Source: Brevundimonas sp. G8 (lineage in GTDB: Bacteria > Pseudomonadota > Alphaproteobacteria > Caulobacterales > Caulobacteraceae). From it: 64,000 nucleotides of DNA. Position 1 is the first letter of the stretch; the number at the start of each line of letters is the position of its first letter. A program made the position numbers and the translations under genes. Of this stretch, positions 1 to 64,000 are shown piece after piece. The notes under the pieces were generated by a model. It saw nothing but the letters and a program-made list of their open reading frames with translations. It searched no databases and was not told where the DNA came from. The DNA lies in contig NZ_LR732816.1 in assembly GCF_902506205.1 (NCBI RefSeq), forward strand, positions 1,538,106 to 1,602,105. Direction: 5' to 3'.

Positions 1-2
1 AC

Positions 3-656
3 CTCAACATTCTCTTCTCCGGCCCCATTCACTCGGCTGGCTCGCGCCCGATACGCGGCAGAGGTGAAGCTGCTTACTGGCTGCCACTTCTAGCCTTGTT
101 CAGCGGGGCGCGGTTGGAGGAACTGGCTCAGCTTAGGCGGGGCGACATCAGAGAGGAACCCTATGAGGTGGACGAAGAGACTGACGGCCTCGCGTGGTGC
201 ATCGACATCAACACCGGCCCGGATGGAAACAACCATGTGAAGAACGCCGGAGCTATCAGGCTGATCCCGCTCCATCCCACCCTGATCAATCTTGGGTTTT
301 TGAAGTACGCTCAATCCAACAGCGACCCGAATGCGCTGCTGTTCCCAGACTTGAAACCCAACGGCGAGGATCGACACGGAGCGAAGTGGGGCGAATGGTT
401 CAGTACTTACCGAAGATCAATCGGTCTGAACGACAGCCGGAAGGTTTTTCATTCCCTCAGACACACGTTCAAGGATTACTGCCGGGGTAGCAAGCTTGAG
501 GAGCGGGTTCAGCGGCAGTTGATGGGGCATGCGCCTATTGATGTCGGAGACACATATGGCGTCGGGTTCGGCTATGCGGATTTGGTGTCTGGGATACGGG
601 CTTACCGGGTTCCTCGCCTCGCCACCATTGCGCCACCGGCTTCGTCACTTGGGTAG
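3..656 (+). CDS. Tyrosine recombinase / phage-type integrase, 5' part missing
   Basis: Catalytic domain of a site-specific tyrosine recombinase that would integrate or excise the element at the left of the window. The frame is open to base 3, so the N-terminal arm- and core-binding domains lie outside. All the usual catalytic features are visible: first Arg in SGARLEEL (Arg codon 111-113), HSLRHTF with His and Arg (about 450-461), the second His in MGHA (about 528), and a nucleophile Tyr candidate in DTYGVG (about 555). Base composition is lower in GC than the genes after 5.2 kb, and a resolvase and a repressor-like gene follow, so it belongs to a mobile element. It is unlike the chromosomal XerC at 10065, which lies in its own housekeeping context. 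Confidence 0.85.
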   Translation, partial: LNILFSGPIHSAGSRPIRGRGEAAYWLPLLALFSGARLEELAQLRRGDIREEPYEVDEETDGLAWCIDINTGPDGNNHVKNAGAIRLIPLHPTLINLGFLKYAQSNSDPNALLFPDLKPNGEDRHGAKWGEWFSTYRRSIGLNDSRKVFHSLRHTFKDYCRGSKLEERVQRQLMGHAPIDVGDTYGVGFGYADLVSGIRAYRVPRLATIAPPASSLG

Positions 657-1238
657 ATTGGTTCGCAGCGTTCGGGACGTCAGAGCTCAATACAGATTAG
701 GGGTGTCTGCGGGAGCCCTTCTTTTCACGTCGATCCCCATCTTCCTGGTCGCCTATTTGGACGGCTCGACCCTGCCTCCCTGACCATAGATTGGATGAGT
801 TGCGCGTGGGCTACCGCCTTTCCCCCTGAGTTAATCCCGGGAAATAGATATGCGAAACTGCATACCTATCTCAGGGATCATACTTTGGGGGGAAGGCGGG
901 CCTTCGTAGGCCTGACCATGAGTTGGATCGAGCGCTGCGTAGGGAACCGCCGGTCGCGGCTGGCATGAGCCAACATTTCCCGTGCGACCGTACCTCTGAT
1001 GGAGGCCTCCGCCTTTCGGCGGCGCAACTAAGTGCATGTGTCTCTGTCTGTATGGGTACCAAAACAACCAACCCACAGCCTGCGATGGTTCGGCTAGCAA
1101 ACTAGGTTTTTCGATCAATCGGCCTGATGCGAACAGGGTGAAGTGGTTCGCCCAACCCGCGAGAAAATTGTCTGCCAACCGTACAGTCCCGGAGCTACAG
1201 CGACAGCCCGCGTCGGGCGTGGCAGGCAGTCTGAAACT
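657..1238. other. Gene-free stretch between integrase and XRE gene
   Basis: About 580 bases without a convincing gene. Open frames here have no recognisable domain, no good Shine-Dalgarno sequence, and overlap each other on both strands. The only structured part is the long hairpin with flanking direct repeats listed separately at 781-938. The rest shows no tRNA, terminator or clear promoter to my eye. It may be decayed element DNA or may carry a non-coding RNA. Confidence 0.5.
781..938. repeat. Long imperfect hairpin flanked by imperfect direct repeats
   Basis: Two 38-base arms, 816-853 and 860-897, are imperfect inverted copies separated by a 6-base loop (gaaact). Both arms begin GCCTT and end TATGC, and most positions pair if a one-base slip is allowed. 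The hairpin is bracketed by similar sequences starting TGACCAT at 781 and 913, each followed by a GTTGGAT/GATTGGAT-like stretch. This could be a structured RNA, a miniature mobile element or an ancient duplication. Nothing next to it (no reverse transcriptase or transposase) decides which. Confidence 0.5.
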
Positions 1239-1511
1239 CTAGAGCCCACCCCGGCGCAGCAAGTCCGACGCAGTACACCCAAGCGCCTGGGCGATCTTCA
1301 AAACGTTCAATAAGGTAACGTTCCGCTCGCCGCGTTCGATCTTCCCCATATGCGATCGATCAATGCCGGACGCGTCAGCTAACGCCTCTTGCGACAGGGC
1401 GACTTCACGGCGGCGTGTCAGGATAGCCGCGCCCAGCTTCGGCAACGCCCCCTCGCCATCAGACTTTCCAGACACCCTCGCCATGCATTGAGAGGTCTGG
1501 CGTTGCGGCAT
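1239..1511 (-). CDS. XRE/Cro-type helix-turn-helix regulator
   Basis: A 90-residue DNA-binding protein consisting almost only of an HTH_3 domain. The pattern LGAAILTRRREVALSQEAL followed by IDRSHMGKIERGERN is the typical helix-turn-helix of phage and plasmid repressors, with SQEALA in the scaffold helix and the recognition helix around IDRSHMGKIE. An in-frame ATG nine codons later (1482-1484) is an alternative start; neither has a clear Shine-Dalgarno. It is divergent from the membrane protein at 1573, and a perfect 10-bp palindrome lies between them, so it probably represses itself and its neighbour. No effector domain is present. In integrated elements such genes usually control excision or a cargo gene; here that is inference. 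Confidence 0.8.
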   Translation of the reverse strand: MPQRQTSQCMARVSGKSDGEGALPKLGAAILTRRREVALSQEALADASGIDRSHMGKIERGERNVTLLNVLKIAQALGCTASDLLRRGGL

Positions 1512-1542
1512 TTGAGGCCACGGTATTTACGACCCATTCAGG

Positions 1543-1552
1543 CATACGTATG
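1543..1552. promoter_or_regulatory. Palindromic operator candidate between divergent genes
   Basis: The perfect palindrome CATACGTATG sits in the gap between the XRE gene (start 1511 or 1484) and the membrane protein (start 1573). Its position fits an operator for the XRE regulator. This is inferred from symmetry and location only. Confidence 0.35.
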
Positions 1553-1572
1553 GTTCGCGCTAGGAGGACTTT

Positions 1573-1875
1573 ATGGGCATTGTTTCTTGGATCGTGCTGC
1601 TGGTGCTGCTTGGCTTCATCGGCCTCATTGCCAAGCGCTGGTATGACGACATCGTACTGGATCACGCATTTCGTGGTCTCTTCGTAGAGACGCGCACAAA
1701 GCTCACGGCGTCTCACGTTGCGGGTCTCATCCATGAGATGGAGACCTTTGACGAGCTTGAGCGGATTGCCGTCCTAGAGGGAATGGCACCTCAAGCGGCG
1801 GCACGGATCAAGAAACGCGCAGCAGTGAGGAGTATGGCCGCGCACCTTCGCGTGAACGCAATGCTACCGGGCTAA
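1573..1875 (+). CDS. Small single-span membrane protein, unknown function
   Basis: A 100-residue protein with one strongly hydrophobic N-terminal helix (residues 2-20, SWIVLLVLLGFIGLIA) and a charged cytosolic tail containing ETFDELERIAVLEGMA and an Arg/Lys-rich KKRAAVRS segment. A very good Shine-Dalgarno, AGGAGG at 1562-1567, precedes the ATG by five bases, so the gene is likely expressed. I recognise no family. It is divergent from the XRE regulator and lies inside the mobile region, so it could be an accessory such as an exclusion, toxin or defence helper protein; none of these is supported directly. Confidence 0.6.
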   Translation: MGIVSWIVLLVLLGFIGLIAKRWYDDIVLDHAFRGLFVETRTKLTASHVAGLIHEMETFDELERIAVLEGMAPQAAARIKKRAAVRSMAAHLRVNAMLPG

Positions 1876-1955
1876 CTCGTCACCCCGACCCGAAGTCGTT
1901 CGGTGGTGTCTCGAAAAAATCCGGTCCGTCGTGCAGTCTGGGCGCGACGCCCTGT

Positions 1956-2564
1956 TCAAGCCAACGCCGCGCTGCCGTTCTTATCCAGAGCGACGGCGCA
2001 GTAACGCTTCACGGTCGCGGGAGAGATGCCGAACTTGCGCGCTGTGTCGCCGATGGAAGCCCCGTTTTCCCGCCGCCACAGAGCCACCGCAGCGCCGTCA
2101 TGAGCAGCGGGCCGCCCAAGGCTCTCTTTGCCCCTGTGGGTGCGCCCTGTGGCTGCTAGTGAGGCACGGGCCACGTCGCGCCCTGCCCGTGTCCGCTCGG
2201 CAATCCGCTGCCGCTCCATGTCAGCAACTTGAGCCAGGACGGCGAGGATCAGTTCGCCGACACCTCGGCCTATTGGACCCAAGCCATGCACGTGAACGAT
2301 CACGTCCATCTCGATCAGTTGGCGCACGGTCGCCTGAACATCCAGCGCATCCCGTCCGAGGCGGTCTACCGCATAGACGTATAGCGCGTCGCCACTCCGC
2401 ACCTTGGCCAACAGGTCTGAGAAACCGGGACGAGTTGCGGCGGGCGTTGCACCACTCACACCCTCGTCGCTGAACTCTTGATCAAAGCCCCCGCCTAGCG
2501 CTGCGCGTTGGGCTTCGATGCTCTGGTCGCCGGTGCTGACGCGGTAGTAGGCAATGCGGTGCAT
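1956..2564 (-). CDS. Serine recombinase (resolvase/invertase family)
   Basis: A 202-residue small serine recombinase, the usual length for Tn3-type resolvases and invertases. The N-terminal catalytic domain has YYRVSTGDQS with the nucleophile Ser10, an Arg around 45 (ATRPGF), and DRLGRD with Asp67, Arg68 and Arg71. The long E helix with ERQRIAERTRAG follows (about 117-128), and a C-terminal helix-turn-helix with GASIGDTARKFGISPATVKRY lies at about residues 168-188. It would cut and exchange DNA at a res-like site, and a cluster of GGCTCAYAA repeats lies directly in front of its start codon. It may resolve cointegrates or invert DNA; the context is a mobile element with a separate tyrosine integrase. 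Confidence 0.92.
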   Translation of the reverse strand: MHRIAYYRVSTGDQSIEAQRAALGGGFDQEFSDEGVSGATPAATRPGFSDLLAKVRSGDALYVYAVDRLGRDALDVQATVRQLIEMDVIVHVHGLGPIGRGVGELILAVLAQVADMERQRIAERTRAGRDVARASLAATGRTHRGKESLGRPAAHDGAAVALWRRENGASIGDTARKFGISPATVKRYCAVALDKNGSAALA

Positions 2565-2568
2565 AGGT

Positions 2569-2644
2569 GGCTCACAAGTTAGAGGGGGCTCTAACTTGGC
2601 TCATAACCCCGGCTCACAAGCGCCGTCAAGATAACTTATGAGCC
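2569..2644. promoter_or_regulatory. Resolvase-proximal repeat cluster, candidate res/operator site
   Basis: Four copies of GGCTCAYAA lie within 76 bases upstream of the resolvase start: 2569-2577, 2598-2606 and 2611-2619 on the plus strand, and 2636-2644 inverted. A perfect 9-bp inverted repeat, AAGTTAGAG gggg CTCTAACTT (2576-2597), overlaps the first copy. Resolvase genes of the Tn3 type normally have multi-subsite res regions just here, which also hold the promoter. The arrangement fits that, but I cannot define the crossover dinucleotide. Confidence 0.55.
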
Positions 2645-2800
2645 ATAGCGCATAACTTACAACTTTTGACCCTCGATACATATTCTGAATAGAAGCGTTG
2701 GCGCACGTTAGGCGGGGGGGTGTGAGGGGGTAAATGAAGCCGCCTCACTCCCATCTCCCGTCTGACATAGGTTGATGATTTTCTCATCCTGATTTGATCT

Positions 2801-4960
2801 CTAGATCAGGACCGATATGTCCAGTTCTTCACCACCATTCTGGTGGATCTCACCGATCCGTTCTCGCTCCCTATCAAGGGTATCTCGTATCTTGCGTTGA
2901 ATAAGGTTCTCAGGCATCCCGCCGTTCAATTCTCGCACTTTCTCGGCGGCTGCCAAGAGCTCGGGAGGAATGGCATCCCGTAGAGACGTAGTGAATATCC
3001 TCGACGTGCTTGCCTCAGAAGATGTAATGCGATCCCGAGCTGGCCCGAACGCCAGATACTTCATCATGTAGTCTAGGGATATGACGGGCGAGAAGCCGAT
3101 CTCTTTCCAAATGTCTCTATCAAGCTTGTCTTTAAGCTTGTAGGCCGCTGTATCAAGAGTAAGCCACCAACAGCTATGCCCTAAACCAGATCGCTGGCGG
3201 TTCTTTTTACGCTCGCCGATGACGGTTATGCAGTTCTCAGCGTCATGCCTAGCGAGCAAATCGCTCGTATGGTTCATTGCGCCTTTGTCGCGCCGACGAT
3301 TACCGTGGACTTCCTGCCAATACGAATAAATTGACCTGACCAGATCGGGCGATACCAAATCTTCTGGACCCGGATTTTCCACATATATGTTCATGCGCTC
3401 GAAATAATCTTCCAGATCGCGCAGCGGATCGTAAGAGCCCATGAACCTCTCAATCCAAGATGCGAACTTTCCTGACTGGCCTCCGTTTAATATGTACTTA
3501 GTGTAAACGAACGGCACCCCTCCGAACCATTGCTCTGATCGTGATTTCATTACGCAGATTTCAAGGTGGTGCCGTACTTCTTCGATTACTCCTGGCGTTA
3601 CGTACATCTTTGCCGACGCCTTTGAGAGTTGCTCGAACATGCCGGTGAAAGGTCGATCGTCAGTGGGGGCTGTAGTTTCGGCGATGACAGGAAGTAAGAC
3701 GCTAGTGTCTAGCCACAGCTCTCCCTGCCTAAACAGTTTATTTGTTGCCTTCTGTACGTCCGGTGTTTCGCTTAGGAATGCAAACAATGTATAGCTATCT
3801 GATAATATGCGGAGATAATTCCGCGTCGCATCAGACGGGTTGTTCATCAAAGAAATGCACGCGGTCCGGATGAACTCAGACTGATTTCTTCCCCCAACTA
3901 GACCCGAGGGAGCTGTGCTTGATATAGCTGAACGTAGGTCGTCATCGTGAAGAACTATATCTATGTCTGAGCTTAGAGATTTAACGAACTCGTCGCCGCG
4001 TGAAACGAAGTACTTCTCAATTACCGCCTGCACGCATTCCGTAAAGCGGGTTAAATCAGATATGACAATGCTCTCGGAGGCCGCAACGATATCTCGTACA
4101 TCGGCCTCAAGCGCGCTCTGCATCAAGAGGAGGCGAGCTGCGCGATCTTTTATAGACACCGCCTCATCATGGCTAAGGTGGTATTCTGAACCATTGGCCC
4201 ATTCAGAAATGGCGTTCTTCTTTAGTCGAAGGAGGGCGCTATCAATAAATGGTTTTAGCTGATGGACTTCATATCTCGGTAGGAACCGTACCACCCTTTC
4301 ATATATCTCCTGGCGGGAGGCCCTATTATCTCTGTTGGTTCCCGCTAATGCAGCCTTCACCAGAGCGTCGAAACATGATCGTGTCAGATTTTTTCCGCTC
4401 TCCTCGTCTTCTCGTTGCATTTCAAGATAGAAAAGAGCTGTCTGCGCTTCAGACGGTGAAAAGACGGACTTCGGTTTTGGTGCCAATCCTTTTGCCGACA
4501 GTAAGGGATCGACCATCGCAATCGCTAATTGCTCAGCTGCTGCCGACCTATTCGTATCCAAGTTAGCTCTATCTAGAAACCACGTAATGTCTCGAATATC
4601 GAGAGATACACCCTTCTTAGACATCTCTCGCTTTACGGCATCGCCCTTCGCGCCGATTGTCTGATTTGTGAGGTATATTAATTCTCTCACTTCAGAGAAA
4701 TTTTCCTCCAGACGCTTCATGGTCGCCCGTATTTTAGCACCCCACTCTCCTGTCACGGAGAACTGGAAAGCAACATTGAGTTCGCCCTCTTGATTGAAGA
4801 GCTCGCTGTCTCGCCCCCCATCGCCTGATGGCGCGGCCATCGACCGGACGTTATCGAACTCAGACGCTAGGAAGGTGGACGCGAGCCGTTCGAACTTATC
4901 CCAGTCCGGATAATTCAGCCTTTGCAGCGCTAGTTCGAAGCGGTCTCGCGAAATCGTCAT
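2801..4960 (-). CDS. Two-nuclease protein: Mrr-like REase domain plus PIN-like domain (putative defence)
   Basis: A 719-residue cytosolic protein. Residues 20-110 look like a PD-(D/E)xK endonuclease of the Mrr type: WDKFERLASTFLASEF, then GDGGRD (46-51), then a strand with FQFSV (65-69) in place of the common QCK/ExK, then a helix with WGAKIRATMKRL. A long helical middle (about 160-400) has no family I recognise. Residues 415-605 look like a PIN-type RNase: LWLDTSVLLP with Asp418, TPGVIEEVRHHL with Glu460/Glu461, LARHDAENCITVI with Asp573, and TLDTAAYKL with Asp603. No membrane segments or signal peptide. Base composition is clearly poorer in GC than the chromosome. It stands alone inside the integrative element, the typical setting of anti-phage genes. 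Two nucleases in one chain suggest a self-contained abortive or restriction-like defence; this function is inferred. Confidence 0.7.
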   Translation of the reverse strand: MTISRDRFELALQRLNYPDWDKFERLASTFLASEFDNVRSMAAPSGDGGRDSELFNQEGELNVAFQFSVTGEWGAKIRATMKRLEENFSEVRELIYLTNQTIGAKGDAVKREMSKKGVSLDIRDITWFLDRANLDTNRSAAAEQLAIAMVDPLLSAKGLAPKPKSVFSPSEAQTALFYLEMQREDEESGKNLTRSCFDALVKAALAGTNRDNRASRQEIYERVVRFLPRYEVHQLKPFIDSALLRLKKNAISEWANGSEYHLSHDEAVSIKDRAARLLLMQSALEADVRDIVAASESIVISDLTRFTECVQAVIEKYFVSRGDEFVKSLSSDIDIVLHDDDLRSAISSTAPSGLVGGRNQSEFIRTACISLMNNPSDATRNYLRILSDSYTLFAFLSETPDVQKATNKLFRQGELWLDTSVLLPVIAETTAPTDDRPFTGMFEQLSKASAKMYVTPGVIEEVRHHLEICVMKSRSEQWFGGVPFVYTKYILNGGQSGKFASWIERFMGSYDPLRDLEDYFERMNIYVENPGPEDLVSPDLVRSIYSYWQEVHGNRRRDKGAMNHTSDLLARHDAENCITVIGERKKNRQRSGLGHSCWWLTLDTAAYKLKDKLDRDIWKEIGFSPVISLDYMMKYLAFGPARDRITSSEASTSRIFTTSLRDAIPPELLAAAEKVRELNGGMPENLIQRKIRDTLDRERERIGEIHQNGGEELDISVLI

Positions 4961-5181
4961 GTCACCCTGCCAGTAAATACCGAGCTTTGGTTACAACCAA
5001 AGAAAGCTCAAGCACAACTGTTAGGTATGCAATCACGGGTCGCTGCCATTGTGGAAGCCCGCTGATGCCCCATCCCGAATGTTACCGCTGGCTCGATCAT
5101 CAAGCGAGTGCTACACAAAGCTCCCACACAGGCGGACAGTGATGCTGTGTAAGTGACTGATTTTGCACGGAGAGAGGGGCC

Positions 5182-5198
5182 TCCCCTCGGCTCCACCA
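5182..5198 (+). other. Candidate attachment site: tRNA-Ala 3'-end-like fragment
   Basis: The sequence TCCCCTCGGCTCCACCA matches the end of an alphaproteobacterial tRNA-Ala gene (acceptor strand plus CCA), but no T-loop or remaining tRNA body precedes it. An element that integrates into a tRNA 3' end leaves exactly such a fragment at its distal end. Base composition and gene type change here from mobile to housekeeping. The intact tRNA would lie left of the window beyond the integrase. Inference from pattern and position. Confidence 0.4.
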
Positions 5199-5217
5199 GG
5201 CGTCCTGGAATCCAGCC

Positions 5218-5616
5218 TTAGTTGCCGCGGTAGGTGCTGTAGCCGTAGGGGCTGACGACGACGGGGACGTGGTAGTGGATGCTGGGGTCGCGGACCTGGA
5301 ACACCACGTCGATCTCGGGAAAGAACGGTTGGGCGTCAGTGTCGCCATAGTGCGACATGTCGAACGTCAGCTTGTAGGTGGCGGCCTGGGTCGTGACCTG
5401 ATCGCCGAATGACCGCACCCGGCCGTTCTCGTCTGTGCGGGCGGATGCAAGTTGGCGCCAGCTGCCGTCGCCTTCCCTGATCTCCAGGGTCACGGGCACG
5501 TCGCGGCCGCCAACGCCACGCGCCAGATCGAGGACGTGGGTCGAAATAGTCTCGGCGGAGGCCGATCCTGCGGAAATCAGAAGGGCGGACAGGGCGGCAA
5601 GCGCTGCGATACGCAT
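5218..5616 (-). CDS. uraH: Exported 5-hydroxyisourate hydrolase (transthyretin-like)
   Basis: Hydrolyses 5-hydroxyisourate, the product of urate oxidation, to OHCU in purine catabolism. The 132-residue protein has an N-terminal signal peptide (about 1-21, ending AGSASA), so it should act in the periplasm. The mature part has STHVLDLARG with the family His27, the middle TDENGRV motif, and the C-terminal block HYHVPVVVSP ending in YRGN. Most members end YRGS/YRGT, so Asn132 is a small deviation. It lies 50 bases downstream of a lipocalin on the same strand. No urate oxidase, OHCU decarboxylase or allantoinase is nearby, so its pathway partners are elsewhere or it serves another purpose. Confidence 0.9.
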   Translation of the reverse strand: MRIAALAALSALLISAGSASAETISTHVLDLARGVGGRDVPVTLEIREGDGSWRQLASARTDENGRVRSFGDQVTTQAATYKLTFDMSHYGDTDAQPFFPEIDVVFQVRDPSIHYHVPVVVSPYGYSTYRGN

Positions 5617-5666
5617 AGGATGGTCCTTAGAGGCTGATCATTGGGGGTTCGGCATGAGGCGGGCGT

Positions 5667-6221
5667 TCAATGCTGCGTCGGCCGAACCAATGCCAGGTCG
5701 TAGCCAAGGGCGCGGGTGCGGGCCAGGATGGCGTCGCGGGTTTGGGGCGAGGGCTGGGCGGTGCGGCTGAGCAGCCAGAGATAGCGGCCGGACGGTTCGC
5801 CGACGATGGACCAAGAATAGTCGTCGGCGTGATCCAGCACCCAATAGTCGCCGAGGTAGAAGGGGCCGAAGAAGGACACTTTCAGCCTGGCGTTGTCGCT
5901 GCCCTCGACCACCTTGGCCTTGCCCTCGGAGGTCTTGACCGGACCGGTGGTGGAGCCTTGGCGGCAGGTGTTCAGCACCCCGACCAGACCGTCGTCGCGC
6001 ACGGTATATTGGGCGGTCACGCCCTCGCAGCCGCGCTCGAACCCGTTCTCGTAGCGCCCGATCTCGTACCAGAGACCGGCGTAGTGGTTCAGATCGACCG
6101 CCTTGGTCGGCTGGGGCACGGTGGCGTTGCCGACGGGGCCGCGTTGCAGGGTGGCGCAGGCGCCCAGCGCCAGGGCGGCGCCGGCGAGAAGGGCGATGGA
6201 AATCTTGCATGCGTTCGACAT
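5667..6221 (-). CDS. blc: Outer-membrane lipoprotein lipocalin (Blc type)
   Basis: A bacterial lipocalin of 184 residues that binds fatty acids or lysophospholipids at the inner face of the outer membrane. The signal peptide ends in the lipobox ALGAC with Cys22 as lipid anchor. The first lipocalin signature GLWYEIGRYEN has Trp51 in the GxW position, and the remaining strands include TVRDDGLVGVLNTC and GEPSGRYLWLLSRT, as in E. coli Blc. Length agrees with the family. It probably shares a transcript with uraH downstream and perhaps with the small gene upstream, as all three are on the minus strand with gaps near 50 bases. Confidence 0.88.
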   Translation of the reverse strand: MSNACKISIALLAGAALALGACATLQRGPVGNATVPQPTKAVDLNHYAGLWYEIGRYENGFERGCEGVTAQYTVRDDGLVGVLNTCRQGSTTGPVKTSEGKAKVVEGSDNARLKVSFFGPFYLGDYWVLDHADDYSWSIVGEPSGRYLWLLSRTAQPSPQTRDAILARTRALGYDLALVRPTQH

Positions 6222-6273
6222 GGCGGCTGAACGAGGTTCCGGGTCGCCGGTTCCTGCGGCTGCGTCGGTGGAG

Positions 6274-6651
6274 TCACCGTAGAGAGATATACCCCCGCTC
6301 GATGATGCGGCGGAGCGCCTCGTAGGCTTCGGCGAGTTCGTCGTAGGCGGTGCGGGCGGCGGTCAGGCGGGCGACCTGATCAGGCGTCACGGCCGAGCCG
6401 GAGTGGGCCAGGCGCAGCGATTCGGCCACCCATTTGGCGCGGGCCGTGGCGGTCATGACCGCCAGTTTTTGCAGGGACGAGGCATCGACGCCGGTCAGGG
6501 CCTGGCCGATCACCTCCTTGTTGGCGATGTAGGCAGCGTAGTCGATCTGTTCCAGTTGGCCGCGCAGGCGGCGCTGTTCCTGGGGATCGGTGTCCTGCGG
6601 CTCGAAATGATCGCTATGTCGGCGGATGCTCGACGTCATTTTGGTCGACAT
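6274..6651 (-). CDS. Small helical protein of unknown function
   Basis: A 125-residue soluble protein, strongly helical and charged, with no signal peptide or membrane span. I chose the ATG at 6649-6651 because a purine-rich Shine-Dalgarno (GGGAGGGC) lies just upstream on the minus strand; the frame remains open farther upstream but that part overlaps the oppositely oriented SDR gene and has no codon character. Visible segments are a polar N-terminus with HSDHFEPQD, a central KLAVMTATARAKWVAES helix and a C-terminal AYDELAEAYEALRRII helix. It resembles small conserved alphaproteobacterial hypotheticals; no function can be assigned. Confidence 0.6.
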   Translation of the reverse strand: MSTKMTSSIRRHSDHFEPQDTDPQEQRRLRGQLEQIDYAAYIANKEVIGQALTGVDASSLQKLAVMTATARAKWVAESLRLAHSGSAVTPDQVARLTAARTAYDELAEAYEALRRIIERGYISLR

Positions 6652-6792
6652 GGGCGAGCCCTCCCCGGCCTGTCCTGGCGGCTGATGGCGACCGCTCAGG
6701 CATGAAGGTGCGTCGTGTCGGTTAACGCCGCGTTGCGCCGGGCAGGCAGGCGTCCGATATCCGGGGCTGAAAATCGAAGCCGGAGATCGATC

Positions 6793-7584
6793 ATGGACCT
6801 GAAACTGGACCGCAAGCGCGCCCTGATCTGCGGCGGATCCTCCGGCCTGGGCCGCGCCGTGGCGACGGCCCTGGTCGCCGAGGGGGCGCATGTCGCCCTG
6901 TTGTCGCGCGATGCGGAAAAGCTCCAGGCCGTGGCGGATGCGCTGAACGCGGCCGGGCCGGGCAAGGCGGTCGTGGTCACGGCGGACCTGGCGGACCACG
7001 CGGCGCTGTTGAAGGCGGCGGACCTGGCTGAGGAGTTGCTGGGCGGCAATATCGAGATCCTGTTGAACAACACAGGCGGGCCGCCGCCGTCGGGGGTGTC
7101 GGGTCTTGAGCCTGCGGTGTGGCGCGATCATTTCGAATCGATGGTGCTGTCGATCTTCCGCCTGACCGACCGGGTGTTGCCGCGCATGCGGGCGGCCGGC
7201 TGGGGGCGGATCCTGAACGTCGCCTCGATCACGGTGGTGGAGCCGTCGGCGGCGCTGGGCGTGTCCAACACCCTGCGGGCCTCGGTCGCCGCCTGGGCCA
7301 AGACGCTGGCGAACGAGGTCGGACCGGACGGGGTGACGGTCAACACCCTGTTGCCGGGGCGGATCGACACGCCGCGCATCGAACGCCTGGACCAGGCGGC
7401 GGCCGAGCGCACCGGGGTCACGCCGCAGGAGGCGCGAGCCGAATCCGTCAAGTCCATCCCCGTCGGCCGCATCGGCACGACCGAGGAGTTCGGCGCCACC
7501 GCCGCCTTCCTGGCCAGCCCGCTGGCGGCCTATGTCACCGGGTCGCTGATCCGGCTGGACGGCGGGGCGATCAAGGCGATCTGA
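6793..7584 (+). CDS. SDR-family oxidoreductase lacking the YxxxK motif
   Basis: A 263-residue short-chain dehydrogenase/reductase fold. The start at 6793 gives a normal length and has GGAG ten bases upstream; the longer open frame adds an implausible Arg-rich leader. It has the nucleotide-binding motif GGSSGLG near residue 13, the NNTGG motif (family NNAG), the catalytic-strand Ser in VASIT, and the C-terminal VTGSLIRLDGG typical of FabG-like proteins. At the place where Tyr and Lys of YxxxK belong, it has Ser and Arg (VSNTLRAS). Related SDRs with SN-x-x-R at this spot are known to me as a recurrent variant, so the enzyme may use another mechanism or be a binding protein. It ends convergent with the protease gene, overlapping by 14 bases. 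Confidence 0.82.
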   Translation: MDLKLDRKRALICGGSSGLGRAVATALVAEGAHVALLSRDAEKLQAVADALNAAGPGKAVVVTADLADHAALLKAADLAEELLGGNIEILLNNTGGPPPSGVSGLEPAVWRDHFESMVLSIFRLTDRVLPRMRAAGWGRILNVASITVVEPSAALGVSNTLRASVAAWAKTLANEVGPDGVTVNTLLPGRIDTPRIERLDQAAAERTGVTPQEARAESVKSIPVGRIGTTEEFGATAAFLASPLAAYVTGSLIRLDGGAIKAI

Positions 7585-8572
7585 CCGTACCGGCGGGCGA
7601 AGGGCGACGACGCAAAACGCCGCCGAAGGCCACGCGGCTGCGGCCGTAATCCAGGGTGATGCGGCTGAACCGGCTCAGGATGTCGGCGCCCAGCAGCAGG
7701 GCCGGCTGGTCGATCAGGCCCATGACCTGAAATACATGCAGGTCGGCGAACAGCAGCGGGGTCGGTCCCAGCGACCGTCCCGCCACCCGCATGGCCGGGG
7801 CCGTGCCCGTCTGCGCCGTCACCGCGCCGCCAACGATGCCGACCATGCGCACGGGCCGCGATGGGTCGGTGGTCTGGCCGATCCCGGCCGACCGCATCAG
7901 CGCCAGATTGCCGATGGAATATTGAGCGCCGCTGTCGATGAAGGCGGCGACCTCGACGCCCGCCACTTCGATACGGGTTAAAATCAGTTGGCCGAACCGA
8001 CCGCGATGGCCGGCGACGAGGACGTCCTGCTGACGAAGCCGCGTGCCGTCGGCGCTGGTCGTCAGGGCGATGCTGGTCGAGCCCGAGGGCGACAGGGCGA
8101 CCTGGCGCGCATTGACGTCCAGCGTCAGGCGAAAGCGCGACAGCAGGTCGAGCCCCAGCAGGCCGTCGGCGCCCAGGGCGGCGCGGGGGAAGACCGGCAG
8201 GGTCAGGTCGGTGAAACGCCGCCGCCCGATCTCGATCTGTGCGATTTCGACGGTCGGGGTGACCTCGGCCGCGGTGATACCATGGACGACGAGCGAGGGA
8301 CCGGACGGTAGTATCAGAGCCTGCGCCAGCTCGGCCGAAAGCGCGCTGCGTTCGGCGCCGGTGTCGATGACGAACACCTGCTGGGCGCCGCCGTTCAGAC
8401 GCACCGCCACGCCCATCCGCGTCAGGAGGTTTTGCAAAAGCCGGACCTGATCGGGCGGCGGCTCCAACGGAGCAGCGGTCTGGGCGGAAAGAAACGGGAC
8501 AGCCGCCAGCAGGCTCAGCGCCTCGCGCCGCGACGACGTGAAAATTGCCCCTTCGCCAACTGCAAGGCGCAC
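7571..8572 (-). CDS. Exported retropepsin-like aspartic protease, duplicated domain
   Basis: A 333-residue protein with two retropepsin-like halves, giving a pepsin-style fused dimer. Each half has an active-site motif, FVIDTGAERS (Asp70) and AFIDSGAQYS (Asp213), and each ends with a hydrophobic glycine motif and LSRFRLTLD or LSRFSRITLD, the usual partner loop. The N-terminus SSRREALSLLAAVPFLSA is a signal peptide with a twin-arginine-like RR, so the enzyme should be periplasmic. The start shown is a GTG (8570-8572); it precedes the signal sequence by twelve residues and a start a few codons on either side is possible. Substrate unknown. Confidence 0.78.
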   Translation of the reverse strand: MRLAVGEGAIFTSSRREALSLLAAVPFLSAQTAAPLEPPPDQVRLLQNLLTRMGVAVRLNGGAQQVFVIDTGAERSALSAELAQALILPSGPSLVVHGITAAEVTPTVEIAQIEIGRRRFTDLTLPVFPRAALGADGLLGLDLLSRFRLTLDVNARQVALSPSGSTSIALTTSADGTRLRQQDVLVAGHRGRFGQLILTRIEVAGVEVAAFIDSGAQYSIGNLALMRSAGIGQTTDPSRPVRMVGIVGGAVTAQTGTAPAMRVAGRSLGPTPLLFADLHVFQVMGLIDQPALLLGADILSRFSRITLDYGRSRVAFGGVLRRRPSPAGTVRSP

Positions 8573-8755
8573 CCGCCCATCCTCCTCAGGCCTTCACCGG
8601 GGTGGTGCACGTTAGGCGCTTTCGGCGAAGGGGATGAGACATATTCTTGTCGGCAGCGTCTTGGTGCAGCGGCGTTCGTTCAGCCGAGCAATCAACGTGA
8701 TCTGGTCAATCCGAGGTTGCCGGCGTATCGTCGGGATCGAACCCCGGAGGATGTA

Positions 8756-9106
8756 ATGCTGACCTTGCTCATGCTGGCCTTGTCTGATCCTGCGGCCATG
8801 ACGCCTTCGACGGCCATGATCGACCATGGCGCGGTTCGGATCGTTGCGGTGGCGAACCAAGGTGCGGAGCCTTGCGGCGCTCCCCTGATTCAGGCCCAGC
8901 AAGGCAGCGGCGACCGCGCCATGACGCTGGACCGCTCTCTCGATGACGGTCAGGCGCGGCGTTATCTGCTGCTGGATCGGCGCGATCGGAACAACTGCCC
9001 CTTGCCGATCAGCTATGCGATCCCCGATCAGCCGCGCGCCCTGGGCCGCGAGTTCGGCCCGACCGTGTCGGTGACGCCGCCCCGTCCTTCACGGCCGGGT
9101 CAGTAG
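8756..9106 (+). CDS. Small exported protein of unknown function
   Basis: A 116-residue protein. The ATG at 8756 follows a clear GGAGG at 8746-8750 with five bases between, which decides the start; the upstream open frame has no support. The first residues MLTLLMLALSDPAAM could serve as a short, atypical signal sequence. Three Cys-containing or charged segments follow (AEPCGAPLIQ, RRYLLLDRRDRNNCPLP) and the C-terminus is Pro/Arg-rich. Two cysteines could form a disulfide in the periplasm. I recognise no family. It is divergent from the protease gene and faces the dehydrogenase gene tail to tail, one base apart. Confidence 0.6.
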   Translation: MLTLLMLALSDPAAMTPSTAMIDHGAVRIVAVANQGAEPCGAPLIQAQQGSGDRAMTLDRSLDDGQARRYLLLDRRDRNNCPLPISYAIPDQPRALGREFGPTVSVTPPRPSRPGQ

Positions 9107-9107
9107 G

Positions 9108-10055
9108 CTAGTCCGGGACCGGGGTGACCGGCGGCTTGTCCGCCAGCACGGCCTCCAGGTTCGCCATCATCAGTTCGGCCATGGCGTTGCGGGTCTCGAT
9201 GGTGGCCGAGGCGACGTGGGGCGTCAGGACGCAGCGGTCGCTGTCGATCAGAGCCTGGGGCACGTTCGGCTCGTCGGCGAACACGTCCAGGCCCGCGCCG
9301 CCTAGTTTGCCCGAGGTCAGGGCGGCGACCAGGGCGTCCTGATCCACCACCTCGCCGCGCGCGACATTGATCAGCACGCCGGTCGGACCCAGGGCCTCCA
9401 GCACCTCGGCCGAGACCAGGCCGCGCGTCGAGGCGCCGCCCGGCACGATCACGATCAGCACATCGACCTGGGTCGCCAGATCGACCAGGTTCGGCACATG
9501 CCGCCACGGCGCATCCGCGACCGGATTGCGGGTGTGATAGGCGAGGCTTCCGGCGAAGGGCTCCAACCGACGGGCGATAGCCTGACCGATCCGGCCCAGA
9601 CCCAGCAGGCCGTAGCGCAGGCCTGCGGCGCTGCGCGACAATGGCGGCGGCCCGTCCGAGACCCAGCGTCCGGCGCGGACATAGGCGTCCATGGCCGGCA
9701 GTCGACGCAAGGTCCCCAGGGCCAGCAGCAGGGCCAGGTCAGCCACGTCCTCGTTCAGGACATCGGGCGTATGGGTGACGATCACGCCGCGCGACCGGGC
9801 GTGGGCGACGTCGGTCAGATCATAGCCGACGGCGTGGACCGAGACGATCTTCAGCGCGGGCAGGGCGTCGATCAGTCGGGCGTCCACGGTCGCGGCGCCA
9901 GAGGCGGCGACGCCGACGATGCGGTCGGCGACCTCGGGCGAAGGCAGGCCGTCCGGGCCGGGACGATGCAGCGTCCAGCCCAGGCCGGGCGCGCGTTCGG
10001 TCAGCATCTTGTCGGCGAGGGCGGGCAGGCCGATGGCCAGGATGTCTATGGTCAT
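9108..10055 (-). CDS. D-isomer-specific 2-hydroxyacid dehydrogenase
   Basis: NAD(P)-dependent reductase of 2-oxoacids such as glyoxylate or hydroxypyruvate, 315 residues, cytosolic. The Rossmann motif GLGRIG is at about 152-157. The catalytic set is complete: Arg233 in NVARGEVVDQ, Glu262 in DVFADEPN and His280 in LTPHVASAT. The HTPDVLNEDVADLAL segment before the coenzyme domain is also standard. The sequence resembles the glyoxylate/hydroxypyruvate reductase group rather than PGDH, as there is no ACT domain. It ends at the small gene at 9106 and starts nine bases after xerC stops on the same strand, so it may be a distal member of that operon. Confidence 0.88.
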   Translation of the reverse strand: MTIDILAIGLPALADKMLTERAPGLGWTLHRPGPDGLPSPEVADRIVGVAASGAATVDARLIDALPALKIVSVHAVGYDLTDVAHARSRGVIVTHTPDVLNEDVADLALLLALGTLRRLPAMDAYVRAGRWVSDGPPPLSRSAAGLRYGLLGLGRIGQAIARRLEPFAGSLAYHTRNPVADAPWRHVPNLVDLATQVDVLIVIVPGGASTRGLVSAEVLEALGPTGVLINVARGEVVDQDALVAALTSGKLGGAGLDVFADEPNVPQALIDSDRCVLTPHVASATIETRNAMAELMMANLEAVLADKPPVTPVPD

Positions 10056-10064
10056 TGCGCCGTT

Positions 10065-11012
10065 CTAGGCGCGAGGATGGGCGGCCGCATAGGCATTCAA
10101 AAGTCTATCCGCATCGACGCCGGTGTATTTCTGGGTCGTCGACAGGCTGGCGTGGCCCAGCAGTTCCTGGATCGAACGCAGGTCGGCGCCGGCGCCCAAC
10201 AGATGGGTCGCAAAACTGTGGCGCAGGGCGTGGGGCGTTGTGCGTACGGGCAGACCCAGCCGACCGCGCAACCGCTGGACCGAGGCCTGGACGTGACGGG
10301 GGCTGAGCGGACCGCCGCGTCGGGCGCGGAACAGGGCGTCTGAGGGCTGAAGCGGGAAGGGCAGCAGGGCCAGATAGACGTCCACCGCCGCGCGCACGGC
10401 GGGCAGGATGGGGGCGATCCGGGTCTTGGAGCCCTTGCCGACGATGCGCAGGGTCTCGCCCAGGGGCGCGTCGGCGCGGACCAGCGACATGGCCTCCGAA
10501 ATCCGCAGGCCGCAGCCGTAGAGCAGGGTCAGCACCGCCCGGTCGCGTGCGGCCTCCCACGGTTCGGCGTCGGGATCGGCGTCCGGTTCGGCCAACAGCC
10601 CGCGCGCCTGATCCTCGGTCACCGGACGGGGCAGGGAGGGCTTGACCTTGGGGCCACGCACCAGGGCCAGTTGCGGGGCGGGCGTGTCCAGCCGCCGGTC
10701 GAGGAAGGCATGAAATCCGCGAATGGCCGACAGGCTCTGGCTCAAGGACCGGGCCGCCAGCGGATGATCGCCAGACCGCCGCTCGGCCATGTGGGCGCGG
10801 ACCTCGGCGGCGGTGATCGTGCCCATGTCTTTCAGCGACAGGGTCTCGCCGCGATGGCGTTCGAGAAAGGCGACATAGAGCCGACCGATGTGGCCATAGG
10901 CCTCCAGCGTGCGCGGCGACAGCCGACGCTCGTGCGCCAGATGGTCGAGCCAGGCGCGCAGGGCGTCGGGGGCGGCAGTCAGTTCAATACCTTTCAGTTC
11001 AGGACGGGCCAT
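10065..11012 (-). CDS. xerC: Tyrosine recombinase XerC, chromosome dimer resolution
   Basis: XerC acts with XerD at dif to resolve chromosome dimers. The 315-residue protein has an N-terminal SAM-like core-binding domain (LSPRTLEAYGHIGRLYVAF at about 31-49) and a complete catalytic domain: Arg170 (GLRISE), Lys196 (GKGSKTR), His261 and Arg264 (HALRHSF), His287 (LGHASL) and the nucleophile Tyr296 (TQKYTGV). Length fits the family. It overlaps the DUF484 gene upstream by 19 bases. DUF484 followed by xerC is a gene pair also seen in enterobacteria (yigA-xerC), which supports the assignment to XerC rather than XerD or a phage integrase. Confidence 0.95.
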   Translation of the reverse strand: MARPELKGIELTAAPDALRAWLDHLAHERRLSPRTLEAYGHIGRLYVAFLERHRGETLSLKDMGTITAAEVRAHMAERRSGDHPLAARSLSQSLSAIRGFHAFLDRRLDTPAPQLALVRGPKVKPSLPRPVTEDQARGLLAEPDADPDAEPWEAARDRAVLTLLYGCGLRISEAMSLVRADAPLGETLRIVGKGSKTRIAPILPAVRAAVDVYLALLPFPLQPSDALFRARRGGPLSPRHVQASVQRLRGRLGLPVRTTPHALRHSFATHLLGAGADLRSIQELLGHASLSTTQKYTGVDADRLLNAYAAAHPRA

Positions 11013-11719
11013 CGCTCGGCCATCCGCTCCGTCACCCGCGCCAGGAAGGCGGCCAGTTCGCAGCCCATGTTCGGGGTGAAGCCTTCCGGCTCGGGCGAAC
11101 CGAAGGCGCAGATGCAGGGGCGGGGCGGTCCGCCGGGCGTCAGGTGCGGGGCCATGCGGACCAGGGCGATGGACCTCACCTGATCCTCGGTCGCGCCGAA
11201 GAAGTTCAGACCGGGGATCATCGGACCCAGCCAGGTCAGGCCGTGTTCGCCCAGCAGGTTGTCGACGTCGCCCTCTTCCAGCGCGCGCCAGCCGAAGGGC
11301 ACGCCGCCGGGCTTTTCCAGGGCGATGGCGGCGCCGGCCAGGCCGAACCGCCCCTGCGCCGCCGCGTCCAGCCGCCGGGCCAGGTCGGAATGGTTCTTGG
11401 CCTCCATCAGGTCCAGGGTCGCCACATGGGTCTGGGTCTGGGCGGCGAAGTTGGCGCGGGCGATCAGTTCGATCTCGCGCCGGGCGCCGGTCTCGCGCTC
11501 GACCACGGCCTCAAGCCGCGTCAGGGCGGCGGCGCCGAACTCGACCACGTTGCGGCCGTGCGGACGCAGGCCGATCTCTTCCAGCAGGGAACGGTCGTCC
11601 AGCAGGGTCTGGGGATGGGTCTGCAGCCAGCCGCGCACGTCGGGCCAATGCAGGCCGTCGCCCACATGGGGCGTTGCGTCCGATTCCGACGTTTCGAAAA
11701 GGTCCAATGAGCCGCTCAA
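10994..11719 (-). CDS. DUF484 family protein (GAF-like fold)
   Basis: A 241-residue soluble protein of the DUF484 family (E. coli YigA relatives), whose fold resembles GAF sensor domains. Visible family blocks are DVRGWLQTHPQTLLDD near the N-terminus, the coiled-coil with LTRLEAVVERETGARRE, and the C-terminal segment with SIALVRMAPH and FGSPEPEGFTPNMG. I chose a TTG start at 11717-11719 because GGAGAGG lies five bases upstream; the longer frame with an ATG at 11794 runs back over the transaldolase gene. Function is unknown, but constant linkage to xerC suggests a role with recombination or chromosome segregation. That link is inference. Confidence 0.85.
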   Translation of the reverse strand: MSGSLDLFETSESDATPHVGDGLHWPDVRGWLQTHPQTLLDDRSLLEEIGLRPHGRNVVEFGAAALTRLEAVVERETGARREIELIARANFAAQTQTHVATLDLMEAKNHSDLARRLDAAAQGRFGLAGAAIALEKPGGVPFGWRALEEGDVDNLLGEHGLTWLGPMIPGLNFFGATEDQVRSIALVRMAPHLTPGGPPRPCICAFGSPEPEGFTPNMGCELAAFLARVTERMAERWPVLN

Positions 11720-11744
11720 ACAGACCTCTCCAGGAAACGCGATG

Positions 11745-12398
11745 CTACAGAATGGACTGACCCGTCTTGGCCCAGTCCGCCACGAAGGCATCAAGACCCT
11801 TGTCGGTTAACGGGTGGTTCACCAGGGCCTTGAAGGTGTCGGCGCCGAAGGTGGCGGCGTCCGATCCGGCGACGGCGGCGGCGGCCACATGGGCGACATT
11901 GCGCAACGACGCGGCCAGGATCTGGGTGTCGAAACCGTGCACGTCATACAGGACGCGGATTTCTTCCAGCAGGCCGATGCCGTCGGCGCCGTTGTCTTCC
12001 AGCCGGCCGACGAAGGGCGAGACGAAGGTGGCGCCGGCCTTGGCGGCCAGCAGGGCCTGGGCGGCCGAGAAGCACAGGGTGACGTTGGTCTTGATCCCCT
12101 TGTCGGAGAAGACGCGGCAGGCGCGCAGGCCGTCCCAGGTCAGGGGCAGTTTCACGACCACGTTCGGGGCGATGGCGGCGAGCTTGTCGCCCTCCTTGAC
12201 CATGGTCTCGAAATCGAGCGAGACGGCCTCGGCGGAAATCGGCCCCTCGACCAGGGCGCAGATTTCGGCGATGACCTCGGCGATGTTCCGACCCGACTTG
12301 GCGATCAGCGACGGATTGGTGGTAACGCCGTCCACCATTCCGGTGGGGACCATGTCCTTGATGACGGCGACGTCGGCGGTATCGAGAAAGAGTTTCAT
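11745..12398 (-). CDS. tal: Transaldolase (short TalC/Fsa-type)
   Basis: Interconverts sedoheptulose 7-phosphate plus glyceraldehyde 3-phosphate with erythrose 4-phosphate plus fructose 6-phosphate in the non-oxidative pentose phosphate pathway. The 217-residue length is that of the short transaldolase family. Key parts are [13 protein letters not shown] at the N-terminus, [13 protein letters not shown], the Schiff-base Lys83 in [12 protein letters not shown], and [15 protein letters not shown]. The start at 12396-12398 gives [10 protein letters not shown], the canonical N-terminus. It precedes the DUF484 gene on the same strand with a 25-base gap, so the genes down to the 2-hydroxyacid dehydrogenase may form one transcript. 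A 150-bp palindromic element lies behind its start, in its promoter region. Confidence 0.93.
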
Positions 12399-12441
12399 GG
12401 GCAGGGCTTTTAGCGTCACCGAAGAGCGGATGCGACTCCCT

Positions 12442-12591
12442 TTCTCCTCCCCATCGCTCGCGATGGGGAGGTGGCGCGGCGCGTCTTCGCGTCGTGACGG
12501 AGGGGTTCTTGCCGCACGGCAGGCGCCTGTGATGCGGCAAGAACCCCTCCACCGCTTCGCGGTCCCCCTCCCCATTGCATGGGGAGGAGAA
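12442..12591. repeat. 150-bp palindromic element between tal and priA
   Basis: Ends are 13-bp inverted repeats (ttctcctccccat at 12442-12454 and its complement at 12579-12591). Inside are small end hairpins (CTCCCCATCGCTCGCGATGGGGAG region) and a perfect 17-bp inverted repeat, 12500-12516 with 12533-12549. No coding content. A second element with the same length and layout lies at 62931-63080. The right end supplies the purine-rich sequence used as Shine-Dalgarno by priA. Confidence 0.8.
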
Positions 12592-12596
12592 GACGA

Positions 12597-14759
12597 GTGA
12601 AAGTCGCCTCGGTCCTCATTCCACTGCCGGTGCCGGAAGCCTTCGATTACGAGGTTCCCGAGACGCTGACCCTGGCGCGCGGCGATCAGGTCGCCGTGCC
12701 GCTGGGGCCGCGCCTGATGCGGGGCATCGTGTCCGAGGTGTTCGAGACGACGGGATCGAACCGGCGGCTGAAGGCGGTGGACAGTCTGCTGGACGATCCG
12801 GCCCTGCCGTCGCGCGTGGTGGATTTCGTCGAATGGGCCGGGCGTTGGACTTTGTCGTCGCCGGGCGAGATGGCGGCGACGGCGTTGAAGGGCCTGCGGG
12901 CGCCGCGTCCCCGGCCGGAACGTCGGGTGCGGCGGGTAGGCGAGCGGGCGCCGTCGCGGGCCACCCCGGCGCGAACGGGCGTGCTGGAGGCCGTGGGCGA
13001 GCGATCCATGAAGGGGGCCGATCTGGCGCGGGCGGCGGGCGTGTCGTCGGGCGTGGTCAAGGGCCTGATCGACGAAGGCGTGCTGGAGGTCATCGAGATC
13101 GCGGCCGAGGCGGCGTTCGACCGACCCGATCCCGACCATGCACCCGCATCGCTGAACGGGGATCAGGCGGCGGCGGCGACAGCCCTGGCGGACGGCGTGA
13201 CCGGCGGCGGTTTTCGTCCCTTCCTGCTGGACGGGGTGACGGGGTCGGGCAAGACCGAGGCCTATCTGGAGGCGATCGCGCGGGTGCTGCGGGCCGATCC
13301 GGCGGCGCAGGTCCTGATCCTGCTGCCCGAGATCGCCCTGACCCAGGCCCTGATCGAGCGGATCACGGCCCGGTTCGGCGCGGCCCCGGCCGAATGGCAT
13401 TCCGGCGTCGCCCCGCCGCGACGCCGCCAGGTGTGGGAGGCGGTGGTCGCCGGTCGGTGCAACATCGTGGTGGGGGCGCGGTCGGCCCTGTTCCTGCCCT
13501 TCATCGACCTGCGCCTGATCGTGGTGGACGAGGAGCACGACGGCTCGTTCAAGCAGGAAGAGGGACTGGTCTATCACGGCCGCGACCTGGCGGTGGCGCG
13601 GGCGCGGATCGAGGGGGCGGCGGTGGTCCTGGCATCGGCGACGCCATCGCTGGAGACGCTGTGGAACGCCCAGAGCGGGCGTTACGACTGGCTGAAGCTG
13701 GGCGCGCGGCACGGGACGGCGGTCATGCCGGACATCGCCCTGCTGGACCTGCGTCAGAATACGCCCGATCCCCAGACCTGGCTGTCACAACCCTTGCGGC
13801 TGGCTATCGGCGAGACCTTGCTGCGGGGCGAGCAGACCCTGCTGTTCCTGAACCGGCGCGGATACGCGCCCGTGGTCCTGTGCCGCGCCTGCGGGCACCG
13901 GCTGACGGCCCCGGACACCGACAGCTGGCTGGTCGAGCATCGCTATACCGGGCGGCTGGTCTGTCACCTGACCGGCTTCTCCATGGCGCGGCCCAAGCTG
14001 TGCCCGTCGTGCGGGGCCGAGGATTCGCTGGTCTCGGTCGGGCCGGGGGTGGAGCGGGTCGAGGAAGAGGTGCGACAGCTGTTCCCCGAGGCGCGGACGG
14101 CGGTCTTCAGCTCGGACACCGCGCCCGACGCCCGGTCGGCGCGCGCGCTAATCCAGCGGATGACCGACGGCGAGATCGACATTCTGGTGGCCACGCAAGC
14201 CGCAGCCAAGGGGCACAACTTCCCGCGCCTGACCCTGGTCGGGGTGGTGGATGCGGATCTGGGCCTGCGCGGCGGCGACCTGCGGGCGGCCGAGCGGACC
14301 TATCAGCTGCTGGCCCAGGCGACGGGTCGGGCGGGGCGGGCGGATCGGCCGGGGCGGGCCATTTTGCAGACCTGGACGCCCGAACATCCGGTGCTGATGG
14401 CGCTGGCGGCGGGCGACCGGGACGCCTTCGTCGAGGCGGAGATGGCCGAGCGTGAGGCGGCGTCGTTGCCGCCTTACGGCCGGCTGGCGGCGATCATCCT
14501 GTCCAGCGAGAATGCCCAGGCGGTGGAGAAGACGGCCAACGACCTGGCCCAGGCCATTCCCAACGCCGAGCGGCTGGAGGTCTATGGCCCCGCCGATGCG
14601 CCGCTGGCCCTGGTGCGGGGACGCCGGCGCAAGCGGCTGCTGGTACGGGCCGACCGCGACGTGAACATCCAGGCCTTCTTGCGGGCCTGGTTGGCGCGGG
14701 TGAAGGTTCCGGCCTCGGTCCGCCTGACGGTGGACGTGGATCCCTATTCGTTCTTGTAG
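12597..14759 (+). CDS. priA: Primosomal protein N', replication restart helicase PriA
   Basis: 3'-5' DNA helicase that reloads the replisome at stalled forks. The 720-residue form uses a GTG at 12597, placing [16 protein letters not shown], the standard N-terminus of the 3'-DNA-binding domain, at the start; GGGGAGGAG lies just upstream. Helicase motifs: Walker A GVTGSGKT (213-220), motif II DEEH (311-314), LASATPS (345-351), and [11 protein letters not shown] and [13 protein letters not shown] in the C-terminal lobe. In the zinc region, Cys429, Cys432, Cys469 and Cys472 (site 1 in E. coli numbering logic) are kept. The second CxxC is APDTD and the third has only Cys456, so the second zinc site is missing three of four ligands. 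Confidence 0.95.
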
Positions 14760-14763
14760 GCGC

Positions 14764-15165
14764 TCAGGCCGCCATGACCGTGCCGAGCAGCACGCGGGCG
14801 CCGGGGCGGCCCAGGGTGGCGTTGGTCGCGGCCTGAAGCTCGGCCGACAACTGGTCGATATTGGGCACGGCGCCGGGACGCAGACCGTTGGCGAAGCGCT
14901 GGGCGGCGGTGTTGTAGGCGGCGCGAAGACGCGGGGCGGACTGCTGGGCGCGGATGCGAAGGGCGGCGTCGGGCACATCGACGCCCGTCTCGATGGTCAG
15001 CACCCCGCGACGGCCGCTGGCCTGGATGATCGAGGCGGTGATGACCGGCAGGCGGAAATAGGTGTCGGCGGACGCAGCCCCGCCGCCGCTCGACGAGGCG
15101 CGAGCCGTCGATGAGGCGGCGGCCGTCGCGACGACGGCGAGACCGAGAAGGGCGCGGCGTTCCAT
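14764..15165 (-). CDS. Exported protein with Tat-like signal, unknown function
   Basis: About 133 residues from the ATG at 15163-15165, which puts ERRALLGLAVVATAAASSTARA at the N-terminus: a twin-arginine-like signal peptide. A start seven codons upstream (15186) is also open. The mature part begins with a Ser/Gly/Ala-rich linker, then YFRLPVITASIIQASGRRG and a region with LTIETGVDVPDAALRIRAQ that looks like a small beta-alpha domain. No catalytic motif is visible. It is divergent from ahcY, sharing the intergenic region with the palindromic operator, and faces priA tail to tail. Homologues in other Caulobacterales are likely but I cannot name a family. Confidence 0.6.
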   Translation of the reverse strand: MERRALLGLAVVATAAASSTARASSSGGGAASADTYFRLPVITASIIQASGRRGVLTIETGVDVPDAALRIRAQQSAPRLRAAYNTAAQRFANGLRPGAVPNIDQLSAELQAATNATLGRPGARVLLGTVMAA

Positions 15166-15214
15166 GCCGTGAGGTCTAGCGGCCATGGTTTAAGAAACTG
15201 CTGAGGCCAGATCG

Positions 15215-15232
15215 CATAAGGATATCTTTATG
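15215..15232. promoter_or_regulatory. Palindromic operator upstream of ahcY
   Basis: CATAAGGATATCTTTATG is an 18-bp near-perfect palindrome (one mismatched pair) located 68 bases before the ahcY start. Methionine-cycle genes of Proteobacteria are often controlled by ArsR-family regulators such as SahR that respond to S-adenosylhomocysteine. An AT-rich site of this type before ahcY fits, but I cannot confirm the regulator. No SAH riboswitch signature is visible in the leader. Confidence 0.5.
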
Positions 15233-15300
15233 TGTTTGTTGATACTTGGCGCTCGCCGGGCTATGAGGCCCCAAATCTTCTTGCGGCTCGGAGCCCTGAC

Positions 15301-16692
15301 ATGACCGACTACATCGTTCGCGACATCACCCTTGCCGACTGGGGCAACAAGGAAATCGAGATCGCCGAGACCGAAATGCCGGGCCTGATGGCTCTGCGCG
15401 AGGAGTTCGGCAAGGACCAGCCGCTGAAGGGCGCCCGCATCGCCGGCAGCCTGCACATGACCATCCAGACGGCGGTTCTGATCCAGACGCTGGAAGCCCT
15501 GGGCGCCGACGTGCGCTGGGCCTCGTGCAACATCTTCTCGACCCAGGACCACGCCGCCGCCGCCATCGCCGCGGCCGGTACGCCGGTCTTCGCCACCAAG
15601 GGCGAGACGCTGGAAGAATACTGGGACTACGCCCACAAGATCTTCGAATGGGCCGACGGCGGCTATCCGAACCTGATCCTGGACGACGGCGGCGACGCGA
15701 CCCTGCTGACGGTCCTCGGTCCCAAGGCCGAGAAGGACATCTCGGTCCTGGCCAACCCGCAGAACGAGGAAGAAGAAGCCCTGTTCGCGGTGATGAAACG
15801 CTACATCGCCGAAAAGCCCGGCTTCTATTCGGCCATCCGCGACGCCATTGGCGGCGTGTCGGAAGAGACGACCACGGGCGTTCACCGTCTGTATCAGATG
15901 GCCGAAAAGGGCGAGCTGCCCTTCCCCGCCATCAACGTCAACGACAGCGTCACCAAGTCCAAGTTCGACAACCTTTACGGCTGCCGTGAATCGCTGGTCG
16001 ACGCGATCCGTCGCGGCACCGACGTCATGCTGTCCGGCAAGGTCGCCGTGGTCTGCGGTTATGGCGACGTGGGCAAGGGCTCGGCCGCTTCGCTGCGCCA
16101 GGGCGGCGCCCGCGTGATCGTGACCGAGATCGACCCGATCTGCGCCCTGCAGGCCGCGATGGAAGGCTATGAGGTCCAGACGCTGGACGACAGCGCCGGC
16201 CGCGCCGACATCTATGTGACCACGACCGGCAACAAGGACGTCATCACTGTCGAGCACATGCGACAGATGAAGAACAACGCCATCGTCTGCAACATCGGTC
16301 ACTTCGACTCGGAGATTCAGGTCGCCGGCCTGAAGAACTTCAAGTGGGACGAGATCAAGCCGCAGGTCCACCACATCGAGTTCCCGGACGGCAAGAAGAT
16401 CATCCTGCTGTCGGAAGGCCGTCTGGTGAACCTGGGCAATGCGACGGGCCACCCGTCCTTCGTGATGTCGGCGTCCTTCACCAACCAGACGCTGGCCCAG
16501 ATCGAGCTGTGGACCAACGCCAAGGCCTACGACAACAAGGTCTATACCCTGCCCAAGCACCTGGACGAGAAGGTCGCCATGCTGCACCTGGCCAAGCTGG
16601 GCGCCAAGCTGACCGTCCTGACCAAGGACCAGGCCGACTATATCAACGTGCCGGTCGAAGGCCCGTTCAAGACGGATCACTATCGTTACTGA
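15301..16692 (+). CDS. ahcY: Adenosylhomocysteinase (SAH hydrolase)
   Basis: Hydrolyses S-adenosylhomocysteine to adenosine and homocysteine in the activated methyl cycle, removing the inhibitory product of methyltransferases. The start at 15301 gives [15 protein letters not shown] and 463 residues, the usual length. Visible are the substrate-domain blocks [13 protein letters not shown] and [17 protein letters not shown], the catalytic [22 protein letters not shown] with the family Lys/Asp pair, the NAD motif [13 protein letters not shown], and the C-terminal KTDHYRY that reaches into the neighbouring subunit. The tetramer is cytosolic. Transcription probably starts near the palindromic operator at 15215. 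The next gene follows 24 bases downstream on the same strand. Confidence 0.97.
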
Positions 16693-16716
16693 GACCCTCG
16701 AACCGAGGGGCCTGTC

Positions 16717-17925
16717 ATGACGAGGGCGTCGTTCGACGTCCTCGTCGTGGGGGCAGGGGCGGCCGGGATGATGGCCGCGATCGAGGCCGGGCGGCGCGGA
16801 CGCCGGGTGCTGGTCGTCGATCATGCCGACCGGCCGGGCGAGAAGATTCGCATCTCGGGCGGCGGGCGCTGCAACTTCACCAATCTGGGCTGCGGACCGG
16901 CGAACTTCCTGGGCGAGAATCCCCGGTTCGCGACCTCGGCCCTGCGCCGCTATACCCAGCACGACTTCATCAAGCGCATCGACAGGGCCGGGATCGCCTG
17001 GCACGAAAAGACGCTGGGCCAGCTGTTCTGCGACGACAGCGCAAAACAGATCGTCCGTATGCTGACGGACGACATGGCGGCGGCGGGCGCGACCCTGAAC
17101 ATGAAGACCGGCGTGGAGCAGATCGCGCGGTCGGGCGACGGCTGGTCGGCGACCCTGTCGGACGGATCGCAGGTCGCGGCGCCGTCCCTGGTCGTGGCGA
17201 CGGGCGGCAAGTCGATCCCCAAGATGGGCGCCACCGGCTGGGCCTATGAGGTCGCACGCCAGTTCGACATTCGCGTCACCGAGACGCGGCCGGCCCTGGT
17301 GCCGCTGACGTTCGAGGCGGGCCTGCTGGAGACGCTGGTTCCGCTGGCGGGGGTGGCGGTAGACGTCTCGGTCGCCTCGGCGCCCGATGGGGCCAAGGCG
17401 CGCAAGGCCAGCTTCAACGAGGCCATGCTGTTCACCCATCGTGGCCTGAGCGGGCCGGCCATTCTTCAGATCAGCTCCTATTGGCGTGAGGGCGAAGCGG
17501 TGGTGGCCTCGATGGCGCCGGGCCGCGACGTGTTCGAGGAGCTGAAGGCGGCCAAGGCGGCGAATGGGCGCCAGGCCGTGCATACGGCGCTGGGCCATGT
17601 GGTGCCGCGTCGGTTGGCCGAAAGCCTGTGCGTACGTGAAGGCGCGTCGGGCAATCTGGCGGACCTGTCGGACAAGGTGCTGAGGCGGCTGGATCAGGCG
17701 GTCAACGCCTGGGCCGTCAAGCCGGTCGGGTCGGAGGGCTATCGCACCGCGGAGGTCACGCTGGGCGGGATCGATACGGCGGCGCTGGACCAGCAGACGA
17801 TGCAGGCCAAGGCCGTTCCCGGCCTGTATTTCATCGGCGAGGCGGTGGACGTGACCGGCTGGCTGGGCGGCTATAATTTCCAGTGGGCCTGGTCGTCGGG
17901 CTGGGCGGCCGGGCAGGTCTGCTAG
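16717..17925 (+). CDS. FAD-dependent oxidoreductase, HI0933/BaiN family
   Basis: A 402-residue flavoprotein of the HI0933-like family, annotated in many genomes as NAD(P)/FAD-dependent oxidoreductase. The FAD-binding GxGxxG motif is VVGAGAAGMMAAIEAG at residues 10-25, followed by the family hallmark KIRISGGGRCNFTN and the conserved VVATGGKSIPKMGATG. The C-terminal FAD motif is GLYFIGEAVDVTGWLGGYNFQWAW. Substrate is not known; relatives reduce bile acids, but that role is unlikely in this organism. It starts 24 bases after ahcY and may be co-transcribed. No signal peptide. Confidence 0.88.
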   Translation: MTRASFDVLVVGAGAAGMMAAIEAGRRGRRVLVVDHADRPGEKIRISGGGRCNFTNLGCGPANFLGENPRFATSALRRYTQHDFIKRIDRAGIAWHEKTLGQLFCDDSAKQIVRMLTDDMAAAGATLNMKTGVEQIARSGDGWSATLSDGSQVAAPSLVVATGGKSIPKMGATGWAYEVARQFDIRVTETRPALVPLTFEAGLLETLVPLAGVAVDVSVASAPDGAKARKASFNEAMLFTHRGLSGPAILQISSYWREGEAVVASMAPGRDVFEELKAAKAANGRQAVHTALGHVVPRRLAESLCVREGASGNLADLSDKVLRRLDQAVNAWAVKPVGSEGYRTAEVTLGGIDTAALDQQTMQAKAVPGLYFIGEAVDVTGWLGGYNFQWAWSSGWAAGQVC

Positions 17926-18475
17926 GCTGGACGCCAACCGAATTGCACTCGGGAAAAACAGCGCAACGGGGTGTAATTTCAAAGTCAGGCGACTGATTCA
18001 CAAGGATAAATCCTGAGCCGGAAATTGCACCTGTGCAATCAAGTGCAATCTCCTCGCCAGGTTTGGCTCCTGGAAAAACAGGCCAACGGGTTCGGGTGGG
18101 TTCGGCAGCGATGTCAAAGACCGGGACGGGATCATAACCCCTATCCACATCGTGACTGGTCGATTGCCGCTGCTGGTCCTCAAGTCCCTGAAAAGGCGTC
18201 GGTTCGTTGGCGTGTATGCGATGGCTGGCAGCCATGACCCATCGAAGGTCGTGCCTGCGGCCCCGCGACGCATGGCGGCGGGGCAGGGCGGCGCCTAGCT
18301 TGAGGGAGCGGAACGGGCCCCTCTGGCGTCGTTGCGGTCTGGCGTTCCCCCTTCCTTGCGCCGGGCTGTGCGACGCGATGTCGGACCGCACGGGTGCGTC
18401 GATGCGATGGGGCTTTCTCCCCTCCTGGCCCGTCGTATCGACCACCCGATCCTGATCCTTCGACCGGAGCCCGAA
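17926..18475. other. Gene-free stretch with short repeats
   Basis: About 550 bases with no gene I can support. The first 170 bases are less GC-rich and contain repeats: GGAAAAACAGCGCAACGGG at 17952-17970 and GGAAAAACAGGCCAACGGG at 18072-18090 (two mismatches), and TTGCAC/GTGCAA words at 17943, 18025, 18033 and 18042, the middle two forming the hairpin ATTGCA cctg TGCAAT. The last 300 bases are GC-rich and include the promoter region of the zinc-ribbon gene. I could not match tmRNA, 6S, 4.5S or RNase P RNA here. Confidence 0.45.
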
Positions 18476-18862
18476 ATGCCTCTTCTGATGTGCCCCAACG
18501 ACAATGCCGCCATGCAGACGCTGGAGCGCAACGGCGTGCAGTTCGACATGTGCCCCGACTGCCGCGGCGTCTGGCTGGATCGCGGCGAGCTGGAAAAACT
18601 GATGGCCGCCGCCGTCGAGGAGGGCCGCGCCTCTGCGCCGGTCGCGCCCGCGCCCCAAGCCTATGCCCCGCCGGTTCAGCCGCAGCCGCAGCAATACGCC
18701 CAACCTCATCCCCAACCCCAGCCGTGGGGTGGCGCGGCGCCGCAGCCCTATCGCGACGACCGGGGCTACAAGAGCGACAAATACCGTGACGGCCGGTATC
18801 GCGACAACGAGCATGGCTACAAGAAAAAGAAGCGCGACAGCATCTTCGATATCTTCGACTGA
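18476..18862 (+). CDS. Zinc-ribbon (TFIIB-type) protein with low-complexity tail
   Basis: A 128-residue protein. The N-terminus is a compact zinc ribbon of the zf-TFIIB type: CPNDNAAM, then CPDCRGVWLDRGELEKL, a signature shared by many small bacterial proteins of unknown role. Residues 45-85 are rich in Pro, Gln and Ala, and the C-terminus is very basic and tyrosine-rich (RGYKSDKYRDGRYRD, then YKKKKRDS) and ends with IFDIFD. The first ribbon half has Asp where the second Cys would be, so zinc may be bound by three Cys and another ligand. The ATG at 18476 has CCGGAG upstream. Role unknown; nucleic-acid binding is plausible. Confidence 0.78.
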   Translation: MPLLMCPNDNAAMQTLERNGVQFDMCPDCRGVWLDRGELEKLMAAAVEEGRASAPVAPAPQAYAPPVQPQPQQYAQPHPQPQPWGGAAPQPYRDDRGYKSDKYRDGRYRDNEHGYKKKKRDSIFDIFD

Positions 18863-18899
18863 GCAGCCCAAATTCCGTCACCCTCGGGCTTGGTGTGGA

Positions 18900-20618
18900 T
18901 CAGGCGGCGAGACCCGCCGCCTGCATCAGGCCCTTCAGGGCGGCGACGCTTTCGGGCGCGGCCGACAGGGCGGTGCGGACGTCCGGCGCGCGCAGAAGCT
19001 TGATCGCTTCCGACCGGGCGCGGTCGGCCGCTGGACCCAAGGGGCCAGCCTCCCCCACCGCCAGTTTCAGCAGGGCCGCCAGCTTCTGGGGCGCAGAGAC
19101 CGGGGCGCGGACGATCTGGGCGACCAGGTTGGCGTCGGCCTCCAGATTGGCGCCGACGGCGCCGATGGCCTCGGCGATCTGGGTCTGGTCGTGTTCGCCC
19201 AGATGGGCGGCGCGGACCGCGCGTTGCAGCCGCGCCAGGGTCGCCAGTTTCTGTGACGCGCTGGGGCCGCCGGGTGTGGCCTGACGCATCTCGGTCTCGA
19301 ACCGCAGCGAGCCGATACAGGCGCTGAGCCAACGGGCGGCGGCGCGCTTGTTGGCCCCGCCGGTGACGTTCTCGCACAGCCGGGTCAGTTGCTCGGCCTC
19401 GGCCAGGACGGTCGGGCAGGGGTTGACGTAGGCGCCGACGAAGTCCGCCGTGACCAGGCTCTTGGAGCGTTCGACGAAGGCGGTCTGAACCTCTTCCAGC
19501 GTCAGCAGGCGGCCGGCCGAGGATGTCAGGGCCATGGCCAGCAGCCGCAGAATGTCGATCTCGCCCACCGGATCGGCGGGGCGAAGTCGGCGCGGGCTGG
19601 TCAGTTCGCGCGTCACCAGACGGGCCAGGGACGCGGCCAGAAGCGGGAAGTCGCCGGCCGCCAGATGCACGCCCAGGCGCGCGGCCGGACCATCCACATC
19701 GGGCATCATCAAAGCGAGGCGCGGGTCCATGCGCAGCAGGCCGTCCATCTCGGCCGGCGCCACCATCCGCACGATGGCCGCCAGATTGGCCCCCTGATCC
19801 AGCGACGGGCCGAGGATTTCGGTCAGATTGGTGCGCATCGCCAGCATCTCCGCGACAATCTGTTCGACCACCACCACGACCAGGGCGCGGGGCGGGCCAT
19901 CGGCGGGGGCCGCGTCCATCAGATCCATCAGCGCGCCCAGCCGCTCGCGCGCGCCGCGTCGATCCTTCAGGGCGCCGGCGACGACGCCGCCCATGCTGAA
20001 GGCGCGATCCGAGGACCCGGCCAGACGGTGGGCCAGGTCGGCGATGGAGCGGTCTTCCAGAGCGGGGAACATGCCGTCGCGGCCGGCCTTGCGCAGGCGC
20101 GCCATGCCCTGTTCGACCAGCTTTTGATAATGGCGCACGACGCCGTGGACGTCCTGGCCGGTGGCCTGACTTTCGGGGACGGCGACCTTCTGGATGGCGT
20201 GCTGAAGTTCGACGCCCGAGGCCTCCAGCCTTTCGGCCACGTCGGGGCGGTGCAGCAATTCGAAGGCGGTGACGCCCTCGCGCTTCAGCCAGTCCTCCAG
20301 CGCCCGGCCGATCAGGGCGCGGGCGTGGGGGGAATAGAGTTCGGTCGGGCCGCTGCAGGCCGGGCGCAGCGTCGGGTCGGCGACCTTCTTCTTTTTCTCT
20401 TCCGGCGCGCCCAGGGTCAGGATGGTCAGGGAGCTGAACTCCATCGTGTCGGGGTCCAGCGTCTCCTTGGTGACGCGCGAGGCGACGGCGAGGCGGTCGT
20501 TCAACTGGTCTTCGGCGGTCTCGATGGCGTGTTTGCGGTCTTCGGTGGCGATCAGCAGGGTCCAGGCGGACGGCGCGCTCTTGCGGACATAGACTTCGTA
20601 GTGGATCGGACCGGCCAT
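18900..20618 (-). CDS. Large helical protein of unknown function next to chvI
   Basis: A 572-residue soluble protein with no family I can name. The N-terminus (1-70, GPIHYEVYVRKSAPSAWTLL and a helix with AEDQLND) looks like a small alpha/beta domain, followed by a lysine run (EEKKKKKV) and a 480-residue, almost entirely helical body rich in Ala and Leu (for example LARLQRAVRAAHLGEHDQ). No transmembrane segments, Cys motifs or nucleotide-binding loops are visible. It begins with ATG at 20618 and is divergent from chvI across a 230-base gap. The place next to the ChvIG-PTS operon hints at a shared role in envelope or nutrient stress, but that is only position. Confidence 0.7.
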   Translation of the reverse strand: MAGPIHYEVYVRKSAPSAWTLLIATEDRKHAIETAEDQLNDRLAVASRVTKETLDPDTMEFSSLTILTLGAPEEKKKKVADPTLRPACSGPTELYSPHARALIGRALEDWLKREGVTAFELLHRPDVAERLEASGVELQHAIQKVAVPESQATGQDVHGVVRHYQKLVEQGMARLRKAGRDGMFPALEDRSIADLAHRLAGSSDRAFSMGGVVAGALKDRRGARERLGALMDLMDAAPADGPPRALVVVVVEQIVAEMLAMRTNLTEILGPSLDQGANLAAIVRMVAPAEMDGLLRMDPRLALMMPDVDGPAARLGVHLAAGDFPLLAASLARLVTRELTSPRRLRPADPVGEIDILRLLAMALTSSAGRLLTLEEVQTAFVERSKSLVTADFVGAYVNPCPTVLAEAEQLTRLCENVTGGANKRAAARWLSACIGSLRFETEMRQATPGGPSASQKLATLARLQRAVRAAHLGEHDQTQIAEAIGAVGANLEADANLVAQIVRAPVSAPQKLAALLKLAVGEAGPLGPAADRARSEAIKLLRAPDVRTALSAAPESVAALKGLMQAAGLAA

Positions 20619-20848
20619 GGCGCCACCCTGGCGCGCAAGGCTTTAAGGGGAGGTTTGCAGAGGCGAATTTGGCGCCGCGTTGAAATGGGCGGGGCGACGA
20701 ACCATCTTGGGCGTTCGCGCGCTGTTGGAGGTTGTGGATCGAATTCCCTTCTGCCCGCCGGGCTCCAGCCCTAATGTGACCGCGATCGAACGGTTACGCT
20801 TGTTGCGCGTTGTCGTTCGCGAGAACGCAAGTTCAGGAGAAGACAGAC

Positions 20849-21553
20849 TTGGCCAACATTACCCTGATCGATGACGACGAGAACATCGTGGCGTCCGTAT
20901 CGCTGGCGCTGGAAAGCCATGGCCACAAGATCACCGCCTATCACGACGGCGCATCGGGCCTGGCCGCGCTGGAAGCGTCGCCGCCCGATCTGGCCATCCT
21001 GGACGTGAAGATGCCGCGCATGGACGGGATGGAGGTGCTGCGTCGCCTGCGCCAGACCTCGCAGATCCCGGTCATCATGTTGACGTCCAAGGACGAGGAG
21101 ATCGACGAGATCCTCGGCTTCAACCTGGGCGCCGACGACTATATGCACAAACCGTTCAGCCAGCGGCTGCTGATCGAACGGGTCAAGGCCCTGCTGCGTC
21201 GCACCGGCGCAGACGGCGGCGAGCCGGAGACGGCGGCTGAGGTCTCGGGCCGGGCGATCAAGCGCGGCAAGCTGTCGATGGACCCCGCGCGTCACGAATC
21301 GACCTGGGAAGGCAAGCCGGTCAAGCTGACGGTGACCGAGTTCCTGCTGCTGCAGGCCCTGGCCCAGCGGCCCGGCTTCGTGAAGAGCCGCGACAACCTG
21401 ATGGACGCCGCCTACGACGATCAGGTCTATGTCGACGACCGCACCATCGACAGCCACGTGAAGCGGATGCGCAAGAAGTTCCGCGCCGTGGACAACGAGT
21501 TCGACGCGATCGAGACCCTGTATGGCGTCGGCTACCGCTACCGCGAGAGCTGA
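20849..21553 (+). CDS. chvI: Response regulator ChvI (OmpR family)
   Basis: Response regulator of the ChvG/ChvI envelope and acid stress system conserved in alphaproteobacteria. The receiver domain has DDDEN (8-12), phosphoacceptor Asp52 in [13 protein letters not shown], the Thr79 switch residue in MLTS, and Lys101 in KPFS. The C-terminal winged helix ends GVGYRYRES and contains [16 protein letters not shown], as in OmpR-type regulators. I chose a TTG start (20849) because AGGAGA lies seven bases upstream and it gives the family N-terminus [11 protein letters not shown]; a start 13 codons upstream is open but adds no conserved sequence. It overlaps chvG by 32 bases if the ATG of chvG is used. 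Confidence 0.92.
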
Positions 21554-23135
21554 CCTTCCGGGCGGGCGCGAGCCCGACGAGGAGCCTGTGCGCCGGCCGT
21601 TGTTCCGCTTCGGCGGATCGCGGCTGGGCGGCTTCATCCTGGCCCTAAACCTGCTCAGCCTGCTGATCCTGTTCGGCGGGGCTCTGGCCCTGAACGAATG
21701 GCGGCAAGGGCTGATCGAGGCGCGCCAGGAATCGCTGAGCGTCCAAGCCGAACTGCTGGCCAACGTGCTGCGCGAGGAGGGGGTGACGCGGGGCGAGCCG
21801 ACGCCCGAGCTGGATCCGATCCGCGCCTCGCTGTGGCTGACCGACCGGTTCATCCCGGCGGGCCAGCGGGTCAGGCTATATGACATCAACGGCCTGTTGC
21901 TGGTGGACAGCTATCAGGTGACCGAGGCCATCGGCGGGCAGCCTCTGCCCGACGCCAATCCGGCCGGCGCCCCGACGCCCGACAGCGCGGCGGCGAGCAT
22001 CGTCTCAGAACGTCGCGTCGCCCGCGCCGACAGCGAACTGGCCGCCGAGGTCTCGGCCGCGCTGGAAGGCGCGCCCCAGGCGACCCTGCGCCGCAATGAA
22101 TCCGGCGACCGGGTGGTGTCCGTCTCCATCCCCGTGCGCCATGTGCGCCAGGTGCTGGGGGTGCTGACGGTCGAATCCGGCGACGTGGACGAGATCCTGA
22201 GCGCCCAGCGGCGCGCCCTGGTGCCGTTCGCCCTGGTGGCGCTGGGCGTCAACCTGCTGGCCTCGCTGCTGCTGCATCTGTTCGTGGCGCGGCCGATCAT
22301 GCGACTGTCGGCGGCGGCGGATCAGGTCAAGCTGCAACGCGCGCGCGCCATCTCCCTGCCGGATCTGGAGGATCGCAAGGACGAGATCGGCGACCTGGCG
22401 CGGTCGCTGGAATCCATGACCGACACCCTGTCGACGCGGATGGACGCCATCGAACGGTTCGCGGCGGATGTGTCGCACGAGATCAAGAACCCCCTGACCT
22501 CGATCCGTTCGGCGCTGGAGACCCTGCCGCTGGTCAAGACCGATGCGCACCGCGAGAAGCTGACGGCCCTGCTGCAACAGGACGTGCGGCGGCTGGACCG
22601 GCTAATCACCGACATCTCCAATGCGTCGCGGCTGGATGCGGAGCTGTCGCGGGACCGGCCGCGCCCGGTGGACGTGAACCGGCTGCTGGCCGACATCGTC
22701 GGCATCTATGAGACGACGGCCAAGCCCGGAGACATTCCGGTGACCTTCACGGCGCCCGAGCAGCCGCTGCGGGTCATGGGGCGCGACGGGCCGCTGGGGC
22801 AGGTGTTCCGAAACCTGATCGACAACGCCCGCTCGTTCAGTCCGGCCGGGGGCGTAGTGAAGGTGACGCTGGAAGAGACGACGGACGACCTGCCGATCCG
22901 GGTCCGGGTCGAGGACCAGGGGCCGGGCATTCCAGCCGAGAACCTGGAGACGGTGTTCGAGCGCTTCTACACCTCGCGGCCCAAGGGGGCGGCGTTCGGG
23001 TCGAACTCGGGCCTGGGCCTGTCCATCGTGCGCCAGATCGCCGAGGCGCATGGCGGACGCGTCCATGCCGAGAACCGTCCCGACGGCGGCGCCCGGTTCG
23101 AGATTGTCTTCCCGGCGGTCGGCCGCAGGGCATGA
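21522..23135 (+). CDS. chvG: Sensor histidine kinase ChvG
   Basis: Membrane sensor kinase paired with ChvI. 537 residues: first transmembrane helix at about 36-56 ([20 protein letters not shown]), a periplasmic sensor domain of about 190 residues with [17 protein letters not shown], a second helix ([20 protein letters not shown]), a HAMP segment, the H-box [10 protein letters not shown] with His319, and the ATPase boxes [21 protein letters not shown] and [16 protein letters not shown]. The ATG at 21522 lies inside chvI; a GTG at 21588 with GAGGAG upstream is an attractive alternative that would shorten the protein by 22 residues. The stop overlaps hprK by four bases (ATGA), indicating one operon. 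Confidence 0.93.
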
Positions 23136-23560
23136 GGATGGAGCCGCCCGTCCACGCCACCACGGTCGCCATTCGGCGCCGGGGCGAGTGGCAGGGGGTG
23201 ATGATTCTGGGGCCGTCGGGCGTGGGCAAGAGCGATCTGGCGCTGCGGCTGATCGGGCGCGGCTGGCGGTTGATCAGCGACGACTACACCCAGGTCTGGA
23301 CGTCGGGCGGGGCGGTTCATGCCTCGGCGCCCGCCTCGATCACGGGTCGAATCGAGGTTCGCGGGGTCGGAATCGTGTCCGCAGCGACACGCCCCCTGGC
23401 CCGCGTGGTGCTGGCCGTCGCCTGCGTGCCGGAGGCCGTCGAACGGCTTCCAGAGCCGCAGACGCGGGCTTTCGCGGGGGTGGACCTGCCCCTGCTGGCG
23501 CTGGACCCCCGACCCGCTTCGGCCGTCGATGTGGTCGCAGTCGCGCTGGAGACGCTTTGA
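23132..23560 (+). CDS. hprK: Short HPr kinase/phosphorylase (C-terminal domain only)
   Basis: Phosphorylates or dephosphorylates a serine of HPr in the regulatory phosphotransferase system. Only 142 residues, the size typical of alphaproteobacterial HprK, which lack the N-terminal domain of the Firmicutes enzyme. The P-loop GPSGVGKSDLA is at 27-37, followed by the ISDDY segment of the metal site and the family motif RIEVRGVGIV at about 69-78. It overlaps chvG by ATGA and lies upstream of EIIA and HPr, so stress sensing and PTS state are genetically coupled. A 120-base gap follows before EIIA. Confidence 0.93.
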   Translation: MRMEPPVHATTVAIRRRGEWQGVMILGPSGVGKSDLALRLIGRGWRLISDDYTQVWTSGGAVHASAPASITGRIEVRGVGIVSAATRPLARVVLAVACVPEAVERLPEPQTRAFAGVDLPLLALDPRPASAVDVVAVALETL

Positions 23561-23680
23561 AACCCTGAGCGACGGGTCTATGACACGCCCCTTGCGGTCC
23601 AAAGAGGGCGGCGTCCGGCCTCCCTTGCCGGGCGGGGGAATGCCTGGGACGGTTCGGGGCGGGATGCGAGTGAAGTCCTC

Positions 23681-24085
23681 ATGATCGGTCTGGTGATCGT
23701 CACCCACGGCGGGCTGGCGTCCGAATTTCTCTCCGCCATGGAGCATGTGGTCGGCCCGCAGCGCGGCGTCGCGGCCATCTGCATCGGGCCGGACGACGAC
23801 ATGGAGCGTCGGCGTCGCGACATCGTGGACGCCGCGGCGGCCGTGGACGACGGCGACGGCGTCATCCTGCTGACCGACATGTTCGGCGGCACGCCGTCGA
23901 ACTTGGCCATTTCGGTCATGGAACAGACCCACGCCGAGGTCATCGCCGGGCTGAACCTGCCCATGCTGATCAAACTGGCCAGCGTGCGCGGCCGCGAGAC
24001 GCTGGAATCCTGCGTCGCCCATGCGCAGGACGCCGGGCGCAAATACATCTCCGTCGCGTCCTGGGTGCTCGCAGGCGAAAAATGA
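23681..24085 (+). CDS. PTS system EIIA component, mannose family (regulatory)
   Basis: A 134-residue EIIA-Man domain, stand-alone. The phosphorylated histidine is His9 in LVIVTHGGLASEF, and the family motif LTDMFGGTPSN follows in the middle. No EIIB, EIIC or EIID genes are near, so as in other alphaproteobacteria it should work in a regulatory phosphorelay, receiving phosphate from HPr, and not in sugar uptake. The stop overlaps the HPr start by four bases (ATGA). In several relatives a rapZ-like gene sits just before it; here only 120 bases separate it from hprK. Confidence 0.93.
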   Translation: MIGLVIVTHGGLASEFLSAMEHVVGPQRGVAAICIGPDDDMERRRRDIVDAAAAVDDGDGVILLTDMFGGTPSNLAISVMEQTHAEVIAGLNLPMLIKLASVRGRETLESCVAHAQDAGRKYISVASWVLAGEK

Positions 24086-24354
24086 CCGTCACCGCGACCC
24101 TGAACATCTGCAACACCCGGGGCCTGCACGCCCGCGCCTCGGCCAAGTTCGTCAAACTGGCCTCCAGCTTCGAAAGCGAGATCCACGTCACCCGCGACGG
24201 TGTGACGGTGGATGCCCGCTCGATCATGGGCCTGCTGATGCTGGGCGCCGGCATCGGCTGCAGCATCGACGTCTCCGCCGAAGGTCCGGACGCCGAAGAG
24301 GCCATGGAAGCTCTGACCGACCTCGTCGCACGGAAGTTCGACGAGGATCAGTAG
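24082..24354 (+). CDS. ptsH: Phosphocarrier protein HPr
   Basis: A 90-residue HPr, the phosphocarrier between enzyme I and EIIA. His16 in RGLHARASAKF is the EI-dependent phosphorylation site, and Ser47 in ARSIMGLLMLGAG is at the position used by HPr kinase, in line with hprK in the same operon. The protein is slightly longer than E. coli HPr and ends in an acidic tail. ATGA overlap with EIIA. Enzyme I (ptsP) is not in the window. Confidence 0.95.
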   Translation: MTVTATLNICNTRGLHARASAKFVKLASSFESEIHVTRDGVTVDARSIMGLLMLGAGIGCSIDVSAEGPDAEEAMEALTDLVARKFDEDQ

Positions 24355-24477
24355 AGGGCCGTCACCCTCAGGGTCTGACAGCGGCATTCCAATCATCTGT
24401 TTTAGGATGGGTGGCGGAACTCCACTTCACCGATAGTTTTCAACTTGGGGTTCACGCTTTTGGAGGATGGTTCCTCC

Positions 24478-24927
24478 ATGGCGATTTACAGCTCCCAGGC
24501 CAGAACGCTGGCCAAGGCCAATCCATTTCAGAAGTTCGCCAGCGTGGAAGCCGCGCGTTTTGGTGTCGAAGAAGGCGCGGCAGGCTTTTACGCCATCGCG
24601 ATCACACACGTCTTTTCGGCAATCTACGCGTGGCGGTTTCCGTTCAGTACGCTTGTCACCCGAGACCCGAACACAACAGCGCCCCTTCTCCTTGTTCTGG
24701 CCGCCGTCGCAATGGTGGGAGGCTTTTACCTTCGTGCTGTGCCTAATCGCTTCGTTGCTCTCGGGATGACAGCATGGGCGATTGTCGGCCTTGCGTATCC
24801 CTTCACCAGATGGATTTATGGCTGGGCTGCTTTTTCCGCGTTCAATCTAGTGGGTGTTCTGGCCGGTATTCTGGCGACGCGAGCCGCCTTTGCGCTGGTT
24901 GAACTTCGCAAGGCGCAAGCAAAGTGA
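24478..24927 (+). CDS. Multi-span membrane protein, unknown function
   Basis: A 149-residue protein with four likely membrane helices: about 38-55 (AAGFYAIAITHVFSAIYA), 70-88 (APLLLVLAAVAMVGGFYL), 92-110 (RFVALGMTAWAIVGLAYPF) and 118-140 (WAAFSAFNLVGVLAGILATRA). The N-terminus is amphipathic (YSSQARTLAKANPF). I place the start at the ATG 24478; a GGAGG lies upstream within the small inverted repeat GGAGGA tgg TTCCTCC (24462-24477), which could hide it. No family recognised. First gene of a lower-GC cassette inserted between ptsH and the phytase gene. Confidence 0.62.
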   Translation: MAIYSSQARTLAKANPFQKFASVEAARFGVEEGAAGFYAIAITHVFSAIYAWRFPFSTLVTRDPNTTAPLLLVLAAVAMVGGFYLRAVPNRFVALGMTAWAIVGLAYPFTRWIYGWAAFSAFNLVGVLAGILATRAAFALVELRKAQAK

Positions 24928-24985
24928 GCTTTCGCAACCGGCCTGAGCGGATGGTCGCAGCGGCTTGGAATTGGACGCGGCGTTG

Positions 24986-25795
24986 ATGAGTCGCCGCACA
25001 TTGATGTGGGCGTTTTCGCCCCTTTGCCTTCTGGCTCTTGCGTCTTACGCCCCAGCTGGAGACCCCAAACCTGGAGATATCGTAAAGCCGGGGCGACCCC
25101 GCTTGTCGATTACCAAGCCTCAAGGTTTGGTGGAGCAGAGCCTCTACGAATATGTCCCCGGCGGTCATCGGACTACGGGGAAGAGAATACGCTTCCGACT
25201 GCCTCCTGTCATGGTTTTGCCTGACGCGACGCCCGGCCCGAGGATGCGGCTGCTCATCAATATTTCTGCGGTAAACGGCTCTTCGCCCGCCGACGACGAT
25301 ATCAACGTCCTTATGTATAGTGATGATGTCGGCGGAAACATCGGTTTTCACAACATTGGTGATTTTAATCACTCATTTGACGGGTTCGGATACCCTGTCG
25401 AGAACGGTCTCTTGCTAGATCCCCAATCATGTAACGTTGATCGATACCAAGCGACGAAATTTTCGTCCTCTCAGAAATCCGCTCTTATCGCTGCCGACAT
25501 GGCCGCCGACGGCGATCCTGCGGCCGATACCTTCATCGTTGGTTATCCCAAGGGCGCTGATGCGTACCAAGCTGTGGGGGGCTGTTTAGAAGCGAGAGTA
25601 AACTGCGCCCTCCAGTCCAGCTACAGGGGTTGGCCGATCTATATTTCCTTCAAGAAGACGGATGCGTGCGGGGTGATCGAGATCATCAGACGCGTCCGCG
25701 CCTCTCTGGACCGGTATTTAGTCGACGAGACCCCGCGCGGGCCTGCGTATGCCGATACCCGTTGGACCCCGGTTACTGATCGCTGGAGAGACTGA
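24986..25795 (+). CDS. Exported protein of unknown function
   Basis: A 269-residue protein from the ATG at 24986; an in-frame ATG seven codons earlier is possible. The N-terminus RRTLMWAFSPLCLLALASYAPAGD is a signal peptide, so the product is periplasmic or secreted. The mature region is beta-rich and has motifs such as RIRFRLPPVMVLPD, NVLMYSDDVGGN and DTFIVGYPKGADAYQ, plus four cysteines that could form two disulfides. No catalytic signature or known family is apparent to me. Base composition is below that of the surroundings. The next lipoprotein gene starts two bases after its stop, so the two are probably translated together. Confidence 0.62.
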   Translation: MSRRTLMWAFSPLCLLALASYAPAGDPKPGDIVKPGRPRLSITKPQGLVEQSLYEYVPGGHRTTGKRIRFRLPPVMVLPDATPGPRMRLLINISAVNGSSPADDDINVLMYSDDVGGNIGFHNIGDFNHSFDGFGYPVENGLLLDPQSCNVDRYQATKFSSSQKSALIAADMAADGDPAADTFIVGYPKGADAYQAVGGCLEARVNCALQSSYRGWPIYISFKKTDACGVIEIIRRVRASLDRYLVDETPRGPAYADTRWTPVTDRWRD

Positions 25796-25797
25796 TT

Positions 25798-26193
25798 ATG
25801 AGGTTTCTAGGATTATCCATCCTTGGTCTATTGGCGGCGTGTTCCTCTCCAGCCAGCCCTCAACCGATCAACCAAGGACCAGCAACCAATGCTGAAATCG
25901 AAAGCCATCTCAAGGATCGTCTGAGAGATTTGGCGACTGCCTATCCTGAGGCCGAGCTTTCAGCATTTGCGTTTTCGACCGACAGACGCACGATTTGCGG
26001 GCTTGTCACATCGCCAGGAGAAACGCCGATGGTGTTCATATCGAGCGACACGAATCCGGACACGGTTGAGGATAGGCCGCTCGGAATCCCCAATCTGGGG
26101 CGGGTAGGCAACTGGTCTCACGAGCGGAACCAGTCTGCCCAAGCTCGGGTGCAGCGACAGTGCGCAGCCCAAGGCGTGGCTGTGAGACCGTAA
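25798..26193 (+). CDS. Small lipoprotein of unknown function
   Basis: A 131-residue lipoprotein with signal peptide MRFLGLSILGLLAAC, lipobox Cys15. The mature part starts with a Pro/Ser linker (SSPASPQPINQGP), then a helix with LKDRLRDLATAYP and a strand-rich section with FAFSTDRRTICGLV and TPMVFISSD, ending in a helix with two further Cys-containing or Gln-rich stretches (ARVQRQCAAQG). Two cysteines may pair. It follows the exported protein by two bases. No family recognised; function unknown. Confidence 0.65.
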   Translation: MRFLGLSILGLLAACSSPASPQPINQGPATNAEIESHLKDRLRDLATAYPEAELSAFAFSTDRRTICGLVTSPGETPMVFISSDTNPDTVEDRPLGIPNLGRVGNWSHERNQSAQARVQRQCAAQGVAVRP

Positions 26194-26287
26194 GATGAAG
26201 TTTGGCGCTTTGACTGGGATCTGCTGATCAGCAAAACACATCAAGGTCCTGACGCATCAATTTTCCCGAGGATGACGGAGTGGGGCG

Positions 26288-27388
26288 CTACAGCCCCAGC
26301 GCCCTACGGATGTCGCGCCAGTCGACGTATTTGAAGTTCTGCGTTCCCACGTCGTTGACGTCGTCCTGGATCACGACCAGGCCCTCGGGGAAGGGGCCGA
26401 CCGGGCCGCTGGCGGCGGCCAGGCCATCCGTGCCGGTGATGCCGTCGACCGCGCCGTCGACGACCTTGAACCGGCCTTTATATTCCGGCGCAGCGCCGTC
26501 GATGCGCCAGACGGGGAAGGTGGAATCGCCCTGGCTGGAGGCGATCAGGTAGCGGCCCGAGGCGTCGGTGATGGTGGTCAGGCCCTCGGCGTCGGCGACC
26601 AGAATGTCCTTGGCGATGGGCTGGATCAGGGTGCGGGCCGCGCCCGACGCCGGGTTCAGGCCATAGCGCCACAGGCCGACGTTTTCCTCGTTGATAAAGA
26701 GGGCGTCGGTGGCTTCGTCGGCGGCGCAGCCTTCGGAGATCGTGCCGATCTCGGCGCGGCGGACCTCGCGGGCGGCGGGCTTGCCGTCGGCGCCGACGCT
26801 CAGGATGAACTGGCGCAGTTCGCCCTCATGGCCGACCAGGATGGCGTGGACCTCGGCCCCGCGACGCGCAAAGCAGAAGCCATAGGGCTCGATCACGTCG
26901 GTGGCGACGGCGCCCCAATAGCGCACGCCGTTCTGGCCGGTCCCGGCCGGGTCGAAGGTGTAGAGCGAGATGCCGGTCTTGCCCGGCGTGCGGTCGCTGG
27001 CGCCCAGCACCACCTGCGGGCGGCCGCCCACCGACAGGCCCTCGACCACATCGACGTTGTTCAGCAGGCCCTCGGGCAGGAACTGCAGGATCTGGCCGTC
27101 GAAACCATAGATATAGAGGCCGGACTTCTTGTCCGTGCCGGCGACGAAGCCGGGTGTTTGTTTGCCCATCACTGTGACGGGCGTGGCGCTGGCCCAGACG
27201 GCGGGGTCGTCGGCGGCGTCCTGGCCCGCCGTGCCGACCGACGGCGTTTCCAGCACGGCCTGGACCGGCGCGCCGGGGCCGACGAAACCTTCGCCCTCGC
27301 CCTGGAAATCGACCTCGTGCGTGGCGCAGGCGGCCAGAAGCGACATTATGGCGCAGGCGGCCAGCAGGCGGGTGGTCGAGCGGTGCAT
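26288..27388 (-). CDS. Beta-propeller phytase lipoprotein
   Basis: A 366-residue protein of the beta-propeller (3-)phytase family, which releases phosphate from inositol hexakisphosphate using calcium. The start at 27386-27388 gives a signal peptide ending SLLAAC, lipobox Cys21, so it is a lipoprotein, probably on the outer membrane. Family blocks are DDPAVWASATPVTVMG, GTDKKSGLYIYGFDG, LNNVDVVEGL, EPYGFCF, DEATDALFINEENVGLWRY and DGLAAASGP with FPEGLVVIQDD. It is divergent from a large TonB-dependent receptor, a pairing described for phytases of this type in Gram-negative bacteria, so uptake of a phytate breakdown product or metal complex is plausible. Confidence 0.88.
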   Translation of the reverse strand: MHRSTTRLLAACAIMSLLAACATHEVDFQGEGEGFVGPGAPVQAVLETPSVGTAGQDAADDPAVWASATPVTVMGKQTPGFVAGTDKKSGLYIYGFDGQILQFLPEGLLNNVDVVEGLSVGGRPQVVLGASDRTPGKTGISLYTFDPAGTGQNGVRYWGAVATDVIEPYGFCFARRGAEVHAILVGHEGELRQFILSVGADGKPAAREVRRAEIGTISEGCAADEATDALFINEENVGLWRYGLNPASGAARTLIQPIAKDILVADAEGLTTITDASGRYLIASSQGDSTFPVWRIDGAAPEYKGRFKVVDGAVDGITGTDGLAAASGPVGPFPEGLVVIQDDVNDVGTQNFKYVDWRDIRRALGL

Positions 27389-27633
27389 TTTTAGTCCCCG
27401 AAATGGTCTGAAGGCGTCCTGTCGTGAAGGAGCCACGCCGGTCAACGGCGCGACCATGACGGTTGGGCGTCGTTTCGATGACTGATGATCCGTCATGGGA
27501 TCGATCGTCGCCGTCCTGTCCGAAATTCGCGAAGTTCACGTCGCGGAACCGTCGCTTACGCGTCGTCGCCAAACGTTAATCGGGCCCCCCATCGGCTGAA
27601 GCGAAACGTCGCTCGCCGAAGGGGACCTATGAC

Positions 27634-30447
27634 ATGAAACTGAACCTGCTGATGGGCGCAGCCTTTGCGCCGATGATCCTGGCGCCGCTGGCCCTGCCTG
27701 CGCATGCCGATGTCGCCGTCACCTCGGCGTCCGCCGCCGTTGCGGGCGACGTGATCTATGGCCGCGTGACCAACGCCGCCGGCTCGCCTCTGCCGGGCGC
27801 GGAAATCCTGGTGCGCGGCACCGGCCAGCGCGCCGTGACCAACACCCAGGGCGAGTTCACCCTGCCGGCCGCCGGCGGCCAAGTGGTGCTGGACGTCCGC
27901 TACCTGGGCCTGCCCTCGACCAGCCAGACGGTCATGACGACGCCGGGCGAGGGCGCCAATGTCGCCATCGTCCTGGGCGTCCAGTCTGCGACGGACGTGG
28001 CCGACGTGGTCGTGACCGGGGTGATCACCGACGGCGTCGCCCGCTCGCTGAACCAGCAGAAGAACGCGCAAGGCACCGTCAACGTCCTGTCGGCCGACGC
28101 CATCGGCCGCTACCCCGATCCCAACGTCGCGGAATCGCTGCAACGCGTCCAAGGCATCGCCATCCAGCGCGACCAGGGCGAAGGCCGCTACATCAACGTG
28201 CGCGGCGCGCCGTCGTCCTTCACCGCCGTGTCGGTGGACGGGGTTCAGGTTCCCGCCGTCGATCCCGGCACCCGCGCCGTCGATCTGGACACCCTGCCCA
28301 GCGACATCGTCGCCAACATCGAGGTCTCCAAGACCTTGCTGCCCAGCCAGGAAGCCGATTCCATCGCCGGCGCCGTCAACATCAAGACCCGTTCGCCGTT
28401 CGACACCCGTCGCCTGGCGCTCAGCGGCTATGCCGGCGGCAGCTATAACGACTACGGCGGCTCGGACACCCGCGCCGCCGCCACGGCGTCCAACGTCTTC
28501 GGCCCGAACGAGACCTTCGGCGCGCTGTTGTCCGTCAGCTATTCCGAAACCAACCGCCGTCCCGACAACGTCGAGAACGCCTGGGTCAAGGAAGAGCAGA
28601 ACGGCGCCGACGTCTTCGTGCTCGAAGAGACCCTGTTCAAGGATTACGAGACCAAGCGCACCCGCCAGGCGGTGACCGGCGCCCTGGAATGGCGTCCGAG
28701 CGACGACTTCCGCGCCTATGTGCGGGGTTCGTTCGCCCAGTTCGAGGATGACGAGTACCGCAACACCCTGGGCCTGATCTATTCGGACGGCACGCTGCAA
28801 CCCGGCGCCACGAACACGACGGCGACCTACACCGGCGCGCGCATCACCCGCCAGGTCCGTCATCGCACCCAGAAGAACGAGATCACCACCCTGGTCGCGG
28901 GCGGCGAAAAGACGTTCGACAACGGCGCCGTGTGGGACGCCAGCCTGTCGTGGGCAGACAGCGAGCAGACCTATCCCAACCGCAACGAGCTGCTGTATCG
29001 CTCCAGCGCCACGACGCTGAGCTACAACACCGCCGATCACTATATGCCGACCTATTCGATCTTCACCGATCCGGCCGGCTTCTATCGCAACCCCGCCAAC
29101 TTCACCTTCCGCGAGAACACCTTCCGCGAGAACACGACCAAGCAGGAAGACGTCGCCTTCAAGACCAACTTCGAACTGCCCAGCCAGTTCGGCGGCCGTG
29201 AAGTGACCTGGAAGTTCGGCGCCAAGTTCAACACCCGCGAGATCAACGCCGATGAGCAGCGCTATCGCGGTCGCACGCCGGCTGTGCCCAACCCCGGCAC
29301 TCTGGCGTCGTTCCTGAGCGACCGTCCGTCGCGCAACTATGACTATGATCTCGGCTTCAAGTTCGACGCCGGAAAAGTGGACGACTATTTCGCCGGCGCG
29401 CGCGCCACGTCGCCGATCCGCCTGCCCGACTCGATCGCGGCCGATTACACCGCCCAGGAAGACATTCTGGCCGGCTATGCGCAGGCGCGCTTCGATATCG
29501 GCGCGAATAATGTCGTCGTCGGACTGCGCGTCGAGAACACCAAGTTCGACGGCGAGGCGGCGGCCCTGATCGACAACGACGGCACCGATCCGTTCGAGAT
29601 GGCCAAGGTCAGCCGTGACGACACCGAGTTCTTCCCGAACCTGACGGTGCGCCACACCTTCTCGGACAACCTGATCGGTCGTTTCGCCCTGACGCGCTCG
29701 ATCTCGCGGCCTGAGTTCAATCAGATCGTTCCGCGTCGCATCGAGGAAACCGATGGGTCGAACATCTCCTACGAGATCGGCAACCCGGACCTTCAGCCGA
29801 CCCTGTCGAACAACATCGATGCGGGTCTGGAATACTATTTCAACAGCCTGGGGGTCGTGTCGGCCAACGCCTTCTACAAGGACCTGACCGACTATCGCTA
29901 CATCCTCAAATACACCGAAGATTTCGGTGTGGACGGCGAGGCGGACTTCGAAACCCCGATCAATGCGCCTGACGGTCATCTGGCGGGCCTGGAGCTGAAC
30001 CTGCAGCAGAAGTTCGACTTCCTGCCGGGACTGCTGTCGGGCTTTGGCGTCTTCGCCAACTACACCTGGACCGACGCCGAGATCAAAACGGCCCAGTCCT
30101 ATGGCGGTCGCGACACCTTCTCCCTGCCGGGCCAGTCGGACAGCAACTATAACGCCGCCCTCTTCTACGAGATGGCCGGGTTCAGCGCGCGCCTGTCCTA
30201 CACCAAGCGCGGCGACTATCTGGAAGAGATCAACGCCGACGACGCCGATCTGGACCTCTATGTCGAGGGCCGCGAACAACTGGACTTCACCGCCAGCTAT
30301 GACTTCGGCAATGGGGTGGAAGTGTTCGGCGAGGCCAAGAACCTGACGGACAGCGCAGGCGTTCGCTACTACGGCTCGCGCGAGCGGACCTATGAGTACG
30401 AGAAGTTCGGCTACAACGTCTTCGTGGGCGTGCGCTTCAAGCTCTAG
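27634..30447 (+). CDS. TonB-dependent outer-membrane receptor with N-terminal regulatory-like domain
   Basis: A 937-residue TonB-dependent transporter. After the signal peptide (about 1-26, ending PAHA) comes a carboxypeptidase-regulatory-like beta domain (VIYGRVTNAAGSPLPGAEI to about 115), the TonB-box-like ADVVVTGVI, the plug with AESLQRVQGIAIQRDQGEG and IEVSKTLLPSQEADSIAGAVN, then the 22-strand barrel ending GYNVFVGVRFKL. The plug form NVAESLQRVQG is typical of large receptors for oligosaccharides or organic ligands in Caulobacterales and Xanthomonads. The barrel ends in Leu and not the usual Phe/Trp. Divergent from the phytase gene; a strong terminator follows. Confidence 0.93.
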   Translation: MKLNLLMGAAFAPMILAPLALPAHADVAVTSASAAVAGDVIYGRVTNAAGSPLPGAEILVRGTGQRAVTNTQGEFTLPAAGGQVVLDVRYLGLPSTSQTVMTTPGEGANVAIVLGVQSATDVADVVVTGVITDGVARSLNQQKNAQGTVNVLSADAIGRYPDPNVAESLQRVQGIAIQRDQGEGRYINVRGAPSSFTAVSVDGVQVPAVDPGTRAVDLDTLPSDIVANIEVSKTLLPSQEADSIAGAVNIKTRSPFDTRRLALSGYAGGSYNDYGGSDTRAAATASNVFGPNETFGALLSVSYSETNRRPDNVENAWVKEEQNGADVFVLEETLFKDYETKRTRQAVTGALEWRPSDDFRAYVRGSFAQFEDDEYRNTLGLIYSDGTLQPGATNTTATYTGARITRQVRHRTQKNEITTLVAGGEKTFDNGAVWDASLSWADSEQTYPNRNELLYRSSATTLSYNTADHYMPTYSIFTDPAGFYRNPANFTFRENTFRENTTKQEDVAFKTNFELPSQFGGREVTWKFGAKFNTREINADEQRYRGRTPAVPNPGTLASFLSDRPSRNYDYDLGFKFDAGKVDDYFAGARATSPIRLPDSIAADYTAQEDILAGYAQARFDIGANNVVVGLRVENTKFDGEAAALIDNDGTDPFEMAKVSRDDTEFFPNLTVRHTFSDNLIGRFALTRSISRPEFNQIVPRRIEETDGSNISYEIGNPDLQPTLSNNIDAGLEYYFNSLGVVSANAFYKDLTDYRYILKYTEDFGVDGEADFETPINAPDGHLAGLELNLQQKFDFLPGLLSGFGVFANYTWTDAEIKTAQSYGGRDTFSLPGQSDSNYNAALFYEMAGFSARLSYTKRGDYLEEINADDADLDLYVEGREQLDFTASYDFGNGVEVFGEAKNLTDSAGVRYYGSRERTYEYEKFGYNVFVGVRFKL

Positions 30448-30473
30448 GGGCGCCGACCGAACGTGATCGAAGG

Positions 30474-30502
30474 GGCCGGGCGGCGACGCTCGGCCTTTTT
30501 TC
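30474..30502 (+). terminator. Rho-independent terminator after the TonB receptor
   Basis: Stem GGCCGGG / CTCGGCC (30474-30480 with 30489-30495) followed by TTTTTT. It ends the TonB receptor transcript before the lpd promoter. Confidence 0.8.
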
Positions 30503-30556
30503 GTGGCTCGCACCTCTGCAATTGGTCGAAACGCGGCCCCATATGGGGTCCAGCGG

Positions 30557-30585
30557 TTGACCCGTGCGGGGTCGGCGCTAGTGTC
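30557..30585 (+). promoter_or_regulatory. lpd: Likely housekeeping promoter for lpd, next to a CCCCATATGGGG palindrome
   Basis: TTGACC at 30557-30562, then 16 bases and TAGTGT at 30579-30584, matches the alphaproteobacterial sigma-70-type pattern, 42 bases before the lpd start. A perfect 12-bp palindrome CCCCATATGGGG (30537-30548) lies just upstream of the -35 and may be an activator or repressor site. Confidence 0.45.
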
Positions 30586-30625
30586 CGCGCGCCTTTCCCC
30601 GCGCGCCAGAAGACCAGAGGATACC

Positions 30626-32032
30626 ATGGCCGAAGCCACCGCCGCCTACGACGTCGTCATCATCGGCGGAGGCCCTGGCGGCTATAACGCCGCGATCCGT
30701 GCGGGCCAGCTGGGCTTGAAGGTCGCCTGCGTCGAGATGCGTTCGACCCTGGGCGGCACCTGTTTGAACGTCGGCTGCATGCCGTCCAAGGCTCTGCTGC
30801 ATGCCTCGGAACTGTGGAACGCCGCCAATACCGAGTTCGCCAAGATCGGCATCGAGGTCCAGCCCAAGCTGAACCTGGGCCAGATGCACAAGTCCAAGGA
30901 CGAGAGCGTCACCGCCCTGACCAAGGGGATCGAGTTCCTGTTCAAGAAGAACAAGGCCGACTGGATCAAGGGCCGTGGCAAGATCGTCGGCAAGGGCAAG
31001 GTCGAGGTGACCGCCGCCGACGGTTCGGTCCAGACGCTGGACGCCAAGAACATCGTCATCGCCACCGGCTCTGAGCCGACCCCGCTGCCGGGCGTCGCCT
31101 TCGAGGACGGCAAGGTGATCGACTCTACCGGCGCTCTGTCGCTGCCGGCCGTGCCGAAAAAGCTGATCGTGGTCGGCGCCGGCATCATCGGCCTGGAGCT
31201 GGGTTCGGTCTGGCGCCGTCTGGGCGCGGAAGTGACCGTGGTCGAGTTCCTGGACCGGATCACGCCGGGCATGGACACCGAGGTCGCCACCGCCTTCCAG
31301 CGCACCCTGACCAAACAGGGCATGAGCTTCAAACTGGGCGCCAAGGTCACGGCCGCCAAGTCGGTCAAGGACGGGGTGGAGCTGACGGTCGAGCCCTCGG
31401 CCGGCGGCGCGGCGGAAACGATCAAGGGCGACGTCGTCCTGGTCGCCATCGGTCGTCGTCCCTACACCGACGGCCTGGGTCTGGAGAGCGTCGGCGTGAC
31501 GCCGGACAAGCGCGGCTTCATCGACCATGACCACTTCAAGGTCGCGGATGGCGTGTGGGTGATCGGCGACGTGACCCACGGCCCGATGCTGGCGCACAAG
31601 GCGGAAGAGGACGCGGTCGCCGTGATCGACACCATCGCCGGCAAATACGGCCACGTCGACTACGCCCTGGTCCCCAGCGTCGTCTACACCTTCCCCGAAG
31701 TGGCCTGGGTCGGTCAGACCGAGGACCAGCTGAAGGCCGCTGGCGTCGCCTACAAGAAGGGCAAGTTCCCGTTCGCCGCCAACAGCCGCGCCAAGATCAA
31801 CCACGAGACCGACGGTTTCGTGAAGGTGCTGGCCGACGCCGCCACCGACAAGGTGCTGGGCGTGCACATCATGGGCCCGCAGGCCGGCGAGATGATCCAC
31901 GAAGCCGCCATCACCATGAGCTTCGGCGGCGCGTCGGAAGACATCGCCCGCACCTGCCACGCCCACCCGACCCGTTCGGAAGCCGTCCGCCAGGCGGCCA
32001 TGGATGTCGAAGGTTGGATGATGCAGGCCTGA
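30626..32032 (+). CDS. lpd: Dihydrolipoyl dehydrogenase (E3)
   Basis: Reoxidises dihydrolipoamide in the pyruvate, 2-oxoglutarate or branched-chain dehydrogenase complexes. The 468-residue length is typical. FAD motif VVIIGGGPGGYNAA near the N-terminus, the redox disulfide GGTCLNVGCMPSK, the NAD-binding VVGAGIIGLELGSVW, the second FAD motif VWVIGDVTHGPMLAHKAEE, and the catalytic pair in CHAHPTRSEAV near the C-terminus are all present. The start at 30626 follows AGAGG by five bases. It is a single gene here, without E1 or E2 beside it; in Caulobacterales this usually serves the 2-oxoglutarate dehydrogenase, but that cannot be told from the window. Confidence 0.96.
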   Translation: MAEATAAYDVVIIGGGPGGYNAAIRAGQLGLKVACVEMRSTLGGTCLNVGCMPSKALLHASELWNAANTEFAKIGIEVQPKLNLGQMHKSKDESVTALTKGIEFLFKKNKADWIKGRGKIVGKGKVEVTAADGSVQTLDAKNIVIATGSEPTPLPGVAFEDGKVIDSTGALSLPAVPKKLIVVGAGIIGLELGSVWRRLGAEVTVVEFLDRITPGMDTEVATAFQRTLTKQGMSFKLGAKVTAAKSVKDGVELTVEPSAGGAAETIKGDVVLVAIGRRPYTDGLGLESVGVTPDKRGFIDHDHFKVADGVWVIGDVTHGPMLAHKAEEDAVAVIDTIAGKYGHVDYALVPSVVYTFPEVAWVGQTEDQLKAAGVAYKKGKFPFAANSRAKINHETDGFVKVLADAATDKVLGVHIMGPQAGEMIHEAAITMSFGGASEDIARTCHAHPTRSEAVRQAAMDVEGWMMQA

Positions 32033-32073
32033 TCCGGCGCCGCGTCGAAAGGCGCGGGCCTTCAGGACCAGAA

Positions 32074-32109
32074 AAAAGGCCCGGTCGCTTTGCAGCGGCC
32101 GGGCCTTTT
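32074..32109. terminator. Bidirectional rho-independent terminator
   Basis: AAAAGGCCCGG at 32074-32084 pairs with CCGGGCCTTTT at 32099-32109, with a further inner TCGCT/AGCG pairing. A-run on the left and T-run on the right let it stop both lpd and the convergent chemoreceptor gene. Confidence 0.85.
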
Positions 32110-32129
32110 GCTGTTCGGCGGGAGGGGCG

Positions 32130-33962
32130 TCAGGCGGCCCAGGCGGTCTCGCGGCCGAGTGCCCCGCTGCCATTGGTTTGGCGACCCGTCTCGATGCGGA
32201 AGCGCGACATCAGTTCGGCCAACTGCTCGGCCTCGTGGCTGAGGGCCTGGTTGGCGGCGGTGGTCTGTTCGACCATCGCAGCATTTTGTTGAGTGGTCTG
32301 GTCCATCTGGTTCACGGCGACATTGACCTCGGCCAGACCCACCGCCTGTTCGCGAGCGGAGGCTGCGATCTCGGCGGCCAGCAGGTTGATGTCCGCGACC
32401 TGGCTGATCAGGGCGGTCAGGGCGCCGCCGGTCTGGGACACCAGCCGGGCGCCTTCGCCGACGCTGGCGCTGGAGGCCGCGATCAGGCCCTTGATCTCGC
32501 GCGCGGCGTCGGCCGAACGCTGGGCCAGGGCGCGCACCTCGGAGGCGACGACGGCGAAACCGCGACCGGCCTCGCCGGCACGGGCGGCCTCGACCCCGGC
32601 GTTCAGGGCCAGAAGGTTGGTCTGGAAGGCGATCTCGTCGATGACGCCGATGATCTCGCCGATGCGGCCCGAGGTGCTCTCGATCTGGCCCATGGCGGCG
32701 GTGGTGTCGGCGATGATCCGCTCGCGCTCCTCAGCGCCGCTGCGGGCCTTGGCGGTGATGCCGGCGGCGGACTGGGCGCCCTCTGCGGTCTTCTTCACCG
32801 TGACGGTGATCTGATCCAGGGCGGCGGCGGTCTCTTCCAGAGCGGCGGCCTGCTGCTCGGTGCGGCGCGACAGGTCGTTGGTGGCGGTGGTGACCTCGGC
32901 CGTGCCGGAGCGCATCGCCCCGACCAGTTCGATGATGTCGCCCATGGTCGCCGTCAGGGTGTCGGCGGCGGCGTTGTAGTCGTCCTTCAGCTTCCTGCTG
33001 CGCTCGGCGAAGGTGGTGGTGATGCGATAGGTCAGGTCGCCGCGGGCCAGGGCCGCCAGGCCGTCGCCCAGGGCCTCGACCACGACGGCGTCTTCGGCGG
33101 CCAGGCGTTCGCGTTCGGCCTCGCTGGCCAGACGCGTGGTGCGGGCGGTCTCGCGCATGGTTTCGGCCTCGGTCTCTGTTTCCTTCTGGCGCACGGCGGC
33201 GTCGCGGAAGGCGATGACGGCGCGCGAGATCTGGCCGATGTCGTCGCCGCGCGAGACCCAGGGGGCGTCGAAGTCGGTGCGGCCCTGGCGCAGGGCCTCC
33301 ATCCGGTCGCACAGGCCTTTCAGCGGCGAGAACATCCGGCGCGACACATAGAGGCAGGCGCCTAGCGTCAGCAGGGCCACGACCAGGCCACAGGCGAACA
33401 GGGCGATCATCATATGGTTCACCGAGGCCATGAAGTCGGCCTTGGGAATGCCGACATACAGGACGCCGATAGTTTCGCCCGCCGCCGTCTTGATCGGGTC
33501 GTAGGCGACGAAATAGGGCTTGCCGAGGATGTCGGTCTGGCCGCGATAGGGTTTGCCGTCCTTGAGCACGGCGTCGAAGACCGGGCCGGGCTTTAGCCGG
33601 GTGCCGACGGCGCGCGAGCCGTCGTCCTTGACCACATTGGTCGTGATGCGCAGGTCGCCCATGAAGACGGTGGCCGTGCCGCCAACGAGGGTCTTGACCC
33701 GATCCACGGGGGCGGTGAAGTCGTTCATCGGCGTCGAGCCGACGTAGAGCTTGCCGTCGCGCGCAGTGAAGCCGTCGCCATAGTCGGCCAGCACGTCCCA
33801 GGCGACCCGCATGTTGGTTTCTTGGCGCTCGGCCGCCCTGGCCTCGGCGTCGCGGGTCAGAAGGACGGCGGCGACCGCCATGACGGCCAGGGTCAAGGCG
33901 CCGAGGGCGGCGATGACCATCAATGCCGTCTTGGCCGACAGGGAAAGGGCGCTGAGCTTCAT
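32130..33962 (-). CDS. Methyl-accepting chemotaxis protein with periplasmic Cache domain
   Basis: A 610-residue chemoreceptor. First membrane helix at about 11-35, a periplasmic sensor of about 145 residues resembling single Cache (sCache_3) domains, with [22 protein letters not shown] and [22 protein letters not shown], then a second helix ([21 protein letters not shown]), HAMP modules, and the signalling hairpin with [24 protein letters not shown]. It ends in the sequence TAWAA. A C-terminal Ala-Ala can be read by ClpXP, and Caulobacter McpA is known to be degraded in the cell cycle; whether this receptor behaves alike is inference. No CheW, CheA or CheR gene is nearby. Confidence 0.93.
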
Positions 33963-34061
33963 CGTCTGGTCCGGGTGGAAAGGCCGGGGGAGCGGCCGAG
34001 CGTCAGACCTGCCGGAACGAGGTTAAAATTCTCAACCTATAAGGGTTCTTGCGTAGTCGGC

Positions 34062-36743
34062 TCAGGCCAGTCCCTTCAGGCGATACAAGGCTTCCAGGGC
34101 CTCGCGGGGGCTTAGCGCGTCGGGATCGACGTCCTGCATGGCCTTCTCCAGCGGCGAGGGGCCGCGCATCGGCTCCGGCTCGGCGACGGCGAACAGGGGC
34201 AGGTCGTCCAGGCGGGCGGCGGCGGCCTTTTCGCCCTCCAGCCGTGTCAGCACCGAGCGGGCGCGGGCGACGACGGCGGCGGGGACGCCGGCCAGTTTGG
34301 CGACCTGGACGCCATAGGAGCGGTCGGCCGCGCCGGGCGCCGCCTCGTGCAGGAAGACCAGTTCGCCGTTCCATTCGCGCGCGACCATGGACAGGTTGCA
34401 GACGTGGTCCAGTCGCGTCTCCAGCTGGGCCAGCTCGTGATAATGGGTGGCGAACAGGGTGCGGGCGCGGTTGGTCTCGTGCAGGGCCTCGGCCGTAGCC
34501 CAGGCGATGGCCAGGCCGTCGTAGGTGGCGGTGCCGCGCCCGATCTCGTCCAGCACCACGAAGCTCTTCGGCGTGGCCTGGGTCAGGATGGCGGCGGTCT
34601 CGACCATCTCCATCATGAAGGTGGAGCGGCCGCGCGCCAGGTCGTCGCCGGCGCCGACGCGACTGAACAGCCGGTCCACCACGCCCAGCCGCATAGACCG
34701 CGCGGGCACGAAGGCGCCGGCCTGGGCCAGGATCACAAGCAGCGCGTTCTGGCGCAGGAAGGTGGACTTACCGGCCATGTTCGGGCCGGTGACGATGGCC
34801 AGGCGCGATCCGTCCTGGCCCGATCCGTCCAGCCGGGCGTTGTTGGGGGTGTAGGGCGACCCTTGCGCCTTGACCGCCGCCTCGACGACGGGATGTCGGC
34901 CGGCCTCGACGCAGAAGGTCAGGGTGTCGTCCACGACGGGCCGGGTCGCGCCGACCTCTTGCGCCCATTCGGACAGGGCGGCGTGGGCGTCCAGTTCGGC
35001 CAGGGCCTCTGCGACGGCCTGAAGCGGCTGGGCCAGGCGCGCGGCCTCGCGTCGCCAGCCTTCGAAGGTCTCGCCCTCGATGGCCAGGGCGCGGTGGCCC
35101 GCCTGGCTGATCTTGGCGTCCAGTTCCGACAGTTCGACGGTGGTGAAGCGGACTTGGTTCGCCAGGGTCTGGCGGTGGATGAAGGGGCTCTCGGGACCGG
35201 CGCGGAACAGGGGTTCCGCCGCCTTGGCCGAGGTTTCCAGGAAATAGCCGAGGACGGCGTTGTGCTTGACCTTGAAAGGCACGCCGGATTCGGCGACGGC
35301 GCGGGCCTCCAGATCGGCGACCACCCGGCGGCTGTCGTCGCGCAGGGTGCGGGCGGCGTCCAGTTCGGGGCGATAGTCGGGCCGCACATAGCCGCCGTCA
35401 CGCGCCAGATGCGAGGGCTCGTCCACCAGCCCGTCGATCAGATCGGCCTTCAGCCGCGACACGTCCGCCGACAGGGTCAACCGGTCCAGAGCCGAGGCGA
35501 TGCGGCGCGGCTGGCCGGTCAGGGGATCGACTTGCCCGACGAAGAGGCCGGCTACGCCCTCGGCGATCGACAGGCCGATGCGCACCGCCGCCAGGTCACG
35601 CGGGCCGCCACGCCCCAGGGCCAGCCGTCCGACAGCGCGGGCGATGTCGGACGACGCCTTTAGGGCCTCGCGCAGGTCACGCCGCAGATCGCGCCGCTCC
35701 AGCAGCCATTCGACGGCGTCGAGCTGTTCGTTGATCGCCAGGGGATCGCGCAGGGGCCGAGCGATCCGTTCGGCCAAAGCCCGCGCGCCGCCCGAGGTCA
35801 CGGTGCGGTCGATGCAGGCGAGCAGCGATCCCTCGCGCTCGCCGCGCTGGGTGCGGTCGATCTCCAGGCTGGTGCGGGTCGCCGGGTCGATGGCCAGAAA
35901 GCCGCTTTCGCCCAGCCGGCGCGGCGGGGCGAGCGCAGGAACCTTGCCGGCCTGGGTCGTCTCCAGATAGGCGGCGATCAGGCCCAGCGCCGAGACCTCC
36001 GCCTCCTCGAAGGCGCCGAAACCGTCGAGCGCCGAGACGCCGTACAGCCGCTCGACCCGCACGCGCGCGGCCTGGGGTTCGGCGATGGCGCTGGCCAGGG
36101 CCTGGACCACGCCGCCCGAGCCATCCAGAGCGTCACGCGTCGCCTCGTCCGAATACATCCGGTCGGTGACCAGAACCTCGGACGGCCGGAAGGCGGCGAG
36201 GGCTGCGCCCAGATCCTCGATGGCGCAGGCGACGGAATCCACCGCGCCGGACGACAGCTCGACCACGGCGACCGCCGCCCGCCCCTTGCGCACCGCGACC
36301 GCCGCCAGACGATTGGCGCCGCGCGCGTCCAGCAAGCTGTCCTCGGTCAGGGTGCCGGGCGTCACTACCCGCACCACGCCGCGATGGACCACGGCCTTGC
36401 CGCCGCGCTTCTTGGCCTCGGCGGGGTCTTCCAGCTGTTCGCAGATGGCGACCTTGTGGCCCATGCGGATCAGGCGGGCGAGGTAGCCTTCCATGGCGTG
36501 GACCGGCACGCCGGCCATGGGGATGTCCTCACCCTGGTGCTTGCCCCGCTTGGTCAGGGTGATGCCCAGGGCGGCGGCGGCGACCTCGGCGTCCTTGAAG
36601 AATAGCTCGTAGAAATCGCCCATGCGGAAGAAGAGGATGGCGTCCGGCTGGCCGGCCTTGGCCGTTAGATATTGCGTCATGAACGGCGTCGCGCCCTCCA
36701 GCGAAGCGGCGATTTCGGGGGGGTGAGTGACGGGGGCGTTCAT
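34062..36743 (-). CDS. mutS: DNA mismatch repair protein MutS
   Basis: Recognises mismatches and recruits MutL. 893 residues, the size of alphaproteobacterial MutS. Near the N-terminus are TPFMTQYLTAK and FFRMGDFYELFFKDAE, the mismatch-binding Phe-x-Glu block. The ATPase domain has Walker A GPNMAGKSTFLRQ, a Walker B with FVVLDEIGRGTATYDG, and ATHYHELAQLE. The C-terminal helix-turn-helix with DPDALSPREALEALYRLK is the usual dimerisation end. Single gene with its own upstream region, divergent from the cobalamin riboswitch leader. Confidence 0.96.
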   Translation of the reverse strand: MNAPVTHPPEIAASLEGATPFMTQYLTAKAGQPDAILFFRMGDFYELFFKDAEVAAAALGITLTKRGKHQGEDIPMAGVPVHAMEGYLARLIRMGHKVAICEQLEDPAEAKKRGGKAVVHRGVVRVVTPGTLTEDSLLDARGANRLAAVAVRKGRAAVAVVELSSGAVDSVACAIEDLGAALAAFRPSEVLVTDRMYSDEATRDALDGSGGVVQALASAIAEPQAARVRVERLYGVSALDGFGAFEEAEVSALGLIAAYLETTQAGKVPALAPPRRLGESGFLAIDPATRTSLEIDRTQRGEREGSLLACIDRTVTSGGARALAERIARPLRDPLAINEQLDAVEWLLERRDLRRDLREALKASSDIARAVGRLALGRGGPRDLAAVRIGLSIAEGVAGLFVGQVDPLTGQPRRIASALDRLTLSADVSRLKADLIDGLVDEPSHLARDGGYVRPDYRPELDAARTLRDDSRRVVADLEARAVAESGVPFKVKHNAVLGYFLETSAKAAEPLFRAGPESPFIHRQTLANQVRFTTVELSELDAKISQAGHRALAIEGETFEGWRREAARLAQPLQAVAEALAELDAHAALSEWAQEVGATRPVVDDTLTFCVEAGRHPVVEAAVKAQGSPYTPNNARLDGSGQDGSRLAIVTGPNMAGKSTFLRQNALLVILAQAGAFVPARSMRLGVVDRLFSRVGAGDDLARGRSTFMMEMVETAAILTQATPKSFVVLDEIGRGTATYDGLAIAWATAEALHETNRARTLFATHYHELAQLETRLDHVCNLSMVAREWNGELVFLHEAAPGAADRSYGVQVAKLAGVPAAVVARARSVLTRLEGEKAAAARLDDLPLFAVAEPEPMRGPSPLEKAMQDVDPDALSPREALEALYRLKGLA

Positions 36744-36827
36744 GTGGCGACAGGGTGACGGATCGCGCCCGGCGGCTCAAGGCCGTTGAACGGCCCTTGC
36801 ACAGGCTTGTCGCCCCTGCGATAGGCC

Positions 36828-36990
36828 GCGCCAGGCGGTTTAGGGAACACGGTGAGACACCGTGGCTGTGCCCGCAACTGTAGGCGGCGAGAGCGTCGTC
36901 CGTCCGGGGTCTGACGACTTCGGCGCCACTGGGCAACTGGGAAGGCGAGGACGGCGGTTTTTGACCCGCAAGCCAGGAAACCTGGCCGCC
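36828..36990 (+). ncRNA. Cobalamin riboswitch
   Basis: Typical adenosylcobalamin riboswitch elements in order: GGGAACACGGTGAGACACCG, then GCTGTGCCCGCAACTGTA (36865-36882), a GGCGAG segment, CCACTGGG, and the B12 box AGCCAGGAAACCTGGCC (36971-36987). GGCGG at 36834-36838 can close the outer stem with CCGCC at 36986-36990. It lies 160 bases before the btuB-like gene on the same strand. When B12 is plentiful it should shut down receptor expression. A nested hairpin behind it may be part of the expression platform. Confidence 0.92.
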
Positions 36991-37047
36991 AACGTCGCTC
37001 GTCGCTGTCCGGGACCAGGCAGAGGCGCGGGGACTATCTCGTCGCAG

Positions 37048-37093
37048 CGACCCGACCTTGCGCCGTCCAGACCCCTCGCGGTCTGGCGGGTCG
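37048..37093 (+). promoter_or_regulatory. Nested hairpin in the btuB leader, possible expression platform
   Basis: CGACCC (37048-37053) pairs with GGGTCG (37088-37093), and inside it CCAGACC (37067-37073) pairs with GGTCTGG (37080-37086). There is no T-run, so it is not a standard terminator. It lies between riboswitch and start codon and could couple ligand binding to translation. Confidence 0.45.
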
Positions 37094-37152
37094 GCTCGCT
37101 TTGAACGGTCTCTCGCGCGCACTCGCGGGACCGGAAATGGGGATATCGCTCA

Positions 37153-38976
37153 ATGAAGCGTTCCATTCTTCTCTCGACGGCCGCGCTCGCGGCCGCCTTC
37201 GCCGCGCCCGCCTTCGCAGCCGATGACACGACCCAGCTGGACGAAGTCGTCGTCACCGCCACCCGCATTCCCGCCATTGTCGCCGACACGCCCGGCGCCC
37301 GCGTCATCGACGGCGCGACCATCGAAAAGCGCGGCGCGATCTTCGCCGCCGACATCCTGGCCGACGTGCCGGGTCTGTCGGTGACGCGCAACGGCGCGTT
37401 CGGCGGCGTGGCCCAGGTCCGTATGCGCGGCGCGACGCCGGGCAAGACCTTGGTGCTGGTCGACGGCGCGCCGGTCAACGATGCGGCCGAGCCCAACGGC
37501 GCCTATGACTTCTCGGGTTTCGAGCTGGGGGATATCGAGCGCATCGAAGTGCTCAGCGGCCCGCAGTCGTCGCTGTGGGGCTCCGACGCCATCGGTGGCG
37601 TGATTTCCTTCACAACCAAGGAGATCGACGGCCTGCGCGCCGAAGCCGAAGCCGGCAGCTTCGACACTGTGCGCGGTCGCCTGTCAGCCGGCGTGGCCAA
37701 CGAGACCTACGCCTTCAGCGGCTATGTTTCGCACTTCGATACTGACGGCATCTCTGCCGCTGATGAGGCGAACGGCAATCCCGAAGCCGACGGTTTCACC
37801 AGCACCATAGCCGGCTTGAAAGGCCGTTACGCCGTCTCCGACACCGTCAAGTTCGATGGTTCGGCCCGCTGGTCCAAGAGCAAGGCCGATACAGATAACG
37901 GTTTCCCTGTCTCGGATAATGACGACACCTCGGAATCGGAACAATGGTCCGGGCTGGCCCGCGCCAGCGTCAGCGCCTTCGGACTGGACCATCAGTTCAG
38001 TGTCTCGGCTTCAGACATCGAACGCAAAGCCTTCCAGAGCTTCGGAGACTCTGTTTTCGATGCCAATCGTCAGGCCTATCGCTGGCAGGCGAATGGCGAG
38101 ACTGGCGCCGCCACCTATGCCTTCGGCGCCGAACGCGAACAAAGCGAAGGCAGTATCTCGACTGGTGACAAGGTCAGCTTGGGCACAACCTCCCTGTTCG
38201 GCACGGCCCGCTACGAAGTGAGCGAGCAGCTCAGTGTCACGGGCGGTCTGCGTTGGGACGACACCGACGATTTTGGTTCGGAGACGACAGGACGGATTTC
38301 TGCGGCCTATGAACTGGGTGGCGGTTTCATCCTGTCGGGCGCCTATGGCACGGGCTTCAAAGCTCCGTCAGTCAGCCAAGCGGTCTGCGACTTCTGCTTT
38401 TCGTCTGTTCCCTATCCGACCCTGAAGCCGGAGACGGCTGATAGCGTCGAGGTCGCCTTAGGCTGGGCCTCAGCAGACGGCCGGTTCGACGGCCGCGCGA
38501 CCTTGTACCGGCTAAACATCGACGATCAGATAATCTACTTCTCCGACGAAGTGACGTTCGACAGCTATTATGCCAACGTAGACAAGACCCGCACCGACGG
38601 GTTCGAGCTGGAAGGCCGCGCGCTGTTGGGCGGCGGGTTCGACCTGACGCTGGCCTATGCCTGGACCGACGCCGAGGACCGCTCGACGGGCGCTCGCTTG
38701 TTGCGCGTGCCCGAACACGCCGGTTCGGCGACCCTGGGCTGGACGGGCGACCGCGTCTCGGGCGCGTTGACGGTGCGGGCGGAAGGTGACCAGGCCGATG
38801 CCGGCGGGGTTCGCGAGGGTTTCGTCACGGCCAATCTGAACGCGGCCTATGAACTGACCGACCAGGTCACATTGACGGCGCGGATCGAGAACCTGAGCGA
38901 CGAACACTATCAGCAGGTGTTCGGTTACGGAGAGCCAGGACGGTCCGGCTATGTCGGGATCAGGCTGCGCTACTGA
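37153..38976 (+). CDS. btuB: BtuB-type TonB-dependent vitamin B12 receptor
   Basis: Outer-membrane transporter for cobalamin or a precursor, 607 residues like E. coli BtuB. Signal peptide 1-22 (ending PAFA), TonB box LDEVVVTATR at 29-38, plug motifs ADILADVPGLSVTRNG, VRMRGATPGKTLVLVDG and IEVLSGPQSSLWGSDAIGGV, then the barrel, ending YVGIRLRY with a terminal Tyr. The cobalamin riboswitch upstream is the strongest functional evidence. The barrel includes a Cys pair in AVCDFCFSS, unusual for the family. No BtuCDF transport or cobalamin synthesis genes are in the window. Its end overlaps the AKR-like gene by 17 bases, tail to tail. Confidence 0.92.
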   Translation: MKRSILLSTAALAAAFAAPAFAADDTTQLDEVVVTATRIPAIVADTPGARVIDGATIEKRGAIFAADILADVPGLSVTRNGAFGGVAQVRMRGATPGKTLVLVDGAPVNDAAEPNGAYDFSGFELGDIERIEVLSGPQSSLWGSDAIGGVISFTTKEIDGLRAEAEAGSFDTVRGRLSAGVANETYAFSGYVSHFDTDGISAADEANGNPEADGFTSTIAGLKGRYAVSDTVKFDGSARWSKSKADTDNGFPVSDNDDTSESEQWSGLARASVSAFGLDHQFSVSASDIERKAFQSFGDSVFDANRQAYRWQANGETGAATYAFGAEREQSEGSISTGDKVSLGTTSLFGTARYEVSEQLSVTGGLRWDDTDDFGSETTGRISAAYELGGGFILSGAYGTGFKAPSVSQAVCDFCFSSVPYPTLKPETADSVEVALGWASADGRFDGRATLYRLNIDDQIIYFSDEVTFDSYYANVDKTRTDGFELEGRALLGGGFDLTLAYAWTDAEDRSTGARLLRVPEHAGSATLGWTGDRVSGALTVRAEGDQADAGGVREGFVTANLNAAYELTDQVTLTARIENLSDEHYQQVFGYGEPGRSGYVGIRLRY

Positions 38977-39880
38977 TCCGGGCGCGGGCGCCGGCGGTGA
39001 AGGCCGCCGGCGCCTCTAGCGCCAGGGCCGCCCAGTCCAGGTTCGGACAGGGGGCGTGGGCGGCGGCTAAAATGGCGCGCAGTTCGGCGGCTGAGGCGAC
39101 GCTGGCCACGACCTTGTCCACCCCTTTCAGCGCCAGGGCGTAACCCAGGGCCGCCTGCATCGGGTCGCAACGCTGCTCGGCCAGGCGCCTGCGTGTGCGC
39201 GACAGGGCCTGGGCGTGGCTGGCCAGTTCGGCCGGCAGATCGTCGCCGCCCGCGAACAATAGTCCGCCGGCGAAGACCGAAGACAGATGAACCGAGGCGC
39301 CGGTGTCGGCGATGGCTTCCAGCACGCCGTCCTGGGCCGCGCGCTGATCCAGCAGGCTGCACGGCACCTGGACCACATCGGCTTCCAGACGGCGGGCCAG
39401 CAGAGCGGGGCCGTCTTCCAATGTGGCGCAGAAACCAATGCGACGATAAAGGCCGCGATCCTTGAGGCTGCGGGCGCGATCCCACAGGGCGCGACCCTCG
39501 GCGCCGGCCAAGTCAGCGGCGTTGGAAATCAGCAGCACGTCTCCACGCGGCAGGCCCATCCGTTCCAGTGAACGGCGGGCGCGGGCCTCGACCCGGTCCA
39601 CACCTTCGCTGATCGGCACGGTCCGCACCGTCACCTGGAAGGGGGAGGGGAAGGGCCAGGCCTGACCCAGCAGGCGCTCGCCGTCGCCCTCGGGTCGGGT
39701 AGCGATCAGTTTGACCCCGGCGTCCGCCCCCGTTTGCAGCAGGAACCGCATGGCCTCTTCGCGGGCGCCCGACGGCGCGCTCATGAAGGCGCCGGGCGCG
39801 CGCTCGGGCTCTGTCACCACGGCGAGGGCCAGGCGATGGATGGGCGACGACGCCGAAGGTGTGGCGGGAGAATACGACAC
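38960..39880 (-). CDS. Aldo/keto-reductase-fold protein without catalytic tetrad
   Basis: A 306-residue protein that aligns with the aldo/keto reductase barrel: FLLQTGADAGVKLIATRP at the place of the first strands, RRSLERMGLPRGDVLLI as the rSLerL...D helix and strand, and LGYALALKGVDKVVASVAS near the C-terminus. The family tetrad Asp-Tyr-Lys-His is not there: the Asp and Tyr positions fall in IATRPEGDGERLLG, the Lys position in TVRTVP, and the His position in LLISNAA. It therefore probably does not reduce carbonyls. The start is a GTG (39880). A binding or structural role is open. Located beside btuB but on the opposite strand. Confidence 0.72.
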   Translation of the reverse strand: MSYSPATPSASSPIHRLALAVVTEPERAPGAFMSAPSGAREEAMRFLLQTGADAGVKLIATRPEGDGERLLGQAWPFPSPFQVTVRTVPISEGVDRVEARARRSLERMGLPRGDVLLISNAADLAGAEGRALWDRARSLKDRGLYRRIGFCATLEDGPALLARRLEADVVQVPCSLLDQRAAQDGVLEAIADTGASVHLSSVFAGGLLFAGGDDLPAELASHAQALSRTRRRLAEQRCDPMQAALGYALALKGVDKVVASVASAAELRAILAAAHAPCPNLDWAALALEAPAAFTAGARARISSAA

Positions 39881-39974
39881 CCACGCACTTTGACGCCCAA
39901 TGCTTAAGGGACGCTGAGCGAGACCTTAAGCGAACCCTACTTATCCACCGCTGATATGCGCAATCCGGCGAAAA

Positions 39975-40610
39975 TCAGACATCCGCGTCAGGCTGTCGGT
40001 CCGGGTGGGCCGAGGCGAAGGCGGGGTGCGCTTCGGCGGTCGCCTCGATGGCCAGAAGGCGGGGCCAAGGGGACAGGTCCATATTGAACCGGCGCGCCGA
40101 ATAAAGCTGTGGAATCAAATAGCAATCCGCTAGCGTCGGCGCGTCGTCAAAGCACCAGGCGCCACCGTGGCGCGCAGTCAGCGCCTCCAATGCATCGAAC
40201 CCCGGCGCGATCCACTGGGCGGCCCAGGCGTCCACGGTCGCCTGATCGGCCTCGAAGCTCGACCGCAAGGCCTTCAGCACGCGCAGGTTGTTAAGCGGAT
40301 GAATGTCGCAGCCGATCAGGGCGGCCATGGCGCGCACCGCCGCGCGGTCGTTCGCCGCCCTCGGCAACAGCGCTGGCTGGGGGTGGGTCTCCTCCAGCCA
40401 TTCGAGGATGGCCGGGCTCTGGGTGACGATCAGATCGCCGTCCTGAAGGGCTGGGACCATGCCCTGTGGGTTCAGCGCCAGATAGTCGGCCGTCTTCTGC
40501 TCGCCCTTGCGCAGGTCGTGGGCGGCGAGGTCGTAGCCCAGCCCTTTCAGGTTCAGGGCGATGCGGACGCGGTAGCTGGCGCCCGAACGCCAATAGCCGT
40601 GCAGGATCAT
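39975..40610 (-). CDS. maiA: Zeta-class GST: maleylacetoacetate / maleylpyruvate isomerase
   Basis: A 211-residue glutathione transferase of the zeta class, which isomerises maleylacetoacetate or maleylpyruvate. The zeta signature SxxSxRVRIAL appears as YWRSGASYRVRIALNLKG (4-21), followed by NPQGMVPALQDGD and TQSPAILEWLEE with the glutathione gamma-glutamyl site. The start at 40608-40610 gives MILHGYWRSG. Its start overlaps the stop of the FAH-family gene by four bases, so the two are coupled. Together they could complete tyrosine (homogentisate) or gentisate breakdown; the short partner hydrolase favours the fumarylpyruvate type. Ring-cleavage dioxygenase not in the window. Confidence 0.88.
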   Translation of the reverse strand: MILHGYWRSGASYRVRIALNLKGLGYDLAAHDLRKGEQKTADYLALNPQGMVPALQDGDLIVTQSPAILEWLEETHPQPALLPRAANDRAAVRAMAALIGCDIHPLNNLRVLKALRSSFEADQATVDAWAAQWIAPGFDALEALTARHGGAWCFDDAPTLADCYLIPQLYSARRFNMDLSPWPRLLAIEATAEAHPAFASAHPDRQPDADV

Positions 40611-41275
40611 GGCTGGATCTCGAAGCTGAGGGTTTCCAGGCCCTCGACGGTGACGACCACGCGGTCGCCCGGACTGACGGGGCCGACGCCGGATGGGGTG
40701 CCGGTGAAGATCAGGTCGCCGGGCTGAAGCGACCACAGGGCCTGCGCCGCCTCGACGATGCGGTCGGGGTTCAGGATCATGTCGTCCAGCGTGCCCGCCT
40801 GCTTGACCTCGCCGTTGACGCTCAGGCCGATGGCGCCGGCGGGATGAGGCAGGGCGCCCAGGGTGATGGGGCCGCACGGCGCCGACTGGTCGAAGCCCTT
40901 GGCGGCGTCCCACGGACGCCCCGCTTGCTTGGCCTCGGCCTGCAGATCGCGTCGCGTCAGGTCGCAGCCGACGGCCCAGCCGATGATGGCGACGCCGCCG
41001 TCAGCATCCGGCCCGATGGCCGCGACCAGTTCGGCCTCATAATGCAGGTTGGCGGTCGCCGACGGATAGGCCGGGTTCGCCCTGTCCGACACCACGGCGT
41101 CGCCGGGCTTGGCGAAGAAGAAGGGCGTCTGCTTGTCGGGGTCCGACCCCATCTCGCGCGCATGGGCGGCGTAGTTCTGGCCCACGCACAGGATGCGGCG
41201 AACGGGAAAACGCTGATCCGTTCCGACGATCGGCAGCGAAGGGGCGGGGCGGGGCGGGAACAGCCATTGGGTCAT
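40607..41275 (-). CDS. FAH-family hydrolase (fumarylpyruvate hydrolase type)
   Basis: A 222-residue protein with only the C-terminal catalytic domain of the fumarylacetoacetate hydrolase family. Conserved parts: ILCVGQNYAAHAREMG, FFFAKPGDAV, the metal-binding LHYEAELVAAIG, VGCDLTRRDLQ, KGFDQSAPCGP and GDLIFTGTPSGVGP. This length matches fumarylpyruvate hydrolases (NagK-like) and related isomerases, not full-size tyrosine-pathway FAH (about 420). Coupled by a four-base overlap with the maiA-like gene. Substrate is inferred from that pairing. Confidence 0.86.
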   Translation of the reverse strand: MTQWLFPPRPAPSLPIVGTDQRFPVRRILCVGQNYAAHAREMGSDPDKQTPFFFAKPGDAVVSDRANPAYPSATANLHYEAELVAAIGPDADGGVAIIGWAVGCDLTRRDLQAEAKQAGRPWDAAKGFDQSAPCGPITLGALPHPAGAIGLSVNGEVKQAGTLDDMILNPDRIVEAAQALWSLQPGDLIFTGTPSGVGPVSPGDRVVVTVEGLETLSFEIQP

Positions 41276-41411
41276 GCGACCGTTCTAGTGCGGCGAAAAG
41301 CCCGTGGCGAGGGCAGAGACGGGCGCCCATCTGTTGGAACCTCGTTCGCAGTGTGGCGTTGCCAGACGGGGTTCTCTATTCTACCGCCAAGCTTTCAACG
41401 GAGCGCGCATC

Positions 41412-41756
41412 ATGGCCACCACCAAGGCCCGAGAAGACATCAAGGCCGACCTGAAGACCCTCAAGGAGGATCTGAAGACCGGCGCCCGCGAAGAAACCCA
41501 GCGCCTGCGCGAAAAGGCCGCCGAGGCCGAAGCCAAGCTGCGCGCCAAGAGCGACGAAGTGCGCGATCAGGCTCGCGGCTACTACGACGAAGCCCGCGTG
41601 AAGGGCCGCGAATATTACGACGACGCCGCCGAGCGCTTCGACGAAGCCCAACGCTATGTCGTCGAGCGCGTGCAGGAGCGTCCGCTGCAATCGACCGCCG
41701 TTGCGCTCGGCGTCGGCGTCATCCTGGGCATGCTGCTGGCCGGCCGCCGCCGCTGA
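41412..41756 (+). CDS. ElaB/YqjD/DUF883-like membrane-anchored helical protein
   Basis: A 114-residue protein with a long charged amphipathic helix (Ala/Glu/Lys/Arg-rich, for example LREKAAEAEAKLRAKSDEV) and one C-terminal membrane helix (STAVALGVGVILGMLLAG) followed by three Arg. This is the layout of ElaB/YqjD/YgaM-type proteins, which bind ribosomes at the membrane in stationary phase in E. coli. The ATG at 41412 follows GGAG. The stop codon overlaps the next start (TGATG). Together with the following gene it mirrors the E. coli yqjD-yqjE pair. Confidence 0.8.
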   Translation: MATTKAREDIKADLKTLKEDLKTGAREETQRLREKAAEAEAKLRAKSDEVRDQARGYYDEARVKGREYYDDAAERFDEAQRYVVERVQERPLQSTAVALGVGVILGMLLAGRRR

Positions 41757-42166
41757 TGTTCAAGGGAATCGTCAAAAAGCTGGTGGCGACGGCTGTCGTC
41801 GCCGCCAGCGTGTTTCTGGCCGTCGTCTTCCTGGGCCTGACCCTCTTCTATGCGCTCAGCCTCAAGCTGACGCCTCTGGGCGCGGCGGCCGTGACCTTCG
41901 GCCTGTTCGCTCTGGTGGCCCTGATCGTGGCCGTCGTCTTCCTGAAAGGCGACAAGCATGACGAGGACGATGAAGAGGACGAATCGGAAGGCCTGCTGGG
42001 CAAGGTGATCCATATCGTGCGCGAGCGGCCCATCGTGGGCGCCGTCGGCGGTCTGGGCGCCGCCTTCCTCTTGCTGCGCAATCCGGCCCTGGCGGCCATC
42101 ATCGCCAGCATGGTCGCCGACCGCAAGATGGACCAGGGCGGATACGCCAAAAGACGTCGTCGCTGA
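41756..42166 (+). CDS. Phage-holin-like membrane protein (YqjE-type)
   Basis: A 136-residue membrane protein with two adjacent helices near the N-terminus (VATAVVAASVFLAVVFLGLTL and GAAAVTFGLFALVALIVAVVF), an acidic cytosolic segment (DKHDEDDEEDESEG) and a third hydrophobic stretch (GAVGGLGAAFLLL). It resembles the putative holin-like/YqjE family found next to YqjD-type genes. Basic C-terminus AKRRRR. Translationally coupled to the DUF883-like gene by a one-base overlap. No lytic role is expected; envelope stress adaptation is more likely. Confidence 0.72.
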   Translation: MFKGIVKKLVATAVVAASVFLAVVFLGLTLFYALSLKLTPLGAAAVTFGLFALVALIVAVVFLKGDKHDEDDEEDESEGLLGKVIHIVRERPIVGAVGGLGAAFLLLRNPALAAIIASMVADRKMDQGGYAKRRRR

Positions 42167-42277
42167 TCGAATCTGACCGAACGACGGAACGGCCAAGCCG
42201 CGACGACGTTGATGTATCGGACCGACGAACGGCTCTAGGGTCGCCGACGGCAACATCAACTCAGGAGAGCTAAACCC

Positions 42278-42460
42278 ATGATGCGTTGGGCAATTATCTT
42301 CCTGGTCGTGGCCTTGGTCGCGGCCGTTCTCGGCTTCGGCGGCATCGCGAACTTCTCGTTCGAGATCGCCAAATTCGTCGCTGTCGTCGCCATCATCCTG
42401 TTCGTCATCGCCTTGGTGGCCGGCGGACTTCGCGGACGCGGCGGCACGCCCCGACTATAA
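42278..42460 (+). CDS. DUF1328 small membrane protein
   Basis: A 60-residue protein with two membrane helices (MRWAIIFLVVALVAAVLGF and FVAVVAIILFVIALVAGG) and the linking GIANFSFEIAK, the hallmark of the DUF1328/YtjA family. AGGAGAG lies nine bases before the ATG. Members are widespread and unstudied; they are often near stress-related genes, as with the DUF883 pair upstream. A terminator follows directly. Confidence 0.88.
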   Translation: MMRWAIIFLVVALVAAVLGFGGIANFSFEIAKFVAVVAIILFVIALVAGGLRGRGGTPRL

Positions 42461-42481
42461 CGGGCGAAACAATCAGATTGA

Positions 42482-42511
42482 GGGGCGGGACTTCGGTTCC
42501 GCCCCTTTTTT
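42482..42511 (+). terminator. Rho-independent terminator after the DUF1328 gene
   Basis: GGGGCGG (42482-42488) pairs with CCGCCCC (42499-42505), followed by six T residues. Confidence 0.88.
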
Positions 42512-42527
42512 ATGCCTGAAAGCAAGG

Positions 42528-42556
42528 TTGAAAAAGAACTTTACAACACAAAGTAT
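42528..42556 (+). promoter_or_regulatory. Promoter with embedded palindromic operator
   Basis: TTGAAA (42528-42533), 17 bases, AAGTAT (42551-42556) fits a sigma-70-type promoter, 41 bases before the membrane protein start at 42598. The palindrome ACTTT acaacac AAAGT (42538-42554) covers spacer and -10, an ideal repressor site. The winged-helix gene two genes on is the natural candidate to bind it. Confidence 0.5.
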
Positions 42557-42597
42557 ATGGACGATGTTTCTTCATCGGATTTGAGGAGGAGAGACCC

Positions 42598-43221
42598 ATG
42601 ACCCGCGAGACCCAGGCCATTCAGGACGACATCGCCTATATGCGCAGCCTCGCGCACGAGGGCCGCCACGCACCGTTGCTGGCGGGACCGATCCTGGTCA
42701 CCGCCGCCATCGTGTTCGGTGGGGCCAGCGTAGGCCAGTGGGCCCTTCAGTCCGGCACCTTTAACGTCAGTCCGTGGGCGCAGCTCTGGCTCTGGATCGC
42801 CTCCGCAATCATCTTCACCGTGGCGCTGATCGCCTTGATCGGTCGCATGAAGGGTAAGCCGGGCATCAACTCGGCTGGCAACAAGGCGGTCGGGGCGGCC
42901 TGGTCGGCCGTGGGATACGGCATCTTCGTCACCTGGCTGGCCTTGGTCGCCCTGTCGGTCAGGACGGAGAACTGGTCGTTCATGGCGGTGATGCCGACGG
43001 CGGTTCTGGTCGCCTATGGCTCGGCCTGGATGGTCGGAGCAGCGATGACACGGACGCGCTGGATGTCGTTCACGGCCTTGGCGGCCTATGCTGGCGCGGT
43101 CGCGGTGGCCTGGTTCATCGGCAGCGCGCTCATCTATCTGGTATTCGCCGTCGTCCTGATGGCCATCGCCCTGGTTCCGGGGATCATCCTGATGCGTCAG
43201 GAACCGTCGGAGATCGACTAA
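42598..43221 (+). CDS. Six-span membrane protein co-transcribed with a winged-helix regulator
   Basis: A 207-residue integral membrane protein. After a charged N-terminal helix (AIQDDIAYMRSLAHEGR) there are about six hydrophobic helices, starting with LLAGPILVTAAIVFGGASV and ending with IYLVFAVVLMAIALVPGIIL. GAGGAGGAGAG just upstream is a strong Shine-Dalgarno. The winged-helix gene begins two bases after the stop. Small membrane proteins with this N-terminal helix and a neighbouring winged-helix regulator form a recurrent pair in Caulobacterales and sphingomonads as far as I recall; function unknown. Confidence 0.72.
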   Translation: MTRETQAIQDDIAYMRSLAHEGRHAPLLAGPILVTAAIVFGGASVGQWALQSGTFNVSPWAQLWLWIASAIIFTVALIALIGRMKGKPGINSAGNKAVGAAWSAVGYGIFVTWLALVALSVRTENWSFMAVMPTAVLVAYGSAWMVGAAMTRTRWMSFTALAAYAGAVAVAWFIGSALIYLVFAVVLMAIALVPGIILMRQEPSEID

Positions 43222-43223
43222 GC

Positions 43224-43526
43224 ATGGCCGATGATTTCGACATTAGCCGGATCGACGACGTCATCCATGGGCGCATCCGGTTGGGGATCATGGCCTATCT
43301 GTCGGGAGCGGGAACGGCGGATTTCACCAGTCTGAAGGCCCGGTTGCAGACCACGGACGGCAATCTGTCGGTCCATCTGCGCAAGCTGGAAGAGGCCGGA
43401 TTCGTCGCTGTGACCAAGAGTTTCAAGGGCCGAAAGCCCCTGACCGAGGCCAGCCTGACCGACCAGGGACGCGACGCCTTCGTCGCCTATCTGGATGCGA
43501 TGGCGGGCCTGCTGCCAGATCGGTGA
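43224..43526 (+). CDS. Winged-helix transcriptional regulator (MarR/ArsR-like, short)
   Basis: A 100-residue DNA-binding protein with a single winged helix. The order is HGRIRLGIMAYLSGAG (first helix), FTSLKARLQTTDGNLSVHLRKLEEAG (helix-turn-helix with recognition helix TDGNLSVHLRKL), then the wing KSFKGRKPLTEASLTDQG and a dimerisation helix. This is the short winged-helix type (HTH_34-like) that lacks ligand cysteines. It is in an operon with the membrane protein upstream, whose promoter holds a palindrome, so autoregulation is likely. Signal unknown. Confidence 0.85.
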   Translation: MADDFDISRIDDVIHGRIRLGIMAYLSGAGTADFTSLKARLQTTDGNLSVHLRKLEEAGFVAVTKSFKGRKPLTEASLTDQGRDAFVAYLDAMAGLLPDR

Positions 43527-43547
43527 ATACAGGCTAGAAGCGCGGGC

Positions 43548-44327
43548 ATGACCACCCGTCTTCACGCCTTCGAGGCCATCGACAACTTCCGCGACTATGG
43601 CGACTACGCCACCACGGCCGGGCGGCGCGTGCAGCCTGGCCGTCTGCTGCGATCCGCCCACCACGCGCGGGCCAGCGATGCGGATCTGGAGCGGTTGCGG
43701 CGGCTGGACATCGGGGCCGTGGTCGATCTGCGCCGACCCGGCGAGCGTCGCGATCAGCCGTCGCGTCGGCCGGATGGCTTCAGCGGCCTGGTGATCGATG
43801 GCGGCGTGGACGACGGGGCCGAGGCACCGCACATCGCCTTTCTGAAGACTGCGGACCTGACGCCGGATTCGGGGCGGCGGTTCATGGAACGCACCTATCG
43901 GACCCTGCCGTTCGATGCGTCGCACCAGGATGTGTTCGCTCGCTATTTCCAGGCTCTGGCCGATCAGGACCGGCCGGTGGTGATCCACTGCGCGGCGGGC
44001 AAGGATCGGACGGGTTTCCTCGCCGCCCTGACCCATCACCTGTTGGGCGTGTCCCGCGACGACATGATCGAGGACTATCTGCTGACCAATACGGCCGTCG
44101 ATCTGGCCGGGCGAGCGCCGGGCATCGCCCGGAAGCTGCACGCGATGACCGGTCGCCTGGCGTCGGACGACGCCATCGTGGCCTTCCTGGGCGTCGAGGC
44201 CGCCTATCTGGAGGCGGCGTTCGCCGAGGTGGAGGCGCGGCACGGGTCGGTGGACGCCTATCTGCGCGAGGCCTTGGGTGTCGATACGGCCCGGCGTGAC
44301 CGGATCGTGGAGCGACTGTCGGCGTGA
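43548..44327 (+). CDS. Tyrosine/serine-phosphatase-like protein (Y_phosphatase3)
   Basis: A 259-residue protein of the bacterial atypical tyrosine-phosphatase family. N-terminal FRDYGDYATTAGRRVQPGRLLRS is the family entry motif, VVDLRRPGER the next, and the P-loop HCAAGKDRTGF carries the catalytic Cys and Arg (CxxxxxR). Relatives hydrolyse phosphotyrosine, phosphoserine or phosphoinositides; some are virulence factors, but nothing here suggests that. The last codon overlaps the pabB start by four bases (GTGA), so the two are in one operon. No signal peptide. Confidence 0.86.
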   Translation: MTTRLHAFEAIDNFRDYGDYATTAGRRVQPGRLLRSAHHARASDADLERLRRLDIGAVVDLRRPGERRDQPSRRPDGFSGLVIDGGVDDGAEAPHIAFLKTADLTPDSGRRFMERTYRTLPFDASHQDVFARYFQALADQDRPVVIHCAAGKDRTGFLAALTHHLLGVSRDDMIEDYLLTNTAVDLAGRAPGIARKLHAMTGRLASDDAIVAFLGVEAAYLEAAFAEVEARHGSVDAYLREALGVDTARRDRIVERLSA

Positions 44328-45631
44328 GCGAGGTTCTGAGCCACGTCGTCACGCGCGATGCGCCGTGGACGGAACCAGTCGAAGTCGCGGCGGGGCTGGG
44401 CGGCGGTGACGGCGTGCTGGCCCTGCTGTCCGACGGCGGACCGGGCGGGCGCTGGTCGCACGTCGCCACAGGGCCGGACCTCGTTCAGGTCGGCCCGGTC
44501 GATGACGCCGCGCCGTTCCAGGCGCTGAGAGAACCGGCGTTCAGTGCGGGCTTGGTGGGTCTGGCCGCCTATGACGCGGGCGCGCGGCCGGCCACCGGGC
44601 GGCGAGAGACGACATGGCCCGACCTGATGCTGGCCCGCTATCCGGCCATGCTGACCTTCGATCATCACCAGCGCACGGTGACCGCCGTGGGGCGAGGGGC
44701 AACTGAGGGCCAGGCCGACGAGGCGGCGCATGTCGCCCTCGGCTGGTTGGCGAACGCCGCCGTTGTCGCACCGCCATCGGCCCCGGCCGAGACCTTCGAC
44801 GCCGAAGCGCAGGCGGGCGCCTATCGCGCCGCCGTGTCGGATGTGGTGGAGCGGATCGCGGCGGGCGAGCTGTTCCAGGCCAATATCGCGCGGGCCTGGA
44901 CCGGCGTGCTGAGGGCGGGCGCCGATCCTTTCGACGTCTTCCTGCGCCTGCAACAGGATCGGGCCTCGCCGTTCGGGGCCTATTGGCGGATCGGGGATCG
45001 GGCGTTGGTGTCCAACTCGCCAGAGCTATTCCTCGCCTTCGACGCCGCCAGCCGCCGTATCGAGGCCCGGCCGATCAAGGGCACCCGCCCCCGCGCCGTC
45101 GATCCGGTTCAGGACGCCGTCCTGGCGGACGAGCTGCAGGCCAGCGCCAAGGACCGGGCCGAGAACCTGATGATCGTCGACCTGATGCGCAACGACCTGG
45201 CGCGGGTGTCACAGCCGGGGTCTGTCCGCGTCGAAACCTTGTTCGAGATCGAGAACCATCCGACCGTGCATCACCTGGTCTCGACCGTGACCGCACGGGC
45301 TGCGGCCGGCATCGGCCCCGCCGACCTGCTGGAGGCGACCTTCCCGCCTGGCTCGATAACCGGCGCGCCAAAGCATCAGGCCATGAAGGTGATCGCGGCG
45401 CATGAGCCGCCGCGCGGTCCCTGGTGCGGCTCGCTGTTCCTGATCGGGGAGGGCGGCGCCCTGACGGCCTCGGTCCTGATCCGCACGGCCGGTTTCGAAA
45501 GATCGGGTGAAGTCTGGCGCTTCCGAACCCTGGCCGGCGCCGGCATCGTCGCCGACAGCGACCCGGCGGCGGAAGAGGCCGAGACCGACGCCAAGATTTC
45601 AGCGCTGCGTGAGGCCTTGGTCGGCGCGTGA
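44324..45631 (+). CDS. pabB: Aminodeoxychorismate synthase component I
   Basis: Converts chorismate with ammonia or glutamine nitrogen to 4-amino-4-deoxychorismate for folate synthesis. 435 residues with a GTG start overlapping the phosphatase stop. The chorismate-binding domain fills the C-terminal two thirds: GAYRAAVSDVVERIAAGELFQANIAR, PIKGTRPR (the Lys-containing signature separating PabB/TrpE from isochorismate synthases), LMIVDLMRNDLARV, and TFPPGSITGAPKHQAMKVI. The N-terminal part is a shorter version of the usual tryptophan-binding-like domain. No PabA or PabC is next to it; fusion with PabC seen in some relatives is absent. Confidence 0.92.
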   Translation: MSEVLSHVVTRDAPWTEPVEVAAGLGGGDGVLALLSDGGPGGRWSHVATGPDLVQVGPVDDAAPFQALREPAFSAGLVGLAAYDAGARPATGRRETTWPDLMLARYPAMLTFDHHQRTVTAVGRGATEGQADEAAHVALGWLANAAVVAPPSAPAETFDAEAQAGAYRAAVSDVVERIAAGELFQANIARAWTGVLRAGADPFDVFLRLQQDRASPFGAYWRIGDRALVSNSPELFLAFDAASRRIEARPIKGTRPRAVDPVQDAVLADELQASAKDRAENLMIVDLMRNDLARVSQPGSVRVETLFEIENHPTVHHLVSTVTARAAAGIGPADLLEATFPPGSITGAPKHQAMKVIAAHEPPRGPWCGSLFLIGEGGALTASVLIRTAGFERSGEVWRFRTLAGAGIVADSDPAAEEAETDAKISALREALVGA

Positions 45632-45633
45632 TG

Positions 45634-46191
45634 TCAGCAGTTGGAACAGGCGACCACTTCTATGGTTCTGGGTCGCAGATAGGCCATTCGTACGAACTTC
45701 GTACCGTAGGGAACGACCCGGTCGAATGGCGACACGTAGTCATAGACCGCTTCGGCGACGATGACGGACTCGCCGGCGGCCAGTAAGTCGGATGGAATCT
45801 TGGCGTCGGCGACCGGCAGCTTGGCTTTCATGGCGTTGCTGCCGCGGCCAACGCTCCAATCAACCCTGTAGGTGGTGGCGTTCACGCGCGTGACACTGCT
45901 TACGCGCTGCTGGAGCGTCGTCGTCGAAAAGGGCGTCATGATCAGGTCGCCAATGTCGAGAACCTCATTGACCTGCTGCTTGGTCACGGCGTCGGTTCGA
46001 GACACGAGATCAGCCACCATCGAGGCGACGTGACCGGTGCGCTTCAGCGCCATATAGCCCTGACAGAACTCTACCATGCTGAAATAAAACAGGATTAGGA
46101 TTGGCGCGAGAAAGGCGAACTCGACTGCGGCGACGCCGCGCGTGTCGTGCGCCAGAACCCTGAGACGCGACATCAGGCCAGGCTTTTTCAT
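45634..46191 (-). CDS. TadE/TadG-like minor pilin
   Basis: A 185-residue pseudopilin of the Tad pilus. The N-terminus DTRGVAAVEFAFLAPILILFYFSMVEF is the TadE-like prepilin segment: cleavage after Gly by the CpaA peptidase leaves VAAVEFA with Glu5, then the hydrophobic helix. The rest is an extracellular or periplasmic domain with a C-terminal CSNC. Its start overlaps the stop of the second TadE-like gene by one base. It faces pabB tail to tail with a two-base gap, marking the left edge of the Tad locus. It probably primes pilus assembly. Confidence 0.85.
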   Translation of the reverse strand: MKKPGLMSRLRVLAHDTRGVAAVEFAFLAPILILFYFSMVEFCQGYMALKRTGHVASMVADLVSRTDAVTKQQVNEVLDIGDLIMTPFSTTTLQQRVSSVTRVNATTYRVDWSVGRGSNAMKAKLPVADAKIPSDLLAAGESVIVAEAVYDYVSPFDRVVPYGTKFVRMAYLRPRTIEVVACSNC

Positions 46192-46733
46192 CAGAATGGC
46201 TCGTTGCGGAAGGCGGTGGCGGCGCTTAGCAGCACCTTGCCGGTTCCTATCCGCGAGACAGACTGGGTCAGGAACGGCGTGACCAGCGGATGGGCATACC
46301 AGACGCGAACGAGCACCAGGTCGCCGCCTACGCCGCTGTCATAGACGGTCTTGTTGTTATCCAGAGCGTTGTTTGTGATCGGATCCTCAAGATCCCGCAC
46401 GGCGAATTGCGCAATGACTCGCACGTCGATCGTTGCGCGATTGGTGCAATCGCTTTCGAATAGCATCATCCGACTGCAAAGCTCGGTCTTGAAGCGGGCC
46501 TTGTCGAAGCTCTGCGTCTGGGCCTGACCGGTGCGGACCAAACGCCCCGCATCAATCGTCGCCGTTTCGAGCACCGAATCCAACACGAAGACGATGCCCA
46601 GTTCCAGGATCGAGAAGATCATCAGGAAGAAGGGGATCGCGACCATGGCGAACTCGACGGCCGCGACGCCTTCGCGACCCTGGCGGCGCCGTAGCCGAAG
46701 CGGCCGCGACCTTGATGATCCCCAAACGGCCAT
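46191..46733 (-). CDS. TadE-like minor pilin
   Basis: A 180-residue pseudopilin. A basic leader (RSRPLRLRRRQGREG) is followed by the prepilin segment VAAVEFAMVAIPFFLMIFSI with Glu5 after the cleavage site, then a C-terminal domain with two Cys (ELCSRMMLFESDC) that could be linked. It differs from the neighbouring TadE-like protein but shares the VAAVEFA start, so both are probably processed by the same peptidase. First or second gene of the minus-strand Tad operon, after the secretin-N-like gene with an eight-base gap. Confidence 0.85.
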   Translation of the reverse strand: MAVWGSSRSRPLRLRRRQGREGVAAVEFAMVAIPFFLMIFSILELGIVFVLDSVLETATIDAGRLVRTGQAQTQSFDKARFKTELCSRMMLFESDCTNRATIDVRVIAQFAVRDLEDPITNNALDNNKTVYDSGVGGDLVLVRVWYAHPLVTPFLTQSVSRIGTGKVLLSAATAFRNEPF

Positions 46734-46741
46734 GAGGAGGA

Positions 46742-47143
46742 TCAGGGAGCGGTCGGAGCGGTGGAAGACGAAGCTCGAATGCTGGGGGTGCAGGATGCGC
46801 CACAGGCCATTTCGGTGGCCTGGGCGCCACGCCAGACGCGAACCGTGCCGGTTGAACCGCCCGTCACCACGATCTCGCGCTGAAACAGGGTGCGACCGAC
46901 GCCGTCGACCGCGACGACTTCGGTGACGCCATAGCCCTTGCCGACGATGAACAGGGTGTTGGCGTCGACCATCGAGACGTCGGCGATCTGGGGGTTGCCG
47001 ACGATCACGGAGGCGGCCGCGCCGCGAAGCTGAACGCGGGCCGAGCGGTCGATTTCTACATTAAGCGCGCCGTCTTGAGCGCTGGCGGAGATCGGCGCTG
47101 AGACGAGGGCTGCGGCCAAGAGGATGGCGGGAATGCGAGACAT
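46742..47143 (-). CDS. Exported protein resembling the N-terminal domain of CpaC
   Basis: A 133-residue protein with a signal peptide (about 1-22, ending ISASA). The mature part corresponds to the N-terminal domain of the CpaC/RcpA secretin: LNVEIDRSARVQLRGAAASV, then VIVGNPQIADVSMVDANT, then GVTEVVAVDGVGRTLF. The same pattern stands in CpaC at 49222 (VIVSNPQVAEAML, then GETDAVFLDAAGRTI). There is no secretin barrel. It ends with a Ser/Thr/Ala-rich tail containing two cysteines (MACGASC). It may cap or regulate the secretin, or act as a periplasmic adaptor of the minor pilins. First gene of the minus-strand operon, divergent from pilA. Confidence 0.75.
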   Translation of the reverse strand: MSRIPAILLAAALVSAPISASAQDGALNVEIDRSARVQLRGAAASVIVGNPQIADVSMVDANTLFIVGKGYGVTEVVAVDGVGRTLFQREIVVTGGSTGTVRVWRGAQATEMACGASCTPSIRASSSTAPTAP

Positions 47144-47383
47144 CGGCGGCTCTGAATAACGGCGCGTGCAGACGCGGACGCACGCATGATGCGCCTTTGA
47201 TCCTCAACAAAGCCTGAAGCGCCAAGATGAGAATTTTCTTTGGTAAATCCGCGCGTAACCAAACCTCGTGACTCAGATTTAACGGGGGTCTGGCATTTTG
47301 ATCCTGCGTTTGGGGGTCAAGCGGGCTACCGGCTCCCCCCGCCAAGTTGCTCGCTAGACCATTTTGAAAAAAAGGAACTACCC

Positions 47384-47569
47384 ATGACCAAGTTCATCTC
47401 GCGCTTCGCCAAAGACGAATCCGGCGCCACCGCCATCGAATACGGCCTGATCGCTGCTCTGATCGCCGTCGCCCTGATCACCGTGCTGGGCACCATGAGC
47501 GGCAGCCTGAAAGACACCTTCACGAAGGTCAGCACCGAACTCGACACCGCCAACAAGCCTGCTGCGTAA
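47384..47569 (+). CDS. pilA: Flp-type major pilin
   Basis: A 61-residue Flp/Fap pilin, the main subunit of the Tad pilus used for surface contact. Leader MTKFISRFAKDESG is cut after Gly14, leaving ATAIEYGLIAALIAVALI with Glu5 and Tyr6, the Flp signature, and a short polar C-terminus. The ATG at 47384 has AAAGGAAC upstream. In Caulobacter pilA has its own CtrA-controlled promoter; the 240-base leader here has weak CtrA half-sites only. A terminator follows directly, so it is expressed separately from cpaA. Confidence 0.95.
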   Translation: MTKFISRFAKDESGATAIEYGLIAALIAVALITVLGTMSGSLKDTFTKVSTELDTANKPAA

Positions 47570-47591
47570 CTCCGTAGAAGTTTGTTGAGGG

Positions 47592-47624
47592 AAAGGGCCG
47601 GGGCGAAAGCCTCGGCCTTTTTCT
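47592..47624 (+). terminator. Rho-independent terminator after pilA
   Basis: GGCCGGGG (47596-47603) pairs with CCTCGGCC (47610-47617, one G-T pair) around a CGAAAG loop region, followed by TTTTT. It separates abundant pilA mRNA from the downstream cpa operon. Confidence 0.85.
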
Positions 47625-47652
47625 CATGTTGGAAACTCAACTTTAAGTCCTG

Positions 47653-48189
47653 ATGCCGAAGATGGTCCTCATGGACATCCTTCTGCTCATCGCGCTTGGC
47701 GTCTTTCCGGCTCTTGTCATCGTCGGCGGTCTGCACGACCTGATCACGATGAAGATTCCGAACTGGATCTCGTTGGCCTTGGTCGCTGCCTTCTTTCCCG
47801 TCGCGTTCCTGATTGGCGCGGCCCCGATGGACGTCGCCCTTAACGCCGGGGTCGGCGTGGTCGCGCTTCTGGTCGGGATGGGCATGTTCGCCGCTGGGTG
47901 GGTGGGAGGAGGAGACGCGAAACTTCTGGCCGCCAGCTGTCTATGGATGGGCGTCAGCGGCGTCGCACCCTTTCTGATATGGACAGGTCTCTCTGGCGGC
48001 GCCTTCTGTCTGCTTCTGATGACAGCCCGCCAGTATTTCCCAATGGTCGCGCCCTCGGTATCGCCAGGGTGGGTCGCCCATCTGATGCAGCCCAAGGGCG
48101 ACATTCCTTATGGTGTCGCCATCGCGGCCGGGGCCTTGCTGGCCTTGCCGGAGAGCGGCTTGGTCGCTGCTTTCACGTCGGGCCGTTGA
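47653..48189 (+). CDS. cpaA: Prepilin peptidase CpaA (TadV type)
   Basis: Aspartyl prepilin peptidase that matures the Flp pilin and TadE-like pseudopilins. 178 residues with about five membrane helices. The type IV prepilin peptidase motifs are both visible: HDLITMKIPNW with the first catalytic Asp, and VGGGDAKLLAA with GxGD-type second Asp. ATGs at 47662 and 47671 are alternative starts and would remove only a few residues. First gene of the cpaABCDEF-tadBC series after the pilA terminator; a 118-base gap follows before cpaB. Confidence 0.9.
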   Translation: MPKMVLMDILLLIALGVFPALVIVGGLHDLITMKIPNWISLALVAAFFPVAFLIGAAPMDVALNAGVGVVALLVGMGMFAAGWVGGGDAKLLAASCLWMGVSGVAPFLIWTGLSGGAFCLLLMTARQYFPMVAPSVSPGWVAHLMQPKGDIPYGVAIAAGALLALPESGLVAAFTSGR

Positions 48190-48307
48190 ACCTTTGCTGA
48201 CCGGCGTTCGCGCCGCTTAGGAAGCGTTAACCCGCAAGGCCCATGATCGTTAACGGTAGGCGTCGGGGGATGAATCCGAAACATTGCGCCTGCTGGAGAC
48301 ATCCTGG

Positions 48308-49225
48308 ATGAAGCCCGCCCGCATCGTCGTCATCTGCATCGCCGCCGTCTCGGCCATCGGCCTGGCCTTGGTGGTCCGCGCCATGGGGTCGTCGTCGAAC
48401 CAACCCGCAGCGCCCGCCGCCGCCGCCCAGGTCGAAGTCCGTCCAATGGCCAAGGTGCTGGTCGCCGCCAAGGACCTGGAGCCGGGCAAACGTCTGGTCG
48501 AGGGCGATCTGGCCTGGAAGGACTGGCCGGTGGACGAGGTCAATCCCGTGTTCATCACCGACGGCTCTACGCCCGTTCCCGCCAAGCCGGTCGCGGAAAC
48601 CACGACGGAGAAGGCCTCCAACGCGGTCGAAAGTGTCGCCAAGGCGGCGAACGAACTGTCGGGGACCGGGGCCAAGGCCGACTATATCGGCTCGGTGGTG
48701 CGTGAACCCATTCTGGCCGGAGAGCCGATCGTGGCGCGCAAGATCGTGCGCGCCGGCGACAGCGGCTATCTGGCCGCCTATCTGGAACCCGGCATGCGGG
48801 CCATGGCCATCGCCGTCACCGTGGAATCCGCCGCCGGCGGCTTCATCTTGCCGGGCGACCGTGTCGATGTCGTGCTGACCGCCGAAACCAATCGCAATGG
48901 CGCCGTCGAAGGCGCGACCAGTTCCAAGTTCGCGTCGGGCGTCGTCCTTCAGAACATAAAAGTCCTGGCCATCGACCAGTCGACTCGCGCGGGCGACGAC
49001 GAACAGGCCGTGGTGGGCGCCACCGCGACCCTGGAGGTCCGCCCGCAGGATTCTGTGTTGCTGGCTCAGGCCAAGTCCGAAGGCGAGCTGTCACTGTCTC
49101 TGCGGTCCTATGCCGACACCGCCGGTCCGTCCGGCGCCACGCGTCGCCCCTCCGCCGCCGCAGCTCAACCGAGGGCCGTACGCATCTATCGCGGTGGCGC
49201 GCCCGAAGTGGTGGCCGTGCCATGA
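48308..49225 (+). CDS. cpaB: Pilus assembly protein CpaB
   Basis: A 305-residue periplasmic protein of the Flp pilus apparatus (CpaB/RcpC). The start at 48308 gives MKPARIVVICIAAVSAIGLALVV, an N-terminal membrane anchor or signal. A SAF-like domain follows with VLVAAKDLEPGKRLVEGDLAW and then SVVREPILAGEPIVARKIV, and the C-terminal part has GGFILPGDRVDVVLTAE and ATLEVRPQDSVLLAQA, the family core. The mid-region contains a low-complexity insert (VAETTTEKASNAVES). It overlaps cpaC by four bases (ATGA). Thought to modulate the secretin. Confidence 0.92.
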   Translation: MKPARIVVICIAAVSAIGLALVVRAMGSSSNQPAAPAAAAQVEVRPMAKVLVAAKDLEPGKRLVEGDLAWKDWPVDEVNPVFITDGSTPVPAKPVAETTTEKASNAVESVAKAANELSGTGAKADYIGSVVREPILAGEPIVARKIVRAGDSGYLAAYLEPGMRAMAIAVTVESAAGGFILPGDRVDVVLTAETNRNGAVEGATSSKFASGVVLQNIKVLAIDQSTRAGDDEQAVVGATATLEVRPQDSVLLAQAKSEGELSLSLRSYADTAGPSGATRRPSAAAAQPRAVRIYRGGAPEVVAVP

Positions 49226-50739
49226 AAGCTGTTCTGATGCGTCAATATGCGATGAGAAAGACCGCCTTCGCCGCCGCCTGCGCCCTGCTGGCCAGCTTGG
49301 TCGCCGTACCAGCCGGCGTGGCCCAGACGCGCGCCGCCGTGTCGATGGGCGCCGCGCCGCAACTGATCAACCTGCCGCGCGGCACCTCTTTCGCGGTCGA
49401 TCTGCCGGCCGATGCGCGCGATGTGATCGTGTCCAATCCGCAGGTGGCCGAGGCGATGCTGCATTCGCCGCGCCGCATCACCGTCATCGGCATCGCACCG
49501 GGCGAGACCGATGCGGTCTTCCTGGATGCCGCCGGTCGTACGATCCTAAGTCTGCGCGTCCGCGTCGATGCCGGCACCAGCGCCCTGCAGGACACGCTGA
49601 GCCGTGTTGCGCCCGGCGGACAGATCCATGCGGAAGCCGTCAACGACAGCGTTATCCTGACGGGCTTCGCCGACACGCCGGCCCAGGCCGCCCAGGCCAC
49701 TCGCGTGGCCGCCGCCTTCGTCTCGGCGCCGGAGAAGGTGATCAACATGATCAGCGTCGTCGGTTCGGACCAAGTGACGCTGAAGGTGCGTGTGGTTGAG
49801 ATACAGCGCAGCACGCTGAAACAGCTCGGCTTTGGTTCCGACATTCTGAACGGCGCGGGCATTCATTCGTACGGATTCAGCCGGCCCAACACTTACGGCG
49901 TCAACGGCGCGCCATTGGGTGGAAGCAGCCTGTGCTACAATCAGGCGGGTGGCCAGACGACGAACGGCTCGACGTCCAACTCGAGCACCGGAACGACTGT
50001 CGACGGCGGGCTGACCAACACGATTTCCAACATTGCATCGACCGCCTTCCGCACGATGACCGGTACGAATGCGAGCGGTTGCCTTGAAGCCTTCGAGCGC
50101 GTGGGCCTGGCCCGGACCCTGGCCGAGCCGAACCTGACATCGGTGAACGGCGAAGCCGCAAACTTCCTGGCGGGCGGCGAGTTTCCGTTGCCTTCGGGAC
50201 GCGACCGCGACGGCAATATCACCGTGACCTACAAGCCCTATGGGGTGGGCTTGGCGTTCCGCCCCGTCGTTCTGTCGGGCGGCCGCATATCCTTGCAGGT
50301 CAAAGTCGAGGTGTCGGAACTGACGTCCCAGGGCGGCTTCACGATCGGTGCGGGCACGCCTTCGTCCATCACCTTGCCGGGCCTGAGCGTTCGCCGTAGC
50401 GAGAATACGGTCGAACTTCCCTCGGGCGGGTCGATGATGATTGCCGGCCTGCTTCAGGAAAGCACGCGACAGACAGTGGACTCCCTACCGGGCGTAACCA
50501 ACCTTCCCGTGCTGGGATCTTTGTTCCGGTCGCGCGACTATCTGATGGGCGAGACCGAACTGGTGGTCATCGTCGAGCCTTACATCGTCAGCCCCACGTC
50601 GCCTGATCGGATGCAGACGCCGGCCGACGGCCTGCGGATCGCCAGCGACAGCCAGACCATCCTCTTTGGCCAGTTGAACCAGGTCTATGGGCTGCCGAAC
50701 GCGCCCCCGGCCGGTTCGGTCGGCTATGTGATCGAGTGA
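49222..50739 (+). CDS. cpaC: Secretin CpaC (outer-membrane channel of the Tad pilus)
   Basis: A 505-residue secretin through which the pilus leaves the cell. Signal peptide about 1-37 (from ATG 49222; internal ATGs at 49237 and 49252 would also leave a signal). N-terminal pilus-assembly domain with SFAVDLPADARDVIVSNPQ, a BON-like part with AVNDSVILTGFADTPAQA, then the secretin barrel with LAEPNLTSVNGEAANFLAGGEFPLP, GISL-type strands and LPVLGSLFRSRDYLMGETELVVIVEPYIV at the end. A Thr/Ser/Asn-rich insert (QTTNGSTSNSSTGTT) lies before the barrel. Overlaps with cpaB (ATGA) and cpaD (GTGA) show operon structure. Confidence 0.95.
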   Translation: MKAVLMRQYAMRKTAFAAACALLASLVAVPAGVAQTRAAVSMGAAPQLINLPRGTSFAVDLPADARDVIVSNPQVAEAMLHSPRRITVIGIAPGETDAVFLDAAGRTILSLRVRVDAGTSALQDTLSRVAPGGQIHAEAVNDSVILTGFADTPAQAAQATRVAAAFVSAPEKVINMISVVGSDQVTLKVRVVEIQRSTLKQLGFGSDILNGAGIHSYGFSRPNTYGVNGAPLGGSSLCYNQAGGQTTNGSTSNSSTGTTVDGGLTNTISNIASTAFRTMTGTNASGCLEAFERVGLARTLAEPNLTSVNGEAANFLAGGEFPLPSGRDRDGNITVTYKPYGVGLAFRPVVLSGGRISLQVKVEVSELTSQGGFTIGAGTPSSITLPGLSVRRSENTVELPSGGSMMIAGLLQESTRQTVDSLPGVTNLPVLGSLFRSRDYLMGETELVVIVEPYIVSPTSPDRMQTPADGLRIASDSQTILFGQLNQVYGLPNAPPAGSVGYVIE

Positions 50740-51422
50740 GCGACATGAAACGCACCCCGATTATCGCCCTTTTGGCTGCGGCCGCGCTCTCGCTGGGCGC
50801 CTGTGTCGGCGGGCCGGCCAGCCTGGGCGGCGAACCGCCTTTGACGCCGACCTCGCGCTATCAGCTTCAGGTCGAACCCGATCTGGACCGCGTCGCCCTA
50901 GCGGTTCACGAGACGGGCCTGTCGCCCGCACAGGGCGACGCGCTTCAAGCCCTGGTCGGACGCTATCGCTACGTTGACGCCGTGCCGATGGTGATCGAAG
51001 CGCCCGCTGGAAACGATCCGGTCGCGCTGAAGGCCGCCTATGACATCAAGTCGGCCCTGGCGGCGTCGGGCGTCGCGCCGGACCGCATCATATTGGTCAG
51101 CTATGCCGCGCCCGATCCGCGAGCGCCGGTCGTCGTCGGTTATCAGACCGTTCGCGCCGCCGTGCCCCAGTGTGGAGCCGCGTGGGGCAATCTGAGCCGT
51201 ACCGGGGACAACCAGTCATCGTCGAACTTCGGGTGCGCGGTCACGGCCAATCTGGCCGCCCAGATCGCCGACCCACGTGACATCCAAACGCCGCGCGCCA
51301 TGACGCCGACCGACGCCGGCCGTCGTACGGTGGTGTTCGATCGCTACCGGGCCGGCCAACAGACGGCGGCATCGGCGGAAACGCTGATCCAGCAGACCGC
51401 CGTCTCCCGTGCGGTGAACTAG
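50736..51422 (+). CDS. cpaD: Pilus assembly lipoprotein CpaD
   Basis: A 228-residue lipoprotein that probably acts as pilotin or partner of the CpaC secretin. The signal peptide ends ALSLGAC with lipobox Cys. Typical CpaD blocks: SRYQLQVEPDLDRVALAVHE, YRYVDAVPMVIEAP, and the conserved Cys-containing PQCGAAWGNLSRTGDNQSSSNFGCAV with TAANLAAQIADPRD-like text after it. Start is either the GTG overlapping cpaC (50736) or the ATG three codons later (50745). cpaE follows with one base between stop and start. Confidence 0.92.
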   Translation: MSDMKRTPIIALLAAAALSLGACVGGPASLGGEPPLTPTSRYQLQVEPDLDRVALAVHETGLSPAQGDALQALVGRYRYVDAVPMVIEAPAGNDPVALKAAYDIKSALAASGVAPDRIILVSYAAPDPRAPVVVGYQTVRAAVPQCGAAWGNLSRTGDNQSSSNFGCAVTANLAAQIADPRDIQTPRAMTPTDAGRRTVVFDRYRAGQQTAASAETLIQQTAVSRAVN

Positions 51423-51423
51423 C

Positions 51424-52965
51424 ATGAGCACAGCTCCCGTCCCCCGCGAGTTCGACGCCTTCGAAGACGGCTTCGACGTCGATATGGATTTTTCCGAACC
51501 GACCCGGGATGTCGAGGTGGAGACGGCGCGGGCGCCGCTTCAGTTCATGGCCGCTGCGCCGGCTCACCCCGCACCGCCTGTGCCGGTCGCCCCCGCCTAT
51601 GTCCCCGAAGCCGCTGGCTTCAACCCTGTCGGCGACGTGGTGGCCCAGGCGCAGGCCAGCCTGATGGAGACAAGCCTCGCCTCCACCGGCCTGGCGCCGT
51701 CCAGCAATATCGGCGAAGTGTCGGTGCCGCGCATCGCCATCCATGTCTTCGCCGAGCGCCAGGATACGCTCGCGGCCGCCGAACGCGCGGCCCAGGATCG
51801 CCGTCTGTCGCGCGCCACCACTCAGATCCGCGTCGGCGGCGTGCCCGCCGCCGTCGAGACCTATCATCACGAACCCACGCCGCCGCTGATCATCGTCGAG
51901 TGCTTGAAGGATCCCCAGACCCTGCTCTGGGAAGTCGATCAACTGGCTGAGGTCTGCGACGCGGGCACCAAGGTCGTGGTCATCGGGGCGACCAACGACA
52001 TCATCCTGTTCCGCGAACTGATGCGGCGCGGGGTCAGCGAATATCTGGTCGCGCCGTTGCAGCCGCTGCAACTGATCGCGGCCATCGGCGGCCTGTTCAA
52101 CGATCCGGCCCAGCCCTTCGTCGGGCGCACCATCGCCTTCGTCGGCGCGCGGGGCGGGGCGGGGGCCTCGGCCGTGGCGCACAACACCGCCTATGCGATC
52201 TCCGAGCGGATCGGCGCCAATACCGTCATCGTGGACTATGACCTGCCGTTCGGCACCGCCGGTCTGGACTTCAACCAGGATCCGCTGAGCGGCGTCGCCG
52301 ACGCCCTGGGCCAACCCGACCGGCTGGACGCGACCCTGCTGGACCGGATGATGGTTCGCTGCACCGACAAGCTGAGCCTGTTCGCCGCGCCCGCCAGTCT
52401 GGACACGGACTGGGACATCTCGACCGAGGCGTTCGAGGAGGTGACGAACCAGATCCGCGCCACGGCGCCCTTCGTGGTGCTGGACCTGCCTCACCTGTGG
52501 TCGCCGTGGATGCGCCGCACCCTGATCAGCGCCGACGAGGTGGTGGTGGTGGCCACGCCCGACCTGGCCTCGCTGCGCAACGCCAAGAACATGATCGACC
52601 TGATCCGTCAGGGTCGTCCCAACGACGCCCCACCGCGCCTGGTGCTGAATCAGGTCGGGGTGCCGGGCCGCCCCGAGATTCCGGCCAAGGATTTCGGCGC
52701 CGCCCTGGGCGTGCATCCCAGCCTGCTGATCCCGTTCGACGCCAAGACCTTCGGCGCCGCCGCCAACAACGGCCAGATGATCCTGGACGCCGGGGCCAAG
52801 ACCAAGGCGGCCGAGGCCTTTCAGACCCTGGCCCAGATCGTGTCGCGTCGCGAACTGCCCATGGTCGCGGGACCGAAGGGTAAACCCGCGAAAGCCGACA
52901 AGGCGTCCAAGCCGTCCGCCGGTGCGTCCAAGTCCCTGTTCGCCAACATGTTCAAGAAGCGCTGA
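51424..52965 (+). CDS. cpaE: Pilus localisation ATPase CpaE (MinD/ParA-like)
   Basis: A 513-residue protein that places the pilus machine at the cell pole in Caulobacter. The N-terminus is disordered and Pro/Ala-rich, then a receiver-like domain without a phosphoacceptor set (PLIIVECLKDPQTLLWEV to VSEYLVAPLQPLQLIAAI), then a MinD-like ATPase domain. Its P-loop is degenerate, FVGARGGAGASAVAHN, lacking the usual GK-T/S lysine, which is a common feature of CpaE proteins. VIVDYDLPFGTAGLDFNQDP and FVVLDLPHLWSPWMR are the switch strands. It ends with a Lys-rich tail. Confidence 0.93.
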   Translation: MSTAPVPREFDAFEDGFDVDMDFSEPTRDVEVETARAPLQFMAAAPAHPAPPVPVAPAYVPEAAGFNPVGDVVAQAQASLMETSLASTGLAPSSNIGEVSVPRIAIHVFAERQDTLAAAERAAQDRRLSRATTQIRVGGVPAAVETYHHEPTPPLIIVECLKDPQTLLWEVDQLAEVCDAGTKVVVIGATNDIILFRELMRRGVSEYLVAPLQPLQLIAAIGGLFNDPAQPFVGRTIAFVGARGGAGASAVAHNTAYAISERIGANTVIVDYDLPFGTAGLDFNQDPLSGVADALGQPDRLDATLLDRMMVRCTDKLSLFAAPASLDTDWDISTEAFEEVTNQIRATAPFVVLDLPHLWSPWMRRTLISADEVVVVATPDLASLRNAKNMIDLIRQGRPNDAPPRLVLNQVGVPGRPEIPAKDFGAALGVHPSLLIPFDAKTFGAAANNGQMILDAGAKTKAAEAFQTLAQIVSRRELPMVAGPKGKPAKADKASKPSAGASKSLFANMFKKR

Positions 52966-52968
52966 CGC

Positions 52969-54618
52969 ATGTTCGGCAAGCGCACAGGCCAGCCCGGCGT
53001 CACGACGGCGCCGATGCGTCCGGCGCCCGGGCCGGCCGGCGAGCCTGTGTCCGTCTTCAAGGTCGACGCCGCCGCGCCTCCGCCGGGAATGGCCGCCCAG
53101 GCCAGGGCCGAGGCCTACGCCTTCGCCGACGAGGATCTGGAGCCGGCGGCGGAAGCTTTCGAGCGCGCCTCGGCGCCGACCCAGCCCGCGCCCGCCGACC
53201 GCCTCGACGCCCTGGCCTCGCGCCCCAAACCCAAGCCGGACGCGCCGCGGCCGACCGGCAATGTCGCCGGAACCGGCCCCAAGGCTACGGCCGGCCTAGA
53301 ACAGCTGAAGAAGGCCCAGGCGGTCGCCGAAATCGTCCGTGAACAGAGTGACTATTATCACGCCACGAAGACGACGATCTTCAACGCGTTGATGAACACC
53401 ATCGACCTGGCCCAGCTGGCGCATCTGGACCAGAAGGCGGCGTCGGAAGAGATTCGTGACATCGTCGCCGAACTGGTGGCGATCAAGAACGTCTCCATGT
53501 CGGTCGCCGAGCAGGAGCATCTGGTTCAGGACATCGTCAACGACGTTCTGGGTTATGGGCCGCTGGAGCCGCTGCTGGCCCGCGACGACATCGCCGACAT
53601 CATGGTCAACGGCGCCGGCCGGGTCTTCATCGAGGTCGCGGGCAAGGTCCAGCTGACCAATGTCCGGTTCCGCGACAACACCCAGCTGATGAACATTTGT
53701 CAGCGAATCGTGTCGCAGGTCGGCCGCCGCGTGGACGAAAGCAGCCCGATCTGCGACGCCCGTCTGCCCGACGGTTCGCGCGTCAACGTCATCGCCCCGC
53801 CGCTGGCGATCGACGGCCCGACGCTGACGATCCGGAAGTTCAAGAAGGACAAGCTGACGATGAAGAACCTGGTGGAGTACGCCTCCATCAGTCCCGAGGG
53901 CGCGCGCGTCCTGGGCGTCATCGGCGCGTCGCGATGCAATCTGGTCATCTCGGGCGGCACGGGTTCGGGCAAGACGACCCTGCTCAACACCCTGACGGCC
54001 TTCATCGACCCGACCGAGCGCGTCATCACCTGCGAGGACGCCGCCGAACTGCAACTGCAGCAGCCGCACGTGGTGCGTCTGGAAACCCGCCCGCCCAACC
54101 TGGAGGGTCAGGGCACGATCACCATGCGGGACCTCGTCAAGAACTGCCTGCGGATGCGTCCCGAACGGATCATCGTCGGCGAGGTGCGCGGACCTGAGGC
54201 CTTCGACCTGTTGCAGGCGATGAACACGGGCCACGACGGCTCCATGGGCACGCTGCACGCAAACTCGCCCCGCGAAGCCATCAGCCGGATGGAATCCATG
54301 ATCACCATGGGCGGCTATGGCCTGCCCTCGCGCACCATCCGCGAGATGATCGTCGGCTCGGTCGACGTGATCATCCAGGCCGCGCGTCTGCGCGACGGGT
54401 CGCGTCGCATCACCCACATCACCGAGGTCGTCGGCCTGGAAGGCGACGTGATCGTGACCCAGGACCTGTTCGTCTACGACATCACCGGCGAGGACGAGCA
54501 CGGCAAGATCATCGGCCGTCACCGTTCGACCGGCATCGCCCGTCCCCGCTTCTGGGACCGCGCCCGTTATTACGGGCTGGAGCGCGAGCTGGCCGACGCC
54601 CTGGACGCGGCGGAGTAG
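52969..54618 (+). CDS. cpaF: Pilus motor ATPase CpaF (TadA type)
   Basis: Secretion ATPase that drives both extension and retraction of the Tad pilus. 549 residues: a disordered N-terminus (about 1-105), an N-terminal helical domain with [22 protein letters not shown], then the ATPase with [33 protein letters not shown], Walker [15 protein letters not shown], the Asp box with [12 protein letters not shown], Walker B with [15 protein letters not shown] and the His box [18 protein letters not shown]. Complete and in frame. Three bases separate it from cpaE and from tadB. Confidence 0.96.
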
Positions 54619-54621
54619 ACC

Positions 54622-55599
54622 ATGTTGCCGATTCTCGCCGCCGTTCTGGCCTTCATCACCATCGGCGGCCTGGGCTGGGTCTTCGTCGGGGGCGATGATT
54701 CCTCGGCTCAGGCTGTCAAGCGCGCCCAAAGCCTGGGCGAAGCCAAGAAGAACCCCACGATCGCCCGCAAGGCCGCCGCCGCCAATACGCCCGAGGCGCG
54801 ACGCAAACAGATTCTGGTTCAGCTTCAGGAAGCCGACCGCCGCGAACGCAAGGCGCGCACCACTCTGGCGTCACGTCTGAAACAGGCGGGCCTGAGCCTG
54901 AACGTGCGAACCTTCTACATCATCTCCGCCGTGGTCGGTGTGGTGGCGGCGCTGGTCGCCTTCGTGCTCGGTCTGCCTATTCTCGCGGTGCTGGGCCTCG
55001 CCCTGGTGTTCGGTCTGGGTCTGCCGCGCTGGGTCGTCGGATTCCTGGCGAAGGGCCGGATGAAGAAGTTCTCGCTGGAATTTCCCAACGCCGTCGACGT
55101 GATCGTGCGCGGCATCAAGTCGGGCCTGCCGGTCCACGAATGTTTCAAGATCATCGGCCGCGAAAGCCCCGCGCCCCTGGGGCCCGAGTTCCAGAAACTG
55201 GTCGAGGGCCTGGGGGTCGGCCTGACGCTGGAGCAGGCGCTGGAGAAGATGTTCGAGCGGATGCCGACGCCGGAACTGCGTTTCTTCACCATCGTCATCG
55301 CCATTCAGCAGAAGACCGGCGGCAACCTGGCCGAGGCCTTGGGCAACCTGTCGGCCGTGCTGCGCGCGCGGCGCATGATGGGTGAGAAGATCAAGGCCCT
55401 GTCGTCCGAAGCCCTGGCCTCGGCCGGCATCATCGCCTCCCTGCCGCCGGCGGTGATGACGATGGTGATGATGACGACGCCGTCCTACATGATGCCCCTG
55501 TTCACGGACTTCCGCGGCAACTTCATGCTGCTGCTGGCGGTTTGCCTGATGGCGACCGGCATCTTCGTGATGAAGCGCATGATCTCGTTCAAGTTCTGA
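54622..55599 (+). CDS. tadB: Inner-membrane platform protein TadB
   Basis: A 325-residue GspF-like membrane protein of the Tad secretion platform (CpaG in Caulobacter). One N-terminal helix (LPILAAVLAFITIGGLGWVFV), two helices around 95-140 (VVGVVAALVAFVLGLPILAVL), the GspF domain with EFPNAVDVIVRGIKSGLPVHE and GNLAEALGNLSAVLRARR, then two C-terminal helices. In Caulobacter and Aggregatibacter it works with TadC and the CpaF/TadA ATPase. Gap of ten bases to tadC. Confidence 0.93.
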   Translation: MLPILAAVLAFITIGGLGWVFVGGDDSSAQAVKRAQSLGEAKKNPTIARKAAAANTPEARRKQILVQLQEADRRERKARTTLASRLKQAGLSLNVRTFYIISAVVGVVAALVAFVLGLPILAVLGLALVFGLGLPRWVVGFLAKGRMKKFSLEFPNAVDVIVRGIKSGLPVHECFKIIGRESPAPLGPEFQKLVEGLGVGLTLEQALEKMFERMPTPELRFFTIVIAIQQKTGGNLAEALGNLSAVLRARRMMGEKIKALSSEALASAGIIASLPPAVMTMVMMTTPSYMMPLFTDFRGNFMLLLAVCLMATGIFVMKRMISFKF

Positions 55600-55609
55600 G
55601 GCAGGGATC

Positions 55610-56590
55610 ATGGAAGGCTTCATCCGCTTCATCACCGACCCGCAGAACCTGCTCAGCATCGGCGTGGGCGTGCTGGTCTTCGCCACCGTCATGACCTTGT
55701 TATCAGCGATGGGCGGCAGCGCTCAGCTGGACAAGCGGATGAAGGCGGTCGGCGAACGCCGTGACGAGCTGAAGCGACGCTCGCGCGCCAATATGGCGGC
55801 TGGCCAGGGCGCGTTGCGTCACACCGACGACGGGTTCAAGAAGCGGATCGTCGATCGGCTGAACCTGACCAAGCTGCTGGAAGACCCCAAGGTCGCCGGC
55901 CAGATGGCCCAGGCCGGCTATCGCGGGCCCAAGCCGCTGACGACCTTCTATTTCTTCCGCTTCGCCTCGCCCTTCGTCTTTCTGATCGTGGCGGCCTTCT
56001 ACATGTTCGTGATCAAGATCGTGGACTGGCCCACGATGAACAAGGTGACCCTTGTCATGGGGGCGGCGGTGGGGGGCTTTTATGCGCCCAACCTCTATCT
56101 GAAGAACCGCATCACCAAGCGCCGCACCTCGATCATGCAGGCCTTCCCCGATGCGCTGGACCTGCTGCTGATCTGCGTCGAGGCCGGCATGTCCATCGAG
56201 GCGGCGATCACCAAGGTCAGCCAGGAGATGGGGCCGTCGTCGGTCGACCTGGCCGAGGAACTGTCGCTGCTGTCGGCCGAGCTCAGCTATCTGCCGGAGC
56301 GACGCATGGCCTATGAGAACCTGGGCAAGCGCACCAACCATCCGGGCGTGAAGTCGGTGGCGACCGCCATGACCCAGGCCGAGACCTATGGCACGCCGCT
56401 GGCGACCGCCCTGCGCGTCATGGCCAAGGAAAACCGCGACCTGCGTCTGTCGGCCGCCGAGAAGAAGGCGTCGGCCCTGCCGGCGCAACTGACGGTGCCG
56501 ATGATCCTGTTCTTCCTGCCGGTGCTGTTCATCGTCATCCTGGGACCGGCGATCCTGAACGTCATCGACATGATGAAAGAGGGCGGCTAA
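55610..56590 (+). CDS. tadC: Inner-membrane platform protein TadC
   Basis: A 326-residue partner of TadB (CpaH in Caulobacter), with the same GspF-type domain. Membrane helices at about 15-32 and 117-160, the conserved MQAFPDALDLLLICVEAGMSIEAAI and ELSYLPERRMAYENLGKRT, and a C-terminal helix VPMILFFLPVLFIVILGPAIL. It ends the plus-strand operon; its stop overlaps the stop of the SRPBCC gene by four bases. No tadD/cpaI TPR gene follows, so that part, if present, is elsewhere. Confidence 0.93.
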   Translation: MEGFIRFITDPQNLLSIGVGVLVFATVMTLLSAMGGSAQLDKRMKAVGERRDELKRRSRANMAAGQGALRHTDDGFKKRIVDRLNLTKLLEDPKVAGQMAQAGYRGPKPLTTFYFFRFASPFVFLIVAAFYMFVIKIVDWPTMNKVTLVMGAAVGGFYAPNLYLKNRITKRRTSIMQAFPDALDLLLICVEAGMSIEAAITKVSQEMGPSSVDLAEELSLLSAELSYLPERRMAYENLGKRTNHPGVKSVATAMTQAETYGTPLATALRVMAKENRDLRLSAAEKKASALPAQLTVPMILFFLPVLFIVILGPAILNVIDMMKEGG

Positions 56591-57021
56591 CCCGCCTCCG
56601 CCGCCGCTTTCAGGCCTTCCACGATGGCTTCCTGGGCCTGGCGGATCGCCGGGCGATGCTTGTCGTGGAACAGTTCGCCACGCAGGCCCGAGAAGCGGAT
56701 GCCCGCCGTCAGGATGCAGTTGCCGGGGCCCAGCTCCTCGATTTGGATGTAGCGCAGGCTCTGGAACAGGAAGCCGCGCCGTTCCGCCCAGACAAGACGC
56801 ACGCGCGGCTGCCATTCGACGACCTGGGCCAACGCCTGACGCTCAGCCATGTCAGGCCAGGCCTCGTTCATCGTCAACCGCCCGCCATAGGCGATGGCGC
56901 CTTCGACATCGGCGTCGACCGGGTTCCAGGCGCCCCAGCCCGACAGGTCGGCGACCAGATCCCAGATCCGATCCGAGGTCGCCTGAACGCCGACGCGTTT
57001 TTCGATACGAGTGTCATCCAT
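56587..57021 (-). CDS. SRPBCC-family protein (polyketide cyclase/START-like)
   Basis: A 144-residue ligand-binding protein of the SRPBCC superfamily. RIEKRVGVQATSDRIWDLVADLSGWGAWNPV is the usual start (first strand and the helix pair), VEWQPRVRLVWAERRG the later strands, and a long C-terminal helix with RQAQEAIVEGLKAAAEAG closes the cavity. The ATG at 57019-57021 was chosen because it precedes the first strand; the frame is open 14 codons upstream. Ligand unknown. Convergent with tadC. Confidence 0.84.
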   Translation of the reverse strand: MDDTRIEKRVGVQATSDRIWDLVADLSGWGAWNPVDADVEGAIAYGGRLTMNEAWPDMAERQALAQVVEWQPRVRLVWAERRGFLFQSLRYIQIEELGPGNCILTAGIRFSGLRGELFHDKHRPAIRQAQEAIVEGLKAAAEAG

Positions 57022-57076
57022 GGTTTCGCTCTGGCACGGCTTGTCGCCGGAAGGAAGGCGCAACCCGCCGCTGTCC

Positions 57077-57430
57077 TCAGTCCGGTTCGACCAGCTTTAG
57101 CCGACGCCCGTCGTCCAGCCCCAGCCGCGTCTTGACCTCGAACAGGTCGGCGCCGGCGGGAATGATCAGCAGCTTCTTGGGTTGGGCCGTGTTGACAGCG
57201 ACCACCCCGCCCTTAGGGCAGATGTCGAAACAGTCGGCGCCGGTGACGACCAGCCCGCCCCTTCGGCCCTGCTTGCCCTTCTTGAGGTGCAGATATTTGC
57301 GCAGCGCCTTCTTCAGCGTCAGGTCGCCGCCGGGGCCGAAGCCGCCATCCAGCTTCTTGGAGCATTTGCGGCACACCAGGACCACGTCCCGCCATTCCGT
57401 CTTCGCGGTCTTGAAGTCCTTTTCGGCCAT
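57077..57430 (-). CDS. Thioredoxin-like [2Fe-2S] ferredoxin
   Basis: A 117-residue protein of the thioredoxin-fold [2Fe-2S] ferredoxin group. Cluster ligands appear as VLVCRKCSKKL near the N-terminus and ADCFDICPKGGVV in the second half, giving four Cys in the family arrangement (CxxC, then CxxxC). A basic loop, LHLKKGKQGRRGG, lies between them. The ATG at 57428-57430 gives MAEKDFKTAK; an upstream in-frame start would add 12 unsupported residues. Partner enzyme unknown; followed on the minus strand by the SRPBCC gene 55 bases on. Confidence 0.83.
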   Translation of the reverse strand: MAEKDFKTAKTEWRDVVLVCRKCSKKLDGGFGPGGDLTLKKALRKYLHLKKGKQGRRGGLVVTGADCFDICPKGGVVAVNTAQPKKLLIIPAGADLFEVKTRLGLDDGRRLKLVEPD

Positions 57431-57519
57431 GCCGACAGAAATCGCCGTTCGCGACGGCTTGCACAAGCGCTCGCGGCGCCGTCACCTGCGCGGGTAAGAA
57501 AATTTCACGGGACCTTCAC

Positions 57520-58824
57520 ATGCGCCGACTGTTCGCCGCCTCCGCCCTGGCGCTGCTGCTCGCGGCCGGCGCCGCAAATGCTCAACCCGTCGATGCGGCC
57601 AGCGTGGACGCCGCCGTACGGCGCGTGATGCCCGAGGTGACGGCTTGGCGCCGCGACTTTCACCAACATCCCGAACTGGGCTTCGCCGAAACCCGCTCGG
57701 CGGCGGTGATCGCCGAACATCTGCGGTCGCTGGGGCTGGAGGTTCGAACCGGGGTCGGCAAGACCGGCGTGGTCGGCATCCTGCGCGGCGCGCAGCCTGG
57801 TCGGGTCGTGGCCCTGCGCGCCGACATGGACGCCCTGCCGGTGCAGGAGGCGACGGGTCTCGACTTCGCCTCGACTGCGACCGGAACCTATATGGGCAAT
57901 ACGGTGCCGGTGGCCCACGCCTGCGGCCACGACATGCATATGGCCATGCTGATGGGCGCGGCCGAGGTGCTGGCGGGGATGAAGGACCGGATCGCCGGCA
58001 CGGTGGTCTTCGTCTTCCAGCCGGCCGAGGAGGGCGCCCCTCCGGGAGAGCCCAAGGGCGGCGCGGCCCTGATGATCGCCGAGGGCGCGCTGAACGATCC
58101 CAAGCCCGAGGCCATCTTCGGCCTGCACGTCGTGCCGGGCCGTCCGGGCAGCGTCTTCTATCGACCCGAAGGGTTCATGGCCGCCTCGGACCGTGTGGAC
58201 ATCAGCCTCAAGGGCAAGCAGACCCACGGCGCCTGGCCTTGGCGCGGGGTCGACGTGATCGCGGTGGCGGGCCAGGTGATCGAGACGGTCAACACCCTGA
58301 CCGCGCGCACGGTCGATCCGACCACGACTCCGACGGTCTTCACCATCGCCACGATCAACGCCGGCGTCCGCTACAACATCATCCCCGACAGCGCGACCCT
58401 GTCCGGCACCTTGCGCACCTTCGACACGGCCCAGCGCGACGCCTTGGTCGCCCGCGCCGAGACCGCCATCGACCACGTCGCCGCCGCTTATGGCGCAACG
58501 GCTGAGTTCGGCGTCAAACAGAACGCCGCCCTGGTCTTCAACGACCCCGGCCTGTCCACCTGGCTGGCCCCGGTCTTGGCCGAGGCGGCGGGTGAAGGAA
58601 ACGTCAACCCCGCCACGCCCCCGACCACGGTGGCCGAGGACTTCAGCTATTTCCAGCAGGTCATCCCCGGCGTCTTCTACCATCTGGGCGCCAGCCCCGA
58701 CGGCGTCGATCCGGCTGCGTCGTCGCCCAATCATTCGCCGGAGTTCTCACCGAACGAGAAGGTGCTGCCGCTGGGGGTGAAGACGCATGTCCTGACGGCG
58801 CTGCGATTTTTGGATCGGAGTTAG
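57520..58824 (+). CDS. Exported M20-family amidohydrolase
   Basis: A 434-residue metallo-amidohydrolase of the M20D group (hippurate hydrolase/N-acyl-amino-acid hydrolase type). Signal peptide 1-21 (ALALLLAAGAANA) sends it to the periplasm. Family motifs: RRDFHQHPELGFAET, VALRADMDALPVQE, the metal-binding AHACGHDMHMAML with Cys/His ligands, FQPAEEGAPPGE with the catalytic Glu pair, the dimerisation domain with GKQTHGAWPWRGVD, and the C-terminal His in YHLGASPDG. Substrate not known; a peptide or acyl-amino-acid scavenging role is likely. A lower-GC lipoprotein cassette follows. Confidence 0.9.
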   Translation: MRRLFAASALALLLAAGAANAQPVDAASVDAAVRRVMPEVTAWRRDFHQHPELGFAETRSAAVIAEHLRSLGLEVRTGVGKTGVVGILRGAQPGRVVALRADMDALPVQEATGLDFASTATGTYMGNTVPVAHACGHDMHMAMLMGAAEVLAGMKDRIAGTVVFVFQPAEEGAPPGEPKGGAALMIAEGALNDPKPEAIFGLHVVPGRPGSVFYRPEGFMAASDRVDISLKGKQTHGAWPWRGVDVIAVAGQVIETVNTLTARTVDPTTTPTVFTIATINAGVRYNIIPDSATLSGTLRTFDTAQRDALVARAETAIDHVAAAYGATAEFGVKQNAALVFNDPGLSTWLAPVLAEAAGEGNVNPATPPTTVAEDFSYFQQVIPGVFYHLGASPDGVDPAASSPNHSPEFSPNEKVLPLGVKTHVLTALRFLDRS

Positions 58825-58853
58825 GCGAGGCGAACGATGGCAGTCGGAAGCCA

Positions 58854-58879
58854 ATGTCGCAAACCGACCCTTAGCAGAC
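58854..58879. repeat. Degenerate copy of the GTCCGC short palindromic repeat
   Basis: ATGTCGCAAACCGACCCTTAGCAGAC-like text matches the two repeats at 59341 and 59830 at most end positions but has diverged in the middle. It lies just before the lipoprotein gene at 58901. Confidence 0.45.
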
Positions 58880-58900
58880 GTTGCTCCGGCGATCTTCGTT

Positions 58901-59314
58901 ATGCATATATCCGCGATGTCCCGATTGCTCCCAGCGATAACGGTCACTGCGGCGGTGCTTGGGCTTGTTGGCTGTCAAACGGTTTCGAATTGGGGTCCGT
59001 CCTCTGAGTTCGCGCTCCCCTTGGGCGATGTTGTCGTCATCGCTCGGGTTGAAAACCTTAGTAGCGAGCCCGTCGATGACCCCGACGATCTGCTTGGTCA
59101 CGGCTGGTTTTCCGGCAACCTCCACGGCTCGCGCGTCGAATCAGGAAGCCTGACGAGCAGGATCGTGCCAGTCCGCTACTTTGGGCACACATGGCTCCGA
59201 GAGGACGTTGATTTTCGCTTTCACTTGCGGGCCGAGGAAGGCGGACGATACTTCATCTGCAAACCACCGGGACCCAGTAGCGGAGTAAACTGCAACCGGA
59301 AAAAGGGATCCTAG
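58901..59314 (+). CDS. Lipoprotein of unknown function
   Basis: A 137-residue lipoprotein. Signal peptide ends VLGLVGC with lipobox Cys25 (or Cys20 if the ATG five codons later is the start). The mature part is rich in strands: GDVVVIARVENLSSEPVDDPDD, a SGNLHGSRVES turn, and RYFGHTWLREDVDFRFHL, with two more Cys near the C-terminus (YFICKPPGPSSG, VNCNRKK). The composition is less GC-rich than the amidohydrolase before it. Similar in style to the orphan lipoproteins at 25798 and 59463; no family recognised. Confidence 0.6.
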   Translation: MHISAMSRLLPAITVTAAVLGLVGCQTVSNWGPSSEFALPLGDVVVIARVENLSSEPVDDPDDLLGHGWFSGNLHGSRVESGSLTSRIVPVRYFGHTWLREDVDFRFHLRAEEGGRYFICKPPGPSSGVNCNRKKGS

Positions 59315-59340
59315 GACAGCCCCAGTTGCCCTCCGGCGAC

Positions 59341-59365
59341 GGTCCGCTTTCCACCCCTAGCGGAC
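59341..59365. repeat. GTCCGC short palindromic repeat, copy 2
   Basis: GTCCGC tttccacccCTA GCGGAC: 6-bp inverted ends around TTTCCACCCC. A near-identical copy is at 59830-59854. Such GTCCGCTTTC-type repeats are, from memory, scattered through many alphaproteobacterial genomes between genes. Confidence 0.7.
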
Positions 59366-59462
59366 GGCGACGGCGACCGCTTGTCGGCTCAGCGTCCAGC
59401 GACTACTTCCGGCGTCGAGGCCTAAAGCGGAATCAACCCGTCCCAGATTGTGTAGATGTGGT

Positions 59463-59804
59463 CTAGCGTCGCCATTGGAACGGGAGTTCGACCTCGCGCC
59501 CGATCTCGGCGTGGTCAGCCACGAAGCTGGCTGACATACACAAGCTCCACTCACCAAGCCGGGCGTCAGACGCGCTCAGAACAACACACCGGTCCAACTC
59601 TCCGGCTGCACCAACCCGACACCGCAGACGGACCGCCCCGTCTGGAAGGTCGGTGCTGGACGGCTGGCAGCGCGTAATCTCTTCAGACGATGGGGTGCGC
59701 TTCCATCGCGGGGGCTTCGATTGGCTGTCAGTCCCCGCAGGGGCGAATCCGCAACCGCTGATGAACACCGCGACCGCCACGACGTGAACAGAAATACGTT
59801 TCAT
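59463..59804 (-). CDS. Lipoprotein with TonB-C-like domain
   Basis: A 113-residue lipoprotein from the ATG at 59802-59804: signal VHVVAVAVFISGC with lipobox Cys18. The second half, DGAVRLRCRVGAAGELDRCVVLSAS, follows the pattern of the TonB C-terminal domain (strand, G-x-L-x-x-C-V-V, then a helix with LGEWSLCMSASF), a pattern I know from stand-alone TonB-C proteins of Caulobacterales. It has no Pro-rich spanning region, so it cannot energise receptors as TonB does. Four extra cysteines suggest disulfides in the periplasm. Flanked by the GTCCGC repeats. Confidence 0.6.
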   Translation of the reverse strand: MKRISVHVVAVAVFISGCGFAPAGTDSQSKPPRWKRTPSSEEITRCQPSSTDLPDGAVRLRCRVGAAGELDRCVVLSASDARLGEWSLCMSASFVADHAEIGREVELPFQWRR

Positions 59805-59829
59805 TGCGATGAGGATAGGCACACCGAAG

Positions 59830-59854
59830 GTCCGCTTTCCACCCCTTTCGGACT
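59830..59854. repeat. GTCCGC short palindromic repeat, copy 3
   Basis: GGTCCGCTTTCCACCCC followed by TTTCGGAC. It differs from the copy at 59341-59365 by two bases next to the right arm. The two copies bracket the TonB-C-like lipoprotein gene. Confidence 0.7.
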
Positions 59855-59925
59855 ATCCGAAGGCCCGGTTTGGAGCGGGCCAAGTGAAAGCAGATTCACT
59901 AAAGTCTGGCCGCCAGCAGGTGTCA

Positions 59926-61113
59926 CTAAAGCCGCTCGAACACCGTCTCGATCACCCTCCGATAGACGGCCGTCAGGGTCTCCAGCTCCGCCACCGGGAC
60001 CCGTTCGTCGATCTGGTGCATGGTCTGGCCGACCAGGCCCAGTTCCAGCACCGGGCACAGGGTGCGGATGAACCGGGCGTCGGAGGTGCCGCCGGTGGTG
60101 GAGGCTTCGGGGCGGCGCCCCAACACGGCCTCGACCGCGTCCTGCACCGCCGCGACGAAGGCTCCGGGTTCGGTCAGGAAGGCCTCGCCCGAGCACAGAT
60201 GCTCCAGCGTGATCTGCAGCCCGGTCTCGGCCTGGACGGCGCCGGCCTCGCGGTTCAGCCAGTCGATCAGGGCGTCGCCGGTGTGGCTGGGGTTGAAGCG
60301 GATGTTCAGCCGCGCCCTGGCCTCGGCCGGTATGATGTTGGTCGCCGGATTGCCGATGTCGATGGTGGTGATTTCGAGGTTGGACGGGGGGAAGTTCTCG
60401 TAGCCGTCGTCCAGCACATGGTCGTTCAGGCGCGCCATCAGACGTGCGATCACCGGGGCCGGATTGGCCGCGCGCTCGGGATAGGCCACGTGGCCCTGTT
60501 TGCCGTGGACGGTGATCCAGGTGTTCAGCGAGCCGCGCCGGCCGACCTTGATCATGTCGCCCAGCTGTTGCGACGACGACGGTTCGCCGACCACGCAGGC
60601 GTCGATGACCTCGCCCTCGGCCGCCAGGGCCTCGACCACCCGCTTGGTGCCGTGCAGCGCCGGGCCTTCCTCGTCGCCGGTGATCAGGAAGGAGAGGGAG
60701 CCTTTGGGTTCGCCATCCACCAGCACCTGGGACACGGCGGCGACCCAGGCGGCGATCCCGCCCTTCATGTCCACCGCACCGCGGCCGTACAGGACGCCGT
60801 CCCTGACCTCGGCGTTGAAAGGTTGCGACGACCATTGGTCCGACGGGCCGGTCGGCACCACATCCGTATGGCCCGCGAAACACAGGTTGGGCGAGGCGGT
60901 CCCGCGCCGCGCATAAAGGTTCTCGATCCGCGCATCGACGCCGACGCCGCTGGGCCCCTCGAAAGCCAGCCGGCGACAGGTGAAGCCCAGGGCCGTCAGA
61001 TGGCGTTCCAGCACGTCCATGGCCCCTTCGTCGGCGGGGGTGACGGACGGAATGCGGATCAGGTCGCGGGTCAGTTCGACAGGATCGATAACGGGAGTTG
61101 ATGCGCGGCTCAT
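59926..61113 (-). CDS. dapE: Succinyl-diaminopimelate desuccinylase
   Basis: Removes succinate from N-succinyl-LL-diaminopimelate in lysine and peptidoglycan synthesis. 395 residues from the ATG at 61111-61113. M20 family zinc sites: FAGHTDVVPTG with the first His and the catalytic Asp, GRGAVDMKGGIAAWV with the bridging Asp, ITGDEEGPALHGTK with the catalytic Glu pair, and the C-terminal GLVGQTMHQIDERVP with the last His. The dimerisation domain has GKQGHVAYPERAANP. It is divergent from the cupin gene across 42 bases. In relatives dapD is often close, but not in this window. Confidence 0.94.
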   Translation of the reverse strand: MSRASTPVIDPVELTRDLIRIPSVTPADEGAMDVLERHLTALGFTCRRLAFEGPSGVGVDARIENLYARRGTASPNLCFAGHTDVVPTGPSDQWSSQPFNAEVRDGVLYGRGAVDMKGGIAAWVAAVSQVLVDGEPKGSLSFLITGDEEGPALHGTKRVVEALAAEGEVIDACVVGEPSSSQQLGDMIKVGRRGSLNTWITVHGKQGHVAYPERAANPAPVIARLMARLNDHVLDDGYENFPPSNLEITTIDIGNPATNIIPAEARARLNIRFNPSHTGDALIDWLNREAGAVQAETGLQITLEHLCSGEAFLTEPGAFVAAVQDAVEAVLGRRPEASTTGGTSDARFIRTLCPVLELGLVGQTMHQIDERVPVAELETLTAVYRRVIETVFERL

Positions 61114-61155
61114 GCGGCTATGCTTTAGGGAAATCGCGTCAAGGCGAGAAGGCCC

Positions 61156-61632
61156 ATGCCCAAGATCGACATCGACAGCGCGCCGAGAGCCGACGGCACG
61201 ACCTATCCCGAGGAATTCGCCGGCCCGTGCAAGCCGCGTCGCCGCTGGAAGCTGGGCGATGCGGCGGGACTGAGCCAGTTCGGCGTCAACCTGCTGCGCC
61301 TGCCCGACGGCGCCTGGTCCAGCCAGCGCCATTGGCACGCGTCCGAGGACGAGTTCGTCATGGTGGTCGAGGGCGAGGTGGTGCTGGTCGAGGAGGACGG
61401 CGAGACCGTGCTGCGCGCCGGCGACTGCGCGGGGTTTAAGGCCAGCGTCCCCAACGGCCACAAGATCGTGAACCGATCCGGCCGCGAGGCGGTGCTGCTT
61501 GAGGTCGGGACACGCAGCCCGACGATCACCCCTTGCGACTATCCTGACATCGACATGGTGCTCCACGCGGGCGTCGATGGCTATTTCCACCGCGACGGCT
61601 CGCCCTATCCGAAACAATCCAGACGCACGTGA
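61156..61632 (+). CDS. Cupin-domain protein
   Basis: A 158-residue single-cupin protein. The two cupin motifs are SSQRHWHASEDEFVMVVEGE, with the metal-binding His/His/Glu, and ACGHKI-like text in SVPNGHKIVNRSG with the second-motif His. The remainder forms the barrel; the C-terminal DYPDIDMVLHAGVDGYFHRDGS segment resembles that of cupins annotated as auxin- or transcription-factor-like. Substrate unknown. It overlaps the MFS gene start by four bases (GTGA), so the two are likely in one transcript. Confidence 0.85.
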   Translation: MPKIDIDSAPRADGTTYPEEFAGPCKPRRRWKLGDAAGLSQFGVNLLRLPDGAWSSQRHWHASEDEFVMVVEGEVVLVEEDGETVLRAGDCAGFKASVPNGHKIVNRSGREAVLLEVGTRSPTITPCDYPDIDMVLHAGVDGYFHRDGSPYPKQSRRT

Positions 61633-62921
61633 CCACAGAAACCATAGATACCGGCCCCGCCGCCCCGCCCGTTCCGCCTGCGCCTCCCGAGGGGCCGTCC
61701 AGTCCGTGGGGGATCCGCGATTTCCGCCTGCTGTGGTTCGGTCGGGTGGTCGCTGTGCTGGCGATCCAGATCCAGTCCTCGGCCCTGTTGTGGCAGGTCT
61801 ATGAGATCGCGCGGCGGGATCACCCGATCGAGGAGGCCAGCCTGTATCTGGGCCTGGTCGGCCTGTGTCAGTTCCTGCCGCTGCTGGCCTTTACGCTGCC
61901 GGCCGGGGCCATGGCCGACCGGCGCGACAGGAAGCGCACGGTGTGGATTTCGATCCTGGTCGAGGCGGCCTGTGCGGGGTCGTTCCTGGCCATGGCGCTG
62001 CATGGCAATCCGCCGCTATGGGGGTTGTTGGCCGTCGCGGCCCTGTTCGGCGCGGCGCGAGCCTTCCTGGCGCCGGCCAGCCAGGCCTTTCTGCCGATGG
62101 TGGTGGGGCGCAAGGCCCTGCCGCCGGCCATCGCGGCCCAGTCCATCGCCTTCCAGACCGGGGCCATCGCTGGCCCGGCCCTGGGCGGGGTGATCGTGGG
62201 GGTCAATGTGCCCCTGGCCTATGCGGTGTCGCTGGGCATGTTCCTGCTGGCGGTCGCGGCCTTCATCCTGATCCGCACCAGTGGCAAGCCCGCGCCCCAG
62301 GCCAATCCCCTGTCGCCCATCGAATCCGTCAAGGAGGGGCTGGCCTATGTCTACAAGACCAAGATCGTGCTGGGCGCCATTTCGCTGGATCTGGTCGTGG
62401 TGCTGCTGGCCGGCGTGGCCCTGCTGACGCCGATCTTCGCGCGCGACATCCTGCATGTGGGACCGCAAGGGTTCGGCCTGTTGCGGGCGTCGTTCGGGGT
62501 GGGGGCGATGGCGGTGGCCATCTATTTGAGCCGTTACCCCATCGTGCGGCACGGCGGTCGCTGGATGTTCGCGGCGGTGGCTGTGTTCGGGATCTGCACG
62601 GTGACGTTCGGCCTGTCCAAGATTGTCTGGATCAGCGCCCTGGCCCTGTTGATCGGCGGCGGGGCCGACATGATCAGCGTCAACATCCGCCAGACCCTGA
62701 TCCAGCTGGCCACGCCCGATCACATGCGCGGGCGGGTGTCGTCGGTGTCCATGCTGTTCATCGGCGCGTCGAACGAGCTGGGCGAGGCCTATTCGGGCGT
62801 CATGGTCCGGCTGCTGGGCGCGGTCGGCGCAGCGGTGTTCGGCGGGTTTGGCGCGCTGGCGGCGACCGGGGCCTGGGCGACGATGTTCCCGGGGCTGAGG
62901 AAGGCGGATCGGCTGACGTGA
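61629..62921 (+). CDS. MFS exporter (EntS/MFS_3 type)
   Basis: A 430-residue major-facilitator transporter with about twelve helices. After a Pro/Ala-rich start comes SPWGIRDFRLLWFGRVVAVLAIQIQSSALLW, the entry motif of the MFS_3 (enterobactin exporter-like) group, then the loop-2 signature GAMADRRDRKRTVW, and later RASFGVGAMAVAIYLSRYPIV and TPDHMRGRVSSVSMLFIGASNELGE. This group exports siderophores, drugs or macrolides; no siderophore genes are here, so the substrate is open. GTG start inside the cupin stop. Confidence 0.87.
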   Translation: MTTETIDTGPAAPPVPPAPPEGPSSPWGIRDFRLLWFGRVVAVLAIQIQSSALLWQVYEIARRDHPIEEASLYLGLVGLCQFLPLLAFTLPAGAMADRRDRKRTVWISILVEAACAGSFLAMALHGNPPLWGLLAVAALFGAARAFLAPASQAFLPMVVGRKALPPAIAAQSIAFQTGAIAGPALGGVIVGVNVPLAYAVSLGMFLLAVAAFILIRTSGKPAPQANPLSPIESVKEGLAYVYKTKIVLGAISLDLVVVLLAGVALLTPIFARDILHVGPQGFGLLRASFGVGAMAVAIYLSRYPIVRHGGRWMFAAVAVFGICTVTFGLSKIVWISALALLIGGGADMISVNIRQTLIQLATPDHMRGRVSSVSMLFIGASNELGEAYSGVMVRLLGAVGAAVFGGFGALAATGAWATMFPGLRKADRLT

Positions 62922-62930
62922 GGTTTCGGG

Positions 62931-63080
62931 CTCTCCCTCCCCCTGCGGGGGAGGGGCGTCGCGGATCGACGGGGTGGGGGCGGCCAGGCGACGACGCACG
63001 GACTTGACCGGGCGAGGTCTTGGAGCCCCACCCGGCTTCGCCTGCGGCTCAGCCCCCCTCCCCCGCAGGGGGAGGGAGAG
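62931..63080. repeat. 150-bp palindromic element between MFS and dcd genes
   Basis: Perfect 26-bp terminal inverted repeats, 62931-62956 and 63055-63080, each able to form its own hairpin (CTCCCCCTGCGGGGGAG). Inside, GGGGTGGGG near 62970 can pair with CCCCACCC near 63027. Non-coding. It has the same length and nested layout as the element at 12442-12591. It sits between the convergent MFS and dcd genes and may also act as a terminator. Confidence 0.8.
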
Positions 63081-63089
63081 GCTTGTGGC

Positions 63090-64000
63090 TCACCACACCT
63101 TGAAGTGCTTCGACAGCTTCAGCCCCTGGTTCTGATAGTGGCTGCCGCTTTCGCCATACAGGCGGCTGGGGCGTTCGGTCAGAGGCTCATAGACCAAGCG
63201 GGCGACGGTCTGGCCGTGTTCCAGCAGGAAGGGGGTGTCGTGGGTGCGGACTTCCAGCACACCTTTCGATCCCGCGCCGTGCGCCTCGTCGGTGCCGAAA
63301 CCGGGGTCGAAGAAGCCGGCGTAGTGGACGCGGAACTCGCCCACCGACGGGTCGATGGGGGTCATCTCGGCGGCCTGATCGACGGGGATCTCGACGTCGT
63401 CGGACGAGGCCAGGATGTAGAACTCGCCCGGATCCAGCAGCAGTTCGCCGCGACGCAAGGACAGCGGCTCCCAGAAGTCGCGCGGGTCGTGGCCGGCGAT
63501 ATGGTCCAGATCGACGACGCCCGCATGGCGCCGGCCGCGGAAGCCGACGATGTCGCCGCCCTGCAGATCGACGCCGACGCTGCAGGTCTCCAACTTGGGC
63601 GGATCGCCGGCCTTGAGGCGCAACTGGTTCAACCGCGTGCCGGGACGGACCAGGATGGAGAAGGTCTGGGGCGCGACCTCCATATAGAGCGGGCCGTCAT
63701 AGCCTTCGGCCACGTCGTCGAAACGGGCGCCCTGGTCGGTCAGCAGGCGCACGAAGACATCGACGCGGCCGGTCGAGCTTTTCGGATTGGCGCGGGCGAT
63801 CAGGCCCTGGGGCAATTTCAGCCGCTCCTGCAGGCGCACGATGTAGACGCAGCCCTTTTCCAGCACGACGCCGGCGTCGGTAATCTCGATGGCGTGCATG
63901 GCCACGTCGGCGATCCGCGCCTCGACCTTGCGTTGGCCGGGCAGGAAGGAGGCGCGGACGCGCCAGGCCTGGTCGGACAGGCGCAGGTCCAGGCTGGCGG
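63090..64000 (-). CDS. dcd: dCTP deaminase (dcd), 5' part outside the window
   Basis: Deaminates dCTP to dUTP in thymidylate synthesis. The frame continues to the window edge, where the translation reads SLDLRLSDQAWRVRASF, the expected N-terminal region, so the start lies beyond 64000. Family motifs: ARANPKSSTGRVDVFVRL (Ser-Ser-x-Gly-Arg nucleotide-binding), EVAPQTFSILVRPGTRLNQLRL, and near the C-terminus the second-copy-like text RVHYAGFFDPGFGT and HGQTVARLVYEP. The protein appears longer than E. coli Dcd and looks like a two-repeat form seen in alphaproteobacteria. Palindromic element downstream. Confidence 0.9.
   Translation of the reverse strand, partial: ASLDLRLSDQAWRVRASFLPGQRKVEARIADVAMHAIEITDAGVVLEKGCVYIVRLQERLKLPQGLIARANPKSSTGRVDVFVRLLTDQGARFDDVAEGYDGPLYMEVAPQTFSILVRPGTRLNQLRLKAGDPPKLETCSVGVDLQGGDIVGFRGRRHAGVVDLDHIAGHDPRDFWEPLSLRRGELLLDPGEFYILASSDDVEIPVDQAAEMTPIDPSVGEFRVHYAGFFDPGFGTDEAHGAGSKGVLEVRTHDTPFLLEHGQTVARLVYEPLTERPSRLYGESGSHYQNQGLKLSKHFKVW

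Follow-up and report, generated by a model that had tools for sequence, protein, structure and literature searches.

A candidate single-protein defense factor joining a PD-(D/E)xK-like N-terminus to a PIN-like C-terminal half in a mobile element of Brevundimonas

What does a lone gene for a 719-aa protein do in a small integrative element of Brevundimonas sp. G8? The window, meaning the whole 64,000-nucleotide stretch of DNA that was analyzed, holds this gene on its minus strand as a single open reading frame (ORF) with an ATG start (Table 1). The original prediction took it for a compact antiphage system with a DNA-type and an RNA-type nuclease in one chain. That reading is supported by the analysis, with nuclease activity and an effect on phages as predicted properties. 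Our own interpretation, to which we assign a probability of roughly 0.5, is a single-protein defense factor borne by mobile elements, with a swappable N-terminal effector and a control half built around a winged helix and a PIN domain. That the protein serves in defense in some form is likely, and the basis for this is its genomic context.

The element is 6.2 kb long and spans the distance from tRNA-Ala(CGC) to a 22-bp repeat of the tRNA 3' end. A congener (G761, locus L060) has the empty site, where both flanks join at a single repeat copy. GC content is 0.66 in the window, 0.56 in the element, and 0.50 in the gene, so the lower-GC integrative element that had been proposed is borne out. Its sole effector-like cargo is the 719-aa gene. 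The integrase fragment that lies in the window reaches a Pfam E-value of 0.1 at best and was named by reading and position. Promoter and terminator scans gave scores no better than those of shuffled sequences.

Table 1. Features of the element and of the 719-aa protein, in window coordinates
Feature	Position	Strand	Basis
Integrase, 535 aa; starts upstream of the window (L059:13155-14762), 3' part in the window	1..656	+	Reading and position
HTH_3 regulator, 90 aa, element gene	1239..1511	-	Pfam HTH_3, E 7.9e-13
100-aa ORF in the element, no assigned family	1573..1875	+	ORF call
Serine resolvase, 202 aa, element gene	1956..2564	-	Pfam Resolvase, E 4.9e-28
Whole gene: PD-(D/E)xK-like domain, winged helix, helical bundle, PIN-like domain, tail	2801..4960	-	
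PIN-like RNase domain, residues about 411-645 (D418, E461, D573, E575, D603)	3026..3730	-	VIA-align and conservation
Helical bundle, residues about 276-410	3731..4135	-	Model; fold tentative
Winged-helix-like domain, residues about 190-275	4136..4393	-	Model; Z at most 7.6, the tool's background range
Mrr/Avs4-like PD-(D/E)xK domain, residues 1-155	4496..4960	-	VIA-align to Avs4 8dgf_B
K76, first part of the next helix (73-87)	4733..4735	-	Lys in 14/14; helix from model
FQFSV, residues 65-69: Gln-x-Ser where Gln-x-Lys is expected	4754..4768	-	Q66 and S68 in 14/14
GDGGRD, residues 46-51 (D47, D51)	4808..4825	-	D47 and D51 in 14/14 homologues
22-bp direct repeat of the tRNA-Ala(CGC) 3' end, right end of the element	5181..5202	.	

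Profile libraries say little about the protein. No Pfam model matches it up to an E-value of 10, and no NCBIfam model matches it. One library match stands out, and it is weak: in PADLOC, residues 21-108 resemble the model for an argonaute-associated REase-TIR protein (PDLC02416, E 2.7e-5), a model also matched by five of 11 family members. Two of the 11 match the PADLOC model for LmuA (best E 0.004), and in PHROGs the best E-value was 0.007, with no family matched by more than one member. Among solved structures, no convincing match came up by sequence, and the phage record collection contained no relative of the whole protein or of its N-terminal domain. How the query was built mattered. In the genome contig collection, a single-protein query found nothing and alignments of at least three rows found relatives; in the viral contig collection, a two-row alignment and the SIR2-type homologue described below found nothing as queries, and those of at least three rows did.

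An AlphaFold2 model built from 11 sequences has a mean pLDDT of 76 and a pTM of 0.63. Foldseek gave no match at E ≤ 0.001, either against the PDB or against viral models, so both nuclease folds rest on the Z scores of VIA-align. With that measure the predicted structure supports both, and the nuclease folds on which the original prediction had staked itself do appear. For residues 7-151 of the model, Avs4 (8dgf_B) ranks first among the Foldseek candidates aligned with VIA-align (Z 11.2, rmsd 2.8, 128 residues aligned), and AspBHI, EcoT38I, and MspJI follow at Z 8.0-8.9. The loop that holds GDGGRD is poorly modeled, with pLDDT below 50. GDGGRD and FQFSV had been put forward as the marks of an Mrr-type N-terminus; these residues are in place and the fold is supported by the model.

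Conservation was read from a 14-row alignment (A8), one row of which is only 20% identical to the window protein. It omits L014 (88% identical to L013), L018 (two ORFs), L020 (contig end), a Klebsiella pneumoniae plasmid copy (P0003, near-identical to P0002), a truncated copy (L005), a Gordonia remnant (L006), and the SIR2-type homologue (L002). E24, D47, D51, Q66, S68, and K76 are identical in 14/14 aligned homologues, which confirms the predicted Gln-x-Ser at the site of the usual Lys. Outside the alignment, L014, L018, and L020 likewise have Q-Y-S-V and a Lys eight residues past the Ser. The core fold and the acidic residues (E24, D47, D51) of a PD-(D/E)xK enzyme are thus present, and the Lys of (D/E/Q)xK is absent. 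A canonical Gln-x-Lys active site is rejected, with Ser in every member seen. Because the 14 aligned homologues and three others all have Ser, Gln-x-Ser is, judged from these sequences, a trait of the family and no lesion of the window copy. For the same reason, the DNase may be dead or unusual. Migration of the catalytic Lys occurs in PD-(D/E)xK enzymes, and K76 could possibly act as the substitute.

The evidence for a PIN domain is of the same kind. Residues 412-641 align first with the HARP RNase P (8ssf_A; Z 11.0, rmsd 3.5, 156 residues aligned) and then with VapC-type proteins (Z 9.0-9.5). The acidic residues expected of a PIN RNase (D418, E460/E461, D573, D603) sit at the positions predicted for them. 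E461 and D573 are identical in 14/14 homologues; D418, E460, E575, and D603 in 13/14. Both the fold and the acidic active-site residues of a PIN-domain RNase were therefore found. The 250 residues of the middle had been described as helical, which holds for the bundle; an all-helical middle does not stand, with a winged-helix-like part preceding the bundle in the model. When the middle was folded alone (pLDDT 76), its matches were mostly winged-helix proteins at Z ≤ 7.6. These values lie in the background range of the tool, so the winged-helix call rests on agreement among the rows and on secondary structure.

Relatives of the protein are rare, scattered over several phyla, and 33-43% identical to it. 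Enterobacterial plasmids carry full-length relatives with about 35% identity (eight records covering at least 80% of the query), which are near-identical among themselves. The alignment-based scan of genome contigs yielded nine loci, from Bradyrhizobium, Rubrivivax, a Comamonadaceae MAG, Massilia, a Magnetococcales MAG, Leifsonia, Hymenobacter, Streptomyces, and an Acidobacteria MAG; viral contig scans added five distinct contigs (L021, L022, L024, L025, L027). Counting the window's own genome wherever it belongs to the set, the family occurs in 2/385 genomes of the class (one being the SIR2 type), 2/398 of the phylum, and 2/121 of the genus (one a distant relative). Among E. coli genomes, a DNA search using the plasmid allele found five of 5426, all plasmid-borne. 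A housekeeping role is rejected on this distribution, given the rarity in genus, phylum, and E. coli. The distant relative of the same genus (G811, L062:6240-8555, minus strand) has 20% identity and aligns over nearly the whole length (hhalign E 3e-25). Its gene adjoins one that reads as uvrB, and the fourth PIN Asp is Glu in its protein. Two other matches to the REase profile were set aside: the first, in G595 (L034), reads as an ordinary Mrr-like protein, and the second, in G407, sits in a stretch with stops.

The family tree has 11 inner branches, four of them firm. One firm group unites the window protein with the copy from Bradyrhizobium and two from phage contigs, and another is made up of beta-proteobacterial, Magnetococcales, and phage copies. 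This tree fits horizontal spread, short of proving it. Between two phage copies (L024 and L025), dN/dS is 0.095 overall, with 0.17 in the REase domain, 0.11 in the middle, and 0.03 in the PIN domain; between L013 and L014, dN is 0.077 and dS is saturated. Purifying selection acts on both domains of the L024/L025 pair. Its strongest constraint falls on the PIN domain, which fits the PIN domain as the killer equally well. One could suppose that a dead PD-(D/E)xK fold binds DNA or dimerizes and that the PIN RNase alone kills, and both the lowest dN/dS in the PIN domain and the Ser for Lys in all members seen speak for this. However, the N-terminal acids, Gln, Ser, and K76 are invariant in 14/14, beyond the needs of a dead scaffold, and we consider this explanation improbable.

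The support for a defense role comes from where the relatives lie. We compared 17 loci: the window, L012-L020, five viral contigs, one plasmid allele, and G811 (L062). The remnants at L005 and L006 are outside this count, as is the locus of the SIR2 type. A mobile-element or defense neighbor was seen at 13/17; for six of those 13, drawn from viral or plasmid collections, the mobile context is given in advance. Outside these collections, seven of 11 loci have such a neighbor and four do not. Those four (L016, L019, L020, L062) had no defense or mobile sign among the neighbor ORFs looked at; the neighbors at L016 are polysaccharide genes by reading. The condition that would have counted against the original prediction, homologues mainly at core genome positions, thus did not come true: more homologues have a mobile-element or defense neighbor than lack one. 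Their distribution is scattered, in keeping with horizontal spread, and tied to mobile elements or defense genes, as looked for in an antiphage gene. At E 1e-20, PADLOC models match at least six of the 95 ORFs that flank the gene in the nine genome loci, in three loci, and none of the 39 window ORFs outside the element, a control that represents a single core region from a single genome. Taken by itself, the contrast does not reach significance (p about 0.12).

The neighbors themselves are varied. CBASS genes (cyclase, E1-E2, and a SAVED-HNH effector) lie near the gene at L015, PDC-S42 is a neighbor at L013, and L017 has TIR-TM, MTase_II, and a serine recombinase. At L014, TnsD and TniQ genes and glmS surround the family gene in a Tn7-like locus; a separate 179-aa Mrr_cat protein is encoded immediately upstream (L014:9382-9918, plus strand). 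Pfam identifies phage genes (lysozyme, GPD, GpU, portal) on four of the five viral contigs, and the other, L025, was judged viral by reading alone. On L027, the family gene sits past a portal gene. P2-like phages have a defense hotspot between gpA and gpQ, according to the accessible part of one report (PMC9122126). The L027 gene may or may not occupy that site.

The plasmid copies have surroundings of their own. A TrlF-family AAA gene lies beside them (L004:10578-13199, minus strand; PADLOC Ppl, E 6e-35), and a lac operon flanks them on the opposite side. One of the plasmids carries Tmn as well as the TrlF/Ppl-like gene. Directly upstream of the plasmid copies is WP_016156504 (146 aa; L004:7437-7877, L003:11437-11877), which has no Pfam match. 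As far as seen, this ORF precedes no other copies, and reading across the loci revealed no constant partner gene that might be a small antitoxin of the type II (VapBC) kind.

Such a gene need not act on phages. It could maintain its element, compete with plasmids or rival elements, or be an addiction-type toxin kept by mobile elements. The many kinds of mobile element that carry it are in line with this, as is the serine recombinase that often adjoins it (window, L012, L017, L018). However, no constant antitoxin-like partner was seen and defense genes are near in several loci, and we regard a role of this sort as very improbable. The serine recombinase genes, at four unrelated loci, adjoin or lie near the family gene at window:1956-2564, L012:9115-9810, L017:12458-12832, and L018:12723-13382.

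One homologue suggests how the protein may be divided. An 888-aa protein (L002 / L011:2837-5503, minus strand), encoded in a draft genome that is 80% complete and belongs to the class of the window organism, has a SIR2 N-terminus (Pfam SIR2_2, E 1.9e-21; PADLOC ThsA, E 8.9e-26). An HMM of residues 158-719, built without this protein, matches it at E 1.2e-11 (best of 4000 shuffles, 0.47); for the HMM of residues 1-155 (REase), it is not listed at E ≤ 10. When the HMM was split, residues 411-719 matched at E 3.9e-6 (best shuffle 0.49) and residues 158-410 at E 0.0056 (best shuffle 0.18). The significant alignment covers residues 371-579 of the homologue, which correspond to the bundle plus the beginning of the PIN domain, and hhalign reaches somewhat further. 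The placement of the PIN acids that come later is uncertain, so its PIN domain may be altered. This one SIR2-bearing homologue suggests that the constant part is the whole C-terminal half and not the middle alone, and the domain swap rests on this one sequence, from the 80%-complete draft. No second SIR2-type homologue was found in plasmids, in viral contigs, or in the order of G166 (n = 2 genomes), and in phages there was none, with one match to the SIR2 part alone. The gene for the 888-aa protein has a subunit gene of type I restriction as its direct neighbor (PADLOC E 6.6e-269).

When known defense families exchange an N-terminal domain, that domain is usually the effector. We take the N-terminal Mrr/Avs4-like nuclease domain as the effector of the window protein. 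The C-terminal half (winged helix, bundle, and HARP/VapC-like PIN domain) would hold it off and free it upon infection, most likely by binding or cutting RNA such as tRNA, and the freed nuclease would destroy phage DNA or the host's own. On this view DNA would be cleaved even with Gln-x-Ser at the Lys site, K76 perhaps serving as catalytic Lys, and RNA would be the substrate of the PIN domain. This division of labor between an N-terminal effector and a C-terminal control half is an even call.

A different assignment, the one pictured in the original prediction, makes both domains effectors: the PIN domain would cut tRNA or mRNA, the N-terminal domain would cut DNA, and the sensor would be the winged helix and bundle. 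Both active sites are conserved and both domains are under purifying selection, and the nearest folds to the PIN domain belong to enzymes that cut tRNA. Yet one homologue swaps the N-terminal domain for SIR2 and keeps part of the C-terminal half, and we hold the two-effector assignment to be rather unlikely. A bolder form of the preferred reading, an N-terminal effector under C-terminal control, is tentative and would fail more readily than it would hold: the winged-helix/bundle/PIN half may be a new infection-sensing module that drives interchangeable effectors (a PD-(D/E)xK DNase or a SIR2 NADase) in a single polypeptide, with the PIN domain sensing or cutting RNA, plausibly tRNA, as the trigger, and with a relocated Lys in the DNase (Q-x-S, then K76). 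If the preferred reading is true, this is a self-contained immune protein that combines a DNA-type effector with an RNA-type nuclease and has a natural SIR2 counterpart. It would offer a testable system for a PIN RNase as a trigger and not a toxin, and would add a compact mobile defense gene that current profile libraries miss.

Several known systems share a part with the protein. By the model, Avs4, a STAND-type antiphage sensor, has the same N-terminal Mrr-like nuclease fold; however, Avs4 has a STAND ATPase and TPR repeats, whereas the window protein is without both and has a winged helix, bundle, and PIN domain as its C-terminal half. Membership in Avs4/AVAST is rejected on architecture, with no Avs model among the PADLOC matches and no Pfam match to E 10. 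The minimal protein-only RNase P, HARP, probably has the PIN-domain fold in common with it. HARP is a stand-alone tRNA-processing enzyme, whereas the PIN domain of the window protein shares its chain with a nuclease-fold domain and is carried by mobile DNA. The argonaute-associated REase-TIR protein (PDLC02416) is alike in its N-terminal REase sequence, but the window protein has a PIN half and no TIR. Membership there is rejected as well, with the PADLOC match confined to residues 21-108 and no TIR in Pfam to E 10. SIR2-type defense proteins (ThsA and others) share their SIR2 N-terminus with the homologue L002; the window protein is without SIR2.

The nearest known system in spirit, going by the accessible part of its source, is DS-3 of DefensePredictor, a one-protein system in which a PIN RNase is needed for phage defense (PMC13092281). 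As described in that part, DS-3 is set apart by a PIN domain split between the N- and C-terminus, with no REase mentioned (PMC13092281). A literature search, mostly of open-access papers and thus weak as evidence, gave no named defense system that joins REase and PIN or SIR2 and PIN in one protein; WP_016156503 had no mention in the literature searched. The original prediction knew of no named system with this combination, which fits that search as well as Pfam, NCBIfam, PADLOC, and PHROGs.

Decayed copies were also seen. One, on a Klebsiella plasmid, is truncated and lies behind a Tn3 transposase gene (L005:8178-8810). On a Gordonia plasmid, a C-terminal remnant (L006:8154-8597) has an EcoRI-type methylase gene and a DUF262 gene as neighbors, and the Hymenobacter copy (L018:9950-12258) is split into two ORFs.
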